Positions 1 through 64,000 of a DNA stretch of 64,000 nucleotides are shown here, one piece after another (position 1 is the stretch's first letter; each line of letters starts with the position of its first letter). The notes beneath the pieces were generated by a model. It was not told the origin of the DNA and made no database searches. It saw only the letters and a program-made list of their open reading frames with translations. The DNA is taken from the NCBI RefSeq assembly GCF_001747085.1, contig NZ_MDJD01000049.1:1-64000 (forward strand), in the 5' to 3' direction. The DNA comes from Flavivirga aquatica (GTDB lineage Bacteria; Bacteroidota; Bacteroidia; Flavobacteriales; Flavobacteriaceae). A program made the translations under genes and the position numbers.

Positions 1-1
1 A

Positions 2-136
2 TTAGAAACAGGTACACGTGCAAGAATGAAAATACTAAGAATTAACCCTAATAAAGACATCTCAATAGATATTATAGAACTGTTATTAAACAAAGCTCTA
101 AATTTATATAAAAGCGGAACAATAGTAATTAAATAA
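2..136 (+). CDS. 3' end of an unidentified protein (partial)
   Basis: An open frame enters from the left edge and ends at TAA 134-136, leaving 44 residues that begin LETGTRARMKILRINPN. The piece has mixed helix/strand composition with no signal, metal motif or membrane segment. It is too short for me to recognise a family, and I do not assign a function. The stop lies about 50 bp before the rnpA promoter element, so it is a separate transcription unit or an upstream member with a new internal promoter. Confidence 0.6.
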   Translation, partial: LETGTRARMKILRINPNKDISIDIIELLLNKALNLYKSGTIVIK

Positions 137-186
137 ATTAAATACACTATATGTTACTTTATAACAACGTGATTTTTTTATTTTAC

Positions 187-194
187 TACCTTTG
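187..194 (+). promoter_or_regulatory. Bacteroidota -7 promoter element for rnpA
   Basis: TACCTTTG matches the Bacteroidota -7 consensus TAnnTTTG. It overlaps a possible TTG start codon at 192, which makes that upstream start unlikely, because transcription should begin just after the element. No clear -33 TTG lies at the expected distance. Confidence 0.5.
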
Positions 195-212
195 GCTATT
201 AAAATAACTTTC

Positions 213-590
213 TTGAAATTCACGTTAAATAAAAAAGAAAAACTAAAAAGCAGAAAGCTTATAGATAAAATGTTTTCAGAAGGACAATCTGTTTCTGCAT
301 TTCCTCTACGGCTAGTATTCTTGCAAACAACTTTTAATAATGGTGTTACAACAAAAACAGGTGTTTCTGTAAGTAAACGAAATTTTAAAACAGCCGTAGA
401 TAGGAATCGAATAAAGCGCTTATTAAGAGAAAGTTTTAGATTAAATAAATCTAAGTATCTTAACAACATGGCAACACCTTATGCATTTATGATTTTGTAC
501 ATTGGCAAAGACAAACCAACATTAACGCAAGTTGAAACAAGAATGAAACTATTATTTGAAAAATTTTCAAACAAGATTTCAAAAACATAA
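213..590 (+). CDS. rnpA: Ribonuclease P protein component
   Basis: RnpA is the basic protein subunit of RNase P, which removes the 5' leader of tRNA precursors together with the catalytic RNA. The frame reads LKFTLNKKEKLKSRKLIDKM, then a basic core ending in the family signature around SVSKRNFKTAVDRNRIKRLLRE. I chose TTG 213 because the other candidate, TTG 192, lies inside the -7 element, and family members begin with a short Lys-rich stretch like this one. The resulting length of about 125 residues is normal. The protease gene follows 14 bp downstream, so the two are probably cotranscribed, an order I associate with Flavobacteriaceae. No rpmH precedes it here. Confidence 0.93.
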   Translation: MKFTLNKKEKLKSRKLIDKMFSEGQSVSAFPLRLVFLQTTFNNGVTTKTGVSVSKRNFKTAVDRNRIKRLLRESFRLNKSKYLNNMATPYAFMILYIGKDKPTLTQVETRMKLLFEKFSNKISKT

Positions 591-604
591 AATCCCTTTT
601 TTTA

Positions 605-2239
605 ATGAAAAATTTACTAAAGAAAAGAATCATAATCCCTGTATTAGCATTCGCTATGTTTTTTTCGGGAACTGCTTTTAAAAACGATTTTTTTGAAATA
701 GCAAAACAAATAGAAATTTTCACCACACTGTTTAAAGAACTCAACATGAATTATGTTGATGAAACTAACCCAGGTGATTTAATGGATACTGCCATAAAAA
801 GCATGTTAAACGATCTAGATCCTTATACACGCTTTATGAATGAGCAGGACGTAGAGGCAGCTAGAATAAATAATACTGGTGATTATACGGGTATTGGTGC
901 TAAAGTAAAAACCTTAAAAAATAAATTAGTAATCATAGAACCTTACAAAGGTTACCCTGCAGATATAGCTGGTTTAAAAGCTGGTGATGAAATTATAAAA
1001 GTTGGAAATACTTTAATTGAAAATTATAAAGAAAATGCTGGCGAATTACTAAAAGGTGCACCTAACTCATCTATAGAAGTCATCTATAAACGTCAAAAGA
1101 AAACACAAACAACTTCAATAAAAAGGGCTGAGGTAGAAATAAAAGCTGTACCTCATTTTTCAATGGTTAATGATAAAACGGGATATATTGTTTTAAGAAA
1201 ATTTAATCGTAAAGCATCTGCAGAAACTAATTATGCTTTGCGCGATTTAAAAGCGCAAGGAGCAAATCGTATTATCTTAGATTTAAGAGGAAATCCTGGA
1301 GGTTTACTTAATGAAGCTATTAATATAGTTAACCTTTTTGTTCCTAAAGGACAATTAGTAGTTACTACAAAATCTAAAGTAAAAAAATATAACAAAACAT
1401 ATTACACTAAAAATGACCCTATAGATACAGAGATCCCTCTTGTTATTTTAATTGATGGTGGTAGCGCTTCTGCAAGTGAAATTGTATCAGGTTCATTACA
1501 AGATTTAGACCGTGCCGTAATTGTTGGTTCTAGAAGTTATGGGAAAGGTTTAGTACAGCGCCCAAAGCTACTTACTTACGGTACTCAAGTTAAAATTACA
1601 ATATCTAGATATTATACTCCTTCGGGAAGATGTATTCAAGCTTTAGATTACTGGAATAGAAATGAAAAAGGCGAAGCTGTTCGTGTAAAACAAGAAGATT
1701 ATAATGCGTTTAAAACCAAAAATGGTAGAAAAGTATTTGATGGAGGAGGTGTAGTTCCTGATGAAGTTTTTGAAGCTTCAAAAAACTCAGCTATTACAAA
1801 CGCTATAGTTAATAGCGATTTAATTTTTAATTATGCTACGGATTATTACTATAGTCATAGTATTGATAATGTTAACAACTTAAAACTAACAGATAAAGAT
1901 TTTTCAAATTTTAAAGCCTATTTAAAAACAAATAAATTTTCTTTTGAAACGAATACAGAAAAAGCGCTTTACAAAGCTTATGAAGTTTCTGAAAAAGAAG
2001 ATTTAGATGATAACATAGAAAAAGACTTTAATGCGTTAATAACACGTTTAAATCAATCTAAAGCAACGGTTATTGATGAAAACAAAGCTTACCTATTAGA
2101 ATTACTAACTGAAGATATTGTAAAAAGATATGCTTATAGAGAAGGCTTATATGACTACTATAAAATTCATGATTCTAAAATAAAAAAAGCTACAGAAATT
2201 CTTAGCAATTCATCTAAATACAGTGAGTATTTGAGATGA
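605..2239 (+). CDS. S41 family C-terminal processing peptidase
   Basis: This is a periplasmic Ser/Lys protease of the CtpA/Prc type that degrades or trims proteins after binding their C-termini through a PDZ domain. An N-terminal hydrophobic signal or anchor (residues 7-25) is followed by the linker motif LDPYTRFM near 71-78, a PDZ domain (about 95-180) and the protease domain. The catalytic Ser is S289 in GGSASASEI and the general base is K314 in YGKGLVQ; their spacing of 25 matches characterised CtpA/Prc. The substrate-binding GNPGG loop is at 229-233. A long helical C-terminal extension (about 400-544) follows. It lies directly behind rnpA. The substrate cannot be told from sequence. Confidence 0.93.
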   Translation: MKNLLKKRIIIPVLAFAMFFSGTAFKNDFFEIAKQIEIFTTLFKELNMNYVDETNPGDLMDTAIKSMLNDLDPYTRFMNEQDVEAARINNTGDYTGIGAKVKTLKNKLVIIEPYKGYPADIAGLKAGDEIIKVGNTLIENYKENAGELLKGAPNSSIEVIYKRQKKTQTTSIKRAEVEIKAVPHFSMVNDKTGYIVLRKFNRKASAETNYALRDLKAQGANRIILDLRGNPGGLLNEAINIVNLFVPKGQLVVTTKSKVKKYNKTYYTKNDPIDTEIPLVILIDGGSASASEIVSGSLQDLDRAVIVGSRSYGKGLVQRPKLLTYGTQVKITISRYYTPSGRCIQALDYWNRNEKGEAVRVKQEDYNAFKTKNGRKVFDGGGVVPDEVFEASKNSAITNAIVNSDLIFNYATDYYYSHSIDNVNNLKLTDKDFSNFKAYLKTNKFSFETNTEKALYKAYEVSEKEDLDDNIEKDFNALITRLNQSKATVIDENKAYLLELLTEDIVKRYAYREGLYDYYKIHDSKIKKATEILSNSSKYSEYLR

Positions 2240-2249
2240 TTTTTTTTAA

Positions 2250-2298
2250 TTACTTGATTATCAAAAATTAAAAAATAGTATATTTATAATCAAGTAAT
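2250..2298. terminator. 13-bp inverted repeat, possible terminator
   Basis: ATTACTTGATTAT (2250-2262) is perfectly complementary to 2286-2298, with a 23-nt AT-rich loop, and CTTTTTATC follows. It ends 15 bp before the OmpA-like start codon, so it could act as a weak terminator after the protease gene or as a leader structure. Confidence 0.4.
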
Positions 2299-2313
2299 CT
2301 TTTTATCTCATCA

Positions 2314-3165
2314 ATGAATAAACTATTTGTGTTAATATTAATAGTATTAAACAGTGTCTTTGTTTTTTCTCAAAAAGAATTAACACACGAAGTTTATTTT
2401 GAAACGGATAAATATGATGTACCTTTTACAGAAGAAAACAGATTACTCTTGTTTATTTCTACTTTAGAAGATATTGAGATTGAATCGATTTCTATCTTTG
2501 GGTTTTGTGATGATATTGGTGCAGATACATATAACTTAAAACTATCTCAACAACGTGCAAATGCTATAAAATCTATTTTCTCTAATAATGAAATTAGTGA
2601 AGATCTAATAACCAACGTTGATGGAAAAGGTGAAATATTAGTAAAAGTTGTTGAAGAAAAAAATCTTATAAAAATTAGAGGCTTAAATAGAAAAGCTGAA
2701 ATTATTGTTAAGAAAAAAACACCTCCTAAAAAAGTTGAACCTATTGTAAAAAAGGTTGAAAATAAAAATGCTACCGATAAAATAAAAGGAGATATTAAAG
2801 TAGGTGATAAAGTCATTTTTAAAAATATTTTATTTAAAACAGGATACAGGACAGTGACACCTAATTCTAAAAAAATATTAGAATCTATAACAAAAGCACT
2901 CCTAGAAAGAAAAGACCTTTATTTTACCATTCAAGGACACGTATGTTGCACACAAAACTCAAGGGATGCGGTAGATAAAAAAACAAAAAAACGCAACCTT
3001 TCTGAGGTTAGAGCAAAATATGTTTATGATTATTTTGCTAAAAAAGGCATCAGTAGAAAACGAATGCGCCACGTAGGTATGCGCCGAAAATTTCCTTTAG
3101 GTGGTGAACCTAAGTACGACAGACGTGTAGAAATTCTAATAACCCACATTAGCAATGCGAATTAA
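2314..3165 (+). CDS. OmpA-family protein with two OmpA-like domains
   Basis: This is a secreted or periplasmic protein with a signal peptide (residues 1-19, ending VFVFSQ) and two peptidoglycan-binding OmpA_C-like domains rather than one. The first (about 21-133) has the pattern FGFCDDIGADTYNLKLSQQRA. The second (about 162-280) has GHVCCTQNSRDA followed by LSEVRAKYVYDYF and RRVEILI. A Lys-rich linker (130-155) joins them. There is no beta-barrel domain, so the protein is probably a periplasmic cell-wall tether. The downstream leucine-rich-repeat gene overlaps its last 11 bp, which suggests translational coupling. The exact biological role is unknown. Confidence 0.85.
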   Translation: MNKLFVLILIVLNSVFVFSQKELTHEVYFETDKYDVPFTEENRLLLFISTLEDIEIESISIFGFCDDIGADTYNLKLSQQRANAIKSIFSNNEISEDLITNVDGKGEILVKVVEEKNLIKIRGLNRKAEIIVKKKTPPKKVEPIVKKVENKNATDKIKGDIKVGDKVIFKNILFKTGYRTVTPNSKKILESITKALLERKDLYFTIQGHVCCTQNSRDAVDKKTKKRNLSEVRAKYVYDYFAKKGISRKRMRHVGMRRKFPLGGEPKYDRRVEILITHISNAN

Positions 3166-4564
3166 ATGGGGTTATAAAACTTGTTTTTTCTTAGTTTGTT
3201 TAAATTTTAATTGTTTTGGTCAAACCTTTGTTCCTGATGATAATTTTGAACAAGCCTTAATCGATTTAGGTTACGATTCTGGTCCTTTAGATGATTTTGT
3301 TCCTACCCTCAATATTAATAGCATTACAAATTTAGATATTCCATCAAAAAACATATCAGATCTTACTGGTATTGAAGATTTTTTAGCTCTAGAAAAATTT
3401 GATCTATCAAATAATAATATTACTGTTTTAGATATCTCTAAAAATATAAATTTAAATATCTTATGGTGTCATTATAACCAACTTACTAGCTTAGATGTTA
3501 GCAATAATACGCGTTTAATTTCACTAAGATGTGAAAATAATTTGATTGTAAATTTAGATGTTTCAAAAAACACAAACCTAAATGTTCTTACTTGCGAAAA
3601 TAACCAAATAACAACACTCAATATTTCCGATAATTCAACCTTAGATAGATTACAATGTGGTAATAATGCACTATCTAATTTAGATCTTAGTAAAAATACA
3701 GATTTACTATATCTATCTTGTGAACAAAATCAAATAGAAAGCTTAAACCTTAATAATAATACCCATTTAAGAGTATTATTCTGTTTTGAAAACCTATTAA
3801 CAGATTTAAATCTATCCAATAACAGATCTTTAGAGGTCTTAAATTGTAAATTTAATGAGTTAAATACTTTAGACCTTTCTGTAAATTCAAATTTAACAAA
3901 TTTAGACTGTAGTGATAATCAATTATGTCGTTTAAATATTAAAAACGGAAATAATAACAGCATGGTTATTATGAATTTTGAATTTAACCCAGATTTAAAC
4001 TGCGTAGTCGTTGATAACATAAATGATAATCATTCTAGTTGGGAACCTTTTTCTTTTTCTAATTATGTGAATACGCCCAATGACTGTAGCAATTTTGTTT
4101 TAATCGATTCATTAAACAATTTTATAGGCACAAGCTATACATTACCAGCTCTTACCAACGGAAATTACTTTACGCAATCTAATGGCCATGGTATAGCTTT
4201 AAATGCAGGAGATATTATTACAAATACACAAACAATTTACATCTATAAAGAAACTATTTGTAATACTAGTAACGAGACCAGTTTTAATATATTTATAACA
4301 AATCAAGACTATTATATTCCAAAATATTTTACACCTAATAATGATGGTTATCATGATTCATGGCAAGTCTTTGATAAAAATGGTAGTATTAATAATATTA
4401 GTATTTATAGTCGTTATGGAAAGCTTTTAAAATATTTAAGATCTGATTCTCCTGGGTGGGATGGTACTTTTAATGGTAGACTTTTAAAAAGTGATGATTA
4501 TTGGTATATCATTGTTTTTAATACAGGAGAAGCTTTAAAAGGTCACTTTACTTTAAAACGATAA
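3155..4564 (+). CDS. Leucine-rich-repeat protein exported by T9SS (type B sorting domain)
   Basis: A signal peptide (about 1-22, ending CFGQ) leads into about nine leucine-rich repeats of roughly 21 residues (about 60-275) with the pattern LxxLxCxxNxLxxLDxSxNxx. A C-terminal domain follows (about 385-469; PKYFTPNNDGYHDSW and YGKLLKYL) that matches the gliding-motility-associated CHU_C/type B sorting signal. I infer transport to the surface or medium by the type IX secretion system and a binding role for the repeats. The start overlaps the OmpA-like gene by 11 bp. The ligand is unknown; no enzymatic domain is seen. Confidence 0.85.
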   Translation: MRIKWGYKTCFFLVCLNFNCFGQTFVPDDNFEQALIDLGYDSGPLDDFVPTLNINSITNLDIPSKNISDLTGIEDFLALEKFDLSNNNITVLDISKNINLNILWCHYNQLTSLDVSNNTRLISLRCENNLIVNLDVSKNTNLNVLTCENNQITTLNISDNSTLDRLQCGNNALSNLDLSKNTDLLYLSCEQNQIESLNLNNNTHLRVLFCFENLLTDLNLSNNRSLEVLNCKFNELNTLDLSVNSNLTNLDCSDNQLCRLNIKNGNNNSMVIMNFEFNPDLNCVVVDNINDNHSSWEPFSFSNYVNTPNDCSNFVLIDSLNNFIGTSYTLPALTNGNYFTQSNGHGIALNAGDIITNTQTIYIYKETICNTSNETSFNIFITNQDYYIPKYFTPNNDGYHDSWQVFDKNGSINNISIYSRYGKLLKYLRSDSPGWDGTFNGRLLKSDDYWYIIVFNTGEALKGHFTLKR

Positions 4565-4664
4565 ATTTTTACAAAATTTAATACTCACAGCCTTTATATA
4601 AAGTAAGTATCTGCTCTATTTTCAATGTCTTTTATTTCTAGAATTACTATTTCCATTTTATCAA

Positions 4665-5132
4665 CTATTGTTTTAATTGAGCATAAAGTAACCCTATTTG
4701 CCCCAAATGGTATATATCATGCTGAATAATTCCTTCTATTAAATATTCAAAATTATAAGTTCTACCAGATACCATATTCTTGAGTAATTTATCGTTGTTT
4801 TGAGTTTTAAGGGTTTTAATTAATTTATTTTGAGTTGAAGTGAGTTTATTAAGTAATTCATCCCATTCCTTTTTATTTTGTATTGTTATTTTAGTCCAGT
4901 CATTTTTAGAGTTCATTTCTATATCAAAGAATTGATTTCCTTCAAGTTTTTCCAAAACAAAAATTCTCCAATTAATTATGTGTTGGACAATAATTGCTAT
5001 AGAATTATTAGAATTAACCAATGTTTCGTTAACCAGCTTATAATCCAACATATTTAATTTTATCATTAAAGCATCACCAAACCAAGGCGTTCCTTCAAAA
5101 GATTCAATTAACTTATCTATTAGTTTATTCAT
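4665..5132 (-). CDS. DinB-family protein
   Basis: This 155-residue four-helix-bundle protein of the DinB superfamily has candidate metal ligands at H47 in the IVQHIINWR stretch and in the C-terminal QHDIYHLGQIGLL motif. That His triad is the family hallmark. Members include thiol-dependent transferases and many uncharacterised stress-related proteins, so the reaction is unknown. The gene stands alone; the hairpin at 5239-5293 separates it from the next minus-strand gene. Confidence 0.8.
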   Translation of the reverse strand: MNKLIDKLIESFEGTPWFGDALMIKLNMLDYKLVNETLVNSNNSIAIIVQHIINWRIFVLEKLEGNQFFDIEMNSKNDWTKITIQNKKEWDELLNKLTSTQNKLIKTLKTQNNDKLLKNMVSGRTYNFEYLIEGIIQHDIYHLGQIGLLYAQLKQ

Positions 5133-5238
5133 TTCTTAATTATTTAATTTTATTTGTTCAAGATTATTTATACATATTCTTGTTATTAATCTTATCGTCT
5201 ATTATATAAAATAAGATAGAATTAAATAATATAAATAC

Positions 5239-5293
5239 AATCACAGAATTTTAACTATATAATAAGAATATTGATAGTTAAAATTCTGTGATT
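5239..5293. terminator. Perfect 20-bp inverted repeat between two minus-strand genes
   Basis: Arms 5239-5258 and 5274-5293 are perfectly complementary (AATCACAGAATTTTAACTAT and its reverse complement) around a 15-nt loop. It sits just after the stop of the frameshifted outer-membrane gene read on the minus strand, so a terminator is likely. The T-tracts beside it are weak. Confidence 0.6.
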
Positions 5294-5325
5294 CAAAATC
5301 ATTTTCACAATATTATCAGGTGTTT

Positions 5326-6527
5326 TCAAAATAATGAATATCCAAAAATTACTGATAAGGTACTATAATTAGAATTCCATGATAAATAATCACTTAAAAC
5401 CTCTCTGTTTATCTGAGATCTCAATTCTATGCTATACCTATCATTATATTTATAACCTAAACCAAATGCTAAATTATTTCTTCTTTTAATTTTTAAATCT
5501 TGCCCTGGATCATATTCTAGGGTTGAATTAGAACTAAAATCAAAAATAAATGAGCCATTAATAAATATTTTAGAATTCTCACTTAAAAAAAAGTAATGTC
5601 TTACTCCAAATGGTAATTCAATTGACTTATAATCTACTTTAACATGTGTTGTTGCTAATTCTTTTTCAGATTTAAAGTATTGATATGTTGGTTCTATTAA
5701 AATAGCCCATTTGTTTTTATTAAAAGGCATAATAAACTCTGTTTCCACTCCAAAACGAAAACTTAATTCATTACCAAAATCTGTACTTCTTGAATTTGTA
5801 TACTTATTTTCTATTGAAAGAGAAGAGCTATTAAAACCTGGTCGAATATTTAAATTAAATAAATCTCTTTTTTGTTTTTCTTCAAAATTTTTAAATTCTT
5901 GATTATTACATTCATTATATTTTATAAAAAAACGGATTAGATCATTTTTTTTATAATCAATACTTTCAACTTTACTTATTTTGAAATCTGGACATTTCAA
6001 ATCACTCCATAACTGTTGCCTATACCTATTGTTTTTCTTTATTTTATATTCTTGACTTTTATATTCTTGACTTTTATATTCTTTAAAAATTAATTGAGTT
6101 ATTATAGCGTTTTCTTTCTTATAAAAATACCTTTTTAGATTTCCATCTTTGTATGAATATAAATTAGCTTTACCCTCTATTAAAACTTTTAAAAAAAGTA
6201 ATTCTTCTTTTAATATTGGATTTTTTTTATAGCTTAAATCATCTATACTATTACTGACCTATCTATGTTTACCTTACTTCTTATATATTTTGAAACATGA
6301 TAAACACCAAACTCTTTAACGAATTTAATATTAGTCATTTTTATTTTACTGCTTTCCAACTCTTTATATTCAAAACTCGTTGGGTTATTATCCCAATCAA
6401 TGTTTTTGATTAAACAATCTATTTTTTGACCAGCATTATTAATATAGTAACCTTTTTCAAAGCTAATTTGTGAATAGCAATTTATACTCAAAATTGAGAT
6501 AAAAAGAAGTAATAATTTTTTTTTCAT
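5326..6527 (-). pseudogene. Outer-membrane beta-barrel protein gene broken by one frameshift
   Basis: One ancestral gene of about 400 codons is seen in two frames. The first 94 codons (from 6527) give a signal peptide ending NCYSQ and ISFEKGYYINNAGQ, and run to NIDRS before hitting a stop at 6243-6245. The other frame continues without interruption from about 6257 (VSNSIDDLSYKKNPILKEE) through LKCPDFKISKVESIDYKKND to a barrel of amphipathic strands that ends in Phe at 5329. Loss of a single A near 6253-6255 would explain the break. The layout matches a Flavobacteriaceae family that I recall being mis-annotated as tRNA modification GTPase. A genuine mutation, a sequencing error or phase variation are all possible. 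Confidence 0.75.
6044..6083. repeat. 15-bp tandem repeat, about 2.6 copies
   Basis: TTATATTCTTGACTT is repeated head-to-tail. Read on the minus strand inside the broken outer-membrane gene it encodes repeated KSQEY units. The unit is a multiple of three, so copy-number change would not shift the frame. Confidence 0.8.
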
Positions 6528-6849
6528 TTTTATTGTTAATTATTGGTGTAGATTTAGGAAGTAAAGAGCATAACTACTTCACATATAATATGTAGTGCGT
6601 TAAATTATATTATTTTTTAGCTAATTATTTTACCCCACATATTCCATTTTGTTTTCTTCTTAACTTTAGATAAATAATTTTCTATTTTGTGAATTTTCCT
6701 TTAATCAAGAATGCAGCAAATTAAAGGAATTTCTAAATTATTTTAATTATAAATATTAACTATATTAAAATAATTTATATATATAATTAACAATCAATGA
6801 ATAACTTAAATTATAAAAAAGGAAGTTTTAATTAATTTTAACTAGTATT
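6528..6849. other. Intergenic region with one hairpin
   Basis: No gene is seen in these 322 bp. A 10-bp inverted repeat (TTCCTTTAAT 6697-6706 with 6720-6729, 13-nt loop) lies downstream of the minus-strand GNAT/CDF/rpiB operon and may end it, but there is no strong T-run. Confidence 0.45.
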
Positions 6850-7260
6850 TTAAAAACACTTTTCCATTATTACAAAGTCAATACCTCCTTTAGTGTAAGT
6901 TTTTGAGGTTTTTAGCATTCCAAATCTTTCATAAAAAAACGTTTTATCTGCTCTGGCATTACACCATAATTTATTAAGTTTTTTATCTAGAACAAAAGCT
7001 ATTAAATGCTCTAATAAAAGTGTTCCATAACCTTGCCCTTGTTCGGAAACTTTAGTTGCAAGTTTTCTAAATTGAACGCTATCATTCTTTATAAATAAAG
7101 ATACAACAGAAATAATATTAGAATCTTTCCAGAGTCCAAAATGTATACCTTGGCTATCTTCTTTTAATTGAATGTAACTTTGTGGTTTATTAGGCCACAT
7201 AACTTGATGTCTTAGGTTATACGTTTCTTGGACTGATATTTCTGTTATTTTAAGGCTCAT
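6850..7260 (-). CDS. GNAT family N-acetyltransferase
   Basis: This 136-residue single-domain GNAT has the acetyl-CoA pyrophosphate-binding loop at EQGQGYGTLLL (about 72-82) after the strand FRKLATKV. The C-terminal part, FFYERFGM, is the usual beta-bulge/helix region. The substrate is unknown. It is the last gene of a tightly packed minus-strand operon with a second GNAT (5 bp gap), a CDF exporter and rpiB. Confidence 0.85.
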   Translation of the reverse strand: MSLKITEISVQETYNLRHQVMWPNKPQSYIQLKEDSQGIHFGLWKDSNIISVVSLFIKNDSVQFRKLATKVSEQGQGYGTLLLEHLIAFVLDKKLNKLWCNARADKTFFYERFGMLKTSKTYTKGGIDFVIMEKCF

Positions 7261-7265
7261 TTTAG

Positions 7266-7712
7266 CTACGTATTATTCACCATTGTAATATGTGGTATGC
7301 CATCTTCAAGATATTCTTCTCCTATGGCTTTAAATGCTAAATTATTATAAAACTTTATTAAATATTTTTGTGCAGATATTTTAATAATAGATTCTCCAAA
7401 ATGTGCTTTTACCGCTTCTATAGAAGCTTTCATAATATCGTATCCATACTTAAATTGGCGTTCTTGAGCTTGTACTACAACTCTACCAATACTAGCTTCT
7501 TTAAAATAATCTCCAGATTTAAATACACGTGTATAAGCTACTAGTTTTTCAGATTTAAAACCTAAAACATGCAATGCTTTTTGATCTTTTCCATCAATAT
7601 CTTGATAAACACAATCTTGTTCAACTACAAAAACTTGGCTTCGTAATTGTAACAAGTTGTATAATTCTTGAGTTGTTAGCTCTTTAAAAGTTTTTACTTG
7701 TATTTGTAACAT
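7266..7712 (-). CDS. ElaA-like GNAT family N-acetyltransferase
   Basis: The 148-residue protein matches the ElaA branch of GNATs: LYNLLQLRSQVFVVEQDCVYQDIDG at the N-terminus, then ASIGRVVV and the CoA-binding region around RQFKYGYDIM. The C-terminus ends with the FYNNLAFKAIGEEYLEDGIPH stretch typical of ElaA. Its physiological substrate is not known. It lies between the other GNAT (5 bp) and the CDF exporter (26 bp) in one operon. Confidence 0.87.
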   Translation of the reverse strand: MLQIQVKTFKELTTQELYNLLQLRSQVFVVEQDCVYQDIDGKDQKALHVLGFKSEKLVAYTRVFKSGDYFKEASIGRVVVQAQERQFKYGYDIMKASIEAVKAHFGESIIKISAQKYLIKFYNNLAFKAIGEEYLEDGIPHITMVNNT

Positions 7713-7738
7713 GTTTGATATGTAAATAAAAAACGTTC

Positions 7739-8656
7739 TTAATCTTGAACAATCACATCTTTAGCATCTTTTTTTCCAAATTCTGGTTGAATGTTTACAT
7801 GATTGATATCGTATTTATTCAAAACTAAATCTTCGATGTCTCTTAAAATAGTTTCAAATTGAGATAAGGTAATATCTTTATTAAAATCTATATGGGCTTC
7901 TAAATGAATTTCTTCTTCATTTAATTGCCATACATGAACATGGTGTACATTTTTAATACCATCGAAAGCATTAATCTCTGTAACTATTTGTTTTAAAGGA
8001 ATATCATCGGGTGTAAATAACATCAATACTTTTGTTGAATCTTTTAACAGATCAAACCCCATAACTATCAAATATAATGCTATAACAAATGTTAATACAC
8101 TATCTACCCAATATAACTGATAATATTTCATTAACAAACCACCTATTAAAACAGCTACACTAGCCATCATATCTGTTAATAAATGTAAATAAGCACTTTT
8201 CATATTCATATTAACTTCAGCATCTTTTTTTAATAAAAGAACACTAAACCCATTTCCAAAAATAGCTACTAAAGACAACCAAATTACTAAGTTTGATTCT
8301 ATTTCCTGTGGATTCTGAAAACGTTTTATAGCTTCAATAATTAATAAAACTGCAACTATTATTAAAGTTGAAGCATTAATAAAAGCAGCTAAAATTTCGG
8401 CACGTTTATAACCAAATGTTTTTTGTAATGAGGCTTTTTTTTTCGATAATTTATTAGCTATATAACTAACTATAAGAGAAACAACATCACTAAAATTATG
8501 CAAAGCATCGCTTAATAGTGATAAGCTACCAGACAGTAAACCACCAACAACTTGTGCTGCTGTAATTAATATATTTAATAAAATAGATATAAAAAGGTTA
8601 CGACCTTTTAAATCGTCATGAGTATGAGAATGGCTATGAGAATGCTTATGCCCCAT
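7739..8656 (-). CDS. Cation diffusion facilitator (zinc/divalent metal exporter)
   Basis: This is an inner-membrane proton-coupled exporter of Zn2+ or similar divalent ions, of the CzcD/ZitB type. A His-rich N-terminus (HKHSHSHSHTHDD) precedes six membrane helices. The metal site appears as DALHNFSDV in helix 2 and HLLTDMMASV in helix 5. A cytoplasmic domain (about 205-300) contains HHVHVWQLNEEEIHLEAHI. The length of 305 fits the family. Its stop codon directly abuts the upstream rpiB start/stop region: the two genes have no gap, so they are cotranscribed. Confidence 0.92.
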   Translation of the reverse strand: MGHKHSHSHSHTHDDLKGRNLFISILLNILITAAQVVGGLLSGSLSLLSDALHNFSDVVSLIVSYIANKLSKKKASLQKTFGYKRAEILAAFINASTLIIVAVLLIIEAIKRFQNPQEIESNLVIWLSLVAIFGNGFSVLLLKKDAEVNMNMKSAYLHLLTDMMASVAVLIGGLLMKYYQLYWVDSVLTFVIALYLIVMGFDLLKDSTKVLMLFTPDDIPLKQIVTEINAFDGIKNVHHVHVWQLNEEEIHLEAHIDFNKDITLSQFETILRDIEDLVLNKYDINHVNIQPEFGKKDAKDVIVQD

Positions 8657-9091
8657 TTAGCAAGATAACGGAATTTTATCTATTCTATCTTGATGTCTAC
8701 CTCCTTCAAATTCTGTATTTAAAAAGGTTTCTACCATTTGCAATGCCTGAGGTATAGCTGTAAAACGTGCTGGTATACATAAAATATTAGCATTATTATG
8801 TTGCCTTATAAGGGTTACTATTTCTTTAGTCCAACATAAACCCGCACGTATGCTTTGGTATTTATTAGCAGTCATAGCAACACCATTAGCGCTACCACAT
8901 ATTAAAATACCAAAATTCACCTTTTTGTTTTCAACATCTTGAGCCACTGGATGTACAAAATCTGGATAATCTACACTATTATTCACATCTGTTCCATAAT
9001 TATTTACTGTATATCCCTTTTCTTCTAAAAGTGTTTTAATAGCAAATTTATAATCTGTTCCTGCGTGGTCGTTTCCTATTGAAATAGTCAT
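8657..9091 (-). CDS. rpiB: Ribose-5-phosphate isomerase B
   Basis: RpiB interconverts ribose 5-phosphate and ribulose 5-phosphate in the pentose phosphate pathway. The 144-residue protein shows the family features: GNDHAGTDYK at the N-terminus, CGSANGVAMTANK for the phosphate/anion loop with a Cys in the active-site region, and HNNANILCIPAR. It is the first gene of the minus-strand operon that continues with the CDF exporter and two GNATs. Its 5' side faces the long AT-rich gap. Confidence 0.94.
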   Translation of the reverse strand: MTISIGNDHAGTDYKFAIKTLLEEKGYTVNNYGTDVNNSVDYPDFVHPVAQDVENKKVNFGILICGSANGVAMTANKYQSIRAGLCWTKEIVTLIRQHNNANILCIPARFTAIPQALQMVETFLNTEFEGGRHQDRIDKIPLSC

Positions 9092-9209
9092 TTTAATTGG
9101 TATATTATTTTGGGTATAAAGTTATGAAATTTATACCTTAAATTATCCTTTTATTTAAAAAGCAAAAAACCCACCTTTTCAGATAGCTTATATTAAAAAA
9201 TAATAAATG

Positions 9210-9238
9210 AGGTTTATATGTATTTGTAGACCTTTTTT
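9210..9238 (+). terminator. Terminator-like hairpin with no plus-strand gene in front
   Basis: AGGTTTA (9210-9216) pairs with TAGACCT (9227-9233) around the loop TATGTATTTG, followed by a T-run. It closely resembles the terminator at 10785-10815, including compensatory arm changes. The only gene nearby, rpiB, reads away from it, so it is either a relic of a duplicated gene end or the end of an unrecognised transcript. Confidence 0.55.
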
Positions 9239-9240
9239 AT

Positions 9241-9760
9241 TTTAAACTACTAAAAAAAATACATACATAAAACTAAGAATTTTCTATAAATTAAAATAAT
9301 ATTTACAGTTATAAACAATGTGTATTAATGTATTCATTACTTGTTAATAACTGTTCATTACTTTCTAAAACTAAAATTAGTATATCTCATATATTTTTCC
9401 AATCAAAAACCTGTTTGGTTTTACCAAAAATTTAACTCACTTTTTTTGGCAATCTTATCAGATATAATATTTATAGATATAAACACAAAATTTAAAAAAC
9501 TTATGAGTAATTAATAACTCTATATAGTTATTAACAACTGTGAATATAAAATCAAAAACCACTTAAAATAAAGCTTTTAAAGTAATAAAAATTGTTAATT
9601 ACCTATTAATAGAACGTAAATTAATTGTAATAAAAATAAAAATAAAAAAAGTTATACCACTTATTAACACACTATAATAACCACCATTTATTTTTTTAAA
9701 TTTTAAAAAGAAAATATTATTATAATATATAATGTGGATAACTACAAAAAATTGAGTTTT
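9241..9760. other. Very AT-rich gene-free region with DnaA-box-like cluster (candidate oriC)
   Basis: No coding frame is convincing here. The region is almost pure A/T in places (9601-9660). It contains TGTTAATAA at 9342-9350, TTATTAACA at 9528-9536 and 9661-9669, and TGTGGATAA (the complement of the canonical DnaA box TTATCCACA) at 9733-9741. TGTGTATTA at 9319-9327 and TGTTAATTA at 9593 are near-matches. Genes to the left run left for 4.4 kb and genes to the right run right, as expected around an origin. dnaA is not present, so this is inference. Confidence 0.4.
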
Positions 9761-9778
9761 ATGAGAGAATAAAAAGTG

Positions 9779-9786
9779 TAGATTTG
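9779..9786 (+). promoter_or_regulatory. Bacteroidota -7 element and leader hairpin of the 9.86 kb gene
   Basis: TAGATTTG matches TAnnTTTG. A TTG at 9752-9754 could be the -33 element, though the 24-nt spacing is long. The leader then contains a hairpin at 9805-9836 (AAACTAT/GTAGTTT and CTTAT/ATAAG with a TT bulge), about 20 nt before the start codon. Confidence 0.5.
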
Positions 9787-9856
9787 CGATCTTAAATTAT
9801 AAAGAAACTATTTCTTATCTATGAATAAGGTAGTTTATTAAAAAATAGGAATAAAA

Positions 9857-10744
9857 ATGAAAAAAATATTATGTATTTGTTTATTAATACCTGTTTTAGT
9901 TTCTGCACAAGTGCAAACAAAAGGAAAAACTAATAGAAAAACAGTAATAGATAAAGCAAGAATATTAGATAATGAAGAGAATGATTCTCTTTCAAGTTTT
10001 GTGCGTATTTATAAGTATAATGGGATCGATACTTGGATACAATTAGGTGAGGATATAAATATTGAAACTTCAATAGATTTATCAGGTAAATCAATATCTT
10101 TATCTTCAAATGGAGCTATTATTGCAGAAGCTATAGATAATACAGAAAATGTAGTTAACTCAGATCATATACAGGTTTATCGTTATAATGGTGTTAATAC
10201 TTGGATGTTAATAAGTAAAGATGATGGAGGGAAATTAGTAGAAGATTTATCTAAATATTCTGTATCCTTATCCTCTAATGGAAATATTGTTGCTAGAAAA
10301 TTGGATAATAAAGGGAGTACTCTTAAACCTAATGATATACAGGTTTATCGTTATAATGGTATTAATAGCTGGGAACAAATAGGAGAAAATAAGAAAGGAG
10401 AATCTGTAAAAGATTTATCAGGATATTCTGTATCCTTATCTTCCAAAGGAAACGTTATTGTTATTAAACTATCTAATAATGGTGAGAATAAAAATAATTC
10501 AAGTAAAGTACGTGTTTATAACCTTAAAGAGGTTTTTTTATCTAAAACTAATTTAAATAATTTAAAAAGCAATCCAAAACAAATAGGAGATAGCTTTAAT
10601 ATTAAATTAAAAACAGGATTAAAAATAAAAAAAATAAATATTTATAATAGTTTAGGAATACTTGTAAATACTACAGACAAAACAAAAATAGATGCAAGCC
10701 ATTTAAAAAAAGGAATCTATTATTTTGAAATAGAAACTAATTAA
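9857..10744 (+). CDS. Secreted repeat protein with T9SS type A sorting domain
   Basis: A signal peptide (MKKILCICLLIPVLVSAQ) is followed by three repeats of about 55 residues, each with a (R/Q)(I/V)Y(K/R)YNG(I/V)(D/N)(T/S)W segment and an SLSSNG segment. The C-terminus (about 230-295) reads SFNIKLKTG, INIYNSLG and LKKGIYYFEI, the pattern of the Por/T9SS type A sorting domain. It shares its repeat style with the larger protein at 21541, which suggests a beta-propeller-like surface or secreted protein. No enzyme motif is seen. It is flanked by two similar terminator hairpins. Confidence 0.8.
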   Translation: MKKILCICLLIPVLVSAQVQTKGKTNRKTVIDKARILDNEENDSLSSFVRIYKYNGIDTWIQLGEDINIETSIDLSGKSISLSSNGAIIAEAIDNTENVVNSDHIQVYRYNGVNTWMLISKDDGGKLVEDLSKYSVSLSSNGNIVARKLDNKGSTLKPNDIQVYRYNGINSWEQIGENKKGESVKDLSGYSVSLSSKGNVIVIKLSNNGENKNNSSKVRVYNLKEVFLSKTNLNNLKSNPKQIGDSFNIKLKTGLKIKKINIYNSLGILVNTTDKTKIDASHLKKGIYYFEIETN

Positions 10745-10784
10745 AATAAATTAAAAAAGATAACTCTAAAATAAATTAATAAAA

Positions 10785-10815
10785 AGGTTTACATGTATTT
10801 GTAAGCCTTTTTTAT
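10785..10815 (+). terminator. Rho-independent terminator
   Basis: AGGTTTA (10785-10791) pairs with TAAGCCT (10802-10808) around CATGTATTTG, followed by a T-run. It ends the gene at 9857-10744. Confidence 0.7.
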
Positions 10816-10926
10816 TATAACATTTCTTATTTTAATTTATAGAAAAAGAGTTTTTTACAATAATAAACTAAAACATAAAATAGTAGTACTTAACATTAAG
10901 AAAATATAGGTTTAAAAATTAAATCG

Positions 10927-10934
10927 TAGCTTTG
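10927..10934 (+). promoter_or_regulatory. Bacteroidota -7 element for rnr
   Basis: TAGCTTTG matches TAnnTTTG and implies a leader of about 85 nt. The leader includes the 14-bp palindrome AAATAGCGCTATTT near 10966-10979. Confidence 0.5.
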
Positions 10935-11025
10935 TATAAAATAAATAGCAAATCTTCTCTAAAAATAGCGCTATTTAGTAACAAAATTTCCACTATCTTA
11001 GGAAATGAATATGATTAAAAATTAA

Positions 11026-13215
11026 ATGACAAAAAAGAAAAAAAGAAATCCTAAAAAAGGAATTTCTAACCTTACAAATACAATCTTAAGTATATTAAAA
11101 AAAGAAAGAAACCAAGCCTTTAACTACAAGCAAATAGCTGCAAAACTTGGTGTAAATGATGCGAGTAGTAGAAATCAAATAATAAAAACACTAGCTAAAC
11201 TTGCTGGAAAACAAGAAATAGAACAAGTAGAACGTGGTAAATTTAAAGCCATAGTCACAGCCGAATATTATACAGGTATTTTAGATTTATCTGCTAAAGG
11301 ATCGGGTTATATTATATCAGACGAATTTGAAGAAGATGTATTTATAGCATCAAACAATATAAATAAAGCTTTAAATGGCGACGAAGTAGAATTCTATGTT
11401 TACAAAAGACGTAAACGTGGTAAAATGGAAGGCGAAATTACGAATATTATAAAGCGTGAAAAAAATGAATACGTAGGTGTTATTCAAATGCATGAAAAAT
11501 ACGCTTTTGTAATAGCAGATAGTAATAAAATGTATAAAGACATTTTTGTACCAATAAATAAAACATATAAAGCCGAGGACGGAGACAAAGTATTAGTAAA
11601 ACTAGAAGATTGGCCAGAAAAAGCAGATTCTCCATATGGAAAAGTTGTTCAAGTTTTAGGTAAACCAGGAGATCATAACACAGAAATACATGCTATATTA
11701 GCAGAATATGGTTTACCTCATGAATTTCCACACGAAGTAGAAGAGTTTGCAAATCAATTAAATACCTCTATTACAAAAGAAGAAATAGCAAAACGACGAG
11801 ATATGCGTAAAGATTTAACCTTTACTATAGATCCAAAGGATGCTAAAGATTTTGATGATGCATTATCTTTTGAAGTATTAGATACTGGATTATACGAAAT
11901 AGGTATCCATATAGCCGATGTATCTCACTATTTACAAGAAGGTACTGTTCTAGACGACGAAGCTTACGAACGTGCAACCTCAGTCTATTTAGTAGATAGA
12001 GTTGTACCCATGTTGCCAGAAGTATTATCAAACAAAGCCTGTTCATTACGACCACATGAAGAAAAATATACCTTTTCTGCAGTATTTCAAATGAATGATA
12101 AATGTGAAATAAAAAACGAATGGTTTGGACGTACAGTAACCTATAGTGATGCTCGTTATGCTTACGAAGAAGCACAAGCCATTATAGAATCTAAAATAAA
12201 CGAAATACCTAAAGAAGTATCACTCACAGGAAAAGCTTATAAAACCGATCAAAAATTAGCAGATGCCATCTTAAAAATGGATGAATTAGCTAAAATTATG
12301 AGAAGTAAACGTATGCAATCTGGCGCTATATCTTTCGATAAAGTAGAAGTAAAATTCAATTTAGATGAAGAAGCAAACCCAGTAGGTGTATTTTTTAAAA
12401 CCAGTAAAGATGCCAATAAACTTATAGAAGAGTTTATGTTACTAGCAAACCGAAAAGTATCAGAATTTATTGGAAAAAAAGAGCCTAAAAAAACCTTTGT
12501 ATATCGTACACACGATGAGCCAGACGATAGTAAACTAGCAAATTTACAAGGAATAGTATCTAAATTTGGATACAAACTTAATTTTAAAGACCGTAAAACA
12601 ACATCAGCTTCACTAAATAATTTATTAAAAGAAGTTAATGGAAAGAAAGAACAAAATCTGGTAGATACCTTAGCTATACGTAGCATGAGTAAAGCCGAAT
12701 ATACCACGAATAATATAGGGCATTACGGTTTAGCATTCGATTATTATAGTCATTTTACATCGCCAATACGACGTTATCCAGACGTAATGGCACATAGATT
12801 ATTACAAGAATACCTAGATGGCGGTAAATCTGTAAACGAAGACGCTTACGAAGAAAAATGCCAACACTCCAGTAATATGGAAAATCTAGCAACTAAAGCA
12901 GAACGCGATTCTATAAAATATATGCAAATTAAATTTATGCAAGATCATAAAGATGAAGAATTTGTAGGTGTCATATCAGGAGTAACAGACTGGGGAATTT
13001 ATGTCGAAATAATTTCTAATAAATGTGAAGGTATGGTTAGCGTTCGCGATATGAAAGACGACCATTACGTATTCGATCAAGATGTTTATGCACTTGTAGG
13101 AAGAGAATCTAAAATAATGTATCAACTAGGAGACGAAGTTGTTGTAAAAGTTAAAAATACAGATTTAGTTAAAAAACACTTAGACTTTAACTTAATAGGA
13201 AAAGTAGAAAATTAA
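11026..13215 (+). CDS. rnr: Ribonuclease R
   Basis: RNase R is a processive 3'-5' exoribonuclease able to unwind structured RNA. The order is a basic N-terminal winged-helix region (about 1-75), cold-shock/OB domains (about 80-215), the RNB catalytic domain (about 255-580) and a C-terminal S1 domain (about 645-725, FVGVISGVTDWGIYVEI). The Asp cluster of the active site is visible as DPKDAKDFDDAL near residue 268. The length of 729 is typical. It has its own promoter and a strong terminator. Confidence 0.95.
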   Translation: MTKKKKRNPKKGISNLTNTILSILKKERNQAFNYKQIAAKLGVNDASSRNQIIKTLAKLAGKQEIEQVERGKFKAIVTAEYYTGILDLSAKGSGYIISDEFEEDVFIASNNINKALNGDEVEFYVYKRRKRGKMEGEITNIIKREKNEYVGVIQMHEKYAFVIADSNKMYKDIFVPINKTYKAEDGDKVLVKLEDWPEKADSPYGKVVQVLGKPGDHNTEIHAILAEYGLPHEFPHEVEEFANQLNTSITKEEIAKRRDMRKDLTFTIDPKDAKDFDDALSFEVLDTGLYEIGIHIADVSHYLQEGTVLDDEAYERATSVYLVDRVVPMLPEVLSNKACSLRPHEEKYTFSAVFQMNDKCEIKNEWFGRTVTYSDARYAYEEAQAIIESKINEIPKEVSLTGKAYKTDQKLADAILKMDELAKIMRSKRMQSGAISFDKVEVKFNLDEEANPVGVFFKTSKDANKLIEEFMLLANRKVSEFIGKKEPKKTFVYRTHDEPDDSKLANLQGIVSKFGYKLNFKDRKTTSASLNNLLKEVNGKKEQNLVDTLAIRSMSKAEYTTNNIGHYGLAFDYYSHFTSPIRRYPDVMAHRLLQEYLDGGKSVNEDAYEEKCQHSSNMENLATKAERDSIKYMQIKFMQDHKDEEFVGVISGVTDWGIYVEIISNKCEGMVSVRDMKDDHYVFDQDVYALVGRESKIMYQLGDEVVVKVKNTDLVKKHLDFNLIGKVEN

Positions 13216-13229
13216 TTAAAGAAACTAAG

Positions 13230-13265
13230 AATACACAAATAACTTATAAAAAGTATTTGTGTATT
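13230..13265 (+). terminator. Terminator after rnr
   Basis: A perfect 12-bp stem (AATACACAAATA 13230-13241 with 13254-13265) and a 12-nt loop lie 15 bp after the rnr stop. Confidence 0.65.
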
Positions 13266-13295
13266 TGTAGTAAATAAAAATGTTTAATTATTTAT

Positions 13296-13452
13296 AGCGT
13301 TACCACAAGGGTCGGGCTTTCACTACTCAATCTTTTTAAACATTATTCATAAGCAGGTACAACTGTAGTAATCTGCTTAATTCTAGTTACAATTAAACTA
13401 AATAACCTCAATTTAAAAAGGATTTCAAACATGCCGTTTCAATCCCTAACGC
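13296..13452. repeat. 157-bp element with inverted ends and a GC-richer head
   Basis: The segment starts AGCGTTACCACAAGGGTCGG and ends in CAATCCCTAACGC, so GCGTTA and TAACGC form inverted ends. Inside is a small hairpin (AAGCAG/CTGCTT, about 13351-13379). Its head is clearly more GC-rich than its surroundings. It has the feel of a dispersed intergenic repeat or recombination-site-like element, but only one copy lies in this window. Another GCGTTA follows at 13496-13501. Confidence 0.45.
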
Positions 13453-13578
13453 AAAGTATAGATATGTTAAAAATTAGAATTAATTATTGAAATTAGCGTT
13501 AAAAAACAATTTTGTAACATATATTGACAATGGAATAATTATTGATAATTTACGTTTTAAATCAAAAAATATAAATAT

Positions 13579-14253
13579 ATGAAACGCTTAATCACCGCCT
13601 TAGTAATTCTTATAACAACCACAATTATAGCTCAAAATAAAGTAGAAAAAACAATAGGAGAATTTACCGAGCTAAAAGTATACGATTTAATAGAAGTAGA
13701 ACTAATAAAATCGGACTCAGATAAAATTATTATTTCAGGAGAAAATAAAGAAGACGTATTGGTAAATAATAAAAATGGAATTTTAAAAATAAAAATGAAG
13801 CTTGAAGAAGCTTTCGATGGTAACAAAACAAAAATAATACTATACTATACCAATATTGATATTATAGATGCCAATGAAGGCGCTAAAATATATTCCGAAG
13901 ACGAGATTAAACAATTTGAGATAGATTTAAACGCACAAGAAGGCAGTAAAATAAAAGTAAAACTAAACGTAACCCATACCAATATAAGATCTGTTACAGG
14001 CTCTAATATACAAACATCAGGAATCTCTAAAAACCAAAATATATCCATTTATACAGGAGGTGTATACAAAGGAAAAGAACTTAAAACAACATTTACAGAT
14101 GTTTCCATACGAGCAGCAGGAGAAGCACATGTAAATGCTAAAACATTAGTAAAAGCAAAAGTTAGAGCAGGAGGAAATGTTTATATTTACGGTAATCCAG
14201 AAAAAGTAGAAGAAAGCAAAATATTTGGAGGTAGAATTAAAAAAATGAACTAA
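13579..14253 (+). CDS. Head GIN domain protein (DUF2807)
   Basis: This exported 224-residue protein has a signal peptide (1-18, ending IIAQ) and one DUF2807/GIN beta-helical domain. FTELKVYDLIEVELIKSDSD at the start and the later ladder of short strands (GSNIQTSG, VSIRAAGEAHVNAKTLVKAKVRAGGNVYIYGNP) are typical of the family. Its function is unknown; members are envelope-associated in Bacteroidota. It is monocistronic with a good terminator. Confidence 0.87.
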   Translation: MKRLITALVILITTTIIAQNKVEKTIGEFTELKVYDLIEVELIKSDSDKIIISGENKEDVLVNNKNGILKIKMKLEEAFDGNKTKIILYYTNIDIIDANEGAKIYSEDEIKQFEIDLNAQEGSKIKVKLNVTHTNIRSVTGSNIQTSGISKNQNISIYTGGVYKGKELKTTFTDVSIRAAGEAHVNAKTLVKAKVRAGGNVYIYGNPEKVEESKIFGGRIKKMN

Positions 14254-14280
14254 TATTTTTATTAAAAATATAAATTATAA

Positions 14281-14306
14281 AAAACCATCACTTAAGATGG
14301 TTTTTT
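14281..14306 (+). terminator. Rho-independent terminator
   Basis: AAAACCATC (14281-14289) pairs with GATGGTTTT (14296-14304) around ACTTAA, followed by a T-run. Confidence 0.8.
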
Positions 14307-14369
14307 CTTTTTATAATAGTTTAATGCTTTTAAAATATTTCTTTACTTTGTGTAAAGCTTCACACACAC

Positions 14370-15047
14370 ATGTTCGATGATATTTTAACAGCTATCCCTT
14401 TCGGAATTATATTGGCCTTTACAATAGGTCCTGTTTTTTTTGTGCTATTAGAAACCAGTGCTACCAAAGGGTTTAGAAGTGCTTTAATATTTGATTTTGG
14501 AGTTATTTTTGCAGATATTATATTTATAATTATAGCCTTTTACAGTACCAATAACTTAAGAGGAAAAATAGGGAATGATCCAAGTTTTTTAATTTTTGGA
14601 GGTGTTTTATTAATTGTTTACGGTATTATTTCCTTTATAAAAACCTCAAAATCATTTAGAGCAATAGTAAAAGAATATTATAAAGTAGACATTCAAAAAG
14701 ATTACGGAAAGCTATTTGTAAAGGGTTTTTTACTTAATTTTATAAACATAGGTGTTCTATTAGGATGGTTAGCTTCTATTGTATTAGGAGATACATTAAC
14801 AACTTCAGAAAACGGAGATATTATTTTTGTAATAACTATGCTTACATCTTATTTTGTAACAGACTTATTTAAAATACTAGTAGCAAAAAGACTTAAAGCT
14901 AAATTAACACCAAGGCTTATTTTTAAAACAAAAAAAGTTATAGCGCTAGTTATTTTAGGTTTTGGAATTTTATTACTTATTCAAGGATTGTTTCCAGAAG
15001 CCTACGAAAAAAACAAAGAGAAGCTAGAACAAAAAATAAAGAAATAA
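14370..15047 (+). CDS. LysE-family translocator
   Basis: This is a six-helix inner-membrane exporter of the LysE/RhtB superfamily, which pumps amino acids or related metabolites. The hallmark N-terminus (IPFGIILAFTIGPVFFVLLE) is present, with a P-V-F after the glycine of helix 1. Further hydrophobic helices lie near 38-58, 75-90, 115-140, 150-170 and 190-210, and the C-terminal tail is Lys-rich. The length of 225 is normal. The substrate cannot be inferred. A degraded IS zone begins right after it. Confidence 0.88.
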   Translation: MFDDILTAIPFGIILAFTIGPVFFVLLETSATKGFRSALIFDFGVIFADIIFIIIAFYSTNNLRGKIGNDPSFLIFGGVLLIVYGIISFIKTSKSFRAIVKEYYKVDIQKDYGKLFVKGFLLNFINIGVLLGWLASIVLGDTLTTSENGDIIFVITMLTSYFVTDLFKILVAKRLKAKLTPRLIFKTKKVIALVILGFGILLLIQGLFPEAYEKNKEKLEQKIKK

Positions 15048-15130
15048 AAAGCTTTACAGAATAAATAGATAGTTTTTTTATAAAAAAAAGTAAACTCTAA
15101 TTAAGTAAGGTAAAGATTTTTCTTAATTTT

Positions 15131-15255
15131 TAAAAAGGCGTATTAAGAAAATACCCTTGTTCAAAACAAATTAGATATAAAAAATTCAAGATTTGGTAGG
15201 CTCAGGTCTTGAATTTTCTTTTTTTTGGTTATTCTTTTCTTCGAGAGTTCATTTT
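15131..15255. repeat. IS-derived segment, copy 1 (partner at about 23180-23302)
   Basis: About 120 bp from AAGGCGTATT to the GAGTTC/GAGCTC stretch is clearly similar to 23180-23302. Both copies contain an 11-bp stem (15181-15191 with 15207-15217 here) around a TTTGGTAGGCTCAGG-type loop. Read on the minus strand, the second copy is tied to a transposase fragment, so this is an IS-end relic. The following 15256-15530 bp also look like decayed minus-strand coding sequence, too broken to name. Confidence 0.6.
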
Positions 15256-15535
15256 AGTACCGACAAGACATAGTAATTCTTGTTTTTTGGATTCGTCTAA
15301 ATTTAGGCTGCTATTTCTGCTTACCTATTTCCTTTGCATTAACAGTTTGGATACCAAAAAAATATGCATAGTTTTTTCAGTAGCTTTTGGTTTAGCCTTA
15401 ATTTTTATGAGATGATAATATTCTTTTTATTTACCAAAACTACCTTATAAACGAGTAGCTATTTCTTTACTAATCATGGCTTTTAATAGTTTCTCTTCTT
15501 TATTTTTTAATTCTGACATCAGCTAATTGTTTAAA

Positions 15536-15684
15536 TGTACCCTTATTAAAAATTAACTAAATTTAGACTCTAATGAAGAAATCAAAATTTATTAATAGTT
15601 AAATCATTAAGGCTTTAAAAGAAAATGAAGCTGGTTGTTCGGTTGAAGAGATTACGAAGGGAGTTACTTTTTAGTAAGGGTACA
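15536..15684. mobile_element. 149-bp MITE-like internally deleted IS
   Basis: Terminal inverted repeats of 23 bp with 21 matches lie at 15536-15558 (TGTACCCTTATTAAAA...) and 15662-15684 (ending TTTAGTAAGGGTACA). Inside, from ATG 15573, is the start of an IS3-type orfA: MKKSKFINS, a stop, then IIKALKENEAG. The element therefore looks like an IS3-family copy reduced to its ends plus the first codons of orfA. No target-site duplication is evident. Confidence 0.6.
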
Positions 15685-15688
15685 TAGG

Positions 15689-15870
15689 GAGATTTAATAG
15701 AGGATGTCTTAAATGTTTATCTCTTATATAGTTTGAAACAATTTCAAGTAATTTTAGACAAAATTATAACGGATTATAATGATAATAATCCACATGAATC
15801 CATAAGAGTACAAAGCCCTAAGGAATTTTGGAAAAGAAAAAATATTATTGTTGTTTTAAAACAACAATAA
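15689..15870 (+). pseudogene. IS3-type transposase (OrfB) C-terminal fragment
   Basis: One frame ends at TAA 15868-15870 and reads LDKIITDYNDNNPHESIRVQ and SPKEFWKRKN, the end of an integrase-core (rve) transposase. No start and no catalytic part remain. It lies outside the right inverted repeat of the adjacent MITE-like element, so it derives from another insertion. Confidence 0.65.
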
Positions 15871-15992
15871 TAACAATAAAAATTATAAGTTTAAATTTGT
15901 GACACATTTTGCCTAAAATCATAAACTCATCTATTGTTTACATTAAAGGAATTATGTTTTAATCTCCAGAAGTAAACTATAAAATAACTACT

Positions 15993-17729
15993 ATGACCTT
16001 TTCAAAAGATAATATTCGGCATTATTTAAAGAATATATTAATTTTTTATCTATGTATATTTTATTCGTTAATTGTTTATTCTCAAATAGATGAACAATAT
16101 CGTAATAAAGAAATGAGTAAATTACTTGACCACGCCATAAATGACACATCACTAATTGCATATAAAAACTATTTGGAAGCTCTAAATATTTCAAAAAAGA
16201 CAGGTGCAAAAGAGTTTGAACTTTTGTCTTATCGAAAATTAATGAATTATTATGGGTACAAAAAGAATCTAGACAGTATGTTAAATTATGCTTATAAGTT
16301 TGAAAATGAAAATTACCAAGGTCAAAATATAAAATTAGTTCATAACTTCTTTTTTCAAAAAGGATATAATTTAGTATATAATTTTGAAATGATTGAGGAA
16401 TCATCGGAAGCATATGAAAAGGCTTATAAATATATTGAAAAAGAGGATATAAATACAACCATAAAAACGATTACAGGCTTAGCGTATAACTATATTACAA
16501 AACGCCAATATGATAAAGCGATCGAAACATTAAGTTTCATACAAAAAGATTCAATAAGTGATGTAGAGCATAAGTTTTATTTTTTAACAACTTTGGCATC
16601 AGCATATCAATGCAAAGAAATCCCAGAAAAAAGTTATCCCATTAATCTGGAGCTTCTTGAATTAACTAAAAAACAAAGAGATTCTTCTAATATATATTTT
16701 GTAAAGACCAATATTGTGTTTGATTATTTTTTAAAAGGAGAATTTCAAAAAGCAATAGATTCCGGTACTGAAATTACAGCTTCATTAAAGAAATTTAGTC
16801 CTGATATGCTTTATACTAACTTCTATAATTTATCAAGAGCTTATGATGCTATAGGAGACACAAATAAAGCCATTTATTACATGAATAAATCTATTACTTC
16901 TCAGAGCAGTGATAAAATAGGAAGTCATAATATAATAGAGGGCTTAGATTTTTTAATTACATTCTATGAAAAAAAAAAAAATTATAAAAAAGCCTTTATT
17001 AACTTTCGGAAAAGAAGTAGGATCATTGATAGCATTAGGGCAAAAGAGCAAAAGATTTTCGTAGATTATTATGACACAAAAACTAAAATAATTGATCAAG
17101 TAAAAGAAAAGGAGAAAATACAAGCACAACAAAAAGTATTAATCCTAGAAAATAATAAACAAAGACAATATATTGTATTTCTGGCTATATGTGGTATATG
17201 TGTAATTTTTATTTTTACCTCTTTATGGATTTATTATAAATACTTCAAATCAAAGAAAAAAATAGTGGCTTTACAAAATAATGAGCGTGAGATTCTTAAA
17301 AATCATATAGATATAAGAGAAAATGAACTTTCAGTTTTAGTTGTAAGTAAAGCCAAAGCAATATCCAAATTAGCTAAAATTAAAGATGAATTATCAAAAG
17401 CTATCAAAGAAAATAGTCTAGACAAGTTTGATGGAATAGAAAAAAAACTATCTTCTTTCCTTTTAAATTTTGGAAACGATCCTTTGATTTCTGAGCGATT
17501 AGAATCTCAATATCCTGGTATGATATTAGGCTTGAAAAAACTTCATCCAGAATTATCAGATAATGATATTAAGCATTGTATTTTGGTCAAACTGAATTTG
17601 TCTTTAAAAGAGTCTGCTCAATTATTACATGTTGGAATAGGCGCAGTAAAAATGGGAAGGAATAGAGCAAAAACAAAAATGAATATTCCAAATGAAACTT
17701 CATTAAAAAACTATTTAGATCAAATATAA
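15993..17729 (+). CDS. TPR membrane protein with C-terminal LuxR-like HTH
   Basis: A signal/anchor (about 14-31, ending IVYSQ) leads into a long extracytoplasmic region of tetratricopeptide-like helices (about 35-350). A single membrane helix follows (about 391-413), then a cytoplasmic coiled coil and a C-terminal helix-turn-helix (about 520-570; LSDNDIKHCILVKLNLSLKESAQLL and VKMGRNRAK). This architecture is common in Bacteroidota and suggests a one-component membrane regulator. Signal and targets are unknown. It is complete although IS debris lies on both sides. A nearby target may be one of the T9SS cargo genes, but nothing in the sequence proves it. Confidence 0.85.
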   Translation: MTFSKDNIRHYLKNILIFYLCIFYSLIVYSQIDEQYRNKEMSKLLDHAINDTSLIAYKNYLEALNISKKTGAKEFELLSYRKLMNYYGYKKNLDSMLNYAYKFENENYQGQNIKLVHNFFFQKGYNLVYNFEMIEESSEAYEKAYKYIEKEDINTTIKTITGLAYNYITKRQYDKAIETLSFIQKDSISDVEHKFYFLTTLASAYQCKEIPEKSYPINLELLELTKKQRDSSNIYFVKTNIVFDYFLKGEFQKAIDSGTEITASLKKFSPDMLYTNFYNLSRAYDAIGDTNKAIYYMNKSITSQSSDKIGSHNIIEGLDFLITFYEKKKNYKKAFINFRKRSRIIDSIRAKEQKIFVDYYDTKTKIIDQVKEKEKIQAQQKVLILENNKQRQYIVFLAICGICVIFIFTSLWIYYKYFKSKKKIVALQNNEREILKNHIDIRENELSVLVVSKAKAISKLAKIKDELSKAIKENSLDKFDGIEKKLSSFLLNFGNDPLISERLESQYPGMILGLKKLHPELSDNDIKHCILVKLNLSLKESAQLLHVGIGAVKMGRNRAKTKMNIPNETSLKNYLDQI

Positions 17730-18122
17730 GTTATGCTTGCCAATTTTTTAAGAATTATTACTGTTTACTTGAAATCTTGTCATCTCCCATAGTGTTCATA
17801 AAGAGATGACTATTCAGGATTTTACTATTTCGAGGTAAAAATAGGTTTATTTACGTATCAAACGTCGGAAATGACTCAATAAAACTAGTAAGGAAGTAGA
17901 ACAAGGGTCTCAAATAGTAGTTGATTTTTATGCTTTTTCCTGAGAATATTAACAGATATTTATCGATTAATGAGACATCGCTTTCCAAAGGAGATCTCTA
18001 CATGATTATAACCAATAAAAAGTAAAAGGCAAGAAGGATCCCGTTATGGAATACTCTATATGTTGTAAAGTAAATCCGATGAGGCCTTGAATAATTGATC
18101 TCTTCACAGGTTTAAGTACTGG
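17730..18122. other. Degraded intergenic DNA
   Basis: No intact frame is visible. An 8-bp inverted repeat (GTCATCTC...GAGATGAC, near 17779-17810) lies downstream of the TPR/HTH gene and may act as a weak terminator. The rest is stop-rich and borders IS fragments. Confidence 0.4.
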
Positions 18123-18640
18123 TTAAAAGTAGAAAATTTGAGCTATTTTTATTCTTTTCAACATATTCATTGAAGGACATGTCCCTAATAAACTATGTGA
18201 TCTGTAGCTGTTATAATCTTCTCTCCAAATATCGAACTTTTCTTGCGCATCTTTCAAAGAAAAGAACCAATTAGTATTGAGACATTAATCTTTAAATGAA
18301 CCATTTAAACTTTAAACATAAGGGTTGTCTATTGGTTTTCCTGATCTAGAGAAATCTAAGTCTATTTTGTTTTCATAAGCCCATTTATCCAAAATTTTAC
18401 TGATAAATTCACTTCCATTATCAACTTTAATACGTTTAGAGGCAATTGAAATATTTAGTAATATGATTCATTACACCAACTACATCCTTCCCTTTAAGTG
18501 ATTTTCTTGCGTGAATAGCCGGATATTTTCGACTAAAATTATTCATTACACTTAAAGCCATAAAACGATGACCATTATATAACTGATTAGAAACAAAATC
18601 CATGCTCCAACACTCATGTAAAATAGGATCTTTTAATGGA
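18123..18640 (-). pseudogene. IS3-family OrfB transposase remnant
   Basis: The minus strand reads ECWSMDFVSNQLYNGHRF, SVMNNFSRKYPAIHARKS, then after a frameshift VDNGSEFISKILDKWAYEN, DFSRSGKPIDNPYV, and ends with REDYNSYRSHSLLGTCPSMN. The first two catalytic Asp residues (MDF, VDN) survive, but the codon where the catalytic Glu of the V-E-S-F-N-G motif should stand is TAA. Further stops and a shift confirm that it is dead. Confidence 0.8.
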
Positions 18641-19142
18641 ATGGACTCTGTGATAATTACTATATTTTGTTTTCCTACTGCATCACGACCTCATTTTTTC
18701 TTTTTTTTTGTTGTATTTCTGAAGATTCAACAGTAAAATAGCCCTCGTCTAGTTCTATCATACCTTCCAAGGCATACCTGTTATCTCTATTGTCTTTGGC
18801 CTTTCGTAACTTGTTAACCATTGCCCAAACAGGTTCATAACGCTTTAAACCTAATTGTTTTTGAATCTCTTTACTTGAAATCCCTTTTTTTGTAGCACTA
18901 AGTAAGAACATGGTCTTATACCAAATCAAAAAAGATAAATTGGAGTTCTGCATAATAGTGCCACTTTTTAAAGTCATACGCTTTCTACATTTTTTACACT
19001 CATAGCTTAAGCGACTCTTTATCCAATAATGCTCTGTATGACCACATTTACAGACCACACCTAAATTGTCTCGCTGTGACTTAAAATGATTAACACATGC
19101 TTCTTCACTATCAAAATTTGCTGTAAAATTGAAAATGTTCAT
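18640..19142 (-). pseudogene. IS1595-family transposase, 5' part, fused to IS3 debris
   Basis: From ATG at 19142 the frame gives an IS1595-type N-terminus: NFDSEEACVNHFKSQRDN, a zinc-ribbon (C-x-C...C-x2-C around CKCGHTEHY and CKKCRKRMTLKSGT), and the first catalytic region IELDEGYF. It meets a stop at 18675. Shifting frame near 18690 restores GRDAVGKQNIVIITESIP, again IS1595-like, and this runs straight into the IS3-type ECWSMDFV sequence. The 3' half of the transposase is missing. Confidence 0.75.
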
Positions 19143-19336
19143 GATCTTTATTTATCACAATTTAAATATTTTTTTTAGTTATGAGATATTACGGATATTA
19201 AAATTTAGAATCTATACTATAGTTAACCTTTAGTTAACTATATTTTTTTTGAAGTAAACCCATTGATAACCAAGAATTGTTTCGTTAGCATTTTTTCTAT
19301 CCGTTCTTTGTTCGAAGAAATTTTAAATAAAAAATT

Positions 19337-20272
19337 ATGAAATTAACAGAGACTTTTTTTGCTATTCTTTTAAAAGGTAAAATAATAGCTACAATAATTT
19401 TAATTAGTTCATTTGGCTTAGTTAAAGCTCAAGAAAACTGTGAATTGGAGCAAAAAATAAGCATCAGTCGTTCCCTAAATGACTGTGGTGATGGTGGTCT
19501 TTTACGTGTAGATCTATCTAATGGGAAGGCGCCTTACAATGTCAATATTAAAGATATTCACAGTGGTATATCTAGATCTGGAATTGTTTCAGGAAACTCT
19601 TTTAACGTTAAAGTATTTGCTGGAACCTTTGAAATGGTTATAAACGATGCTAATAAATGTTCAAATCTGAGAATTTTTAATGTTTTTGCAAAAAACTTTG
19701 TAATTGAGCCTTTGGAATGTTTAGAAAATGGAAGAAGAAGAGTTCGTTTCTCTAATAATAGTAACAGTTTTATTCCAGTTAAAGCTGAAATGGGAGGTTT
19801 TGGTTTTAGTCTACAAAGAGGTACATCTAATACTTTAGAAGTTCCCCCTGGAACATATACATTCAAAATAAGTAGAGAGGGCTGCGAACCTTATGACTTG
19901 ACATTTACCGTTGACAATTGTCCATCAAGTAAAGCGAAAAATAGTGCAGTTATAAAAAACGACAGAAATTTTGAAATTATTAGTGATTTATCAAATTCGG
20001 AATCAAATGGAAAAATATATCCAAATCCTTTTTCAAATAATTTTACTTTGGATATGTTGGATATGACTCAATATATAAAAGGTTCATCAAAAACAGCAGA
20101 AGCCTTTAAAGTATTAATTTATAACATTGAAGGAAAAAAAGTTTACGGTGAATCATTTAAGAACTTAAAAAAGAATATCAACCTTAGTCATCTAAATTCT
20201 GGATCTTATTTCATAAAAGTTATTAGTGAAAATGGGTTGGAATTATTCACCAAAAAAATAGTTAAGAATTAG
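19337..20272 (+). CDS. Secreted protein with T9SS type A sorting domain
   Basis: A signal peptide (about residues 1-31, ending GLVKAQ) precedes two beta-sandwich-like units, each with paired Cys. The first (about 33-112) resembles a SprB-type repeat (GDGGLLRVDLSNGKAPYNV...FEMVINDANKC). The last 85 residues, with IYPNPFSNNFTLDM, VLIYNIEGKKVY and LNSGSYFIKVI, are a textbook T9SS type A sorting signal. I infer surface display or release. It lies between IS remnants and is intact; the ligand or function is unknown. Confidence 0.83.
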   Translation: MKLTETFFAILLKGKIIATIILISSFGLVKAQENCELEQKISISRSLNDCGDGGLLRVDLSNGKAPYNVNIKDIHSGISRSGIVSGNSFNVKVFAGTFEMVINDANKCSNLRIFNVFAKNFVIEPLECLENGRRRVRFSNNSNSFIPVKAEMGGFGFSLQRGTSNTLEVPPGTYTFKISREGCEPYDLTFTVDNCPSSKAKNSAVIKNDRNFEIISDLSNSESNGKIYPNPFSNNFTLDMLDMTQYIKGSSKTAEAFKVLIYNIEGKKVYGESFKNLKKNINLSHLNSGSYFIKVISENGLELFTKKIVKN

Positions 20273-20354
20273 TCACAATATGATGATTCATTCTTAAATT
20301 TATTAAAGTTAGTATATAATAAGCTTGATAAACTATCGGGCTTATTATTTGAGA

Positions 20355-20428
20355 CTGTAAACTGAATTCTGTCTGAATAAAATTAATAATTAAAGTTTAA
20401 TTTTATTCAGACAGAGTTTAATTTACAG
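20355..20428. repeat. 31-bp inverted repeat, possible IS ends or terminator
   Basis: Arms 20355-20385 (CTGTAAACTGAATTCTGTCT...) and 20398-20428 match at 28 of 31 positions around a 12-nt spacer. The arms start with CTGTAAA, which resembles IS termini. It could be two abutting IS ends or a small palindromic element; it may also end the preceding gene. The next 120 bp contain a short frame (KINPSAGEKTAAKYTMSKKL) of unknown origin ending near 20525. Confidence 0.5.
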
Positions 20429-20574
20429 ATCCAATTGTTAAAATTAATCCATCTGCAGGAGAAAAAACAGCAGCTAAATATACCATGTCTAAAAAATTAG
20501 CTCTAGATAAAACTTTAATTAATTAATTTATAAGTTTATACTCCGTTTAATTTGATTATGATAAATTGGCTTTA

Positions 20575-21245
20575 CCATTCTATTAATCGCATTACGGAAA
20601 AATATTGGTTTTAAATTGAGAGCGGTTAAATTCTAAAACAAAATTCATAAAAGTAAGCTTGTATATACCATTTACTCACATGGGTTGGTATTGCTCTGAG
20701 CCATAACTTTACTTGTATAATCATATAATGTGTAATTGTTTAAAGTTAGCCTGCTTTTGCTTAATCTTATAAATCTCTTTTAAAGGCTCATATCCTCTCC
20801 ATTTATCTGTGATTATTTTAGCAAATGTGCTTATATGTTCTTCAAATATTGGTGTCAATGATTTTTCAGAATAGTCTTTGATGAATCCGATATAAACGCG
20901 TTTTACTTTATCATTATCTGTTAATTCTACTGTAATTAATGCTTTCTTCTTTTTCATCAACAGTAAATTCATCCACATGAATTCATCTTTCTAAAGGATA
21001 TTTTTGACTACTTTTCAACTTTTTGCATAAAATATCATGCAGTTTCTTGGCGGATACTAAAGCGTTTTCCTATTTGAATACTTGATACGCTTTTGCTACT
21101 TGTACTCATCTTAAAAACCACACAAAAGGCTTTATAATCCAAAATTTAACTTTATAGAAAAGAGTATTTGAAATAGCGCTTTCTACATGATGACAAGCAT
21201 AACAATGATAATTATAACCTGATTTCTCACAACCTTAATATTGTT
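20575..21245 (-). pseudogene. Second IS1595-family transposase remnant
   Basis: The minus strand reads YACHHVESAISNTLFYKVKF and FVWFL near the 5' end, then HVDEFTVDEKKKALITVELT, VKRVYIGFIKDYSEKSLTPI, ITDKWRGYEPL and NFKQLHI, followed by a broken tail (RSQFKTNIF). These are successive parts of an IS1595-type transposase. At least five stops or shifts interrupt it. It is more diverged than, and not a simple continuation of, the fragment at 18640-19142. Confidence 0.75.
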
Positions 21246-21540
21246 CTGTTTCTCTTTCTTTTAAAGGAAAAATATACAGAAATTAAATGACTAACTTAAT
21301 AAAATACTTCAACGAAGTGGTGTTTATCCATTCTGTTAACCTAAAGTTAACCAAATAAAAAGATTGTATTCCCTTTGTTAACCATAATTATTAAAATAGT
21401 TTAGAATCATAATCCTTTATTTGTAAAAAACTTCTACAATTTAGTTTGTTAAAAGATTACGATATATAGTTATCATGTCACAACGCACATTAAAGAGTAA
21501 GGTATTACAAATTTAATTATTAACATTAAAAATTCAGAAA

Positions 21541-23061
21541 ATGAAATCTCAAAATACTAGTATAGTGTTTTTATTTACAATGTGTTTCATCACTTTTATT
21601 AACTATGCTCAAGTTCAAATAGGCACCAATTTATATGGCAATGATGTCAATGAACAATTCGGGTATTCCGTTGCTTTATCCAATAATGGTAATGTCTTAG
21701 CTGTTTCTGGAATCGGGCTTAAGAATGACACTGGTTTGTCTTCTGGAGGAGTTCGAATTTATCAAAATAACAGTGGAACTTGGACCCCAATAGGCTCTGA
21801 TATTCAAGGAGAATCAGAAAATGAAGCTAACGGATTTAAAATAGCACTTACCGGAGATGGAAATACTATTATAATAGGTTCTCCGGGATATACTCAAACC
21901 AATGGATTAGAAACAGGACGTGTAAGAGTTTTTAACAATCAATCTGGAAATTGGGTTCAGGTAGGTCAAGATATTTTAGGTAAAAATGCAGGAGACGCAT
22001 TTGGTTTGCATGTTGATATTTCTGAAGATGGCCGCATTATATCTTTAGGATCAATATTTGATGATGAAATTGCGGAGAATGCAGGATCTGTTAAAGTTTA
22101 CGAAATCATCGGTAATGATTGGATACAATTGGGACAATCAATAGATGGTATTTCAGCGGATGATAGAACTTCTAATCATTCTTTATCATCTAATGGAGAT
22201 GTTCTAGCTGTTACTTCCAATGGTAATAATGGAGAGGAAATTGGTATTGTTAGAGTCTACGAATTGGATTTATTGTTTAATGAATGGACACAAATTGGAC
22301 AAACATTAATTGGTGAAACCAAAAGTAGTTCATTTGGTGCTAATGGGATGGATTTATCAGAAGACGGAATGATTTTAGCCATAGCAGCCCCTTTCGCTAA
22401 TACAAATGCAGTTGGAGTTACTAGAGTTTTAGAGTTCAATAGATCGCTAGCGGAATGGGAACAAATTGGTTCAGATATTGTTGGGGACATCGGAGTTGGA
22501 ACCTTGGGAAATGGTTTTGGATTATCTTTATCTTCGAATGGGCAAAAATTAGCCGTTGGTATACCTGGTGATGCTTCAGACAATGACTTATTTAATTTTT
22601 CACGTGGATCAATAGCAAGAATATATGAAAATCAATCCAATAATTGGGTACAAATTGGAGAAGATATGCTAAGTGATAATATCAAAGATCATTTTGGCTG
22701 GAGTATCGCACTTTCGGATAATGATATCGTAGCTATAGGTGGTTTTTCGAGTGATTTTAATGGGGTTGATTCAGGAGTAGTTTCGGTTTATGATGTTAGT
22801 CCTAGCACCTTAAACATCGTAGATTTTAATACTTCTGTAATCAATATTGATGCTTATCCTAATCCAGTTTCTAATATATTAAATATAAAATTAGATAACC
22901 AGACGATTTTAAGTAGTATTGATTTATATAATAGTATGGGACAACAAATAGCTACTTTTGATAGGAATAAAATCGATGTATCAGGTTTTTCTAAAGGTTT
23001 GTATTTTGTTAAAATATCAACAAATCAAGGGAATACTACAAAAAGAGTTATATTTAAATAG
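21541..23061 (+). CDS. FG-GAP-like repeat protein exported by T9SS
   Basis: The 506-residue protein starts with a signal peptide (1-24, ending NYAQ). It then has about seven repeats of 55-65 residues alternating a (V)xVY/F...W(x)Q(I/V)G segment with a short D/NG(N/D)xLAV/I strand (for example NNGNVLAVSG, DGNTIIIGSP, NGQKLAVGIP), which suggests a seven-bladed beta-propeller. The C-terminus (about 435-506; DAYPNPVSNILNIKL, IDLYNSMGQQI, FSKGLYFVKI) is a T9SS type A sorting domain. It resembles the protein at 9857 in repeat style. Function unknown, probably surface binding. Confidence 0.85.
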   Translation: MKSQNTSIVFLFTMCFITFINYAQVQIGTNLYGNDVNEQFGYSVALSNNGNVLAVSGIGLKNDTGLSSGGVRIYQNNSGTWTPIGSDIQGESENEANGFKIALTGDGNTIIIGSPGYTQTNGLETGRVRVFNNQSGNWVQVGQDILGKNAGDAFGLHVDISEDGRIISLGSIFDDEIAENAGSVKVYEIIGNDWIQLGQSIDGISADDRTSNHSLSSNGDVLAVTSNGNNGEEIGIVRVYELDLLFNEWTQIGQTLIGETKSSSFGANGMDLSEDGMILAIAAPFANTNAVGVTRVLEFNRSLAEWEQIGSDIVGDIGVGTLGNGFGLSLSSNGQKLAVGIPGDASDNDLFNFSRGSIARIYENQSNNWVQIGEDMLSDNIKDHFGWSIALSDNDIVAIGGFSSDFNGVDSGVVSVYDVSPSTLNIVDFNTSVINIDAYPNPVSNILNIKLDNQTILSSIDLYNSMGQQIATFDRNKIDVSGFSKGLYFVKISTNQGNTTKRVIFK

Positions 23062-23181
23062 CTTCAGCTTCTATTTACTAATAAATAATAATCGAACATG
23101 AAATAGACTGAATAATTAGGCATTATTATCAAAAACCAAAATAATACCTAGGGTTCTTATTATGATCTCTACTTTATTTTA

Positions 23182-23700
23182 AAGGCGTATTCAGAAAATA
23201 GCGCTGTTCAAAAAAATTAGATATAAAAAATCCAAGATTTGATAGGCTCAGGTCTTGGATTTTCTTTTTTTGGTTATTATTTTCTTAGGGAGCTCACTTT
23301 CGTAGCAAGTGGCATCTATTGTAATTTGATTAGTGCTATCTATATAAGGCTTCCAATGAGGAAATAAATCTTTTTCTAAAGTATCGATATTTAACCTATT
23401 GCTAGTTCACAACGAATCTGGCTTACTATTTTAAAATTGTCAAGCCTATTAAAGCCCAAAATGAATGTCAGAGAAAAACTGATAATCCATATTGCCATTA
23501 AGTCGTTCGATAAGTTTTTATCCGAACAACAGGCATAGTGCTTTAGAAGCATTAAACCTATTCTACCTCTAAGGCTAAATATATTTTACCTAAATCACTC
23601 TACAAAAAACGCGCATAAAAAGTATCAAAATTTTCTTGGGCAGATAAAAACGAAAATTCATGCTGAAACTCACTTATTCTTTGTAATTATCATAAATAAC
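23182..23700 (-). pseudogene. IS5/IS1182-like transposase remnant (copy 2 of the shared IS segment)
   Basis: Minus-strand fragments read DYQFFSDIHFGL, IVSQIRCELA, LNIDTLEKDLFPHWKPYIDS and TNQITIDATCYESEL, a block typical of transposases with the DATCYES motif, in several frames with stops. The segment 23180-23302 is shared with 15131-15255 and holds a stem-loop (23227-23237 with 23253-23263). The element is dead. Family naming within the IS5/IS1182 group is tentative. The remaining 23062-23181 and 23701-23840 contain nothing I can name. Confidence 0.65.
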
Positions 23701-23842
23701 GGAAAAGTAAAACTCCGTTTTTAGTTCTCAATAGCTATTTTTTGGGTTTTTATTCACATTAATTTCCAAAGAAATCCCAATATTTCCAAGGATTTGACCA
23801 TTTTATGAATAGGCCTAAATAATTATAATTAATAATAAAAAA

Positions 23843-23867
23843 AACCTCCAAGAAGACCTTGAAGGTT
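23843..23867 (-). terminator. Terminator of tRNA-Cys
   Basis: Read on the minus strand, AACCTTCAAG pairs with CTTGGAGGTT (one G-U pair) around a 5-nt loop and a T-run follows. It lies 7 bp after the tRNA gene. Confidence 0.75.
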
Positions 23868-23874
23868 GATTTAG

Positions 23875-23945
23875 AGGCGTCGAGCGGATTCGAACCGCTG
23901 TACAAGGTTTTGCAGACCTCTGCCTAGCCACTCGGCCACGACGCC
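23875..23945 (-). tRNA. tRNA-Cys (GCA)
   Basis: The minus strand folds into a 71-nt cloverleaf. The acceptor stem GGCGTCG pairs with CGACGCC, discriminator U. The D-loop region is GGCCGAGTGGCTAGGC, the anticodon loop has GCA in GTCTGCAAAAC, and the T-arm contains GGTTCGAATCC. The 3' CCA is not encoded. A -7 promoter element is placed just upstream. Confidence 0.96.
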
Positions 23946-23955
23946 ATTACTGCTG

Positions 23956-23963
23956 CAAATGTA
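23956..23963 (-). promoter_or_regulatory. -7 element for tRNA-Cys
   Basis: On the minus strand this reads TACATTTG, matching TAnnTTTG, with transcription expected a few bases before the mature tRNA 5' end. Confidence 0.6.
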
Positions 23964-23993
23964 AAAAAAAAAGTGATTTAACCTCACTTAAAA

Positions 23994-24356
23994 TTACTTT
24001 TTACGCTTATCGGTCATTTTTATCGTTACTTTTTCAACATCTCCACCAATAGGAGGATTTAATTTACTAACCCAAACAGTAGCTTTTTTCACTAGTTTAT
24101 CTTCATTAAAAATTCTATTTAATATACGTTTAGCTACCGTTTCAAGTAAGTGAGAAGCAATCTTCATTTCTTCCTTAATAATTCGATTTAAAAATACATA
24201 ATCAACTGTGTCATATAGTTTATCAGATATTGCCGAGCTTTGTAAATTAGCTTCAACTTCTAGATCTACACGATAATCACTACCTATTTTTGTTTCTTCC
24301 TTTAAACAACCATGGTAAGCAAATACCCTTATGTTTTCAATTTTTATAATTCCCAT
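23994..24356 (-). CDS. folB: Dihydroneopterin aldolase
   Basis: FolB cleaves 7,8-dihydroneopterin to 6-hydroxymethyl-dihydropterin and glycolaldehyde in folate synthesis. The 120-residue protein has the family pattern: IENIRVFAYHGCLKEETKIG near the start (substrate Glu and Tyr/His region), SHLLETVAKRI with the conserved Glu, and VSKLNPPIGGDVEKV with the catalytic Lys. It diverges from glnS. Confidence 0.93.
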   Translation of the reverse strand: MGIIKIENIRVFAYHGCLKEETKIGSDYRVDLEVEANLQSSAISDKLYDTVDYVFLNRIIKEEMKIASHLLETVAKRILNRIFNEDKLVKKATVWVSKLNPPIGGDVEKVTIKMTDKRKK

Positions 24357-24440
24357 TAGTTTAATAATAAATAAAAATACTTTTAATTAAATTTTCTTAG
24401 GCTTCTTAAATTTCTTAAGCTAAAATAGCTTGAATTTCCG

Positions 24441-24448
24441 TAATTTTG
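24441..24448 (+). promoter_or_regulatory. -7 element for glnS
   Basis: TAATTTTG is an exact TAnnTTTG match 30 bp before the glnS start. No TTG is seen at the -33 distance. Confidence 0.5.
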
Positions 24449-24478
24449 AAGCTTGTTTAGTTGAAATAAGTAAGAATA

Positions 24479-26476
24479 ATGTCTGAAGAAAGAAAACCTC
24501 TCAATTTTATCGAGCAAATTATAGAAGAAGATTTAGCAAACGGAATGTCAAAAAACAATTTGCGTTTTCGTTTTCCACCAGAACCAAACGGGTATTTGCA
24601 CATAGGGCATACAAAAGCCATAGGAATTAGTTTTGGTTTAGGCGAAAAATATAATGCACCTGTTAATCTCCGTTTCGATGATACCAACCCAGCAAAAGAA
24701 GAACAAGAATATGTAGATGCTATTAAAGAAGATGTTGCTTGGTTAGGGTATAAGTGGGATAAAGAATTATTTTCTTCAGATTATTTCCAACAGCTTTACG
24801 ACTGGGCTATTCATTTTATAAAAGAAGGAAAAGCTTATATAGATTCACAATCTAGTGAAGCTATGGCAGAACAAAAAGGAACTCCAACACAACCAGGAGT
24901 AGATGGACCATACAGAAATAGAACAGTAGCAGAGAATTTAGAATTATTCGAACGCATGAAAAATGGTGAGTTTGATGAAGGTTCACATATTTTACGAGCA
25001 AAAATAGATATGCAACATCCAAATATGTTGATGCGAGATCCTATAATGTATCGTATTTTAAAAAAGGAACATCATAGAACAGGAAATACATGGTGTATTT
25101 ACCCTATGTACGATTGGACTCATGGAGAGAGCGATTATATAGAGCAAATATCACACTCATTATGTTCTTTAGAATTTAAGCCCCATAGAGAGCTTTACGA
25201 TTGGTTTCTAGATCAAGTAGTAGACCAAAGCTTAATAAGGCCTAAGCAACGCGAATTTGCACGTTTAAACTTAAGCTATACCATTATGAGTAAGCGTAAG
25301 TTGTTGCAATTAGTTAACGATGGTATTGTAAACGGTTGGGACGATCCAAGAATGCCAACCATTTCAGGATTACGTAGGCGTGGTTATACACCAAATGCGA
25401 TTAGAAAATTTGTAGAAACTGTTGGAGTAGCCAAACGCGATAATATTATAGACGTATCGCTTTTAGAATTCTGTATACGTGAAGACTTAAATAAAACTGC
25501 CCCAAGAGTTATGGCAGTTTTAGATCCTGTAAAAGTGATAATTACCAATTATCCAGAAGGAAAAGAAGAATGGTTTGATGCAGAAAACAATCAAGAAGAC
25601 GAAACAGCAGGATTTAGAAAAGTACCTTTTTCTAAAGAATTATATATAGAAAAAGACGATTTTAAAGAAGAAGCAAGCAATAAATTTTTTAGATTAAAAT
25701 TAGGAGGCGAAGTTCGTTTAAAAAACGCCTATATTATTAAAGCAGAAAATGTTGTTAAAGATAATGAAGGCAACATTAAAGAAATACAATGTACATATTC
25801 TGAAGATACATCTAAAAAAGTAAAAGGCACATTACACTGGGTATCTATAAAACATGCTATAAAAGCAGAAGTTAGAGAATACGATAGGTTATTTATAGAT
25901 GAAGCACCAGACAGTCATCAAGATAAAGACTTTATGGAATTTGTAAACCCTAATTCTTTAAAAACTATAAAAGCCTTTGTAGAGCCAAGTTTAAAAGAAG
26001 CTAAAATAGGGGAGTGCTTTCAATTTCAACGATTAGGATATTTTAATGTTGATAACGATTCATCTTCAGAACAATTGGTATTTAATAAAACAGTTGGATT
26101 ACGAGATACTTGGGCAAAACAAAAACCAAAGCAGAACAATAATCAACCTCAAAAACCATCTAATTCGCAACAGCAAAGAAAAGCCATTGATGTTATTCAA
26201 AAATTAGGAAAAAAATACACAAATTTATCTGAAGAAAAACAGCTTAAAGTAAAAGCTGAAATTCAAGAGCTTGCTAAAAATGTAAGTTATGATGAGTTAC
26301 AACCCTTATTTAATACAGCAGTAAAAAAAGTAGGAACAAGAATTGCAGTAGCATTAGCTTTAGCTGTGTTGTTACAAAACGGACAAGAAAGAAACGGTGA
26401 TGTTAATGATTTTATAAACAAAGCACTTGAAGATAAAAACGAGTTACTTGTTTTTGAAGCAAAAGCGTTATCTTAA
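24479..26476 (+). CDS. glnS: Glutaminyl-tRNA synthetase with C-terminal YqeY domain
   Basis: This class I aminoacyl-tRNA synthetase charges tRNA-Gln. The nucleotide-binding HIGH motif is at about residues 38-46 (YLHIGHTKA) and the KMSKS-equivalent MSKRK is near 270. The anticodon-binding beta-barrel domains extend to about 545. A YqeY/GatB-like tail (about 565-665; QQRKAIDVIQKLGKKY, VGTRIAVALALA) is fused through a Gln/Asn/Pro-rich linker. This fusion is known in Bacteroidota and some others and is thought to help tRNA binding. The length of 665 matches the fused type. Confidence 0.95.
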   Translation: MSEERKPLNFIEQIIEEDLANGMSKNNLRFRFPPEPNGYLHIGHTKAIGISFGLGEKYNAPVNLRFDDTNPAKEEQEYVDAIKEDVAWLGYKWDKELFSSDYFQQLYDWAIHFIKEGKAYIDSQSSEAMAEQKGTPTQPGVDGPYRNRTVAENLELFERMKNGEFDEGSHILRAKIDMQHPNMLMRDPIMYRILKKEHHRTGNTWCIYPMYDWTHGESDYIEQISHSLCSLEFKPHRELYDWFLDQVVDQSLIRPKQREFARLNLSYTIMSKRKLLQLVNDGIVNGWDDPRMPTISGLRRRGYTPNAIRKFVETVGVAKRDNIIDVSLLEFCIREDLNKTAPRVMAVLDPVKVIITNYPEGKEEWFDAENNQEDETAGFRKVPFSKELYIEKDDFKEEASNKFFRLKLGGEVRLKNAYIIKAENVVKDNEGNIKEIQCTYSEDTSKKVKGTLHWVSIKHAIKAEVREYDRLFIDEAPDSHQDKDFMEFVNPNSLKTIKAFVEPSLKEAKIGECFQFQRLGYFNVDNDSSSEQLVFNKTVGLRDTWAKQKPKQNNNQPQKPSNSQQQRKAIDVIQKLGKKYTNLSEEKQLKVKAEIQELAKNVSYDELQPLFNTAVKKVGTRIAVALALAVLLQNGQERNGDVNDFINKALEDKNELLVFEAKALS

Positions 26477-26485
26477 TAATAAAAG

Positions 26486-26520
26486 AAGCTGTATAATTCA
26501 ATTTTTATGCAGCTTTTTTA
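26486..26520 (+). terminator. Terminator after glnS
   Basis: AAGCTGTAT (26486-26494) pairs with ATGCAGCTT (26507-26515) with one G-U pair, followed by T5. Confidence 0.75.
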
Positions 26521-26532
26521 TTATATAAAAAA

Positions 26533-27633
26533 TTGAATAGACTAAAATTAATTATTTCCTTTATACTTGTATGTATTTCAAGTACACATGCTCAAATAGA
26601 TTATCCTATTTTAACAGAGTTTGTTGCAGATAACGCACAAATTTTTAGTGAAAGTCAAGTCCTTAAATTAAGACAAAAACTCAAAGTCTACGAAACAGAA
26701 ACGACACACCAAATAGTTATTTTAACTATTAATGATTTAGAAGGTGAAACTATTGAAACCTATGCGTTAGAAGTTTTCAATAGAAATAAGATGGGACAAG
26801 AGAAAAAAGACAATGGTTTACTACTATTATTTTCTAAAAATGATAGAAAAGTAAGGTTAGAAGTAGGTTATGGCTTTGAATCTATTATTACCGATGCTAT
26901 AAGTTCTAGAATAATTAGAGATATAATGATTCCTGAATTTAAACAAGAACATTATTTTAACGGAATAGATTTAGCAACGTCTAAAATTATAGAAATAATT
27001 AATGATCCTGTTTATGCTAATGAATTTGCAAAAGAAGAAGCAAAAGACAATGATATTCCTCTATTAGTTAAAATAATATTAATTGTATTTGTAACTGCTT
27101 TTTTAGGAGTATTTATTTTTATTGGATTTAAGATATTTATCAATAATTATAAGCTATTAATAAATTTATATAAAGGGTTAATTATAGGGAAAATAAGCGT
27201 ATATTCTTTTCCGTTTATGTTTATAATGGCAGCTATTGCTATACTAGTAAGTTCATTATTTCTTGTAATACCAACAGTTATTTTATCACTCTTTTTAGTG
27301 TTTTTTATATCAATGTTTTCTTTTGATTTAAAAATAGAACCTTTTCTAGATTTTTCTTTTAATCAAGATAATTTAAGCCAAACAAACCTTATTATATTTT
27401 TAGTTGTTTTTTTAGTAATTATACCCCTAATTATGGCTTTAATTAAAAAAACATATTCTGGTGTAGAACCTTTTAAATTTTCTTTAAAAAATGATAAAAA
27501 ATATATAAGTAAGCATATTACATCTTTTGGTTCTAATAGTTCATCTTTATCCTCATGGTCATCATCTTCAAGTAGTAGTTTTTCTGGAGGCGGAGGTAGC
27601 TCTGGTGGTGGTGGAGCAAGTGGAAGCTGGTAA
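26533..27633 (+). CDS. TPM-domain membrane protein
   Basis: The N-terminus is a signal peptide (ending STHAQ). A TPM domain follows (about 30-160; LTEFVADNAQIFSESQVLKLRQKL, NGLLLLFSKNDRKVRLEVGYGFE, ITDAISSRIIRD), then three to four membrane helices (about 178-205, 225-265, 285-305) and a Ser/Gly-rich tail. The only start that keeps the signal peptide is TTG 26533. TPM proteins are envelope proteins linked to photosystem repair in plants and to unknown envelope functions in bacteria. This one has the YgcG-like layout with a Gly-rich C-terminus. Confidence 0.82.
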   Translation: MNRLKLIISFILVCISSTHAQIDYPILTEFVADNAQIFSESQVLKLRQKLKVYETETTHQIVILTINDLEGETIETYALEVFNRNKMGQEKKDNGLLLLFSKNDRKVRLEVGYGFESIITDAISSRIIRDIMIPEFKQEHYFNGIDLATSKIIEIINDPVYANEFAKEEAKDNDIPLLVKIILIVFVTAFLGVFIFIGFKIFINNYKLLINLYKGLIIGKISVYSFPFMFIMAAIAILVSSLFLVIPTVILSLFLVFFISMFSFDLKIEPFLDFSFNQDNLSQTNLIIFLVVFLVIIPLIMALIKKTYSGVEPFKFSLKNDKKYISKHITSFGSNSSSLSSWSSSSSSSFSGGGGSSGGGGASGSW

Positions 27634-27678
27634 TATTTTTTTTGTACATTTATACAACTAACTAAAAACATTATAATT

Positions 27679-28164
27679 ATGGAATTTTTAAACCCAATAG
27701 CAATTCTTGTTGCAGCAATTTCAGCATTAGTTGTTGGATTTATTTGGTACAACCCAAAAGTATTTGGTAATGCATGGATGAAAGCAGCTGGTATGACAGA
27801 TGAGCAAGTTAAAGGCGGTAACATGGCTAAGATTTTTTCATTAGCATTTTTATTTGCTTTAATGCTAGCTATGGCTATGCCAGGAATGGCTATTCATCAA
27901 ATGGGAGCGTTAAGTTTAATAGGAGGAGATTCTAGTAGCGCTTTACCATCTTATGTTGCTTTTATGAGCGATTATAGCGATGCTTTTAGAACATTTAAAC
28001 ATGGAGCTCTCCATGGTGTTATGGCTGGTATTTTTATAGCTTTACCAATTATAGGAACTAATGCTTTATTTGAGCGTAAAGGTGCTAAATATATTTTTAT
28101 TAATAGCGGATACTGGATTGTAACCTTAGGAGTAATGGGAGCTATTATTTGTGGGTGGAAATAA
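27679..28164 (+). CDS. DUF1761 membrane protein
   Basis: This 161-residue protein has four membrane helices (about 7-27, 51-71, 113-132, 140-160) and the family's N-terminal motif, ISALVVGFIWYNPKVFGNAWM, followed by an MTDEQ segment. DUF1761 members have no established function. It is followed by a strong terminator, so it is monocistronic. Confidence 0.87.
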   Translation: MEFLNPIAILVAAISALVVGFIWYNPKVFGNAWMKAAGMTDEQVKGGNMAKIFSLAFLFALMLAMAMPGMAIHQMGALSLIGGDSSSALPSYVAFMSDYSDAFRTFKHGALHGVMAGIFIALPIIGTNALFERKGAKYIFINSGYWIVTLGVMGAIICGWK

Positions 28165-28190
28165 TTTTGTAATATTTTAATATATATTGA

Positions 28191-28221
28191 GACTGAAGCT
28201 AAATACTTCAGTCTTTTTTTT
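28191..28221 (+). terminator. Rho-independent terminator
   Basis: GACTGAAG (28191-28198) pairs with CTTCAGTC (28206-28213) around a 7-nt loop, followed by T8. Confidence 0.85.
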
Positions 28222-28341
28222 GAATCTATTTTAAGTGTTTTTAGAACCCCTGTATTATGCATAAAGGAGCGATAAAAAAGAAATAAGAATGAAAAATGAT
28301 TACTTTGCAAGTCATATTAGTTTAATAATAAGTATTAAATA

Positions 28342-29502
28342 GTGGTACACTATAAAATATATAAAAAAGTAAAAGAACTTCCAGATACTTGGGATGCGTT
28401 TGCTATTGAGGATATTTTTTTTAAAACAAATTTTTTAAGGGGACTTGAAGATTCAACACCTAAAAATATAACATCCTATTATCTGGGCGTTTTTAAAACT
28501 GAAAAACTAGTAGGTATTGCTATAATTCAACGTGTTGAAATGTATGTTGAAGATGTGTTTAGGAAAGACTCAAGCAGTAAAATAAAACAATATACAAAGC
28601 AATTAGTAGCTAAAATAGTTAAAGGAAACGCCTTAGTAGTTGGTAATTTAATGCATACAGGACAGCATGGGTTATGTTTTAATGAAAACAATATAACTCA
28701 AAATGAATTTCTACAAACCATTAACAAAGCTATAAAAGACTTAATAGTTGAAATTAAATCAAACTTTAATAAAAAAGTGCGAATTATAGCTTTTAAAGAT
28801 TATTTCGAATCAGATAAAATCCATAAAAGTTTTAGTTTTTTTAAAGACAACAATTTATACAAAGTTCAAGTACAACCCAACATGGTGTTTTCTATTTTAG
28901 AAACTTGGAAAACAACTAATGATTATATAGCAGCATTTAACAAGAAATATAGAAAACGTTATAGAACAGCATTAAAAAAATCTAAAGACCTTGATTTTAA
29001 AGAATTAAATACAGAGTATTTGGTTAATCATTCAAAAAAAATATTTAAACTTTACGAAACCGTTTCAGATAATGCTAAAGTAAACTCATTTAAACTTCCA
29101 GAAGATCATTTTTATCAATTAAAAAGAAGTTTAAAAGAAAATTTTAAAGTTTTTGGATATTTTTTAAATGAAGAGTTAATAGGTTTCTATACACTTATTT
29201 TAAATAACAATATTCTTGAAACGTATTTTTTAGGTTATAAAAAAGAATTACAACAGCAATACCAAATGTATCTTAATATGCTTTTTAATATGGCATCGTT
29301 TGGTATAGAAAATAATTTTAAAAGTATTGTTTATGCTAGAACAGCTATGGAAATTAAAAGTTCTATAGGAGCAAAGCCAAATACTATGCATATTTATTTA
29401 AAGCACACTAACAATTTTATAGCAAATACAATTTTAAAGTGTATTGTAAAGTATATGAACCCTATGAAAAAATGGACAGAGCGCCAGCCTTTTAAACAAT
29501 AA
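28342..29502 (+). CDS. FemAB/GNAT-like acyltransferase-fold protein
   Basis: The 386-residue protein looks like a double GNAT-fold enzyme of the FemAB/peptidogalycan type. The N-terminal half has YYLGVFKTEKLVGIAIIQR, the middle has YIAAFNKKYRKRYRTALKKS, a basic motif, and the C-terminal half has the GNAT core FKVFGYFLNEELIGFYTLIL and LEIKSSIGAKP-like sequence. The start is GTG 28342, as no upstream ATG is available. The substrate is unknown. I am confident of the fold class, not of the reaction. Confidence 0.65.
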   Translation: MVHYKIYKKVKELPDTWDAFAIEDIFFKTNFLRGLEDSTPKNITSYYLGVFKTEKLVGIAIIQRVEMYVEDVFRKDSSSKIKQYTKQLVAKIVKGNALVVGNLMHTGQHGLCFNENNITQNEFLQTINKAIKDLIVEIKSNFNKKVRIIAFKDYFESDKIHKSFSFFKDNNLYKVQVQPNMVFSILETWKTTNDYIAAFNKKYRKRYRTALKKSKDLDFKELNTEYLVNHSKKIFKLYETVSDNAKVNSFKLPEDHFYQLKRSLKENFKVFGYFLNEELIGFYTLILNNNILETYFLGYKKELQQQYQMYLNMLFNMASFGIENNFKSIVYARTAMEIKSSIGAKPNTMHIYLKHTNNFIANTILKCIVKYMNPMKKWTERQPFKQ

Positions 29503-29580
29503 GCTTAAAGAAATTTAAGTATTTGTGCATCTTCTCGACTTATAATACATAGTTATAACCTATTTTAAAATATTAAGCTC

Positions 29581-30087
29581 ATGAAAAAATTATATTTTCT
29601 CTTTTATATTTTACCTTTTTGTGTTTTTTCTCAAGAGATGAACAACGAAAAACTTGAAATGATATATACCAAAGCAAGCGATTCTATTAAAGGACAAAGT
29701 GGAGCATGGCAATTTTATATAAAACAAATTCCGTTAATGTCTATAACAGATGCAAACCATAATAGAATGCGTATTATATCTCCAATAGCAGATTCAAATA
29801 ATTTAAGTGACGAATTAATAAAAGCAGCCCTTGTAGCTAATTTTCATACCGCTTTAGACGTTAAATATGCAGTTTCAGACGGAATACTTTGGTCTGTGTT
29901 TATTCATCCCTTAAAAGAGCTCTCAGAGTTTCAAGTTAAAGATGCAGTAAGTCAAGTCTACCAAGCCAATATAAATTTTGGAAGTACATTTGCAAGCACC
30001 TCTTTAACATTTCCTAGTGGTTCAAATAAAGAAAATGGAGAAGGGGAGAAGAAGGAAGAAAAGAAATATGAATTAAAAAAAATATAG
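29581..30087 (+). CDS. Uncharacterised exported protein
   Basis: The signal peptide (1-17, ending CVFSQ) is clear. The rest contains a motif-rich core, GAWQFYIKQIPL, SITDANHNRMRIISPI, ANFHTALDVKYAVSDG and ILWSVFIHPL, and a Lys/Glu-rich tail. I recall similar conserved hypothetical proteins but no function. The gene is followed by a bidirectional terminator shared with the convergent SPFH gene. Confidence 0.75.
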   Translation: MKKLYFLFYILPFCVFSQEMNNEKLEMIYTKASDSIKGQSGAWQFYIKQIPLMSITDANHNRMRIISPIADSNNLSDELIKAALVANFHTALDVKYAVSDGILWSVFIHPLKELSEFQVKDAVSQVYQANINFGSTFASTSLTFPSGSNKENGEGEKKEEKKYELKKI

Positions 30088-30142
30088 ATTTAATAAGTAA
30101 TCTATTTATTTCGATAAACGAAGATTTATATTTAAAATAAAA

Positions 30143-30180
30143 AAGCCCAAAGATTCTAGAATCTTTGGGCTTCTTGTTTT
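30143..30180. terminator. Bidirectional terminator
   Basis: A perfect 15-bp palindromic stem (30143-30172, AAGCCCAAAGATTCT and its complement) lies between convergent genes, with T-rich DNA on the plus side and A-rich DNA on the other. Confidence 0.85.
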
Positions 30181-30193
30181 TTATAAGACTGTA

Positions 30194-31114
30194 TTATTCT
30201 AAGTTCTTTTTAGAATTTTTCATTGCTTCACCAATTTGATTACTGGCAGTAAAACTAGCAACCATATCATTTAACATTTGGCTTCCAGCCTGTGGCGAAT
30301 TAGGTAATAAAATTAAGTTACTATTAGTTTCTCCACCAATAGATTGTAAAGTATCATAATGTTGTGTTACCACAATAAGTGCAGAAGCTTCTTGAGAGTT
30401 TATACCAACTTTATTAAGTACCTCTACAGATTCTTCTAAACCACGAGCAATTTCTCTACGTTGGTCTGCAATACCTTGACCTTGTAAACGCTTACTTTCA
30501 GCTTCAGCTTTAGCTTTTTCAACTATTAAAATACGAGCAGCATCACCTTCAAATTGAGCAGCAATTTTTTCACGTTCGGAAGCATTAATTCTATTCATAG
30601 CTTCTTTTACTTGTGCATCTGGATCTATATCTGTTACCAGTGTTTTAATAATATCATACCCATAATCTTGCATAGCTTCGTTAAGTTCTCTTTTTACAGC
30701 AATAGCAATATCATCTTTTTTAACAAAAACATCATCCAGTTTCATTTTTGGTACTTCGGCACGCACTACATCAAATACATAACTTGTAATTTGATCGTGA
30801 GGATAATCTAGTTTATAAAATGCATCATACACTTTATCGCGTATTACTTTATATTGAACAGATACTTTTAATCGAACAAAAACATCATCTAAAGTTTTAG
30901 TTTCAATAATTACATCTAGCTGCTGAATTTTTAAACTTAGTTTACCAGCAACTCTATCTACTAATGGAATTTTCATTTGTAGACCAGAATGACGAATGCT
31001 TTGAAATTTACCAAAACGTTCGATAATTGCAGAAGTTTGTTGTTTTACTATAAAAAACGCAGAGACTAAAATGAATAATCCTACAAGAATAAAGGGAATT
31101 AGAAAGAGTTTCAT
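30194..31114 (-). CDS. SPFH/Band 7 membrane protein (stomatin/slipin-like)
   Basis: A single N-terminal membrane helix (1-23) is followed by the Band 7/SPFH domain (about 25-190; TSAIIERFGKFQSIRHSGLQM, LKVSVQYKV, VFDVVRAEVPKMKLDDVF) and a coiled-coil stretch rich in Ala/Glu/Lys (about 180-240). The length of 306 fits. Members form oligomeric membrane scaffolds, often with NfeD-type partners, but no NfeD gene is adjacent here. Its 5' end nearly abuts the divergent outer-membrane gene. Confidence 0.9.
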   Translation of the reverse strand: MKLFLIPFILVGLFILVSAFFIVKQQTSAIIERFGKFQSIRHSGLQMKIPLVDRVAGKLSLKIQQLDVIIETKTLDDVFVRLKVSVQYKVIRDKVYDAFYKLDYPHDQITSYVFDVVRAEVPKMKLDDVFVKKDDIAIAVKRELNEAMQDYGYDIIKTLVTDIDPDAQVKEAMNRINASEREKIAAQFEGDAARILIVEKAKAEAESKRLQGQGIADQRREIARGLEESVEVLNKVGINSQEASALIVVTQHYDTLQSIGGETNSNLILLPNSPQAGSQMLNDMVASFTASNQIGEAMKNSKKNLE

Positions 31115-31145
31115 AATGTGTTGTATTGAGGTTAGAAAAAAAAAT

Positions 31146-31175
31146 TATATTTGAAAAAATTGTAGATCAAACTTA
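31146..31175. promoter_or_regulatory. Face-to-face promoters for the SPFH and outer-membrane genes
   Basis: TATATTTG (31146-31153, plus strand) has a TTG 17-22 nt upstream at 31121-31128 and serves the barrel gene. CAAACTTA (31168-31175) reads TAAGTTTG on the minus strand and serves SPFH. Both match TAnnTTTG. Expected start sites (about 31158 and 31163) almost meet, so the two polymerases would compete. Confidence 0.5.
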
Positions 31176-31859
31176 ATGAATAATATCCGACTTTTCTTAT
31201 TAGTAGTCATAAGTACTTGTTTTGTTACAAAAAATTTTTCCCAAAGTAACAGATACAGAATAGATAATGGTATTGGAATAACTGGAGCAGTTACAAAATT
31301 TGATATTGCAACAGATAATTTTGAAACTAAATCTGGAGATGGTTTTTTAGGCGGATTAGGTATAACTGTAGATCTACCACATAGATGGTATAATTTAAGT
31401 TATAACATGCAACTTTCTGAAAATAACATTGAAATTTTAGGAAGACCAGATTTAATTTCAAATGAAGATGTTTTTATTAAATATAAAATGTTTGCTGCCC
31501 AATTATCTTTCTTAGGTCATTTAAAAGTAATTTCAAAATATCTTACTATAGATGGAGGCCCTATGATACAGTATAACGGTAGGTTAGAATTAAATGATGA
31601 ATCTCAAGAAAATTATGTTATAAATAATTACACGAATTTATCTGCTAAAGATATTTCTAATATTTCTCAAGTTAATGTAAACGGTGTTATTGGCGTATCG
31701 GCAGGTTATAAATTTATTAGATTTAAAGCACAGTATATTTATGGGTTTACTAATATTTTAAAGAAACTTGAGGATGAAAACATAGATACAGCAGGAGGAA
31801 ATTCTAGTTTTAAAGGCAACCAAAGCATGCTAGTTTTTGGAGCTGTACTTTCTTTTTAA
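31176..31859 (+). CDS. Outer-membrane beta-barrel protein
   Basis: A signal peptide (1-22, ending FSQ) is followed by alternating amphipathic strands: GIGITGAVTKFDIATDN, FLGGLGITVDLP, WYNLSYNMQLS, GVIGVSAGYKFIRFKAQYIYGF, and a final strand MLVFGAVLSF ending in Phe. This is the pattern of small porin-like OMP families. The ligand is unknown. A strong terminator follows. Confidence 0.8.
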   Translation: MNNIRLFLLVVISTCFVTKNFSQSNRYRIDNGIGITGAVTKFDIATDNFETKSGDGFLGGLGITVDLPHRWYNLSYNMQLSENNIEILGRPDLISNEDVFIKYKMFAAQLSFLGHLKVISKYLTIDGGPMIQYNGRLELNDESQENYVINNYTNLSAKDISNISQVNVNGVIGVSAGYKFIRFKAQYIYGFTNILKKLEDENIDTAGGNSSFKGNQSMLVFGAVLSF

Positions 31860-31930
31860 TTCTCATATTTATGAATAATCTAGAAGCTGTTAAATATACT
31901 TTAAACAATCTAGTTTAAATCAAAATAAAA

Positions 31931-31963
31931 AATGCTCGAATTTTTAAATTCGAGCATTTTTTA
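31931..31963. terminator. Bidirectional terminator
   Basis: AATGCTCGAATTT (31931-31943) pairs with AAATTCGAGCATT (31946-31958), flanked by A-rich and T-rich runs, between the convergent barrel gene and gltX. Confidence 0.85.
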
Positions 31964-32000
31964 TTGAGTATAATAAAAGAATTTAAAGCAATAATATTAT

Positions 32001-33512
32001 TTATAAACTAGTAATAATATTTTCAATACGTTTAATAGTTTCTGTTTTTCCAATCATGTAAATGATATCAAACACATCTGGACCTTGCAAAGCGCCTACT
32101 AAAGCTAAACGCAAAGGCATCATAACTTTCCCAAAACTTATTTCATTACTAGTAATCCAACCTTTAATTTCTGTTTGAAGGCTTTCTACAGTAAAATCTT
32201 CAGTATTATTTATTATTGAAATAACCTGAGTCATTAGTTCTGTTGTCCCTTCTTTAAACGCTTTTTTAGATGCTTTTTGATCATAAGAAGTTGGAGTAGT
32301 GAAGAAGTAGTGACTTAAGTTCCAGAAATCTGAAATAAAAGTAGCACGTTCTTTTACTAAACCTATAACCATTGAAATGTAGTTAATGTCTATTTCAGAA
32401 AGCTCAGAATGCAAAGCTTGAAAAGCTTCAGCTAATTCATCATTGTTTTGCTGTTGCATATAATGATGATTAAACCATTTGGTTTTATCTGGATCAAAAC
32501 GAGCTCCCGATTTATTAACACGTTCCAATTCAAAAGCACTAATTAATTCTTCAAGATTAAAAATTTCTTGTTCTGTTCCAGGATTCCAACCTAAAAAAGA
32601 CAAGAAATTAATCATAGCTTCTGGGAAATAACCATCTTCTCTATAACCTCTAGATATGTCGTTTGTTTTTGGATCTATCCATTGTAATGGAAAAACAGGG
32701 AAACCTAATTTATCACCATCACGCTTACTTAATTTTCCTTTTCCAGTTGGTTTTAAAATAAGAGGCAAATGTGCAAATTCTGGAGTTTCCCAACCAAATG
32801 CTTGGTATAATTGATAATGTAATGCTAAAGAAGGTAACCATTCTTCACCACGAATAACATGAGATATTTTCATTAAATGATCGTCAACAATATTAGCTAA
32901 ATGATAGGTTGGCATACCATCACTTTTAAATAAAACTTTATCATCTAAAACATTAGTGTCAATTTTAATATCGCCACGAATAATATCTTTTAGGTGTAAA
33001 GTTTCATCTTGAGGTGATTTAAAACGTATTACATAATCATCACCAGCATCTAATTTAGCTTTTACTTCTTCCGTGCTAAGCGATAAAGAATTACTTAATT
33101 TTAATCTGTTATGCCAATTATAAATAAAAGTTTTACCTTTTGTTTCATGATCTTTTCTATGAAAATCTAAAGCTTCAGAAGTATCGAAAGCATAATAAGC
33201 ATTTCCAGAAGCAATTAATTTATCAGCATATTCTTTATATAAATGTTTACGTTCACTTTGCTTATATGGTCCAAATTTTTCATTTTTCCCTGGGCCTTCA
33301 TCAAAAGGCATTTGGCACCAATTTAAGGCGTCAATAATGTATTGTTCAGCACCTTCTACATATCTAGTTTGGTCTGTATCTTCTATTCTTAAAATAAAAG
33401 AACCGTTATGTTTTTTAGCAAATAAATAATTAAATAATGCCGTACGAACACCTCCAATATGTAGTGGTCCTGTTGGGCTTGGTGCAAAACGCACACGAAC
33501 GTCTTTGGTCAT
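32001..33512 (-). CDS. gltX: Glutamyl-tRNA synthetase
   Basis: This class I synthetase charges tRNA-Glu. The HIGH-like motif is HIGGVRTAL (18-26) and the KMSKS-like motif is KLSKRDG (260-266). DTDQTR, LHLKDIIRGD and GEEWLPSLALHYQL are visible in order. The C-terminal helical anticodon-binding domain is complete; 503 residues is the usual length. Its promoter is on the far side of the gap to DUF4175. Confidence 0.96.
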   Translation of the reverse strand: MTKDVRVRFAPSPTGPLHIGGVRTALFNYLFAKKHNGSFILRIEDTDQTRYVEGAEQYIIDALNWCQMPFDEGPGKNEKFGPYKQSERKHLYKEYADKLIASGNAYYAFDTSEALDFHRKDHETKGKTFIYNWHNRLKLSNSLSLSTEEVKAKLDAGDDYVIRFKSPQDETLHLKDIIRGDIKIDTNVLDDKVLFKSDGMPTYHLANIVDDHLMKISHVIRGEEWLPSLALHYQLYQAFGWETPEFAHLPLILKPTGKGKLSKRDGDKLGFPVFPLQWIDPKTNDISRGYREDGYFPEAMINFLSFLGWNPGTEQEIFNLEELISAFELERVNKSGARFDPDKTKWFNHHYMQQQNNDELAEAFQALHSELSEIDINYISMVIGLVKERATFISDFWNLSHYFFTTPTSYDQKASKKAFKEGTTELMTQVISIINNTEDFTVESLQTEIKGWITSNEISFGKVMMPLRLALVGALQGPDVFDIIYMIGKTETIKRIENIITSL

Positions 33513-33529
33513 GTTTTGTAAATTTGTGG

Positions 33530-33537
33530 CAAAGATA
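33530..33537 (-). promoter_or_regulatory. -7 element for gltX
   Basis: On the minus strand it reads TATCTTTG, matching TAnnTTTG, 18 bp before the gltX start codon. Confidence 0.55.
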
Positions 33538-33665
33538 CAATTAACACTTAATTATAAACACCGTAAAAAATAAAATTGTAATTTAGTAAGTTATAATAAG
33601 TTCTCGAATAATAATTTAAAAGCGCAATTTATTCTATAGCTTAAGAATTAAAGATCCCATATATC

Positions 33666-36600
33666 ATGCAAAGTAATTTTAGAAAGATACAAAATAAATT
33701 AGAAGCATTTATTAAGCGATATTATACAAACGAATTGCTTAAAGGTGTTATTTTGTTTTTCGCTATTGGCCTGTTGTACTTTATGTTTACCCTATTTGTT
33801 GAACATATTTTGTGGTTAAACACCACAGCAAGAACTATATTATTTTGGTTGTTTATTTTGGTTGAAATAATCTTGCTTTCAAAATTAATTATATTTCCAT
33901 TAGCTAAATTATTTAAGCTTCAAAAAGGTATAGACTATGTAGCGGCATCAAAAATTATAGGAAGCCATTTTCCAGAAGTGAGTGATAAATTATTAAATGT
34001 ACTTCAATTAAATCAAAATAAATCAGAATCAGAATTGCTTTTAGCAAGTATTGAGCAAAAATCTTTAGAGTTAAATCCTATTCCTTTTAAACTAGCAATT
34101 AATTTTAAAGAAAATATTAAGTATTTAAAATATGCTATTATACCTGTCGTAATTATTTTTTTAATTTTTTTTACAGGAAATTTTAATTGGTTTAGAGATA
34201 GCTATAAACGTGTAGTAAATTATAAAACAGCATACGAGCCACCAGCACCATTTCAGTTTTTTGTAGTAAACGATAATTTAAATGCTATCGAAAATAAGGA
34301 CTTTAAATTAATTGTAAAAACAGCTGGAGATGTTACACCAGAGAGTGCAGAAATAAGTTACAATAATGAGACTTATTTTTTACAGCAAAGAGGAGTAGGT
34401 GAATTTGAATATATATTTACACAACCAAAAAAGGCTATAACTTTTCAATTATTAGCAAATAATGTAACCTCAAAACCTTATAAAATTAAAGTTGTAGAAG
34501 TACCATCTTTATTAAGTTTCGAGATGGTTTTAGATTACCCTAATTATACAAGAAAGAAAGATGAAGTTTTAAAAAGCACAGGTAATGCTTTGGTACCAGA
34601 AGGAACTAATATTAAATGGCGTCTTAAAACAAAAGCTACCGAAAATGTTTTTCTGTATGCAAAAGACACTTTGAGTTTTGCTTCAAATAAAAAAGGTGCT
34701 TTCGAAGTTTCTAAACAGGTTTTTAATAATTACGATTATACACTTAGCACAAGTAATAAGGATCTTAAAAATTACGAGAATTTAACTTTCAATATTGGTG
34801 TTGTTAAAGATGAATATCCAGAGATTAGTTTAAAAGTAGAAAAGGATAGTTTGGATTTACAATCACTTTATTTTTATGGGCAAGTAAGTGACGATTATGG
34901 AATAAGTAAACTTCAACTAGTTTATTATCCATCTAATGATGAGAATAAAAAACAATACGAAATAATTGAAACAACAAATTCAAACGTAGCAGAATTTATA
35001 AGTGCATTTCCAAATAATTTAAATATTGAAACGGGTGTCTCTTACAACTTATATTTCCAGGTTTATGATAATGATGTATTTAATAAATTAAAAAATGTAA
35101 AGAGTAGTGTTTTTAGTTATAGAAAAAGAACAAGAGAAGAAGAAACAAATAAGCAATTAGAAGAACAAAATAGAACGATTAAAGATTTAAATAAGTCTTT
35201 AGAAAAGTTTGATGAGCAAGAGAAAAAATTAAAAGAATTATCAAAGACTCAAAGGGAAAAATCTACCTTAAATTTTAATGATAAAAAGAAGTTAGAATCA
35301 TTTCTTAAACGTCAGAAACAACAAGACGAAATGATGAAAAATTTCAACAAAAAACTGAAAGAGAATTTAGAAGAGTTTCAAAAGGAAACTCCAAAAGAAG
35401 ATGCATTTAAAGAGGATTTAAAAAAGCGTTTACTAGAAAATGAAGAGAAGTTAAAGAAGGATGAAAAGCTGCTTAAAGAAATTGAAAAACTTCAAGAGAA
35501 AATAAACAAAGAAGAGTTAACTAAAAAGCTTGATGAACTTGCAAAACAAAGTAAAAATAAAAAGAGAAGTTTAGAGCAGTTACTAGAATTAACAAAACGC
35601 TTTTATGTCGAAAAAAAATTAGAAAAATTAAAAGATGATTTAAATAAATTATCAGACGAACAAGAGAAACTGTCAAACAAATCTAAAGAGGAAAACACAA
35701 AAGAAAAACAAGAAAAACTTAATAATGAGTTTGAAGATTTAGTTAAGAAATTGGAGGATTTAAAAAAGGATAGTGATGCATTAAAAAAGCCTATCGATAT
35801 TCCTCAAGATAAATTAGAAGAAAAAGAAATAAAGAAAGAACAAGAAAATGCTTCTGATGAATTAGAGAAGAAAGAAGCGGAAGAAAAGGGTGAGGAACCA
35901 TATGGAGAAAAGCAAGAAGAACAAGATAAACCAAAAGAAGATAATAACGAAAGCTTAAAGAAAGCACAGAAGAGTCAAAAGAAAGCTGCTCAAAAAATGA
36001 AGAAAATGAGTAAGCAAATGCAAAGCGCTATGGCATCCGGTGGAGGAGAACAAATGGAAGAAGATGTTGAAATGCTTCGTCAGATTTTAGATAATTTGGT
36101 CTTGTTTTCTTTCGATCAAGAAACGCTAATGAAGCAATTTAAATCTATAGAAGTTAATCATAATAAATTCGCAACATATCTTAGAAAACAAAATAACTTA
36201 AGAGAACATTTTGAGCATATTGATGATAGTTTATTTGCTCTGTCACTTAGACAACCAAAACTATCTGAACAAGTAAATACCGAAATCACAGAAGTTTATT
36301 ATAACATAGATAAAGCTATGGCTTTGCTTGCCGAAAACCAATTATATCAAGGTGTCTCTAATCAACAATTCGCTATTACAGCTGCTAATAATTTAGCCGA
36401 TTTTTTAAGCAATGTTCTAGATAATATGCAAGAGAATATGAGTATGTCTTCTAGTAAAGGAAAAGGTAAAGGGGAAATGCAATTACCAGATATTATTATG
36501 AGCCAAGAGGAGCTTAATAAAATGATGGAGCAGGGAATGAAGAAAGAAGGAAATGGAAAACCTAAAGATGGAGAAGGGAAGAAAGAAGGAGATAAAAAAG

Positions 36601-37151
36601 GAGATAAAGAAGGGAAAGGAGAAAAGGAAGGTGATAAAGGTAAGGAAGGAAAAAAGGGGAGTAAAGGAGAAAAGCAAGGAGAAGGAAAAGAAGGTGGGAA
36701 AAGTGGTGGAGAAGGAGAAGGTACAAACGAAGATTTAAATGGAGAACTTTATAAAATATACCAACAACAGGAACAATTAAGAAATGCTTTAGAAAAAAGA
36801 CTTGCTAAAGAGGGAAAAGGTAAAGCAGGAAATGGAAATGCATTGGTTAAGCAAATGGAACAGATTGAAATGGATTTATTAAATAAAGGTTTTACTAATC
36901 AAACACTACAAAAAATGATGCAATTAAAGCATCAACTTTTAAAATTAGAAAACGCTACTTTTCAGCAAGGAGAAGATAATAAAAGAGAATCTGAAACAAA
37001 TAAGAATACGTTTGATAATAATAGCAATAGTCAAATACCAACAGCAAAACAATATTTTAAAACAACAGAAATATTAAATAGACAAGCTCTACCTTTGCAA
37101 CAAGTTTATAAAAAGAAAGTGCAAGAATATTTTAAAAAGAACAATGATTAA
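33666..37151 (+). CDS. DUF4175 family membrane protein
   Basis: This very large protein (1161 residues) has two N-terminal membrane helices (about 25-45 and 55-75) plus another near 155-175, a large periplasmic region of beta-rich domains (about 180-480), then a long Lys/Glu coiled coil (about 490-790). A highly charged Gly/Lys/Glu segment (about 955-1020) and a helical end follow. This matches DUF4175 proteins of Bacteroidota, whose function is unknown. It overlaps the ybeY start by 8 bp and so shares its mRNA. Confidence 0.87.
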   Translation: MQSNFRKIQNKLEAFIKRYYTNELLKGVILFFAIGLLYFMFTLFVEHILWLNTTARTILFWLFILVEIILLSKLIIFPLAKLFKLQKGIDYVAASKIIGSHFPEVSDKLLNVLQLNQNKSESELLLASIEQKSLELNPIPFKLAINFKENIKYLKYAIIPVVIIFLIFFTGNFNWFRDSYKRVVNYKTAYEPPAPFQFFVVNDNLNAIENKDFKLIVKTAGDVTPESAEISYNNETYFLQQRGVGEFEYIFTQPKKAITFQLLANNVTSKPYKIKVVEVPSLLSFEMVLDYPNYTRKKDEVLKSTGNALVPEGTNIKWRLKTKATENVFLYAKDTLSFASNKKGAFEVSKQVFNNYDYTLSTSNKDLKNYENLTFNIGVVKDEYPEISLKVEKDSLDLQSLYFYGQVSDDYGISKLQLVYYPSNDENKKQYEIIETTNSNVAEFISAFPNNLNIETGVSYNLYFQVYDNDVFNKLKNVKSSVFSYRKRTREEETNKQLEEQNRTIKDLNKSLEKFDEQEKKLKELSKTQREKSTLNFNDKKKLESFLKRQKQQDEMMKNFNKKLKENLEEFQKETPKEDAFKEDLKKRLLENEEKLKKDEKLLKEIEKLQEKINKEELTKKLDELAKQSKNKKRSLEQLLELTKRFYVEKKLEKLKDDLNKLSDEQEKLSNKSKEENTKEKQEKLNNEFEDLVKKLEDLKKDSDALKKPIDIPQDKLEEKEIKKEQENASDELEKKEAEEKGEEPYGEKQEEQDKPKEDNNESLKKAQKSQKKAAQKMKKMSKQMQSAMASGGGEQMEEDVEMLRQILDNLVLFSFDQETLMKQFKSIEVNHNKFATYLRKQNNLREHFEHIDDSLFALSLRQPKLSEQVNTEITEVYYNIDKAMALLAENQLYQGVSNQQFAITAANNLADFLSNVLDNMQENMSMSSSKGKGKGEMQLPDIIMSQEELNKMMEQGMKKEGNGKPKDGEGKKEGDKKGDKEGKGEKEGDKGKEGKKGSKGEKQGEGKEGGKSGGEGEGTNEDLNGELYKIYQQQEQLRNALEKRLAKEGKGKAGNGNALVKQMEQIEMDLLNKGFTNQTLQKMMQLKHQLLKLENATFQQGEDNKRESETNKNTFDNNSNSQIPTAKQYFKTTEILNRQALPLQQVYKKKVQEYFKKNND

Positions 37152-37563
37152 TTTTAATTACGAAACAGAGTTTTTGTTGAAGTCTGAAGAGCAGATTTTA
37201 TCGTGGATAGAGAAGACTATTTCTTCTGAAAATTATAAGTTAGAAGAAATAAATTATGTGTTTTGTGATGATGAATATTTACATAAATTAAATGTAGAAT
37301 TTTTGAATCATGATACATTGACAGATGTTATAAGTTTTGATTATTCAGTTGGAAAATTAATACAAGGTGATATTTTTATATCTGTAGAAAGAGTAATGGA
37401 TAATGCTAAGGATTTTAATGTTTCTTTTGAAGAAGAATTAAACCGTGTTATTATACATGGAGTTCTTCACTATTGTGGTTATAAAGATAAAACAGATGAT
37501 GATGCTAAAGAGATGAGGGTTAAAGAAAATCATTATTTAAAAGAATTGAAAAGTAATTTATAA
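37144..37563 (+). CDS. ybeY: rRNA maturation endoribonuclease YbeY
   Basis: YbeY is a metalloprotein needed for 16S rRNA 3' end maturation and ribosome quality control. The 139-residue protein has the family signature VIIHGVLHYCGYKD (about 102-115). H105 and H109 match the metal-binding His pair, but the third position of the H-x3-H-x5-H motif is Asp (D115), not His. I believe this variant occurs elsewhere in Flavobacteriia. The start overlaps the end of DUF4175. Genes for mnmG and a parS cluster follow. Confidence 0.92.
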   Translation: MINFNYETEFLLKSEEQILSWIEKTISSENYKLEEINYVFCDDEYLHKLNVEFLNHDTLTDVISFDYSVGKLIQGDIFISVERVMDNAKDFNVSFEEELNRVIIHGVLHYCGYKDKTDDDAKEMRVKENHYLKELKSNL

Positions 37564-37595
37564 AGATTGTATCTTTGCAGGCTTAAATAAGCTAG

Positions 37596-37613
37596 ATGTT
37601 CCACGTGGAACAT
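37596..37613. promoter_or_regulatory. parS-like ParB-binding palindrome 1
   Basis: ATGTTCCACGTGGAACAT is an 18-bp perfect palindrome with the core GTTCCACGTGGAAC, which matches known chromosomal parS sites. Confidence 0.8.
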
Positions 37614-37757
37614 GTGGTTTTTTTTAAAAGAGGTTATCTTTCTTTATGTGTTTTGTCTTTGTTTGTAGGCTGTTTATTGTTCTAAACACAACTCTAATTT
37701 AAATTAAATATGAAAGGGAATGTTTTAGAGGTTGTTTATAAACGGAAATCAATATAG

Positions 37758-37773
37758 TGTTCCACGTGGAACA
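37758..37773. promoter_or_regulatory. parS-like palindrome 2
   Basis: TGTTCCACGTGGAACA is a perfect 16-bp palindrome and a parS-type sequence, 160 bp from site 1. Confidence 0.8.
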
Positions 37774-37932
37774 TGTTATAGTTTACTTTAAAGAAAGAGA
37801 TTAATGATGTAGTTATAACAGAAATTCTTGTTAATTTAAAAACAATGATAAGAAACTGTTAATTGAAATATAGATCTTTGTTTTTAGGTCTTTTGTGGTA
37901 AACTTAGATTTACTTTTTTAAATAAAATAAAT

Positions 37933-37946
37933 GTTCCACGTGGAAC
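37933..37946. promoter_or_regulatory. parS-like palindrome 3
   Basis: The core GTTCCACGTGGAAC lies directly before mnmG, and the GTG that would extend the mnmG frame upstream sits at its right edge. Position is accurate to about one base. Confidence 0.8.
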
Positions 37947-37967
37947 GTGTATATAAAAAATAGAATT

Positions 37968-39839
37968 ATGTTTAATGAAGTTTATGATGTTATAGTTGTT
38001 GGTGCTGGTCATGCTGGAAGCGAAGCTGCTGCTGCTGCTGCTAATATGGGAAGTAAAACACTGCTTATTACCATGAACTTGCAGAACATCGCTCAGATGT
38101 CTTGTAATCCTGCTATGGGAGGTATTGCTAAAGGACAAATAGTGCGAGAGATTGATGCTTTAGGTGGTTATAGTGGTATTGTTTCAGATACATCTGCTAT
38201 ACAGTTTAAAATGCTTAATAAATCTAAAGGACCAGCAATGTGGAGTCCGAGGGTGCAGAGTGATAGAATGCGTTTTGCAGAGGATTGGAGAATGCTTTTA
38301 GAAGGAACTCCTAATCTTGATTTTTACCAAGAAATGGTTTCTGGTTTATTAGTTGAGGGCAGTAAGGTTGTTGGCGTAAAAACATCTTTAGGAATAGCTA
38401 TAAAAGCAAAGTCTGTTGTTTTAACAAACGGCACTTTTTTAAATGGATTAATTCATATTGGTGACAAGAATTTTGGTGGTGGTAGAGCTGGAGAAAAAGC
38501 TGCTACAGGAATTACAGAACAATTAGTTGCTTTGGGTTTTGAATCAGGAAGAATGAAAACAGGAACGCCTCCAAGAGTTGATGGTCGTAGTTTAGATTAT
38601 TCTAAAATGATTGAGCAACCTGGGGATGAAAATCCTGAAAAATTCTCATACTTAGATGTTACAAAACCATTAGAAAACCAGCGTTCTTGTTATATGACTT
38701 ATACAAGCCTTGAAGTGCATAATTTACTCCGTGAGGGTTTCGATAGATCTCCAATGTTTAATGGTAGAATTAAAAGTTTAGGACCTCGTTATTGTCCATC
38801 TATAGAAGATAAAATAAATAGATTTGCAGATAAAGATAAACATCAATTATTTATTGAACCAGAAGGATGGAATACCTGTGAGGTTTATGTAAATGGTTTT
38901 TCAACATCGCTTCCAGAAGATGTCCAATTTAAAGCATTACGTTCTGTTGTTGGTTTTGAAGAGGTGAAGTTTTTTAGACCTGGTTATGCTATAGAGTATG
39001 ATTATTTTCCACCTACACAGCTTAGGCATACTTTGGAAACAAAGTTGGTAGAAGGATTATATTTTGCCGGTCAGATAAACGGAACAACAGGATATGAAGA
39101 AGCAGCTTCTCAAGGTTTAATGGCGGGTATTAATGCAAGTCTTAAAGTTCAAGAAAAAGAACCATTTATTCTAAAAAGAGATGAAGCTTATATTGGTGTT
39201 TTAATTGACGATTTAATTACAAAAGGAACAGAAGAGCCCTATAGGATGTTTACATCAAGAGCGGAATATAGAACTTTGTTGAGGCAAGATAATGCAGATT
39301 TAAGATTGACACCAAGGGGTTTTGATCTTGGTTTAGCTAGTGGAAAGCGTTTAAAAAGAATGGAACAAAAACATAATGAAGCTAAAAAGTTTGTTAAGTT
39401 TTTTGCTGAAACAAGTGTGAAACCAGAAGAAGCTAACCCTGTTTTAGAGTCTAAAGATTCGTCTTTGGTTAAGCAATCTGATAAGATGTTTAAAATATTT
39501 TCTAGACCAAATATTACCATAGATGATGTTAGGAAGTTTAGAGCTGTAGAGCAATATATTCAAGATAATAATTTGGATAACGAAGTTATTGAGCAAACAG
39601 AAATTCAAGTTAAATATTCTGGATATATCGCTAAAGAAAAAAATAATGCTGATAAATTAAGTAGGTTAGAATATGTGAAAATACCAGAGAATTTTGATTA
39701 TTCTCAAATTAAATCTATGAGCTTTGAAGCACGAGAGAAACTTAAAAATATTCAGCCAACAACTGTTTCGCAAGCATCAAGAATAAGTGGAGTGTCTCCT
39801 AACGATATTTCAGTTTTATTGGTTTATATGGGGCGCTAG
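37968..39839 (+). CDS. mnmG: tRNA uridine-5-carboxymethylaminomethyl modification enzyme MnmG
   Basis: MnmG (GidA) with MnmE makes the cmnm5 modification of U34 in tRNAs. The N-terminal FAD-binding motif VIVVGAGHAGSEAAA is at residues 8-22. The MNLQNIAQMSCNPAMGG region, GTPPRVDGRSLDYS and the C-terminal helical domain are all present; about 623 residues is normal. I chose ATG 37968 over the GTG at 37947 because the latter falls on the parS palindrome and adds a non-family N-terminus. mnmG is often near replication origins. Confidence 0.95.
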   Translation: MFNEVYDVIVVGAGHAGSEAAAAAANMGSKTLLITMNLQNIAQMSCNPAMGGIAKGQIVREIDALGGYSGIVSDTSAIQFKMLNKSKGPAMWSPRVQSDRMRFAEDWRMLLEGTPNLDFYQEMVSGLLVEGSKVVGVKTSLGIAIKAKSVVLTNGTFLNGLIHIGDKNFGGGRAGEKAATGITEQLVALGFESGRMKTGTPPRVDGRSLDYSKMIEQPGDENPEKFSYLDVTKPLENQRSCYMTYTSLEVHNLLREGFDRSPMFNGRIKSLGPRYCPSIEDKINRFADKDKHQLFIEPEGWNTCEVYVNGFSTSLPEDVQFKALRSVVGFEEVKFFRPGYAIEYDYFPPTQLRHTLETKLVEGLYFAGQINGTTGYEEAASQGLMAGINASLKVQEKEPFILKRDEAYIGVLIDDLITKGTEEPYRMFTSRAEYRTLLRQDNADLRLTPRGFDLGLASGKRLKRMEQKHNEAKKFVKFFAETSVKPEEANPVLESKDSSLVKQSDKMFKIFSRPNITIDDVRKFRAVEQYIQDNNLDNEVIEQTEIQVKYSGYIAKEKNNADKLSRLEYVKIPENFDYSQIKSMSFEAREKLKNIQPTTVSQASRISGVSPNDISVLLVYMGR

Positions 39840-40302
39840 TTTAGTTATGATGAAAATAGTTTTAAACAATAAGTTTGTTTTTTGAATTTCATTATTGTTA
39901 GGTTCTTTGATTTTAGTTTCTATTAAACCTTTTTTTTTGTTGTAATTTTAATTTATGTTTTTCGGAGTTAATTATGATTGTGTTATTACTAAGGATAATT
40001 TTTTTAGCTTAGTATAATTAAGTTTGGGAGGAAAGGTCTAGTTCTTAAGTATGTATCTACTATTTAAACAATCATCTAAGCCTGGAATGCTTTATGGTTT
40101 CATGTTCCGTTTTAAGAAGAAAGATTTAAAATGTTTACAGTAAAGTTTTTTAACGGAAAAGAAAAGGAAACTGTTTAAGTCTAATTCTAAAAAAAATATT
40201 TTGGGTATGATTAAGATTTAATCATCTATATTAAATGTTGAATTATATAACAGGTTAAAGTGAGTTCCACGTGGAACATGTTTAATATTATAAAAAGTAT
40301 TT
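39840..40302. other. Gene-free stretch with parS-like palindrome 4
   Basis: No gene is seen in 463 bp. The parS-type core GTTCCACGTGGAAC is at 40264-40277, 26 bp before the methyltransferase start. A half-site-like ATGTTCCG occurs near 40101. Confidence 0.7.
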
Positions 40303-41148
40303 GTGGTAAAGCAAAATTTAAAAGTAAAAGATTACTCTGTTTCGGGTGAGGTGTTTGAATTAATAGAGAATTTAGAGTTTGGTTTTTTAGAAACAATTCC
40401 TAAGCCGTCTTTAAATAATTTACCGTCTTACTATCAAAGTGAAGATTATATATCGCATACAGATTCAAAGCGAAACTTATTTGAGAAGGTATATCATCTA
40501 GTAAGATCTATTTCTTTAAAAAAGAAGTTGAAACTAATTAACAGTTTTGCTTCAGAAAGTAAAAATCTTTTAGATATAGGATGTGGTACAGGTGATTTTT
40601 TGCGAACAGCTAAGGGAAATTATTGGATAGTTTCTGGAATAGAACCAAATGAGAAGGCTAGAGCAATCGCTAATAGGAAGACGAATAATTCAGTTTTTGA
40701 AACAGAACAGCTTAAAAATTTAAAAAATTCAAGTTTTGATGTTATTACACTTTGGCATGTGCTTGAGCACATGCCAAATTTGGAAGAGCATATCAGTATT
40801 TTAAAAAAACTATTAAAACCTAATGGAACTATAATTATAGCTGTTCCTAATTATAATAGTTATGATGCAAAATATTATAAGCAGTTTTGGGCTGCTTTTG
40901 ATGTTCCTAGACATCTTTGGCATTTTAATAGGTCTTCTATTTCAAAATTAGTATCAAAAGAATCTATGAAAGTGATAAAAATTAAACCAATGTTATTTGA
41001 TGCGTTTTACGTGAGTTTACTTTCTGAAAAATACAAATCTGGAAAAATGAATCTAATAAAGGGTTTTTGGATTGGTTTTATTTCTAATTTAAAATCTTTT
41101 AAAACAAAAGAAGCTTCTTCTTTGATTTATGTCATTAGAAATAGTTGA
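40303..41148 (+). CDS. SAM-dependent methyltransferase (class I)
   Basis: The 281-residue protein has the SAM-binding motif LLDIGCGTGDFLRTA (about 88-102) and motif II/III regions VITLWHVLEHMPNL (about 147-160) and IIIAVPNYNSYDA (about 180-192). It matches Bacteroidota methyltransferases of the Methyltransf_23/31 type that use a WHVLEH motif. The start is GTG 40303. The target is unknown. A decayed copy follows downstream (41515-42135). Confidence 0.85.
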   Translation: MVKQNLKVKDYSVSGEVFELIENLEFGFLETIPKPSLNNLPSYYQSEDYISHTDSKRNLFEKVYHLVRSISLKKKLKLINSFASESKNLLDIGCGTGDFLRTAKGNYWIVSGIEPNEKARAIANRKTNNSVFETEQLKNLKNSSFDVITLWHVLEHMPNLEEHISILKKLLKPNGTIIIAVPNYNSYDAKYYKQFWAAFDVPRHLWHFNRSSISKLVSKESMKVIKIKPMLFDAFYVSLLSEKYKSGKMNLIKGFWIGFISNLKSFKTKEASSLIYVIRNS

Positions 41149-41186
41149 GATCTATTTTAAGGATGTAATTGTAGTTTGTTTTTTTG

Positions 41187-41229
41187 AAAGTGGCTTAAAT
41201 CGCTTTAAATTGACTTATTTTTTATAGAA
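41187..41229. repeat. 43-bp direct repeat, copy 1
   Basis: AAAGTGGCTTAAATCGCTTT... is repeated at 42229-42271 with 41 of 43 matches. It follows the intact methyltransferase gene and marks the end of the duplicated unit. Confidence 0.85.
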
Positions 41230-41417
41230 TTTTATTATTAATTTTTAATTTATTATAATTATTAATTATAGTTAGGTGTAAAAGTAAATTAGAAAGCTTT
41301 TTTTGATATTTTCATAAAAGCGAGATTTAAAAGAGGATACTTCATTATAATTAATATTGCATGATTTTTTGGGAATAATTAAATATAACAAGAGCTTCGA
41401 TTGAATACTACTTTATA

Positions 41418-41441
41418 AATATGTTCCACGTGGAACATATT
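41418..41441. promoter_or_regulatory. parS-like palindrome 5
   Basis: The core GTTCCACGTGGAAC is at 41423-41436, inside a longer 24-bp perfect palindrome. It occupies the position in the second duplicate that site 4 occupies in the first. Confidence 0.8.
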
Positions 41442-41514
41442 TATTGTTAAAACAAATCTATCTTAATCATAATTGATTTCTTATTTGGGTAAATATTATT
41501 TTTAATAAAGAATA

Positions 41515-42135
41515 GCTAAATATTCTTAATAGTGAATGACGCTTCTGTTTCATTGTAAATATTTGAATTAATTTAGAATTTAACTTATCCAAAATAACTT
41601 CGTTATCATCTTTAGGTAATTTACCATACTACTGCGAAATTCTACTATAAAATAACATTATCTCTAAATAAAAGATAGGGAATAAGTGAGTTTTTACAAA
41701 CTATAAAAGAAAATAACTGTAAGGTTTTAGAAATAGAGAAAAAAGAAAACAAGAATTATTTCTAATAAGAAACAAATAACCTCGTTTTAGTGAAAAAAGG
41801 TTAAAAAATTTAAGTCTTGGACATTATTTTTTTATGCTTAAACATTTTAAAAAAGGAGAAGAAGATATCAATTCTTTAAAATTATTAAAATCGAGTACTA
41901 CTTTAATTATCACATTTTTTATGTGTTTTTCAAATTCTTTAATAAAATATTTGTTTCAAAAAAGTTTAAAAGTACTTATGTTATGAAGTTGATAAAAATC
42001 AAATGAACATTATTTAATCCGTTTTCTGTAGGTTTCCTTTTCGAAAATAGACGTTTGAAAAAATGAATTTAATTTAAAGGTTTTGAGTTATTTTCTTCAA
42101 AATATAAAAGTTTTAAGGAAAACAATATTATTTTT
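41515..42135 (+). pseudogene. Decayed duplicate of the methyltransferase gene
   Basis: The DNA aligns in order with the intact gene at 40303: a TCTGTTTC...TTTGAATTAAT block, TAATTTACC, a GTGAGTTTTTA block (protein GEFLQTIKEN vs GDFLRTAKGN), a TTAAAAAATTTAA block, and near the end AATCAAATGAACATTATTTA vs AATTAAACCAATGTTATTTG. Many stops and frame changes prevent translation. The two copies are flanked by parS-type palindromes and the 43-bp repeat. The rest of 41149-42521 holds nothing else I can name. Confidence 0.72.
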
Positions 42136-42228
42136 TAATTTAGATGACTAAAAATAGTTAAAACTTATTTTAATAAAGCTATTTTAATGTTCATTTGTAT
42201 AAAGATCCAAATACTAGTTAATTTTTTA

Positions 42229-42271
42229 AAAGTGGCTTAAATCGCTTAAAATTGACTTGTTTTTTATAGAA
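42229..42271. repeat. 43-bp direct repeat, copy 2
   Basis: This partner of 41187-41229 (41/43 matches) sits after the decayed methyltransferase copy. Confidence 0.85.
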
Positions 42272-42473
42272 ATTAATTATTTTTATTTCGTTTCAGTATA
42301 AGTGTTTCTTATAGTGCTTTAAAAAGTAATTTTGAAGACTTATTGAGTTATTCAAGGAATAATAAATTTTTTATAAAAGGAGGAATTTTAAAAATGGAAA
42401 ATTTTTTTTTATAAACAGTATGATAAATTATATTTTTCAAAATAATTCCGCTTTATTTTTTAGTTTACTTTAT

Positions 42474-42481
42474 TACATTTG
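42474..42481 (+). promoter_or_regulatory. -7 element for the OmpH/Skp-like gene
   Basis: TACATTTG matches TAnnTTTG, 40 bp before the start codon. Confidence 0.5.
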
Positions 42482-42521
42482 TTCGGATTTAAAAACAAAA
42501 CCCAAATAAATATAAAAACAG

Positions 42522-43040
42522 ATGAAAAAAGTAATTTATGTAGCTTTAGCAATATTAGTTTTTGCTTCTTGCCAAAAACCAAAAAAAATTGGATATGTAG
42601 ATAATGGAATCGTTATTAACGATTACCAAGAAAAGAAAGATGTAGAAGCTAAATTTCAAGGAAAAGAAGAAGCTTTTAGAAAGAGAGCAGATAGTATTGG
42701 GTTAGCTTTTCAAGCAGAAGTTCAAAGTACACAAGCGATGGCTCAAAAAGCATCTAAGAAAAAAGCACAAGAGTTAATGGGAGGTTTGCAACAAAAACAA
42801 CAAGTGTTACAACAACAAATGCAACTTGAGCAACAAAAATTAACAAAAGATTTTCAAACAGAAATAGATTCTATAATTGTTAGAGTAAAAGGTTTTGTAA
42901 AAGATTATGGAAAAACTAATGGTTATACATATATCTTAGGTACAAGTGATGCAGCTGCAACGATATTATATGGTACAGAAGAAGATGACATAACAAAAAT
43001 TATTGTTGATGCATTAAATGCTGATTATAAGAAAGAATAA
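42522..43040 (+). CDS. OmpH/Skp-family lipoprotein
   Basis: The signal peptide ends in a lipobox (ILVFASC, Cys 17), so this 172-residue protein is a lipoprotein. The middle (about 40-125) is a long Gln/Lys-rich helix (KKKAQELMGGLQQKQQVLQQ) typical of the Skp/OmpH tentacle. The N-terminal IGYVDNGIVINDYQEKKDVE and C-terminal YTYILGTSDAAATILYG are conserved OmpH features. Skp holds unfolded outer-membrane proteins in the periplasm. It has its own -7 element and a terminator. Confidence 0.87.
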   Translation: MKKVIYVALAILVFASCQKPKKIGYVDNGIVINDYQEKKDVEAKFQGKEEAFRKRADSIGLAFQAEVQSTQAMAQKASKKKAQELMGGLQQKQQVLQQQMQLEQQKLTKDFQTEIDSIIVRVKGFVKDYGKTNGYTYILGTSDAAATILYGTEEDDITKIIVDALNADYKKE

Positions 43041-43067
43041 TTTTAAAATACTGGTTTTAAAACAATT

Positions 43068-43102
43068 AACCTCTTTAAGTGTCTAGTTTAAGGAGGTTTT
43101 TT
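43068..43102 (+). terminator. Terminator after the OmpH-like gene
   Basis: AACCTCTTTAA (43068-43078) pairs with TTAAGGAGGTT (43088-43098) with one G-U pair, followed by a T-run. Confidence 0.75.
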
Positions 43103-43104
43103 AT

Positions 43105-43960
43105 GTTTGTTATTAACTAATAAATTTATTTTTAAAAGATTTAACTTATTTAAGGTTTTTATTAGGATATATTTTTTTAGAGCAATCACTATAAAAGCAA
43201 TAAAATTAAAACCTTTCCAGCTTGTTATAGTTTTATTAAATTTATTTAATAAAGACCTAAAGCTATCCATTCAGGCATTAGTTATTTCAATGGAATATCT
43301 TTCTAGATATAATTTTTGATCAAAATAATCTCGATTATCACTGTTGCTATTACGTTTGTTTTCTGCAAAATTAGCTATGATTCCTTTAGCCTCACATGTA
43401 TCTCTAAGTTTTTGAGAATCAAATCCTGCATCAGCATTTAGAAATAATCCATCTACACAGATATCAGAACACTCTAAAGTTGCTGTGACTTCCTTGAAAT
43501 GTACTTCGATATCAAATAAGTCGCTATGGTTGCCACTAACAGGCTCAGACATAACTAAAAGTATACCTTGCAGATCGGTAAGGTATAAAGCATTTGTGGT
43601 TTTACGCTTTTTTATAGCTTGATAATCTACTTGTTCTGAGACTTTTAAGATGTAGTATGACTACCATCTAGATCACTACTTGATAAATCGAGCTTTGATT
43701 TATGTCTAGATAACAAGTGAATCCAGTAAGATTTCCATGCATCTAACTTACTCCATTTACGATAATGATAAAATACAGACTGATAGCTTAATGTTTCTGA
43801 TTCAAATAAGCTACTTATTGGTAAAAACTCCCATTGAACACCTGTTTTTAACTTAATAAAGGATACAGTTTAAAAGTTCAACTAATGGAGCTTTTGGCTT
43901 TGGCTCTTGTTTTCCTATTGGTAAATAGGGTAGTATTTCTAATTCTATCATATCTTTGCT
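43105..43960 (-). pseudogene. IS5-family transposase remnant
   Basis: On the minus strand pieces run in order: MYQVLSKDMIELEILPYLPI, KLKTGVQWEFLPIS, YQSVFYHYRKWSKLDAWKSY, SSSDLDGSHT, MSEPVSGNHSDLFDIEVHF, DGLFLNADAGFD, FAENKRNSNS, YLERYSIEITNA, then MDSFRSLLNKFNKTITSWKG. The usual Trp before MDSFR is a TGA stop at about 43271-43273, and other shifts occur upstream. DGSHT and NADAGFD carry the first two catalytic Asp residues. The 3' limit and inverted repeats could not be defined. 43961-44295 holds no recognisable gene. Confidence 0.75.
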
Positions 43961-44295
43961 TAGTACTTGGTACATAGGGTTGTGATTTTTTATGTTTTGC
44001 AATACAAATTTCTGCAACCCTTTTCTTTTTTCTAAACCTTAAATGAGTTCATCATAAAAAATGAGTAGATCTTCGTTTCTATTTCCTTAGAAATAAAAAA
44101 TATTTTTGTTTTACCTTTATGATTAACAGATGATCATCATCATTTGGAGTGCTCAAAATTACAATGAAAGTCAAATTTGATATATAGAATCATAATAAAT
44201 TTCGAAAGTTTTTACAATAAAAAGACAAAGAAAAGTCTTATTAATTTGATTTTTTAATAGATTACACAAACAATTTATTAAAAATTAGATTTATT

Positions 44296-44439
44296 ATGAA
44301 AAACACATTATTTTTTTTAGGATTTGTAGTATTAACCTTAAATTTAAACTCTTGTACAGAGGCTTCTTTTGATGAAGAAATGCAAGAAGATTTTCATCAA
44401 AAAATAGATGGAGATGAAATAACAGAAGATGACGTTTAA
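44296..44439 (+). CDS. Very small acidic lipoprotein (unknown)
   Basis: The 47-codon gene encodes a signal peptide with a lipobox ending LNSC (Cys 17) and an acidic 30-residue tail (EASFDEEMQEDFHQK...). The reading frame overlaps the next gene's start by 11 bp, which supports translation. I do not recognise the family. It is the first member of a three-gene overlapping cassette. Confidence 0.6.
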   Translation: MKNTLFFLGFVVLTLNLNSCTEASFDEEMQEDFHQKIDGDEITEDDV

Positions 44440-44926
44440 ATTTATTACTAAAATTATTGGAATGGCATTGCTACTATCATTTGTAGCAATGCTTCCTTTT
44501 TTGCACGATATTCTAACGGATAAAGAAACAGGGTTAAGAGATTGGGTTCCTATACTTAACATAGAAAAAATGTTAACAAACTCATCTGGTAAGGTACAGA
44601 GCTTTTCATCATATCGTGTTTTTTTATATTTTTTATTACTTCACCTATTTGCAACAATTGGTTGGATGGGATGGGTCAACGATGCTAAAAAAAAATCATA
44701 TAGGTTCTTCTTACTAATTCCTTCATGTATGACATTTTATACAACACTAGTTATTGTTTTTGATGCAAGAGCAACATCATACAATAATGTAAATACAAAA
44801 TTTTTCCTTATCATTGTGTTGAATTTTCTTTTAATAATGTTTTATTTACATCGAAAATTTAAAAACCGAAAAGCACAAGATGACCCAAGTAAAAAAAAGT
44901 ATACTTTTAATAAAAAAGATAAGTGA
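44429..44926 (+). CDS. Unknown multi-pass membrane protein
   Basis: The 165-residue protein has about four hydrophobic helices (about 5-25, 66-85, 96-116, 124-144), a conserved-looking loop GLRDWVPIL and a Lys-rich cytoplasmic tail. It starts inside the preceding lipoprotein gene and overlaps the next gene by 47 bp. I recognise no family. Confidence 0.68.
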   Translation: MTFKFITKIIGMALLLSFVAMLPFLHDILTDKETGLRDWVPILNIEKMLTNSSGKVQSFSSYRVFLYFLLLHLFATIGWMGWVNDAKKKSYRFFLLIPSCMTFYTTLVIVFDARATSYNNVNTKFFLIIVLNFLLIMFYLHRKFKNRKAQDDPSKKKYTFNKKDK

Positions 44927-45188
44927 TGGTGTTTATAATTTTGTAGATAAATTTAATGACGACACCTTATATATATATGACTTCGAAGATGTTAAATTGG
45001 AATATGAAAAAGTGTTGAAAATATACAACAATAACTCAGAGGCTATTAGTTTAAAAGATTTTTCTAAAAATTATGCTTTTAGTTTCTATATGAAAAAAAA
45101 CTTATTGGATTATCAAAATGATTCAAAAAAAATGATTGAAGAAACACATAAATATCTTATAGAATTAAGGGAAAAAGGAGATATATAG
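44880..45188 (+). CDS. Unknown small cytosolic protein
   Basis: This 102-residue, mixed-charge protein (IYDFEDVKLEYEKVLKIYNN, LKDFSKNYAFSFY, YLIELREKG) lacks a signal or membrane segment. Its start lies 47 bp within the membrane-protein gene, so the three genes are tightly coupled. No family is recognised. The next 476 bp before the TonB-receptor gene hold a terminator (45418-45447) and the ECF-type promoter. Confidence 0.55.
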   Translation: MTQVKKSILLIKKISDGVYNFVDKFNDDTLYIYDFEDVKLEYEKVLKIYNNNSEAISLKDFSKNYAFSFYMKKNLLDYQNDSKKMIEETHKYLIELREKGDI

Positions 45189-45417
45189 TTTAAAATTTTT
45201 ATAATAAAAATACAATATCCTTACTTTGAATATTAGTAGAAGAGGCTTATGTATGGGAGGTAAATATTTACTCTTGATTTGGATATTTGGAGAAAATTTG
45301 CAGAATTTAAACCTTATTGTAAGCTTCTCTAAAAATGAGTAAGGCTACAATGGGATTTACAAGGAACTATGCATAAACAAATTGTTAAAAAATAATTTTA
45401 AGATCATTAAAATTACT

Positions 45418-45447
45418 AAAAGTCAAGTTAAAAACTTGACTTTTTTT
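45418..45447 (+). terminator. Rho-independent terminator
   Basis: AAAGTCAAGTT (45419-45429) pairs with AACTTGACTTT (45433-45443) around a 3-nt loop, with a T-run. It would end the three-gene cassette, though 230 bp after its last stop. Confidence 0.7.
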
Positions 45448-45596
45448 ATGCGCTTAAATAACATAATTTACGTTTATATAAATCATAAAGATTTGTTATT
45501 AAAATAATTAAAGTCTTGTTAAGTTTTCTTAAAAAGAAAACAGAAAGTTAAAAAAGTATTTTATTAGAGGAGTTTTAAATAAAAAATATTTTTATA

Positions 45597-45625
45597 TGCA
45601 ACCATTGTTTTTTTGTGTTGTCTAT
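45597..45625 (+). promoter_or_regulatory. Predicted ECF-sigma promoter of the TonB-receptor operon
   Basis: TGCAACCA (45597-45604), 15 nt, then GTCTAT (45620-45625). The same two boxes with the same spacing precede the ECF sigma gene (48916-48944). The match extends to ATGCAACCAT and TGTCTAT in both. The start codon is 40 bp downstream. Confidence 0.7.
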
Positions 45626-45664
45626 GAGAATAGAATCAATCAATTATAAAACGAACAAATCAAA

Positions 45665-48040
45665 ATGAAGAACATTTTATTAGGCATATGTCTATTATTC
45701 AGTACACTACTAATAGCTCAAAATAGCTACAGTATTAGAGGTACAGTTAAAGATTCCGAAAATGGAGAAACATTATTTGGAGCCACAGTGTTTTTAAAAG
45801 GAACAACAAATGGAGCAGTAACCAACGAATACGGTTTTTTCTCGCTCACAGCTAAAGAAGCTACTTATACCGTAGTTATTTCATATTTAGGGTATAAAGA
45901 AATCTCTAAAGAAGTTCTTTTAAATAAAGATACAGTAATAAATTTTGAAATAGAAGAACTCTCAGAATCCTTAGACGAAATTGTTATTACAGCCGAAGAA
46001 ACAGAAAGAATAAGCATTAAGAAACCCCAAATGAGTGTTTCTAAATTAAACGCATCAACAATTAAACAAATACCAGCAGTTCTAGGAGAAGTAGATGTTA
46101 TTAAGTCTATCCAATTACTACCAGGAGTTACTAATAATGGAGAAGGCTCAGCCGGTTTTAATGTTAGAGGAGGAGCAGTAGACCAAAACCTAGTTTTACT
46201 AGATGAAGCTATAATATATAATACCTCACATTTTTTTGGTTTCTTTTCGGTATTTAATAACGATGCTATTAAAAATGTTAAATTATACAAAGGCGATATT
46301 CCAGCTAAATTTGGTGGAAGAGTTTCTTCAGTTTTAGACGTGCATCAAAAAGATGGAAATAGTAAAAAATTCGCACTAACAGGAGGCGTTGGTTTAATAT
46401 CTAGCAGATTAACAGCAGAAGCACCTTTGTTTAAAGATAAAGGATCTTTTTTAGTCGCAGGACGTTCATCTTATGCTCATTTACTAATGAAAGGAATAAA
46501 AGAACTTAAAGACGATAAACTATCTTTCTATGATTTAAACCTTAAAACCAATTATAAAATAAATGAAAATAACCGTGTTTATTTATCAGGTTATTTTGGA
46601 AGGGACATATTTAATATCTCAAAAATTATTGAGAACAGTTACGGTAATGCCTCAGGGAATTTGAGATGGAATCATGTTTTTAATGATAAGTTATTTTCTA
46701 ATTTATCTCTAATTTATAGCAAGTACGATTATCAAATTGTATTAAATTTCATAGAATTAGATTGGATTGCAGATATTAAAAATTATAATTTAAAATACGA
46801 TTTTGGATACTATGTAAACGATAAGTTAAAATTAGATTTTGGAGCTAGCGGCATTTTATACAACCTAAACCCAGGAGAAGTAAAACCAACATCTAATGAC
46901 TCTCCAATTAACTATTTAAAATTAGAACAAAAAAGAGCTTTTGAAAGTGGATTATACATAAGTGCAGAACACCAATTAACAGATAAGTTAACAGCACAAT
47001 ACGGTTTAAGATATAGTAGATTTAATAGGTTAGGAGGACAAAACATGACTAATTACGTGAATAATCAACCCGTAGTTTACAATAGCGAATTAGGTATTTA
47101 TGAAGAAGGAGAAGAATTAGGAGAAGCATTTTTTGAAAAGAATGAAAGTATAAAAACCTTTGATAATTTTGAACCAAGGTTAGGACTTTCATACCAATTA
47201 AATACATCATCATCAATAAAAGCAAGTTATACAAAATCATCACAATACCTGCATTTATTATCCAATACATCCTCGGTAACACCATTAGACGTTTGGACGC
47301 CAAGTGGAAAATATATAAAACCACAACTATCAAACCAATACGCATTAGGATACTATAAAAACTTTAAAAATAAAGCATATTCTATGGAGTTAGAAACCTA
47401 CTTTAAAACAGTAGATAATAGAATAGATTATATAGACGGCTCTAATTTAATAGGAACCAATACCATTGAAACCGAAATATTAAATGGAGAAGCAAGAGCC
47501 TACGGATTAGAGTTTTTATTACGAAAAAATACAGGAAAATTTACAGGTTGGTTTGCTTACACACTATCAAAATCTGAACAAAGAACATTAGGAGGCAATG
47601 CAGGAGGTTTAGGAATTAATGATGGAAATTGGTATAATACAGCTCATGATAGAACCCACGATTTTTCCATTACAGGCGCCTATAAATTAAACGAGAAATG
47701 GAATTTAAGTGCTAATTTAGTATATCAAACAGGTAGACCAGTTACCTATCCAAATGGACAGTACGAATATGAAGGTCTATCAATAGCTAGTTATTCAGAC
47801 AGAAACGAAAGTAGACTACCAGCATACCATAGATTAGATTTTTCGGCAACTTACAACCCTACTAAAAATAAAGACAGACGTTGGCAAGGAGAATGGGTAT
47901 TTGGTGTTTATAATGCCTATGCTCGTAAAAATGCAGCATCAATTACATTTACTCAAAATAATGATACAGGGCAAAATGAAGCAAGCAGACTATCTATTTT
48001 TGGTATCATTCCTTCAATAACTTATAACTTTAAATTTTAA
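45665..48040 (+). CDS. TonB-dependent receptor with carboxypeptidase-like N-terminal domain
   Basis: A 791-residue outer-membrane receptor that imports a ligand using energy from TonB. The signal peptide (ending LIAQ) is followed by a CarboxypepD_reg-like domain (about 22-105; SIRGTVKDSENGETLFGATVFLKG), a plug domain (about 110-240; PAVLGEVDVIKSIQLLPGV, GFNVRGGAVDQNLVLLDEA) and a barrel ending in Phe. The downstream DUF4249 lipoprotein starts 4 bp later. Together they form a pair common in Bacteroidota; the ligand is unknown. It is preceded by the predicted ECF-type promoter. Confidence 0.92.
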   Translation: MKNILLGICLLFSTLLIAQNSYSIRGTVKDSENGETLFGATVFLKGTTNGAVTNEYGFFSLTAKEATYTVVISYLGYKEISKEVLLNKDTVINFEIEELSESLDEIVITAEETERISIKKPQMSVSKLNASTIKQIPAVLGEVDVIKSIQLLPGVTNNGEGSAGFNVRGGAVDQNLVLLDEAIIYNTSHFFGFFSVFNNDAIKNVKLYKGDIPAKFGGRVSSVLDVHQKDGNSKKFALTGGVGLISSRLTAEAPLFKDKGSFLVAGRSSYAHLLMKGIKELKDDKLSFYDLNLKTNYKINENNRVYLSGYFGRDIFNISKIIENSYGNASGNLRWNHVFNDKLFSNLSLIYSKYDYQIVLNFIELDWIADIKNYNLKYDFGYYVNDKLKLDFGASGILYNLNPGEVKPTSNDSPINYLKLEQKRAFESGLYISAEHQLTDKLTAQYGLRYSRFNRLGGQNMTNYVNNQPVVYNSELGIYEEGEELGEAFFEKNESIKTFDNFEPRLGLSYQLNTSSSIKASYTKSSQYLHLLSNTSSVTPLDVWTPSGKYIKPQLSNQYALGYYKNFKNKAYSMELETYFKTVDNRIDYIDGSNLIGTNTIETEILNGEARAYGLEFLLRKNTGKFTGWFAYTLSKSEQRTLGGNAGGLGINDGNWYNTAHDRTHDFSITGAYKLNEKWNLSANLVYQTGRPVTYPNGQYEYEGLSIASYSDRNESRLPAYHRLDFSATYNPTKNKDRRWQGEWVFGVYNAYARKNAASITFTQNNDTGQNEASRLSIFGIIPSITYNFKF

Positions 48041-48044
48041 AACC

Positions 48045-48890
48045 ATGCGATTATATATAAAATCTCTTTTATTAATAGTTTTAACAATTATAACAGCCTG
48101 CGAAGATGTTATCGATGTTAATGTACCAGAAGCAGAACCAAGACTCGTTATAGAGGCTTCTCTAGATTGGCAAAAAGGTACAGCAGGAAATAATCAAACC
48201 ATTAAATTAAGTACATCAACACCATATTTTAATACTACGGTAAATAACACAGTAACAGGAGCCTCAGTTAAAGTTACAAACGACGCAACTAATGCCGAAT
48301 ACATTTTTGTAGACCAAAATGACGGAACATATAATATAACAGATTTTGTTCCAGTACTTAACGATAGTTACACCCTAGAAGTTATCTATAACAGCGAAAC
48401 ATATAAAGCAAAAGAAACATTAATGCCCGTTTCTGAAATAAAAAGAGTTACACAATCCTTAGAAGGCGCTTTTGATGATGAAGTTTTAGATGTTACCATT
48501 TTTTGGGATGATCCCGTAGATGAAGAAAACTATTATTTTATTAATTTTTATGAAGAAGGAGACCTGTTTCCTTTCTTAGAAGAGGTTTCTGATGAATTTA
48601 CAAATGGAAATGAAATGGATGAGTTTTTTGAAAAAGAAAGAGACGAAGATGACGGTCAAGAAGAATTTAATCCAGGAGATAAAGTTTCTTTTACTTTATA
48701 CGGAATCTCAGAACGTTACTATAATTACCTTCAAATTTTAATAGAACAATACGATAGTGGAGGAGATCCTTTTAGTTCTGTAGCAGCCGAAATAAAAGGA
48801 AACTGTATTAATGAAACAACTCCAGATAATTATGCCTTTGGATATTTTAGAGCCTCTGAAGTTGATACCATTAATTACACATTTCAATAA
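48045..48890 (+). CDS. DUF4249 lipoprotein
   Basis: This 281-residue protein has a lipobox (TIITAC, Cys 19) and the DUF4249 start CEDVIDVNVPEAEPRLVIEASLDWQ. Beta-rich modules continue through VTNDATNAEYIFVDQ, SYTLEVIYN and WDDPVDEENYYFINFYE. DUF4249 proteins are typically encoded next to TonB receptors and may bind the ligand on the surface, which I infer here from linkage (4 bp gap). Confidence 0.88.
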   Translation: MRLYIKSLLLIVLTIITACEDVIDVNVPEAEPRLVIEASLDWQKGTAGNNQTIKLSTSTPYFNTTVNNTVTGASVKVTNDATNAEYIFVDQNDGTYNITDFVPVLNDSYTLEVIYNSETYKAKETLMPVSEIKRVTQSLEGAFDDEVLDVTIFWDDPVDEENYYFINFYEEGDLFPFLEEVSDEFTNGNEMDEFFEKERDEDDGQEEFNPGDKVSFTLYGISERYYNYLQILIEQYDSGGDPFSSVAAEIKGNCINETTPDNYAFGYFRASEVDTINYTFQ

Positions 48891-48915
48891 TTAAGTAAAT
48901 ATTTTTTACAAAAGA

Positions 48916-48944
48916 TGCAACCATAAATTTTTTTAACTGTCTAT
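48916..48944 (+). promoter_or_regulatory. Predicted autoregulatory ECF-sigma promoter
   Basis: TGCAACCA (48916-48923), 15 nt, then GTCTAT (48939-48944), identical in boxes and spacing to the site before the TonB receptor. It fits autoregulation by the sigma factor encoded 46 bp downstream. Confidence 0.7.
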
Positions 48945-48989
48945 AATAAATAGAAGCCAATAAGAATTTTTATTACAACTATAAAAATA

Positions 48990-49523
48990 GTGGATAACCC
49001 TATATTATTTACACATAAAGACCTTGTAGAAAGGAGTAAATTAGGAGATCGTAAAAAGCAATACGAGCTATATTCATTATACGTAGAAGCCATGCTTAAT
49101 GTTAGTATAAGAATAGTTAAAATAAAAGAAGATGCAGAAGATGTTGTACAAGAAAGCTTTATAGAAGCCTTTAAAAACTTAAACAAATTTAGGTTTGAAA
49201 GTACTTTTGGATCTTGGTTAAAGCGCATAGTTATAAATAGAAGTATAAACCATTTAAAATTAAAAAAAATACCTCTAACAATTATAGATGAGTTTAACTA
49301 TAACATTCCAGAAACAGTAGAAGTTAAAAACGAAACACTAGAGGTAAATAAAATTAAAAAAGCAATAAAAAAATTGCCTCAAGGTTACCAAACCATTATT
49401 AGTTTGTATTTAATTGAAGGCTACGACCATGTAGAAATAGGAGAAGTTTTAGGTATTAGTGTATCAACATCTAAATCTCAATACCATAGAGCAAAAAAGA
49501 AATTAGCAGAATTAATTAGTTGA
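48990..49523 (+). CDS. ECF-type RNA polymerase sigma factor
   Basis: The 177-residue protein has sigma region 2 (about 20-85; LYSLYVEAMLNVSIRIVKIK, EDAEDVVQESFIEAFKNLNKF, FGSWLKRIVINRSINHLK) and region 4 (about 115-175; LPQGYQTIISLYLIEGYDHVEI, STSKSQYHRAKKKL). No region 1 or 3, as in ECF factors. The start is GTG 48990. The anti-sigma-like gene follows with no gap. It likely controls the two operons with the shared promoter. Confidence 0.92.
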   Translation: MDNPILFTHKDLVERSKLGDRKKQYELYSLYVEAMLNVSIRIVKIKEDAEDVVQESFIEAFKNLNKFRFESTFGSWLKRIVINRSINHLKLKKIPLTIIDEFNYNIPETVEVKNETLEVNKIKKAIKKLPQGYQTIISLYLIEGYDHVEIGEVLGISVSTSKSQYHRAKKKLAELIS

Positions 49524-49528
49524 AAAGG

Positions 49529-50071
49529 ATGGATGAATTAGAAAAATATATAGTACATCATAGAGATAAGTTCGATGATCGTAAAATGGATGAGTCAGAT
49601 AAACTTAACCTTTGGAGTCATATTGCTGGAGAATTATCAGAACCTCCTATAAAAGTAATTCCTTTATGGAGAAAATCAATATTTAGAGTAGCAGCTAGTA
49701 TAGTTATTTTATTGGGTTGTACATTTTCTTTCTTTATGATTAATGGGCAAAATTTAGAAAACCAGATAGTTAATGAAGAACTTTCAGACATTGACAATCA
49801 TTATAGATTACTTGTAAATAATCAAATAGAGCTTATAAAAAAACATTCAAATCTATCTAAAGAAGATCAAGCCGATTTTCTCCTTTTAATAGATGATTTA
49901 GATGAAGAATATCAAAAATTAAAAGAAGACCTTAAGCAAGGTATAAACAACAAAAAAATTGTTGAAGCTATAATCAATAATTATAGGAAAAAAATAAAAT
50001 TAATGGAAGATTTATTAGAACGATCATATCCAACTAAAAATAATTTTGAAGATGAAGCATTCATTTTGTAA
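49529..50071 (+). CDS. Anti-sigma-factor-like membrane protein
   Basis: An N-terminal cytoplasmic segment (MDELEKYIVHHRDKFDD; about 1-45) precedes one membrane helix (about 50-70; FRVAASIVILLGCTFSFFMI) and a helical extracytoplasmic region. Position and layout suggest an anti-sigma factor that holds the ECF sigma at the membrane. ATG 49529 is preferred; TTG 49520 gives an MKR extension and overlaps the sigma stop. The end overlaps the next gene. Confidence 0.75.
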   Translation: MDELEKYIVHHRDKFDDRKMDESDKLNLWSHIAGELSEPPIKVIPLWRKSIFRVAASIVILLGCTFSFFMINGQNLENQIVNEELSDIDNHYRLLVNNQIELIKKHSNLSKEDQADFLLLIDDLDEEYQKLKEDLKQGINNKKIVEAIINNYRKKIKLMEDLLERSYPTKNNFEDEAFIL

Positions 50072-51140
50072 AACCATTATTTATAGTGTTTTTGTTTTGC
50101 TTTCATATTATGTATTAGGGCAAAATAAAATAAGTAAGCAAGTAGAGAAAACATATCCTTTAACTAACAAAGGTGCTTTGTATTTAGACAATAAATACGG
50201 AAATGTTTTTATTAATGGTTGGGATAAAAACACTATTAAAATACTAGTAAATATACAGGTAAAAGGTAAAGATTTAGATAAAGCAAAGGATTATTTAAAT
50301 CGCATTAAACCCAATATAATAGCAACTAACACTCAAATTATAATTAAATCAGAAATAGTAGAAAAGGAAACTAGTTTTTTTAACAAGTATGTGAATAAAA
50401 TAGACCCTTTTAAAAACGAAAAAGCGAATACAGATATAGATTATACTGTTTACTTACCCAAAGCCGTAGAAGTTGAAGTTTATAATAAATATGGAGATAT
50501 AATTATATCAGACTGGAACGGAAAATTAAAAGCAGATGTAGAACATGGCGATTTAAGAATAACAGACAGTATTACAAATTCTAAAATAGCTATTAAATAC
50601 GGAAAATTAAGAGCGAATACTCTATATAAAACAAGTGTTCTAGCTAAAGGAGCATCGTTATCAATAAGCAACGTAAATACTTTAAAGCTAGATTCTAATG
50701 GATCTGAAATTAGTTTAGACAATATAAATCAATTAGAACTAAATTCTAATAAAGATAATCTAGAAATAAATAGAATAAATAATGTTTTTGGAAAAATAAA
50801 ATACTCCAAAGTTATTTTAAATAATGTTATGAGTAAGATTCATTTAGATCTTAATTTGGCAGAACTAAGAATTTTGAAAATAAACACAGAAACCCCAGTA
50901 TTTAAAGTTCATCAAAAAACATCAGAAGTCTATATAAATATTTCTAAATCACATTTTAATTTCAATGCACAACTAGAACAAGGGGTTTTAAGAATACCAA
51001 AAACAATGTATGATATTGATAGTAAAATTTTAGACGAAAAAAATAAAATTAGACACATTAGTGCTAATTATGGAAATAAAAATAAAGGCATTCTTGACCT
51101 AACCGGCTATAAAGGAATTATCATTTTAAAAGAATTATAA
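50052..51140 (+). CDS. DUF4097-like exported protein
   Basis: A signal peptide (about 1-24, ending VLGQ) is followed by a regular ladder of short strands, e.g. ALYLDNKYGNVFINGWD, VEVEVYNKYGDIIISDWNG, LKADVEHGDLRITD, SKIAIKYGKLRAN, typical of DUF4097/DUF4098 beta-helical surface proteins. I prefer ATG 50052 over TTG 50046. It overlaps the anti-sigma gene. Such proteins often accompany ECF sigma/anti-sigma pairs, but the function is unknown. Confidence 0.75.
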   Translation: MKHSFCKTIIYSVFVLLSYYVLGQNKISKQVEKTYPLTNKGALYLDNKYGNVFINGWDKNTIKILVNIQVKGKDLDKAKDYLNRIKPNIIATNTQIIIKSEIVEKETSFFNKYVNKIDPFKNEKANTDIDYTVYLPKAVEVEVYNKYGDIIISDWNGKLKADVEHGDLRITDSITNSKIAIKYGKLRANTLYKTSVLAKGASLSISNVNTLKLDSNGSEISLDNINQLELNSNKDNLEINRINNVFGKIKYSKVILNNVMSKIHLDLNLAELRILKINTETPVFKVHQKTSEVYINISKSHFNFNAQLEQGVLRIPKTMYDIDSKILDEKNKIRHISANYGNKNKGILDLTGYKGIIILKEL

Positions 51141-51153
51141 AATCAACCACAAA

Positions 51154-51819
51154 ATGAAAAGAATATTAGCTACAGCATTATTTTTCATAACTGTTTACAC
51201 ACTTACAGCACAAGTAGAAGAAACAAACGATTATGTGCAATTTGACGATAGAAAGAATGTAGTACACGGTGTATATTTGGGCTTTAATTTACATTATGGA
51301 AGCGTAGATAAACGAGGAGCTGTATTTGGAAATTTTAAACTTGCTTATGTTGCTAATCAACAAATAGAAGTAGGTTTGGGGCTTACAGGTTTTTTTAGTG
51401 AAGAAAATAACGATAGACCAGATCTTTTTAACGGTGATAAAGTAGCTTTAATAGGAGGTTATGGCGGAATACATGTAGAACCTATTTTGTTTGGTAAACG
51501 TTTTATAAGCGTTTCCTTCCCTTTGTTAGTTGGTGGAGGTGTAGTTGGCTATTTTGGAAATAGCTTTACAGATGAATATGACGATATAAAAGATGAAGAT
51601 TTCGATGATATTTTTGTTGTAGAACCAGGAATTAATATTCTATATAATTTTTCAAGATACACACAATTAGAAACAGGTATTAAATATAGGTTTACTAGTG
51701 ACTATAATCTATTGCCCTATAGAAAAGGAAACCTTAATGGCTTTACAATAGGAGCAGGTTTAAAAATTGGAATCTTTAACATGGGTAGAAAGAAAAAAAT
51801 AAAGGATAATTTTAATTAG
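51154..51819 (+). CDS. Outer-membrane beta-barrel protein (unknown)
   Basis: The 221-residue protein has a signal peptide (1-19, ending LTAQ) and barrel-like strands (HGVYLGFNLHYGSVD, FKLAYVANQQIEVGLGLTGF, LETGIKYRFTSDYNLL, FTIGAGLKIGIFN), closing with a basic tail. It is the last gene of the sigma operon (14 bp after the DUF4097-like gene), so it may be a target or sensor in the same envelope response. Confidence 0.75.
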   Translation: MKRILATALFFITVYTLTAQVEETNDYVQFDDRKNVVHGVYLGFNLHYGSVDKRGAVFGNFKLAYVANQQIEVGLGLTGFFSEENNDRPDLFNGDKVALIGGYGGIHVEPILFGKRFISVSFPLLVGGGVVGYFGNSFTDEYDDIKDEDFDDIFVVEPGINILYNFSRYTQLETGIKYRFTSDYNLLPYRKGNLNGFTIGAGLKIGIFNMGRKKKIKDNFN

Positions 51820-51931
51820 AAAATAACTTAAAAATAACAGTTACAGTCATTTCGACGAAAGGAGAAATCACATTAAATAACTGTTTTCAATTTTTTAATG
51901 TAAACGATGTCTTAAATATATAAAAAACGCA

Positions 51932-52123
51932 ATGCACCCAATTTTAATACTATCAATAATCATTTTGGCCTTTTGGTCTGTTATTACAACTTTTAAAGCT
52001 ATTTACCTTATTCTAACAAAAGAATTTAGAGGAGATAAAATAAGTTGGATTCTCATTGTTATGATTGGCTTTATTGGTCCAATATTATGGATTACTAAAG
52101 GAAGAAAACTTGTTTTTAACTAA
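51932..52123 (+). CDS. Small PLDc_N-domain membrane protein
   Basis: Two membrane helices (about 3-25 and 40-57) and the motif GFIGPILWITKGRK match the small PLDc N-terminal family (63 residues). Members are widespread inner-membrane proteins of unknown role. The gene stands alone between two transcription units. Confidence 0.75.
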   Translation: MHPILILSIIILAFWSVITTFKAIYLILTKEFRGDKISWILIVMIGFIGPILWITKGRKLVFN

Positions 52124-52164
52124 AACCTTAGTATACAATAAAACCCAAAAATAGTACTTAAATA

Positions 52165-53319
52165 CTAATTCGCTTTTTTATGCAGTAATCTCGTCAACTT
52201 TATAGATAAATCTGTTAAAATAATTTTTGAGTTTCCATTACGCTCAATATGGTAAATAGCATCTTGTAATTCGTCACTAATTTCTAAAACATTATTACCA
52301 TGAACATAAGGTGCGAAATTTTCAAGTTTAAACTTTTCGGTTTTAGGCTCAAAAAACACCAAATCTGTAGCGTTATAATTTAGTAATAAAGCCTGTCTAA
52401 AAAAGTCTAAACAAAAGTGTAAAAATTGCTTTTGGGTTTCACGACCCGTTTTAGCAATATCCTCACTCCAAGAAATAAGATCCAGAATAGCTGCTTTGTT
52501 ACCTTTAGCTTTAAAAGCACTTCTAATCCAGAAAATAAACCATTCTTCAAACTGCGAATCTTCGGTATCCTGATACACTAAATCACAAGCCTTGTTGTAA
52601 TTTCCGTTAGATTGATGTGCTATTTTAGTAGCAACAGAAGCTTCTAAACCATATTTTTTAATTAAAGACTCTTTTATAACATCTTCAGCTAAAGGAGGAA
52701 AATGTAATACTTGACAACGAGAGCGTATGGTATTAATAATTTGTTCTTCATCTTCAGCAATTAAAAGAAAAACAGTGTTATTTGGAGGCTCTTCAATAAG
52801 CTTTAAAAGCTTATTAGCAGAAGCAATATTCATTTTTTCAGCCATCCAAATAAGCATCACTTTATAACCACCTTCGTAAGATTTTAAAGTAAGTGATTTT
52901 ACGATATTTAGAGCTTCATCAACACCAATTTGTCCTTGCTTGTTATCAACACCAAGTAGTTTGTACCAGTCAAATAAATTCCCATAAGGCTGTTCATTTA
53001 AAAGTTGGCGCCATTCCTCTAAATAATTACTAGAAACAGGATGACTTTTAGCTTTATCACTAGTAGTAACAGGAAAAGCAAAATGCAAATCGGGGTGCGA
53101 AAAGTTTTTAAACTTTAGGTTGCAAGATTCATTACCCGAATTGTTCTCTCCATTAATGTTAGAACACAAAATATACTGTGCATAAGCAAGAGCCATGGGA
53201 AGTGTTCCCGATCCTTCGGGACCAACAAATAATTGAGCGTGTGGAATCCTACCATTATCAACACTTTGTGTTAAATGGTTTTTTATATGTTCTTGACCTA
53301 AGATTTCTGAGAAAAGCAT
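52165..53319 (-). CDS. holB: DNA polymerase III subunit delta' (clamp loader)
   Basis: The 384-residue AAA+ protein begins MLFSEILGQEHIKNHLTQSV and shows the delta' layout: an altered P-loop GPEGSGTLPMALAYAQYILC (no GKT, as delta' does not need ATPase activity), YKVMLIWMAEKMNIASANKL, LKLIEEPPNNTVFLLIAE and TIRSRCQVLHFPPL (SRC arginine-finger motif). It is a component of the sliding-clamp loader. Confidence 0.9.
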   Translation of the reverse strand: MLFSEILGQEHIKNHLTQSVDNGRIPHAQLFVGPEGSGTLPMALAYAQYILCSNINGENNSGNESCNLKFKNFSHPDLHFAFPVTTSDKAKSHPVSSNYLEEWRQLLNEQPYGNLFDWYKLLGVDNKQGQIGVDEALNIVKSLTLKSYEGGYKVMLIWMAEKMNIASANKLLKLIEEPPNNTVFLLIAEDEEQIINTIRSRCQVLHFPPLAEDVIKESLIKKYGLEASVATKIAHQSNGNYNKACDLVYQDTEDSQFEEWFIFWIRSAFKAKGNKAAILDLISWSEDIAKTGRETQKQFLHFCLDFFRQALLLNYNATDLVFFEPKTEKFKLENFAPYVHGNNVLEISDELQDAIYHIERNGNSKIILTDLSIKLTRLLHKKAN

Positions 53320-53473
53320 CTAGCAAATATAGTTTATGTTTTTTGAACTCATCTTGATTTTTTGGTTTTAACCAGAAATGAAAAGACAAGATAAATTCTT
53401 TAACATTATCTTGTAACAAATAAAAGACAAATCGACTTATTTTTATAATTAATAAAATAATTTTTGATAAAAA

Positions 53474-54547
53474 ATGATTCAAAACGCTATTCTTTTTATC
53501 CCTGATATTTCAGGATTCACAGAGTTTGTTCATCATACAGCTATTAACCATAGTCGCCATATTATTTCTGAACTGCTAGAACTATTAATTGATAGTAACC
53601 AAATGGGATTAGAATTAGCAGAAGTTGAAGGCGATGCCTTATTTTTATATAAAATAGATAATAAAGTAAATGTTTCTGTTATAGAACAACAAATAAATAC
53701 AATGTATCTGGCGTTTCATTCACATTTAAAACGCTACGAATACCAACGTATTTGTCATTGCGGTGCATGTTCTTCGGCATATAACTTAAAAATAAAATTT
53801 GTTGTACACTATGGAGAAATAGAATTTATAAAAGTTAAAGATTCTAAAAAACCATATGGTAGTCACGTTATTCAAGTACATCGTTTATTAAAAAACGAGG
53901 TGCCTTTGGATGAGTATGCGCTTTTTACAGAAGAAGTTTTGCCTTTAAACGAAAAACAACCACAGCAATTAACTGCAAAATATGATTTTGGAGATATCAG
54001 TTTTACCTATAATGCACTAGATCACTTAAAAAATAACCTGCCAGAAATAAACCCTATTCCAGACGATATACCAAAGCATAAACTATTTGATGAGACAGAA
54101 ATTGTAAAAATATCAGCTTTAGATTTATATGAAGTGATTAGTAATTTTGATTATAGATTACTTTGGGTTAAAGGGGTTGAAAAGATAGAATATGAAAAAA
54201 ACAAGGTAAATCGTGCCAGTATAAAACATAAATGTTTGATTAATAAAAATCAAGAAGTAGAACAAACTACAGTTTCCAAAGCAGTAAATAAAAGCCAATT
54301 AGTGTATGGAGAATCAACAAGTAATGTTCCGTTTACAAAACGTATGAATAGTTATTTTGTTTTAGAAGAAATCAAAGAAGGCTATACAAAACTAAATATT
54401 GAAGTTTTTGCAGATTTTAAATCATTAGGAATACTAATGAAACCTCTATTAAAAAAGAATCTTAAAAAAAACATCTCTGAAAATATTAAAGAGCTTATTA
54501 TACTCATAGACTCTGGATTTACTATAAAAAGCCAAGAAGAGAAATAG
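53474..54547 (+). CDS. DUF2652 protein (cyclase-like domain plus SRPBCC-like domain)
   Basis: An N-terminal domain (about 1-195) begins with LFIPDISGFTEFVHHTAINHS and contains EVEGDALFLYK, like class III nucleotide cyclase folds. A C-terminal SRPBCC-like domain is present (about 205-350; SALDLYEVISNFDYRLLWV...EVFADFKSLG). This is the DUF2652 arrangement. No evidence for a cyclase reaction is seen beyond fold resemblance. A short Cys-rich motif CHCGACSSA (about 94-102) might bind metal. Confidence 0.8.
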   Translation: MIQNAILFIPDISGFTEFVHHTAINHSRHIISELLELLIDSNQMGLELAEVEGDALFLYKIDNKVNVSVIEQQINTMYLAFHSHLKRYEYQRICHCGACSSAYNLKIKFVVHYGEIEFIKVKDSKKPYGSHVIQVHRLLKNEVPLDEYALFTEEVLPLNEKQPQQLTAKYDFGDISFTYNALDHLKNNLPEINPIPDDIPKHKLFDETEIVKISALDLYEVISNFDYRLLWVKGVEKIEYEKNKVNRASIKHKCLINKNQEVEQTTVSKAVNKSQLVYGESTSNVPFTKRMNSYFVLEEIKEGYTKLNIEVFADFKSLGILMKPLLKKNLKKNISENIKELIILIDSGFTIKSQEEK

Positions 54548-54617
54548 TTTTTCTAAAAATGTTTAACACTTCAAACGTTTTCGTAAAAAACACGTTTTAA
54601 ATGGCTCTTTAATTAGC

Positions 54618-54625
54618 TACATTTG
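54618..54625 (+). promoter_or_regulatory. -7 element for pgk
   Basis: TACATTTG matches TAnnTTTG, about 45 bp before ATG 54671. Confidence 0.55.
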
Positions 54626-54670
54626 TAAATCAAATAGTTGAAAACGATAAAAAATAATAAAAACAAACAA

Positions 54671-55858
54671 ATGAAAACGCTTAACGATTTTAATTTCGAA
54701 AATAAAAAAGCACTAATTCGTGTAGATTTTAATGTGCCTTTAAACGAAAAGTTTGAAGTGACTGATGCTACTAGAATTGTATCAGCTAAACCAACAATTA
54801 TTAAGATTTTAGAAGACGGAGGAAGCTGTATTTTAATGTCGCATTTAGGGAGACCAAAAGGTGTTGAAGAAGCGTTTTCTTTACGTCATATCGCTGCAAA
54901 AGTTGAAGATGTTTTAGGTGTTGAGGTTAAGTTTGTAAACCAATGTGTTGGAGAAACTGCAGAAGCAGCAGCAGCAAGTTTAGAGCCAGGTCAAATTTTA
55001 TTATTAGAAAACTTACGTTTCCATAAAGAAGAAACAGCAGGAGATGTAACTTTTGCAGAACAACTTTCTAAACTAGGAGATATTTATGTGAATGATGCTT
55101 TTGGTACAGCACACAGAGCACATGCTTCAACAACTATTGTTGCTCAGTTTTTTGAAGATAAAAAGTGTTTTGGTAGTTTATTAGCACAAGAAATAGAAAG
55201 TATTTCAAAAGTAATGGAAACTGGAGAAAAACCAGTTTTAGCAGTACTAGGAGGAGCAAAAGTATCTTCAAAAATTACGATTATAGAAAACATTCTTGAT
55301 AAAGTAGATCACCTTATAATTGGAGGAGGTATGTCATTTACTTTTGTTAAAGCTCAAGGCGGAAAAATTGGAAATTCTATTTGCGAAGATGATAAAATGG
55401 AATTGGCTTTAGATATTTTAAAACAAGCTAAAGCTAAAAATGTCCAAGTACACATACCAGTTGATGTTATTGCTGCAGACGATTTTAGTAACGATGCCAA
55501 TACGCAAGTTTTAGATATTAATGAGATTCCAGATGGTTGGGAAGGTGTCGATGCTGGACCTAAATCTAGAGAAAATTTTCATGATGTAGTTATGCAATGT
55601 AAAACAATACTTTGGAATGGACCATTAGGTGTTTTTGAAATGGAAAGTTTTGCTAACGGAACTATTGAATTAGGAAACTCAATCGCAGAAGCAACTAAAA
55701 ACGGAGCGTTCTCTTTAGTAGGAGGAGGAGATTCTGTAGCTGCTGTAAAACAGTTTGGTTTCGAAGAAAAAGTAAGTTATGTAAGTACAGGAGGAGGCGC
55801 TATGCTTGAAAGCTTAGAAGGTAAAACATTACCAGGTATTGCTGCTATTTTAAAATAA
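54671..55858 (+). CDS. pgk: Phosphoglycerate kinase
   Basis: PGK makes ATP from 1,3-bisphosphoglycerate in glycolysis and runs in reverse in gluconeogenesis. [44 protein letters not shown] and GGGDSVAAV appear in the usual order. ATG 54671 is chosen because an upstream TTG at 54638 would add an unrelated Lys/Asn-rich leader. It is monocistronic. Confidence 0.96.
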
Positions 55859-56566
55859 TTAGCAACCGCCAGACCAATGTATTAAGGTGTAATCACCTAA
55901 AATAGTAATTGTAAAACCGCAACCAACATCGTCTCTTTCTACAACGATTGTTGGTAGCGGTTTTTTGTAATATGTTACATTAAAATCTTTATAACTAGGA
56001 CAAAAAATAGTACCTAATGTAAATGCTTGTAAAATATTTAGTTTATTGGGTATACTTAAATCTTCAGTACCGCCACCTTCTCCATTCCAAAACGTGTAAG
56101 TAACACCACCATTTTTATAAGATATTTGCCCAGATTTCATACAGCTACTAGGTTCATTGTCGTTTTCACAACCTTCATATTTCTCATATACTATGGTTTG
56201 AGTTTCAGTAAAAAGACGATCTAAATAAAACGTTAAATTTGTGCTAGATATGTTTAGAGGTGGTGTATTAGATAAATAACCAGCAAATGCATATCCAGTT
56301 TGGTTTTTATAGCTTATTTCAACCCAATTATCAGTATATTCAAAACCAGAGAATTCACTAACAGTAATTACTTCAGATGTTTTAGAAATAAAAGAAACAC
56401 TTTTGCCGTATGGTATTATAGTTAATTTTTAAGCATTTTTATTAGGTGCATTTCTTAAACTTAAACCACTTTTTGCCCACACATAATAAGGAAGGGTTTT
56501 AACTTCTTGAGCTAATAAAAATTTAACACTAAATAAGCAAATAAATGAAAGAGCTAGATACTTCAT
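55859..56566 (-). pseudogene. SH3-domain exported protein interrupted by one in-frame stop
   Basis: From ATG 56566 the frame encodes a signal peptide (LLAQ) and an SH3b-like unit (YYVWAKSGLSLRNAPNKNA), then meets TAA at 56429-56431 (codon 46, probably once CAA for Gln). The same frame then runs without any other defect for 189 codons (KLTIIPYGKSVSFISKTSEV, WVEISYKNQTGYAFAGYLS, then a second beta-rich domain) to the stop at 55859. Everything but the single stop looks intact. A recent mutation, a sequencing error or readthrough would explain it. Confidence 0.72.
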
Positions 56567-56678
56567 AATCAATTCAAATTTGAAATAAAGGTAAGTTTTA
56601 AGTGTGGATAATTTCAGTATTCAATAAAAAAACGCGATTTTAGCCATAATATCGTTTAATAACGACTCAATAGATTTT

Positions 56679-58229
56679 ATGACATTTCGATTTTTTATAC
56701 CTGTATTACTTCTAAATATTGGAATTGGTTTTTCACAAGAACGAGACACAATTCCATCTCAAAACCAACAAATTAAAGACTCTTTAATTGATAGAACGGT
56801 TAAATCTGTTAAAGCAATTCAATTTGAAGGAGATAGTACTTCTATTAAAAATTTAAAAGATAATGAGTTTGCTGCTAAACTAGATGAAAAATGGTTTAAA
56901 GAACTATATGACAATGCATTGTTTGATACTATTTATAAATCTGTAACAGAATTAAAATTTAATCCAGTAGATTATCCAGAATTACCAACAGATACGCTTA
57001 AAGCTAGATTAAAAGAACTAGATGCAAGAACACCTTTTAATGTAGAATATAACCCTGCGCTAGAAAGTGTTATAAAATCGTATTTAAAAAATAGGAGAAA
57101 GGCCATTCAAAAACTTATAAGATTAAGTGCTTTTTACTTTCCTATGTTTGAGCAAGAATTGGACAATTATAATATTCCTCTTGAAGTAAAATATTTAGCA
57201 ATAGTAGAATCTGCATTAAAACCAAGGGCAAAATCTAGAGTAGGAGCAACTGGTTTGTGGCAATTTATGTTTAGTACAGGTAAAATGTATGGTTTAGATG
57301 TAAGTAGTTATGTTGATGAGCGAAGTGATCTTATAAAATCTACAGAAGCAGCTTCAAAATATTTAGCAAAATTATACGAGATTTTTGGAGATTGGGATTT
57401 GGCATTAGCAGCATACAATTCAGGTCCAGGAAATGTAACAAAAGCAATAAGACGGTCGGGAGGTTATCAAAACTATTGGAATATAAGACATAATTTACCA
57501 CGTGAAACAGCTGGATACTTACCAGCTTTTTTAGCTAACATGTACATTTTTGAATTTGCTGAAGCTCATGGTTTTAAAAAGTACAAGCCTGAAGTGGCTT
57601 ATTTTGAGACAGACACTGTTAGAGTGAAACAAATGATAACACTTGATCAAGTCTCAGAAGTAACAGGAACTCCTGTTGAAAAGCTTCAGTTTTTAAATCC
57701 ATCATATAAATTAGATATAATTCCTTTTATCAAGGATGAAAATTATACATTAAGGTTACCTATTGATGTTATTGGTGATTTTGTAAATAATGAAGATAAG
57801 ATTTATGCATTTGCTAAGGCTGAGTTTGATAAAAGAGAAAAACCATTACCTCAATTTTTTAATGCACAAGATAGAGTAAGATACCGTGTGAGGTCTGGTG
57901 ATTATTTAGGTAAAATATCTAGGAATTTTGGAGTTAGAGTGAGTCAAATAAAAAAATGGAATGGTTTAAGAAGTAATAATTTAAGAATAGGACAACGCTT
58001 AACTATTTATCCTAGAAAACCATATGTAGTAGCTTCTTCCGTTAAAAAATCTAAAAAAGTAAAACCTATTTCTGGAAAAGCTATAACTTATACAGTCTTA
58101 AGTGGAGACTCACTTTGGAGTATTTCACAAAAATTCCCTGGAGTTTCTGTTCAAAATATTAAAGATTGGAACGGTATTAGTAGTAATAAATTAAAACCAG
58201 GAATGAAACTTAAAATATCTAAAGGATAA
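56679..58229 (+). CDS. MltD-like lytic transglycosylase with two LysM domains
   Basis: This secreted enzyme cleaves the glycan strand of peptidoglycan without water. The signal peptide (1-19, ending GFSQ) is followed by an N-terminal helical region and the SLT domain (about 160-290). Glu 177 in LAIVESALKPRAKS is the likely catalytic residue. GATGLWQFM and ALAAYNSGPGNV are SLT motifs. LysM modules are near 410-452 and 468-514. The layout is MltD-like. DUF4837 follows 20 bp downstream. Confidence 0.9.
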   Translation: MTFRFFIPVLLLNIGIGFSQERDTIPSQNQQIKDSLIDRTVKSVKAIQFEGDSTSIKNLKDNEFAAKLDEKWFKELYDNALFDTIYKSVTELKFNPVDYPELPTDTLKARLKELDARTPFNVEYNPALESVIKSYLKNRRKAIQKLIRLSAFYFPMFEQELDNYNIPLEVKYLAIVESALKPRAKSRVGATGLWQFMFSTGKMYGLDVSSYVDERSDLIKSTEAASKYLAKLYEIFGDWDLALAAYNSGPGNVTKAIRRSGGYQNYWNIRHNLPRETAGYLPAFLANMYIFEFAEAHGFKKYKPEVAYFETDTVRVKQMITLDQVSEVTGTPVEKLQFLNPSYKLDIIPFIKDENYTLRLPIDVIGDFVNNEDKIYAFAKAEFDKREKPLPQFFNAQDRVRYRVRSGDYLGKISRNFGVRVSQIKKWNGLRSNNLRIGQRLTIYPRKPYVVASSVKKSKKVKPISGKAITYTVLSGDSLWSISQKFPGVSVQNIKDWNGISSNKLKPGMKLKISKG

Positions 58230-58249
58230 ATTCCTAAAAATTAAAACTT

Positions 58250-59230
58250 ATGAGAAGATATATTCTTTTTTCGGTATTATCATTAATGATATTAACGGCT
58301 TGTGGAGATAAAAAAAAATCGAACAAAACATTTCTTCCAGACTCTTCAGGTACTATTAATAATGTATCTGTCGTTACAGAAAATGAATTTTGGAATGGTC
58401 GAGTAGGAGAAGCTATAAGAAATGTTTTAGCTAAGCCTATATATGGTTTACCGCAAGATGAACCTACATTTACTATTAGTCAAATACCACCAGCAGTTTT
58501 TTCTGATTTTGTAACAAAGAATAGAACCGTTTTAAAAATTGAAGTGAATAAAGAAGCTGGCATAAAATTTTTAAAAGATGTTTATGCAAAACCTCAAAAA
58601 GTTATAGTTATTTCTGGGAAAACTAAAGAAGACATTATTAATGTAGTTACAGAAAATGAGTCTAAAATAATTGAAGTATTTAGAAATGAGGAATTAGCAG
58701 AAAGACAACGCCAAATGGCTAAATCACCTCATAGCTTTAAAGTTATTAAAGAAACATTAGGTTTGACTGTAGATTTTGCTTCTGTTTATAGAATGGCAAA
58801 ACAAACAGATAACTTTTTATGGATTAGAAAAGATATTACTACAGGAACTTCTAATTTGATGATTTATGAGCTACCTATTAATGCTATTAAAAGAAATGAT
58901 AGCGTTGTAAATCAAATAATAAAAATTAGAGATTCTATAGGCAAGGTTCACATAGAAGGCCCTATAGAAGGTTCTTATATGATTACTGAAAATGCCTATA
59001 CACCATTTCATGGAGAGACTGTTTTAGATAATAAACCGACTTTAGAAACAAAAGGTATTTGGGATGTTAAAAATGCACGTATGGGTGGTCCTTTTATTAA
59101 TTACGCTATTGAAGATAAAATTAATAAACGTTGGATCGTTATTGAAGGTTTTGCATTTGCGCCTTCAGTTGAAAAACGAAACTATATGTTAGAGCTTGAA
59201 TCTATAATTAAATCTATTAAAATAGATTAA
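58250..59230 (+). CDS. DUF4837 lipoprotein
   Basis: The 326-residue protein has a lipobox (MILTAC, Cys 18) and the DUF4837 features SVVTENEFWNGRVGEAIRN, PIYGLPQDEPTFTISQIP and FLWIRKDITTGTSNLMIYE. The function is unknown. It is cotranscribed with the MltD-like gene, suggesting a cell-wall role by linkage only. A strong terminator follows. Confidence 0.87.
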   Translation: MRRYILFSVLSLMILTACGDKKKSNKTFLPDSSGTINNVSVVTENEFWNGRVGEAIRNVLAKPIYGLPQDEPTFTISQIPPAVFSDFVTKNRTVLKIEVNKEAGIKFLKDVYAKPQKVIVISGKTKEDIINVVTENESKIIEVFRNEELAERQRQMAKSPHSFKVIKETLGLTVDFASVYRMAKQTDNFLWIRKDITTGTSNLMIYELPINAIKRNDSVVNQIIKIRDSIGKVHIEGPIEGSYMITENAYTPFHGETVLDNKPTLETKGIWDVKNARMGGPFINYAIEDKINKRWIVIEGFAFAPSVEKRNYMLELESIIKSIKID

Positions 59231-59242
59231 TAAAGATTTCTT

Positions 59243-59283
59243 ATAAACATAAAAACCAGCATTCTGCTGGTTTTTATGTTTAT
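59243..59283. terminator. Bidirectional terminator
   Basis: A 19-bp perfect stem (59243-59261 with 59265-59283) around TTC separates the convergent DUF4837 and tatA genes. Confidence 0.85.
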
Positions 59284-59297
59284 AAATAAAATAGGTT

Positions 59298-59486
59298 TTA
59301 TTCTTTTTTATCGTCTTTAGACTCTTCCTCTTCTTTACTAGCGTCTTTAAATTCTTTAATACCGCTACCTAATCCACGCATTAATTCTGGTATTTTTTTA
59401 CCTCCAAATAAAAGCAAAACAATAACTACAATTAGTGCAATTTGCCATGGACCAATCATTCCTAAATATATACTTGATGATATCAT
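59298..59486 (-). CDS. tatA: Twin-arginine translocase subunit TatA/TatE
   Basis: The 62-residue protein has an N-terminal membrane helix (about 10-27; [20 protein letters not shown]), the [20 protein letters not shown] amphipathic helix and a charged tail, which is the TatA pattern. TatA forms the pore for folded proteins. tatC is not nearby. Confidence 0.93.
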
Positions 59487-59588
59487 AACTATTTCTTTTG
59501 TTACGCAAAGTTAATAATTAAAGTTTAATAAAGTCGTTTTAAGAATAACTTTAGCATGTAGAGAGTCAAGTCTTGTGATAATTTTATT

Positions 59589-59596
59589 TAATTTTG
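59589..59596 (+). promoter_or_regulatory. -7 element very close to the M23 peptidase start
   Basis: TAATTTTG matches TAnnTTTG, only 8 bp before ATG 59605, so a transcript from it would have almost no leader. No good -33 element is seen. Confidence 0.4.
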
Positions 59597-59604
59597 TTTT
59601 CAAC

Positions 59605-60477
59605 ATGAAAAAAGAGAAAAAAGAATCTAAAAAAATAAAACGTAAATTACTCGATAAATATCGATTGGTTATACTTAATGAAAACACATTTGAAGAGCGT
59701 CTTTCATTCAAGTTAAACAGATTAAATGTTTTTGTGTTTGGTTCATTATTGTCCATATTTTTAATCACTTTAACATACTTATTGATTGCGTTTACACCGC
59801 TTAGAGAGTATATTCCAGGGTATTCATCGACAGCTTTAAAAAAGAAAGCCATGTTTTTAAATTATACGGCAGATTCTTTACAACAAAAGGTCGATTATAA
59901 CCAACGCTATTACGAGTCCATAAAAAAAGTGCTAGAAGGCGAGGCTAATGAAGTTGATTTTAATAAGGACTCTATAATTAAAGCAGTGAAATTAGAAGCC
60001 AGTGAGGTCGATTTAAAACCGATAGCAGAAGACTCTCTTTTAAGAGAGAAAGTGGATAAGGAAGACAAATATAATTTGTTTGAATCTGCTACATCGTCAA
60101 CAAATTTTGTGCTATTTCCACCAGTAAGTGGAGGAACAATTAGTGAGTCGTATAATGCAAAAGAGAAACATTACGCAGTAGATATTGTGGTAGCAAAAGA
60201 CACACCTATAAAAGCGACAGCAGATGGAGTAGTTATTTTTTCAGAATGGACAGCCAATACAGGTTACGTTATAATTATTGAGCATAGTTATGGCTTAATT
60301 TCGGTTTACAAGCATAATGCTTCTTTAACAAAAGTACAGGGTGATCTAGTTAAATCTGGAGAGGTTATTGCAACTGCAGGAAACACAGGAGAGCTATCTA
60401 CTGGTCCTCATTTGCATTTTGAACTTTGGAATGATGGTTATCCTATTAATCCAACAACTTTTATAGATTTTAAATAA
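59605..60477 (+). CDS. M23-family peptidoglycan endopeptidase
   Basis: A Lys-rich N-terminus and membrane anchor (about residues 44-68) precede a coiled region and the M23/LytM domain (about 185-285). HYAVDI holds the first His/Asp ligands and GPHLHFELW the HxH pair; the other conserved GNTG region is also present. The domain cuts peptide cross-bridges of peptidoglycan, often with regulation by the coil. ATG 59605 is preferred to the upstream GTG 59575 because of the -7 element. It overlaps the GH3 gene by one base. Confidence 0.87.
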   Translation: MKKEKKESKKIKRKLLDKYRLVILNENTFEERLSFKLNRLNVFVFGSLLSIFLITLTYLLIAFTPLREYIPGYSSTALKKKAMFLNYTADSLQQKVDYNQRYYESIKKVLEGEANEVDFNKDSIIKAVKLEASEVDLKPIAEDSLLREKVDKEDKYNLFESATSSTNFVLFPPVSGGTISESYNAKEKHYAVDIVVAKDTPIKATADGVVIFSEWTANTGYVIIIEHSYGLISVYKHNASLTKVQGDLVKSGEVIATAGNTGELSTGPHLHFELWNDGYPINPTTFIDFK

Positions 60478-61970
60478 TGGGGTCATTAAAATCTGTTTTA
60501 GCAAAACCATTTGCTAAACGCGTTTATAAAAAAATTCAGAAATGGGCAAGAAAACCCATAGAAACACAAGAGCGTGTATTTCAAGATTTGATAGTACAAG
60601 CTACAAGCACAGAGTTTGGAAAAGACCATGACTTTGTAAGTATAAATAACTATGATGATTTTGTTAAACGTGTACCAGTAAGAGATTATGAAGCGCTTAA
60701 ACCTTATGTAGAAAAGGTTGTAGCCGGAGAAGAGGATATTCTTTGGAAAGGCAAACCTATTTATTTTGCTAAAACCTCAGGAACTACATCTGGATCTAAA
60801 TATATTCCTATTACCAAAGAAAGTATGCCTAGTCATATTGAGGCTGCAAGGAATGCTATTTTAATGTATATTCATGAAACAGGAAATAGTAAATTTGTTG
60901 ATGGAAAAATGATTTTTTTACAAGGTAGCCCTATCCTTAATGAACAAAATGGTGTTCAATTAGGTCGTTTATCAGGTATTGTAGCTCATTATGTACCTAA
61001 ATATCTTCAAAAAAATAGATTGCCTTCATGGGAGACAAATTGTATTGATGATTGGGAAACTAAAGTAGATGCTATAGTTGAAGAGACCCTACCAGAGAAT
61101 ATGACTATTATTTCTGGAATTCCATCTTGGGTTCAAATGTATTTTGAAAAACTCCAGGAAAAAACAGGTAAAAAAGTAGGTGCTATTTTTAAAAATTTCA
61201 ATCTATTCATTTTTGGAGGGGTTAATTATGAACCTTATCGAGCTAAGTTTGAAAATTTAATAGGAAGAAAAGTAGATAGTATAGAACTATACCCAGCTAG
61301 TGAAGGTTTTTTTGCCTTTCAAGATAAACAAGATGAAAAAGGGATGCTGCTTCAGTTAAACTCGGGTATTTTTTATGAATTCATAAAAGCAGATGAGTTT
61401 TTTAATGAAAACCCTAAACGAATTACCATTAAAGATGTTGAGGTCGATGTAAATTATGTCATGATTATTTCTACTAATGCAGGGCTTTGGGCATATAATA
61501 TTGGAGATACAGTTCAGTTTACTTCAACAAAACCTTATCGTGTTATAGTTTCAGGTAGAATAAAACACTTTATTTCGGCTTTTGGAGAACATGTTATTGG
61601 TAAAGAAGTAGAACAAGCTATACAAGAAGCGCTTTTAAATTCAACAGCAAGTGTCTCAGAGTTTACTGTGGCTCCACAAATAAACCCTAAAGAAGGTTTG
61701 CCGTATCATGAATGGTTTATTGAGTTTGAAAATGAACCTGAAGACCTTTCAGCTTTAGCTAAAAAAATTGATGAATCTCTTCAAAAACAAAACACATATT
61801 ATTTTGATTTAATTCAAGGTAAGGTATTACAACCTTTAAAAATTAATAAAGTTAAAAAATCAGGATTTCAAGAATATATGAAATCTATAGGTAAATTGGG
61901 TGGACAAAATAAATTACCTAGATTATCTAATGATAGAAAGATTGTAGAAGGCTTTTCACAAATTAATTAG
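60477..61970 (+). CDS. GH3-family acyl-acid-amido synthetase-like protein
   Basis: The 497-residue protein belongs to the GH3 family, whose plant members adenylate auxin or jasmonate and attach amino acids. The adenylate-forming motif FAKTSGTTSGSKYIPIT (about 98-114), FGGVNYEPY, YPASEGFFA and YRVIVSGRIKHFISAFGEH are visible. Bacterial GH3 proteins, common in Bacteroidota, have an unknown substrate. The start overlaps the M23 stop (TAATG). Confidence 0.9.
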   Translation: MGSLKSVLAKPFAKRVYKKIQKWARKPIETQERVFQDLIVQATSTEFGKDHDFVSINNYDDFVKRVPVRDYEALKPYVEKVVAGEEDILWKGKPIYFAKTSGTTSGSKYIPITKESMPSHIEAARNAILMYIHETGNSKFVDGKMIFLQGSPILNEQNGVQLGRLSGIVAHYVPKYLQKNRLPSWETNCIDDWETKVDAIVEETLPENMTIISGIPSWVQMYFEKLQEKTGKKVGAIFKNFNLFIFGGVNYEPYRAKFENLIGRKVDSIELYPASEGFFAFQDKQDEKGMLLQLNSGIFYEFIKADEFFNENPKRITIKDVEVDVNYVMIISTNAGLWAYNIGDTVQFTSTKPYRVIVSGRIKHFISAFGEHVIGKEVEQAIQEALLNSTASVSEFTVAPQINPKEGLPYHEWFIEFENEPEDLSALAKKIDESLQKQNTYYFDLIQGKVLQPLKINKVKKSGFQEYMKSIGKLGGQNKLPRLSNDRKIVEGFSQIN

Positions 61971-62039
61971 GGTAAGAATTGTTTTAAAATACATGTTCTT
62001 CTTATATGTGTAGGTAAAACCTTTCAGAACCATATAGGC

Positions 62040-62069
62040 TTGTAGGGAAAAGTAATTGTGTTATTTTTG
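62040..62069 (+). promoter_or_regulatory. Complete Bacteroidota promoter for gmd
   Basis: TTG (62040-62042), 19 nt, TATTTTTG (62062-62069). Both the -33 and -7 elements match with the standard spacing; the ATG is 36 bp downstream. Confidence 0.7.
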
Positions 62070-62104
62070 TTAAAAAAGAAGATATTAATATTAAATTATA
62101 AGAA

Positions 62105-63223
62105 ATGCAAAAAAAGATAGCGTTGATTACTGGTGTTACTGGACAAGATGGAGCTTACCTTAGTGAGTTTTTATTAAAAAAAGGTTACGAAGTTCATGGC
62201 GTTAAAAGAAGAGCATCTCTTTTTAATACCGATAGAATAGATCACTTATATCAAGACCCGCATGTAGAAGACCGTAATTTTTTCCTTCATTATGGAGACC
62301 TTACAGATAGTACTAATTTAACAAGAATTATTCAAGAAGTTCAACCAGATGAGATATATAATTTAGCAGCAATGAGCCATGTTCATGTATCCTTTGAGAT
62401 GGCAGAATATACCGCTAATGCAGATGGTATAGGAACATTAAGAGTTTTAGAAGCGGTTAGGCTTTTAGGTCTTGAGAAGAAAACAAGAATTTATCAAGCA
62501 TCAACTTCAGAGCTTTATGGTAAAGTTCAAGAAGTTCCTCAAACAGAAACAACACCTTTTTATCCTAGAAGCCCATATGCTGTTGCAAAAATGTATGCAT
62601 ATTGGATAACTGTTAATTATAGAGAAGCCTACGGGATGTATGCTTGCAATGGTATTTTGTTTAATCATGAATCTCCCATTAGAGGAGAAACTTTTGTTAC
62701 ACGTAAAATTACTAGAGCGACTTCAAAAATAGCTTTAGGACTTCAAGATAAAGTGTTTTTAGGGAATTTAGATGCTAAAAGAGATTGGGGCCATGCTAAA
62801 GATTATGTTCGAATGATGTGGATGATTCTTCAAGCAGATGAAGCAGAAGATTGGGTGATTGCAACAGGTAAAACAACATCGGTTAGAGATTTTGTTAGAA
62901 TGTGTTTTTCGCATATTGGTGTTGAATTAGAGTTTAAGGGAGAAGGAGTTAATGAAAAAGGATATATAAAGGCATGTAATAATCCAAAATATAATATTGA
63001 AATAGGAAAAGAAGTTATTGCTATTGATGAAAAATATTATAGACCAACAGAAGTTGATTTGCTTATTGGAGATGCTACTAAAGCTAAAGAAAAATTAGGG
63101 TGGATACCAGAATATAATTTACAAGATTTGGTGGATGATATGATGAGTAGTGATATAAAACTCATGAAAAAAGAACAATTTCTTCAAGAAGGAGGCTATA
63201 GAATAAAAAACTATTTTGAATAG
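62105..63223 (+). CDS. gmd: GDP-mannose 4,6-dehydratase
   Basis: GMD turns GDP-mannose into GDP-4-keto-6-deoxymannose, the first step to GDP-L-fucose. The Rossmann motif [14 protein letters not shown] (about 9-22), the catalytic Thr in the STSELYGKV region and [15 protein letters not shown] with the Tyr-x3-Lys pair (about 158-162) are present. [19 protein letters not shown] is also diagnostic. fcl follows 4 bp later. Confidence 0.96.
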
Positions 63224-63227
63224 TGTT

Positions 63228-64000
63228 ATGAATAAAGATTCTAAAATATATGTTGCTGGTCATAGAGGGCTTGTAGGAAGTGCTATTCTTGAAAACCTTA
63301 AAAAAAAAGGCTATTCAAACATTATTACCAAAACACATAAAGAGTTAGATTTAACAAAACAAATAGATGTAGCTAATTTTTTTGATAGAGAAAAACCTGA
63401 ATATGTAATTTTAGCAGCAGCTAAAGTAGGAGGTATAGTAGCAAATAATACCTATAGAGCTGAATTTATTTATGAAAATATGATGATTCAGAATAATGTG
63501 ATTCATCAAAGTTATTTAAGTAAAGTCAATAAATTATTGTTTTTAGGAAGTACTTGTATTTATCCTAAAAATACGACTCAACCAATGAAAGAGGAGTATC
63601 TATTAACAAATACTTTAGAGTACACTAATGAGCCCTATGCTATTGCAAAAATAGCTGGTATAAAAATGTGTGAGAGTTATAATTTACAATATGGCACTAA
63701 TTTTATATCGGTAATGCCAACTAATTTATATGGACCGAATGATAATTTCGATTTGGAAAAGTCTCATGTATTACCAGCATTGATTAGAAAAATTTATTTA
63801 GCAAAATTACTATCAGAATCAAAAGAAGACGATGTAATTAAAGATTTAAATTTAAGCTCAATAGAAGAAGCTAAAAAATATTTAGAGAAGTTTGGCGTAA
63901 CAAAAGATAGTGTGGAAATTTGGGGAACAGGAAAACCTATGCGTGAGTTTTTGTGGAGTGAAGATATGGCAGAGGCATGCGTTTTTATTATGGAAAACAG
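63228..64000 (+). CDS. fcl: GDP-L-fucose synthase (partial, runs off the window)
   Basis: Fcl (WcaG) epimerises and reduces the GMD product to GDP-L-fucose for surface glycans. From ATG 63228 the frame reads [18 protein letters not shown] (NADP-binding Rossmann), [27 protein letters not shown] and [15 protein letters not shown] with Tyr and Lys of the SDR catalytic triad, and stays open for 257 codons to the edge. The C-terminus is missing. Cotranscribed with gmd. Confidence 0.95.

Follow-up and report, generated by a model that had tools for sequence, protein, structure and literature searches.

The window, by which we mean the whole 64,000-nt stretch of Flavivirga aquatica DNA that was analyzed, contains two neighboring predicted operons on the forward strand (Table 1). 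Operon 1 encodes a TonB-dependent receptor and a DUF4249 protein, and operon 2 encodes an ECF sigma factor, a presumed anti-sigma factor, an exported Toastrack-like protein (Toastrack being the Pfam name for DUF4097) and a small predicted outer-membrane protein (OMP). Each operon is preceded by a candidate ECF-type promoter.

Table 1. Features of the two operons in the window, and loci of a micropeptide found in relatives
Feature	Position	Strand	Description
Terminator-like hairpin	45418..45444	.	Perfect 12 bp with a T-rich flank; separates the TonB operon from the genes before it
Candidate ECF promoter 1	45597..45625	+	-35 TGCAACCAT at 45597-45605, 13 nt, -10 TGTCTAT at 45619-45625
TonB-dependent receptor, 791 aa	45665..48040	+	N-terminal CarbopepD_reg_2, plug, barrel
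DUF4249 protein, 281 aa	48045..48890	+	PF14054; signal peptide, lipobox-like TAC, predicted lipoprotein
Candidate ECF promoter 2	48916..48944	+	-35 TGCAACCAT at 48916-48924, 13 nt, -10 TGTCTAT at 48938-48944
ECF sigma factor, 177 aa	48990..49523	+	GTG start; regions 2 and 4 (Pfam)
Presumed anti-sigma factor, 183 aa	49520..50071	+	Overlaps the sigma gene; one TM helix at about 53-74
Exported beta-solenoid protein of Toastrack (DUF4097-like) type, 362 aa	50052..51140	+	Overlaps the anti-sigma gene
Small OMP, predicted beta-barrel, 221 aa	51154..51819	+	14 nt after the Toastrack gene
Micropeptide, relative	L260 595-777
Micropeptide, relative	L268 ~572-778	-
Micropeptide, relative	L286 615-779
Micropeptide, relative	L113 4447-4590

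The gene labels given in a preliminary description of this DNA to the TonB receptor, the DUF4249 protein and the ECF sigma factor hold by Pfam. The receptor matches PF00593 and PF13715, and Pfam detected only CarbopepD_reg domains, the plug and the barrel, with no STN signaling domain. Its score against the SusC subfamily TIGR04056 is 57.7 bits (cut-off 368) and its partner is a DUF4249 protein rather than SusD, which places the pair outside the SusC/SusD systems. A DUF4249 domain lies beside a TonB receptor both in the window and in the orthologous loci, a pairing that was already reported (PMC11003636). The hairpin upstream of the receptor gene was listed on the reverse strand, and T-rich sequence follows it on the forward strand too; it suggests that operon 1 is transcribed as a unit of its own, with the number of such hairpin sites being not above chance.

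The sigma factor carries regions 2 and 4 only, scores above the cut-off of TIGR02937 and matches solved ECF sigma factors in the PDB (SigW, 4.5e-27; RpoE, 2.8e-20), which together identify it as an ECF (sigma-70 group 4) factor. The presumed anti-sigma gene adjoins the sigma gene in orthologous loci as well; it was listed with a TTG start, and an ATG at 49529 is a better fit to the orthologs. Its sequence, combined with a model of modest confidence (all helical, mean pLDDT 73, helices before and after the TM helix), points to an N-in, single-TM topology with a predicted cytosolic N-terminal segment of about 50 aa and a periplasmic helical part. The protein belongs to no Pfam or NCBIfam family (39 orthologs were searched with Pfam), the known class I anti-sigma domain (ASDI) was absent from its N-terminal segment among Pfam (39 members), NCBIfam and PDB profile matches, and PDB searches by sequence and by fold returned nothing significant. 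At its C-terminus (window 50036-50071) there is a conserved aromatic-x-Leu tail, usually Y-x-L and in the window F-I-L. Since the next gene begins within the tail's coding sequence, this overlap, rather than a protease or PDZ signal, may account for the conservation.

The labels of the last two genes stood in part. The DUF4097 assignment appears right by the fold class of the model; the window protein itself has no Pfam match, and 1 of 26 orthologs matches Toastrack (7.5e-7). The model (mean pLDDT 88) was matched, with low TM-scores, to solved putative adhesins of Bacteroidales (E 4e-5 to 1e-3) and to a putative adhesin of Clostridium (E 1e-8). For the window protein, the OMP label has weak support; among its orthologs, 3 of 18 match OMP_b-brl. 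In many relatives, an ORF of about 240 aa repeatedly follows the OMP gene (L093 9934-10662, L094 12255-12977, L096 10200-10922 and others); it is not at the corresponding position in the window, and the one member tested had no NCBIfam match.

ECF factors usually recognize a -35 element with an AAC core and a -10 element with GTC, and they frequently activate their own genes. The preliminary description had claimed that one such motif, with exactly the same spacing, precedes both operons and has no other copy in the window, and our searches confirmed both points. The sequence ATGCAACCAT occurs on the forward strand at 45596-45605 and 48915-48924, each time followed 13 nt later by TGTCTAT. Written as TGCAACCA-N15-GTCTAT, the motif has two copies in the window and the 4.64 Mb genome, at 45597 and 48916. 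The first ends 40 nt upstream of the TonB gene's start codon, and the second ends 46 nt upstream of that of the sigma gene. A third exact copy was absent from the window, and 100 dinucleotide shuffles of it yielded none. When up to 3 mismatches were allowed, the window contained 34 matches compared to 29.6 expected, a chance number against which the two exact sites stand out.

The whole-genome scan that the preliminary description had proposed recovered the two operons alone, free of random matches. TGCAACC-N16-GTCTA has two sites in the entire 4.64 Mb genome, compared to about 0.16 expected from base composition, and its reversed control has zero. Many genome matches with two mismatches were rejected as chance, because the reversed control yields more of them. 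A looser full consensus adds a single genome site (C43:40123-40151, L122 6124; TGCAACT-N15-TGTCTAT), located directly behind a tRNA gene, with a 58-aa ORF that has no known relatives following 157 nt further on; this site is possibly an extra regulon member or possibly chance. A sigma-70 promoter scan found only a chance number of promoters, as expected for Bacteroidota.

We then compared orthologous loci. Of 300 genomes in the family, about 40 contained strong matches to the anti-sigma protein, and two collections with overlapping species were assembled: collection 1 with 40 fetched loci plus the window (41 in total) and collection 2 with 80 loci. Upstream regions were scored for TGCAAC(C/T)-N15-TGTC(T/A)NT, with a relaxed consensus added in collection 2. 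The sigma gene carries the motif upstream, on the sense strand, in 41 of 41 loci of collection 1 (with an identical 16-nt spacer in 40 of these 41 upstream regions) and in 77 (strict) or 80 (relaxed) of the 80 loci of collection 2. The TonB/DUF4249 operon carries it before all 22 true orthologs in collection 1, from which a 247-aa TonB fragment in L135 was excluded as a paralog, and in 37 (strict) or 44 (relaxed) of 52 cases in collection 2, where the misses stem in part from wrongly assigned start codons or from spacers of 17 nt.

In many loci a separate copy of the motif precedes the OMP gene (31/41 in collection 1; 47 strict and 51 relaxed of 80 in collection 2). The window's OMP gene has none, and the motif-less OMP genes include all of the window's clade, where this gene closely trails the Toastrack gene. 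The regulon is predicted to be tiny, and in relatives slightly larger than the preliminary description had supposed. Among 463 other nearby ORFs only one has the motif. Extra matches in the relatives L117, L118 and L121 were inside genes and were rejected. A further site (L116 5843, genome G086; TGCAACC-N16-GTCTA, with AAGTCTA as its -10) lies 72 nt before a 560-aa exported ORF, and may be chance because its -10 element lacks the invariant TG.

Altogether, the motif, its spacing and its orientation are kept before the same genes in more than 100 loci from many genera of one family, though relatedness among the genomes and the overlap of the two collections mean that these loci do not amount to independent trials. 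Conservation falls sharply beyond the two boxes, except for a T-rich stretch upstream of the -35 element, and motif positions that were not used in finding the motif are also nearly invariant. As conserved sequence does not by itself establish a promoter, the repeat could in principle be a transcription factor's binding site or a conserved leader element. We consider this reading very improbable: the motif is asymmetric, always on the sense strand and about 55-90 nt before start codons with a fixed spacing; it combines an AAC core at -35 with a GTC core at -10; and intergenic regions between divergent genes contain two motifs, one for each direction.

The placement of the TonB operon varies: some genomes have it upstream on the same strand, others have it divergently oriented, and in many it is unlinked. 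Unlinked or distant TonB operons with the motif were found in G017, G146, G108, G223, G247, G018, G129, G153, G230, G185 and G032. In G241, G249 and G019, recovered with upstream windows of 700 nt (a fixed 220-nt window gave false negatives), the motif lies 255-293 nt upstream of the TonB operon, with a small ORF recognized between motif and receptor in G241 and G249, and in G227 it is a one-base variant. Because unlinked and distant operons retain the motif, the inheritance of a single DNA block cannot explain its conservation. The same data bear on whether the two window copies, which are less than 3.4 kb apart, arose by chance coincidence or by a recent, functionless local duplication. The probability of this is practically negligible, as the expected number per genome is about 0.16, the spacer and flanks of the two copies are not alike, and conservation across genera, even with the genes unlinked, already refutes it.

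In several relatives, a conserved micropeptide of about 45-65 aa with the core NPFLGFGWxT is encoded downstream of the ECF motif and ahead of the TonB/DUF4249 genes (Table 1), and in G247 it stands alone behind a motif copy. It has no Pfam match and was not seen in the window.

A natural test of the tie between sigma factor and promoter comes from genomes that lack a close sigma ortholog. TonB/DUF4249 operons have the motif in 14 of 16 cases in sigma-bearing genomes (including two adjacent cases, G120 and G001), compared to 1 of 20 in genomes without a close sigma ortholog, where the receptors are 66-79% identical and the best sigma match is at most 48% identical. At the genome level, 23 of 40 sigma-bearing genomes contain an exact core motif, compared to 3 of 40 others. 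There are real exceptions in both directions: G140 has the motif before its TonB gene with no recognizable sigma ortholog, and G021 and G144 have the sigma factor with no motif before their best TonB/DUF4249 match. Together with the conservation across loci, the contrast between genomes with and without the sigma factor supports, as far as comparative genomics can, the preliminary prediction that the window's sigma factor drives both operons.

An alternative is that the motif is read by another ECF sigma factor, or shared by several with overlapping specificities, so that the window's sigma factor is one input among others. The genome has 26 sigma-70-family genes above the cut-off, about 25 besides the window's own, and overlapping ECF regulons have been suggested in F. 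psychrophilum (PMC9723704); G140, mentioned above, would also fit. The closest paralog, 46% identical, belongs to a paralogous ECF system (C34:2240-4885, L123 2240-4885) with anti-sigma-like (192 aa) and Toastrack-like (485 aa) genes, and its promoter, TGCAACA-N16-CGTCTT, differs by only a few bases and is present too before the paralog's relative in G140. Even so, among the 26 sigma genes the motif precedes only that of the window, it does so in all examined orthologs, and it is nearly missing from sigma-less genomes despite their other ECF genes, including ones that are 41-48% identical. We therefore regard shared or foreign recognition as unlikely. Comparison of the two promoters suggests that the systems may be kept apart in part by the base following TGCAAC and by the initial base of the -10 element. 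As far as the sequences go, the promoter pair is real, unique to the window's sigma factor in this genome and largely tied to the presence of that factor.

We next considered whether the TonB receptor could sense a ligand and signal to the anti-sigma factor, as in FecI/FecR-type surface signaling. An ECF sigma factor, a presumed anti-sigma factor and a TonB receptor are indeed neighbors in the window. The preliminary description had proposed that FecR-type sensing is lacking, and this proved correct as far as domains are concerned: a FecR domain was found in 0 of 39 anti-sigma orthologs and no signaling domain was detected in the receptor, so that the receptor looks like an output and not a sensor. 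As it is also often encoded elsewhere, FecR-type signaling is quite improbable here. With high confidence, we instead favor an autoregulated regulon that comprises the two operons and is dedicated to this ECF sigma factor, with the receptor as its output. Because dozens of related marine bacteria keep the promoter before the same genes, even when these are apart, the sigma factor very probably activates its own gene together with those for uptake.

We propose the following mechanism. The sigma factor would be held at the inner membrane by its single-TM neighbor, the presumed anti-sigma factor, until a periplasmic signal is read by the helical part of that protein and the sigma factor is released. 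We infer that the small OMP and the Toastrack protein may act on the anti-sigma factor or on the release of the sigma factor, by analogy with the gene order of sigmaE-RseA-RseB and not by homology. The freed sigma factor would recognize the promoter and transcribe its own operon as well as the TonB receptor/DUF4249 operon, whose induction could provide more outer-membrane uptake or remodeling capacity; the induced anti-sigma factor would then end the response. More broadly, and with somewhat less than even confidence, we suggest that marine flavobacteria share, across the family, an ECF module that has not been described before. In it, the Toastrack protein would work with anti-sigma factors of a new family, whose periplasmic sensor is helical, the TonB/DUF4249 importer would be a pure output, the regulon would be very small, and some lineages would add to it only the NPFLGFGWxT micropeptide under the same promoter.

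Flavobacterial ECF regulons are mostly unmapped, and here a sigma factor, its promoter and a complete predicted target set are defined by sequence across many genera. Experiments can thus start from a precisely defined promoter, and what the TonB/DUF4249 pair does becomes more accessible to study. The analysis also points to an anti-sigma family that domain libraries do not recognize. We found no earlier description of the motif, the regulon or a link of DUF4249 with sigma factors in the literature searched, which was largely outside the subscription journals.

The sigmaE-RseA-RseB system of E. coli combines a sigma factor, a single-TM anti-sigma factor and a periplasmic accessory protein; it is autoregulated and its outputs include outer-membrane proteins. 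The system described here would share its gene order, autoregulation and outer-membrane outputs. However, its anti-sigma factor and accessory protein have no detectable similarity to RseA and RseB (no matches to the RseA and RseB domains among the anti-sigma orthologs or the Toastrack-like proteins), and it is predicted to control two operons, compared to the dozens of genes in the sigmaE regulon. Similar to the FecI/FecR TonB-coupled systems that are common in Bacteroidota, an ECF sigma factor adjoins and would control a TonB receptor operon, but here without a detectable FecR or STN domain and with the receptor as the probable output.

The Dma anti-sigma factors of thetaiotaomicron (PMC13088901) are likewise non-standard membrane proteins that pair with a Bacteroidota ECF sigma factor and affect the outer membrane. 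They span both membranes, with a C-terminal barrel after a long tether (PMC13088901), whereas the 183-aa protein modeled here is all helical with one TM helix, and the OMP is encoded by a separate gene. Class I anti-sigma domains have been found near only 6% of Bacteroidetes ECF factors (PMC7406223). In F. psychrophilum, start-site mapping assigned only one ECF-type motif for seven ECF sigma factors and left most ECF regulons unassigned (PMC9723704). That motif, SM6, mapped by transcription starts, is also a flavobacterial ECF-type promoter; it has a CGT -10 box and is linked to T9SS genes, while the present motif has TGTCTAT as its -10 and a TonB/DUF4249 target. The BT2172/BT2173 pair similarly consists of a TonB transporter encoded with a DUF4249 protein, and PMC11003636 reports no ECF link for it, unlike the present case. 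Our system would be of a known kind, the autoregulated ECF regulons, and is distinguished among them by its small predicted size, its unrecognized anti-sigma factor and the TonB receptor as its likely output.
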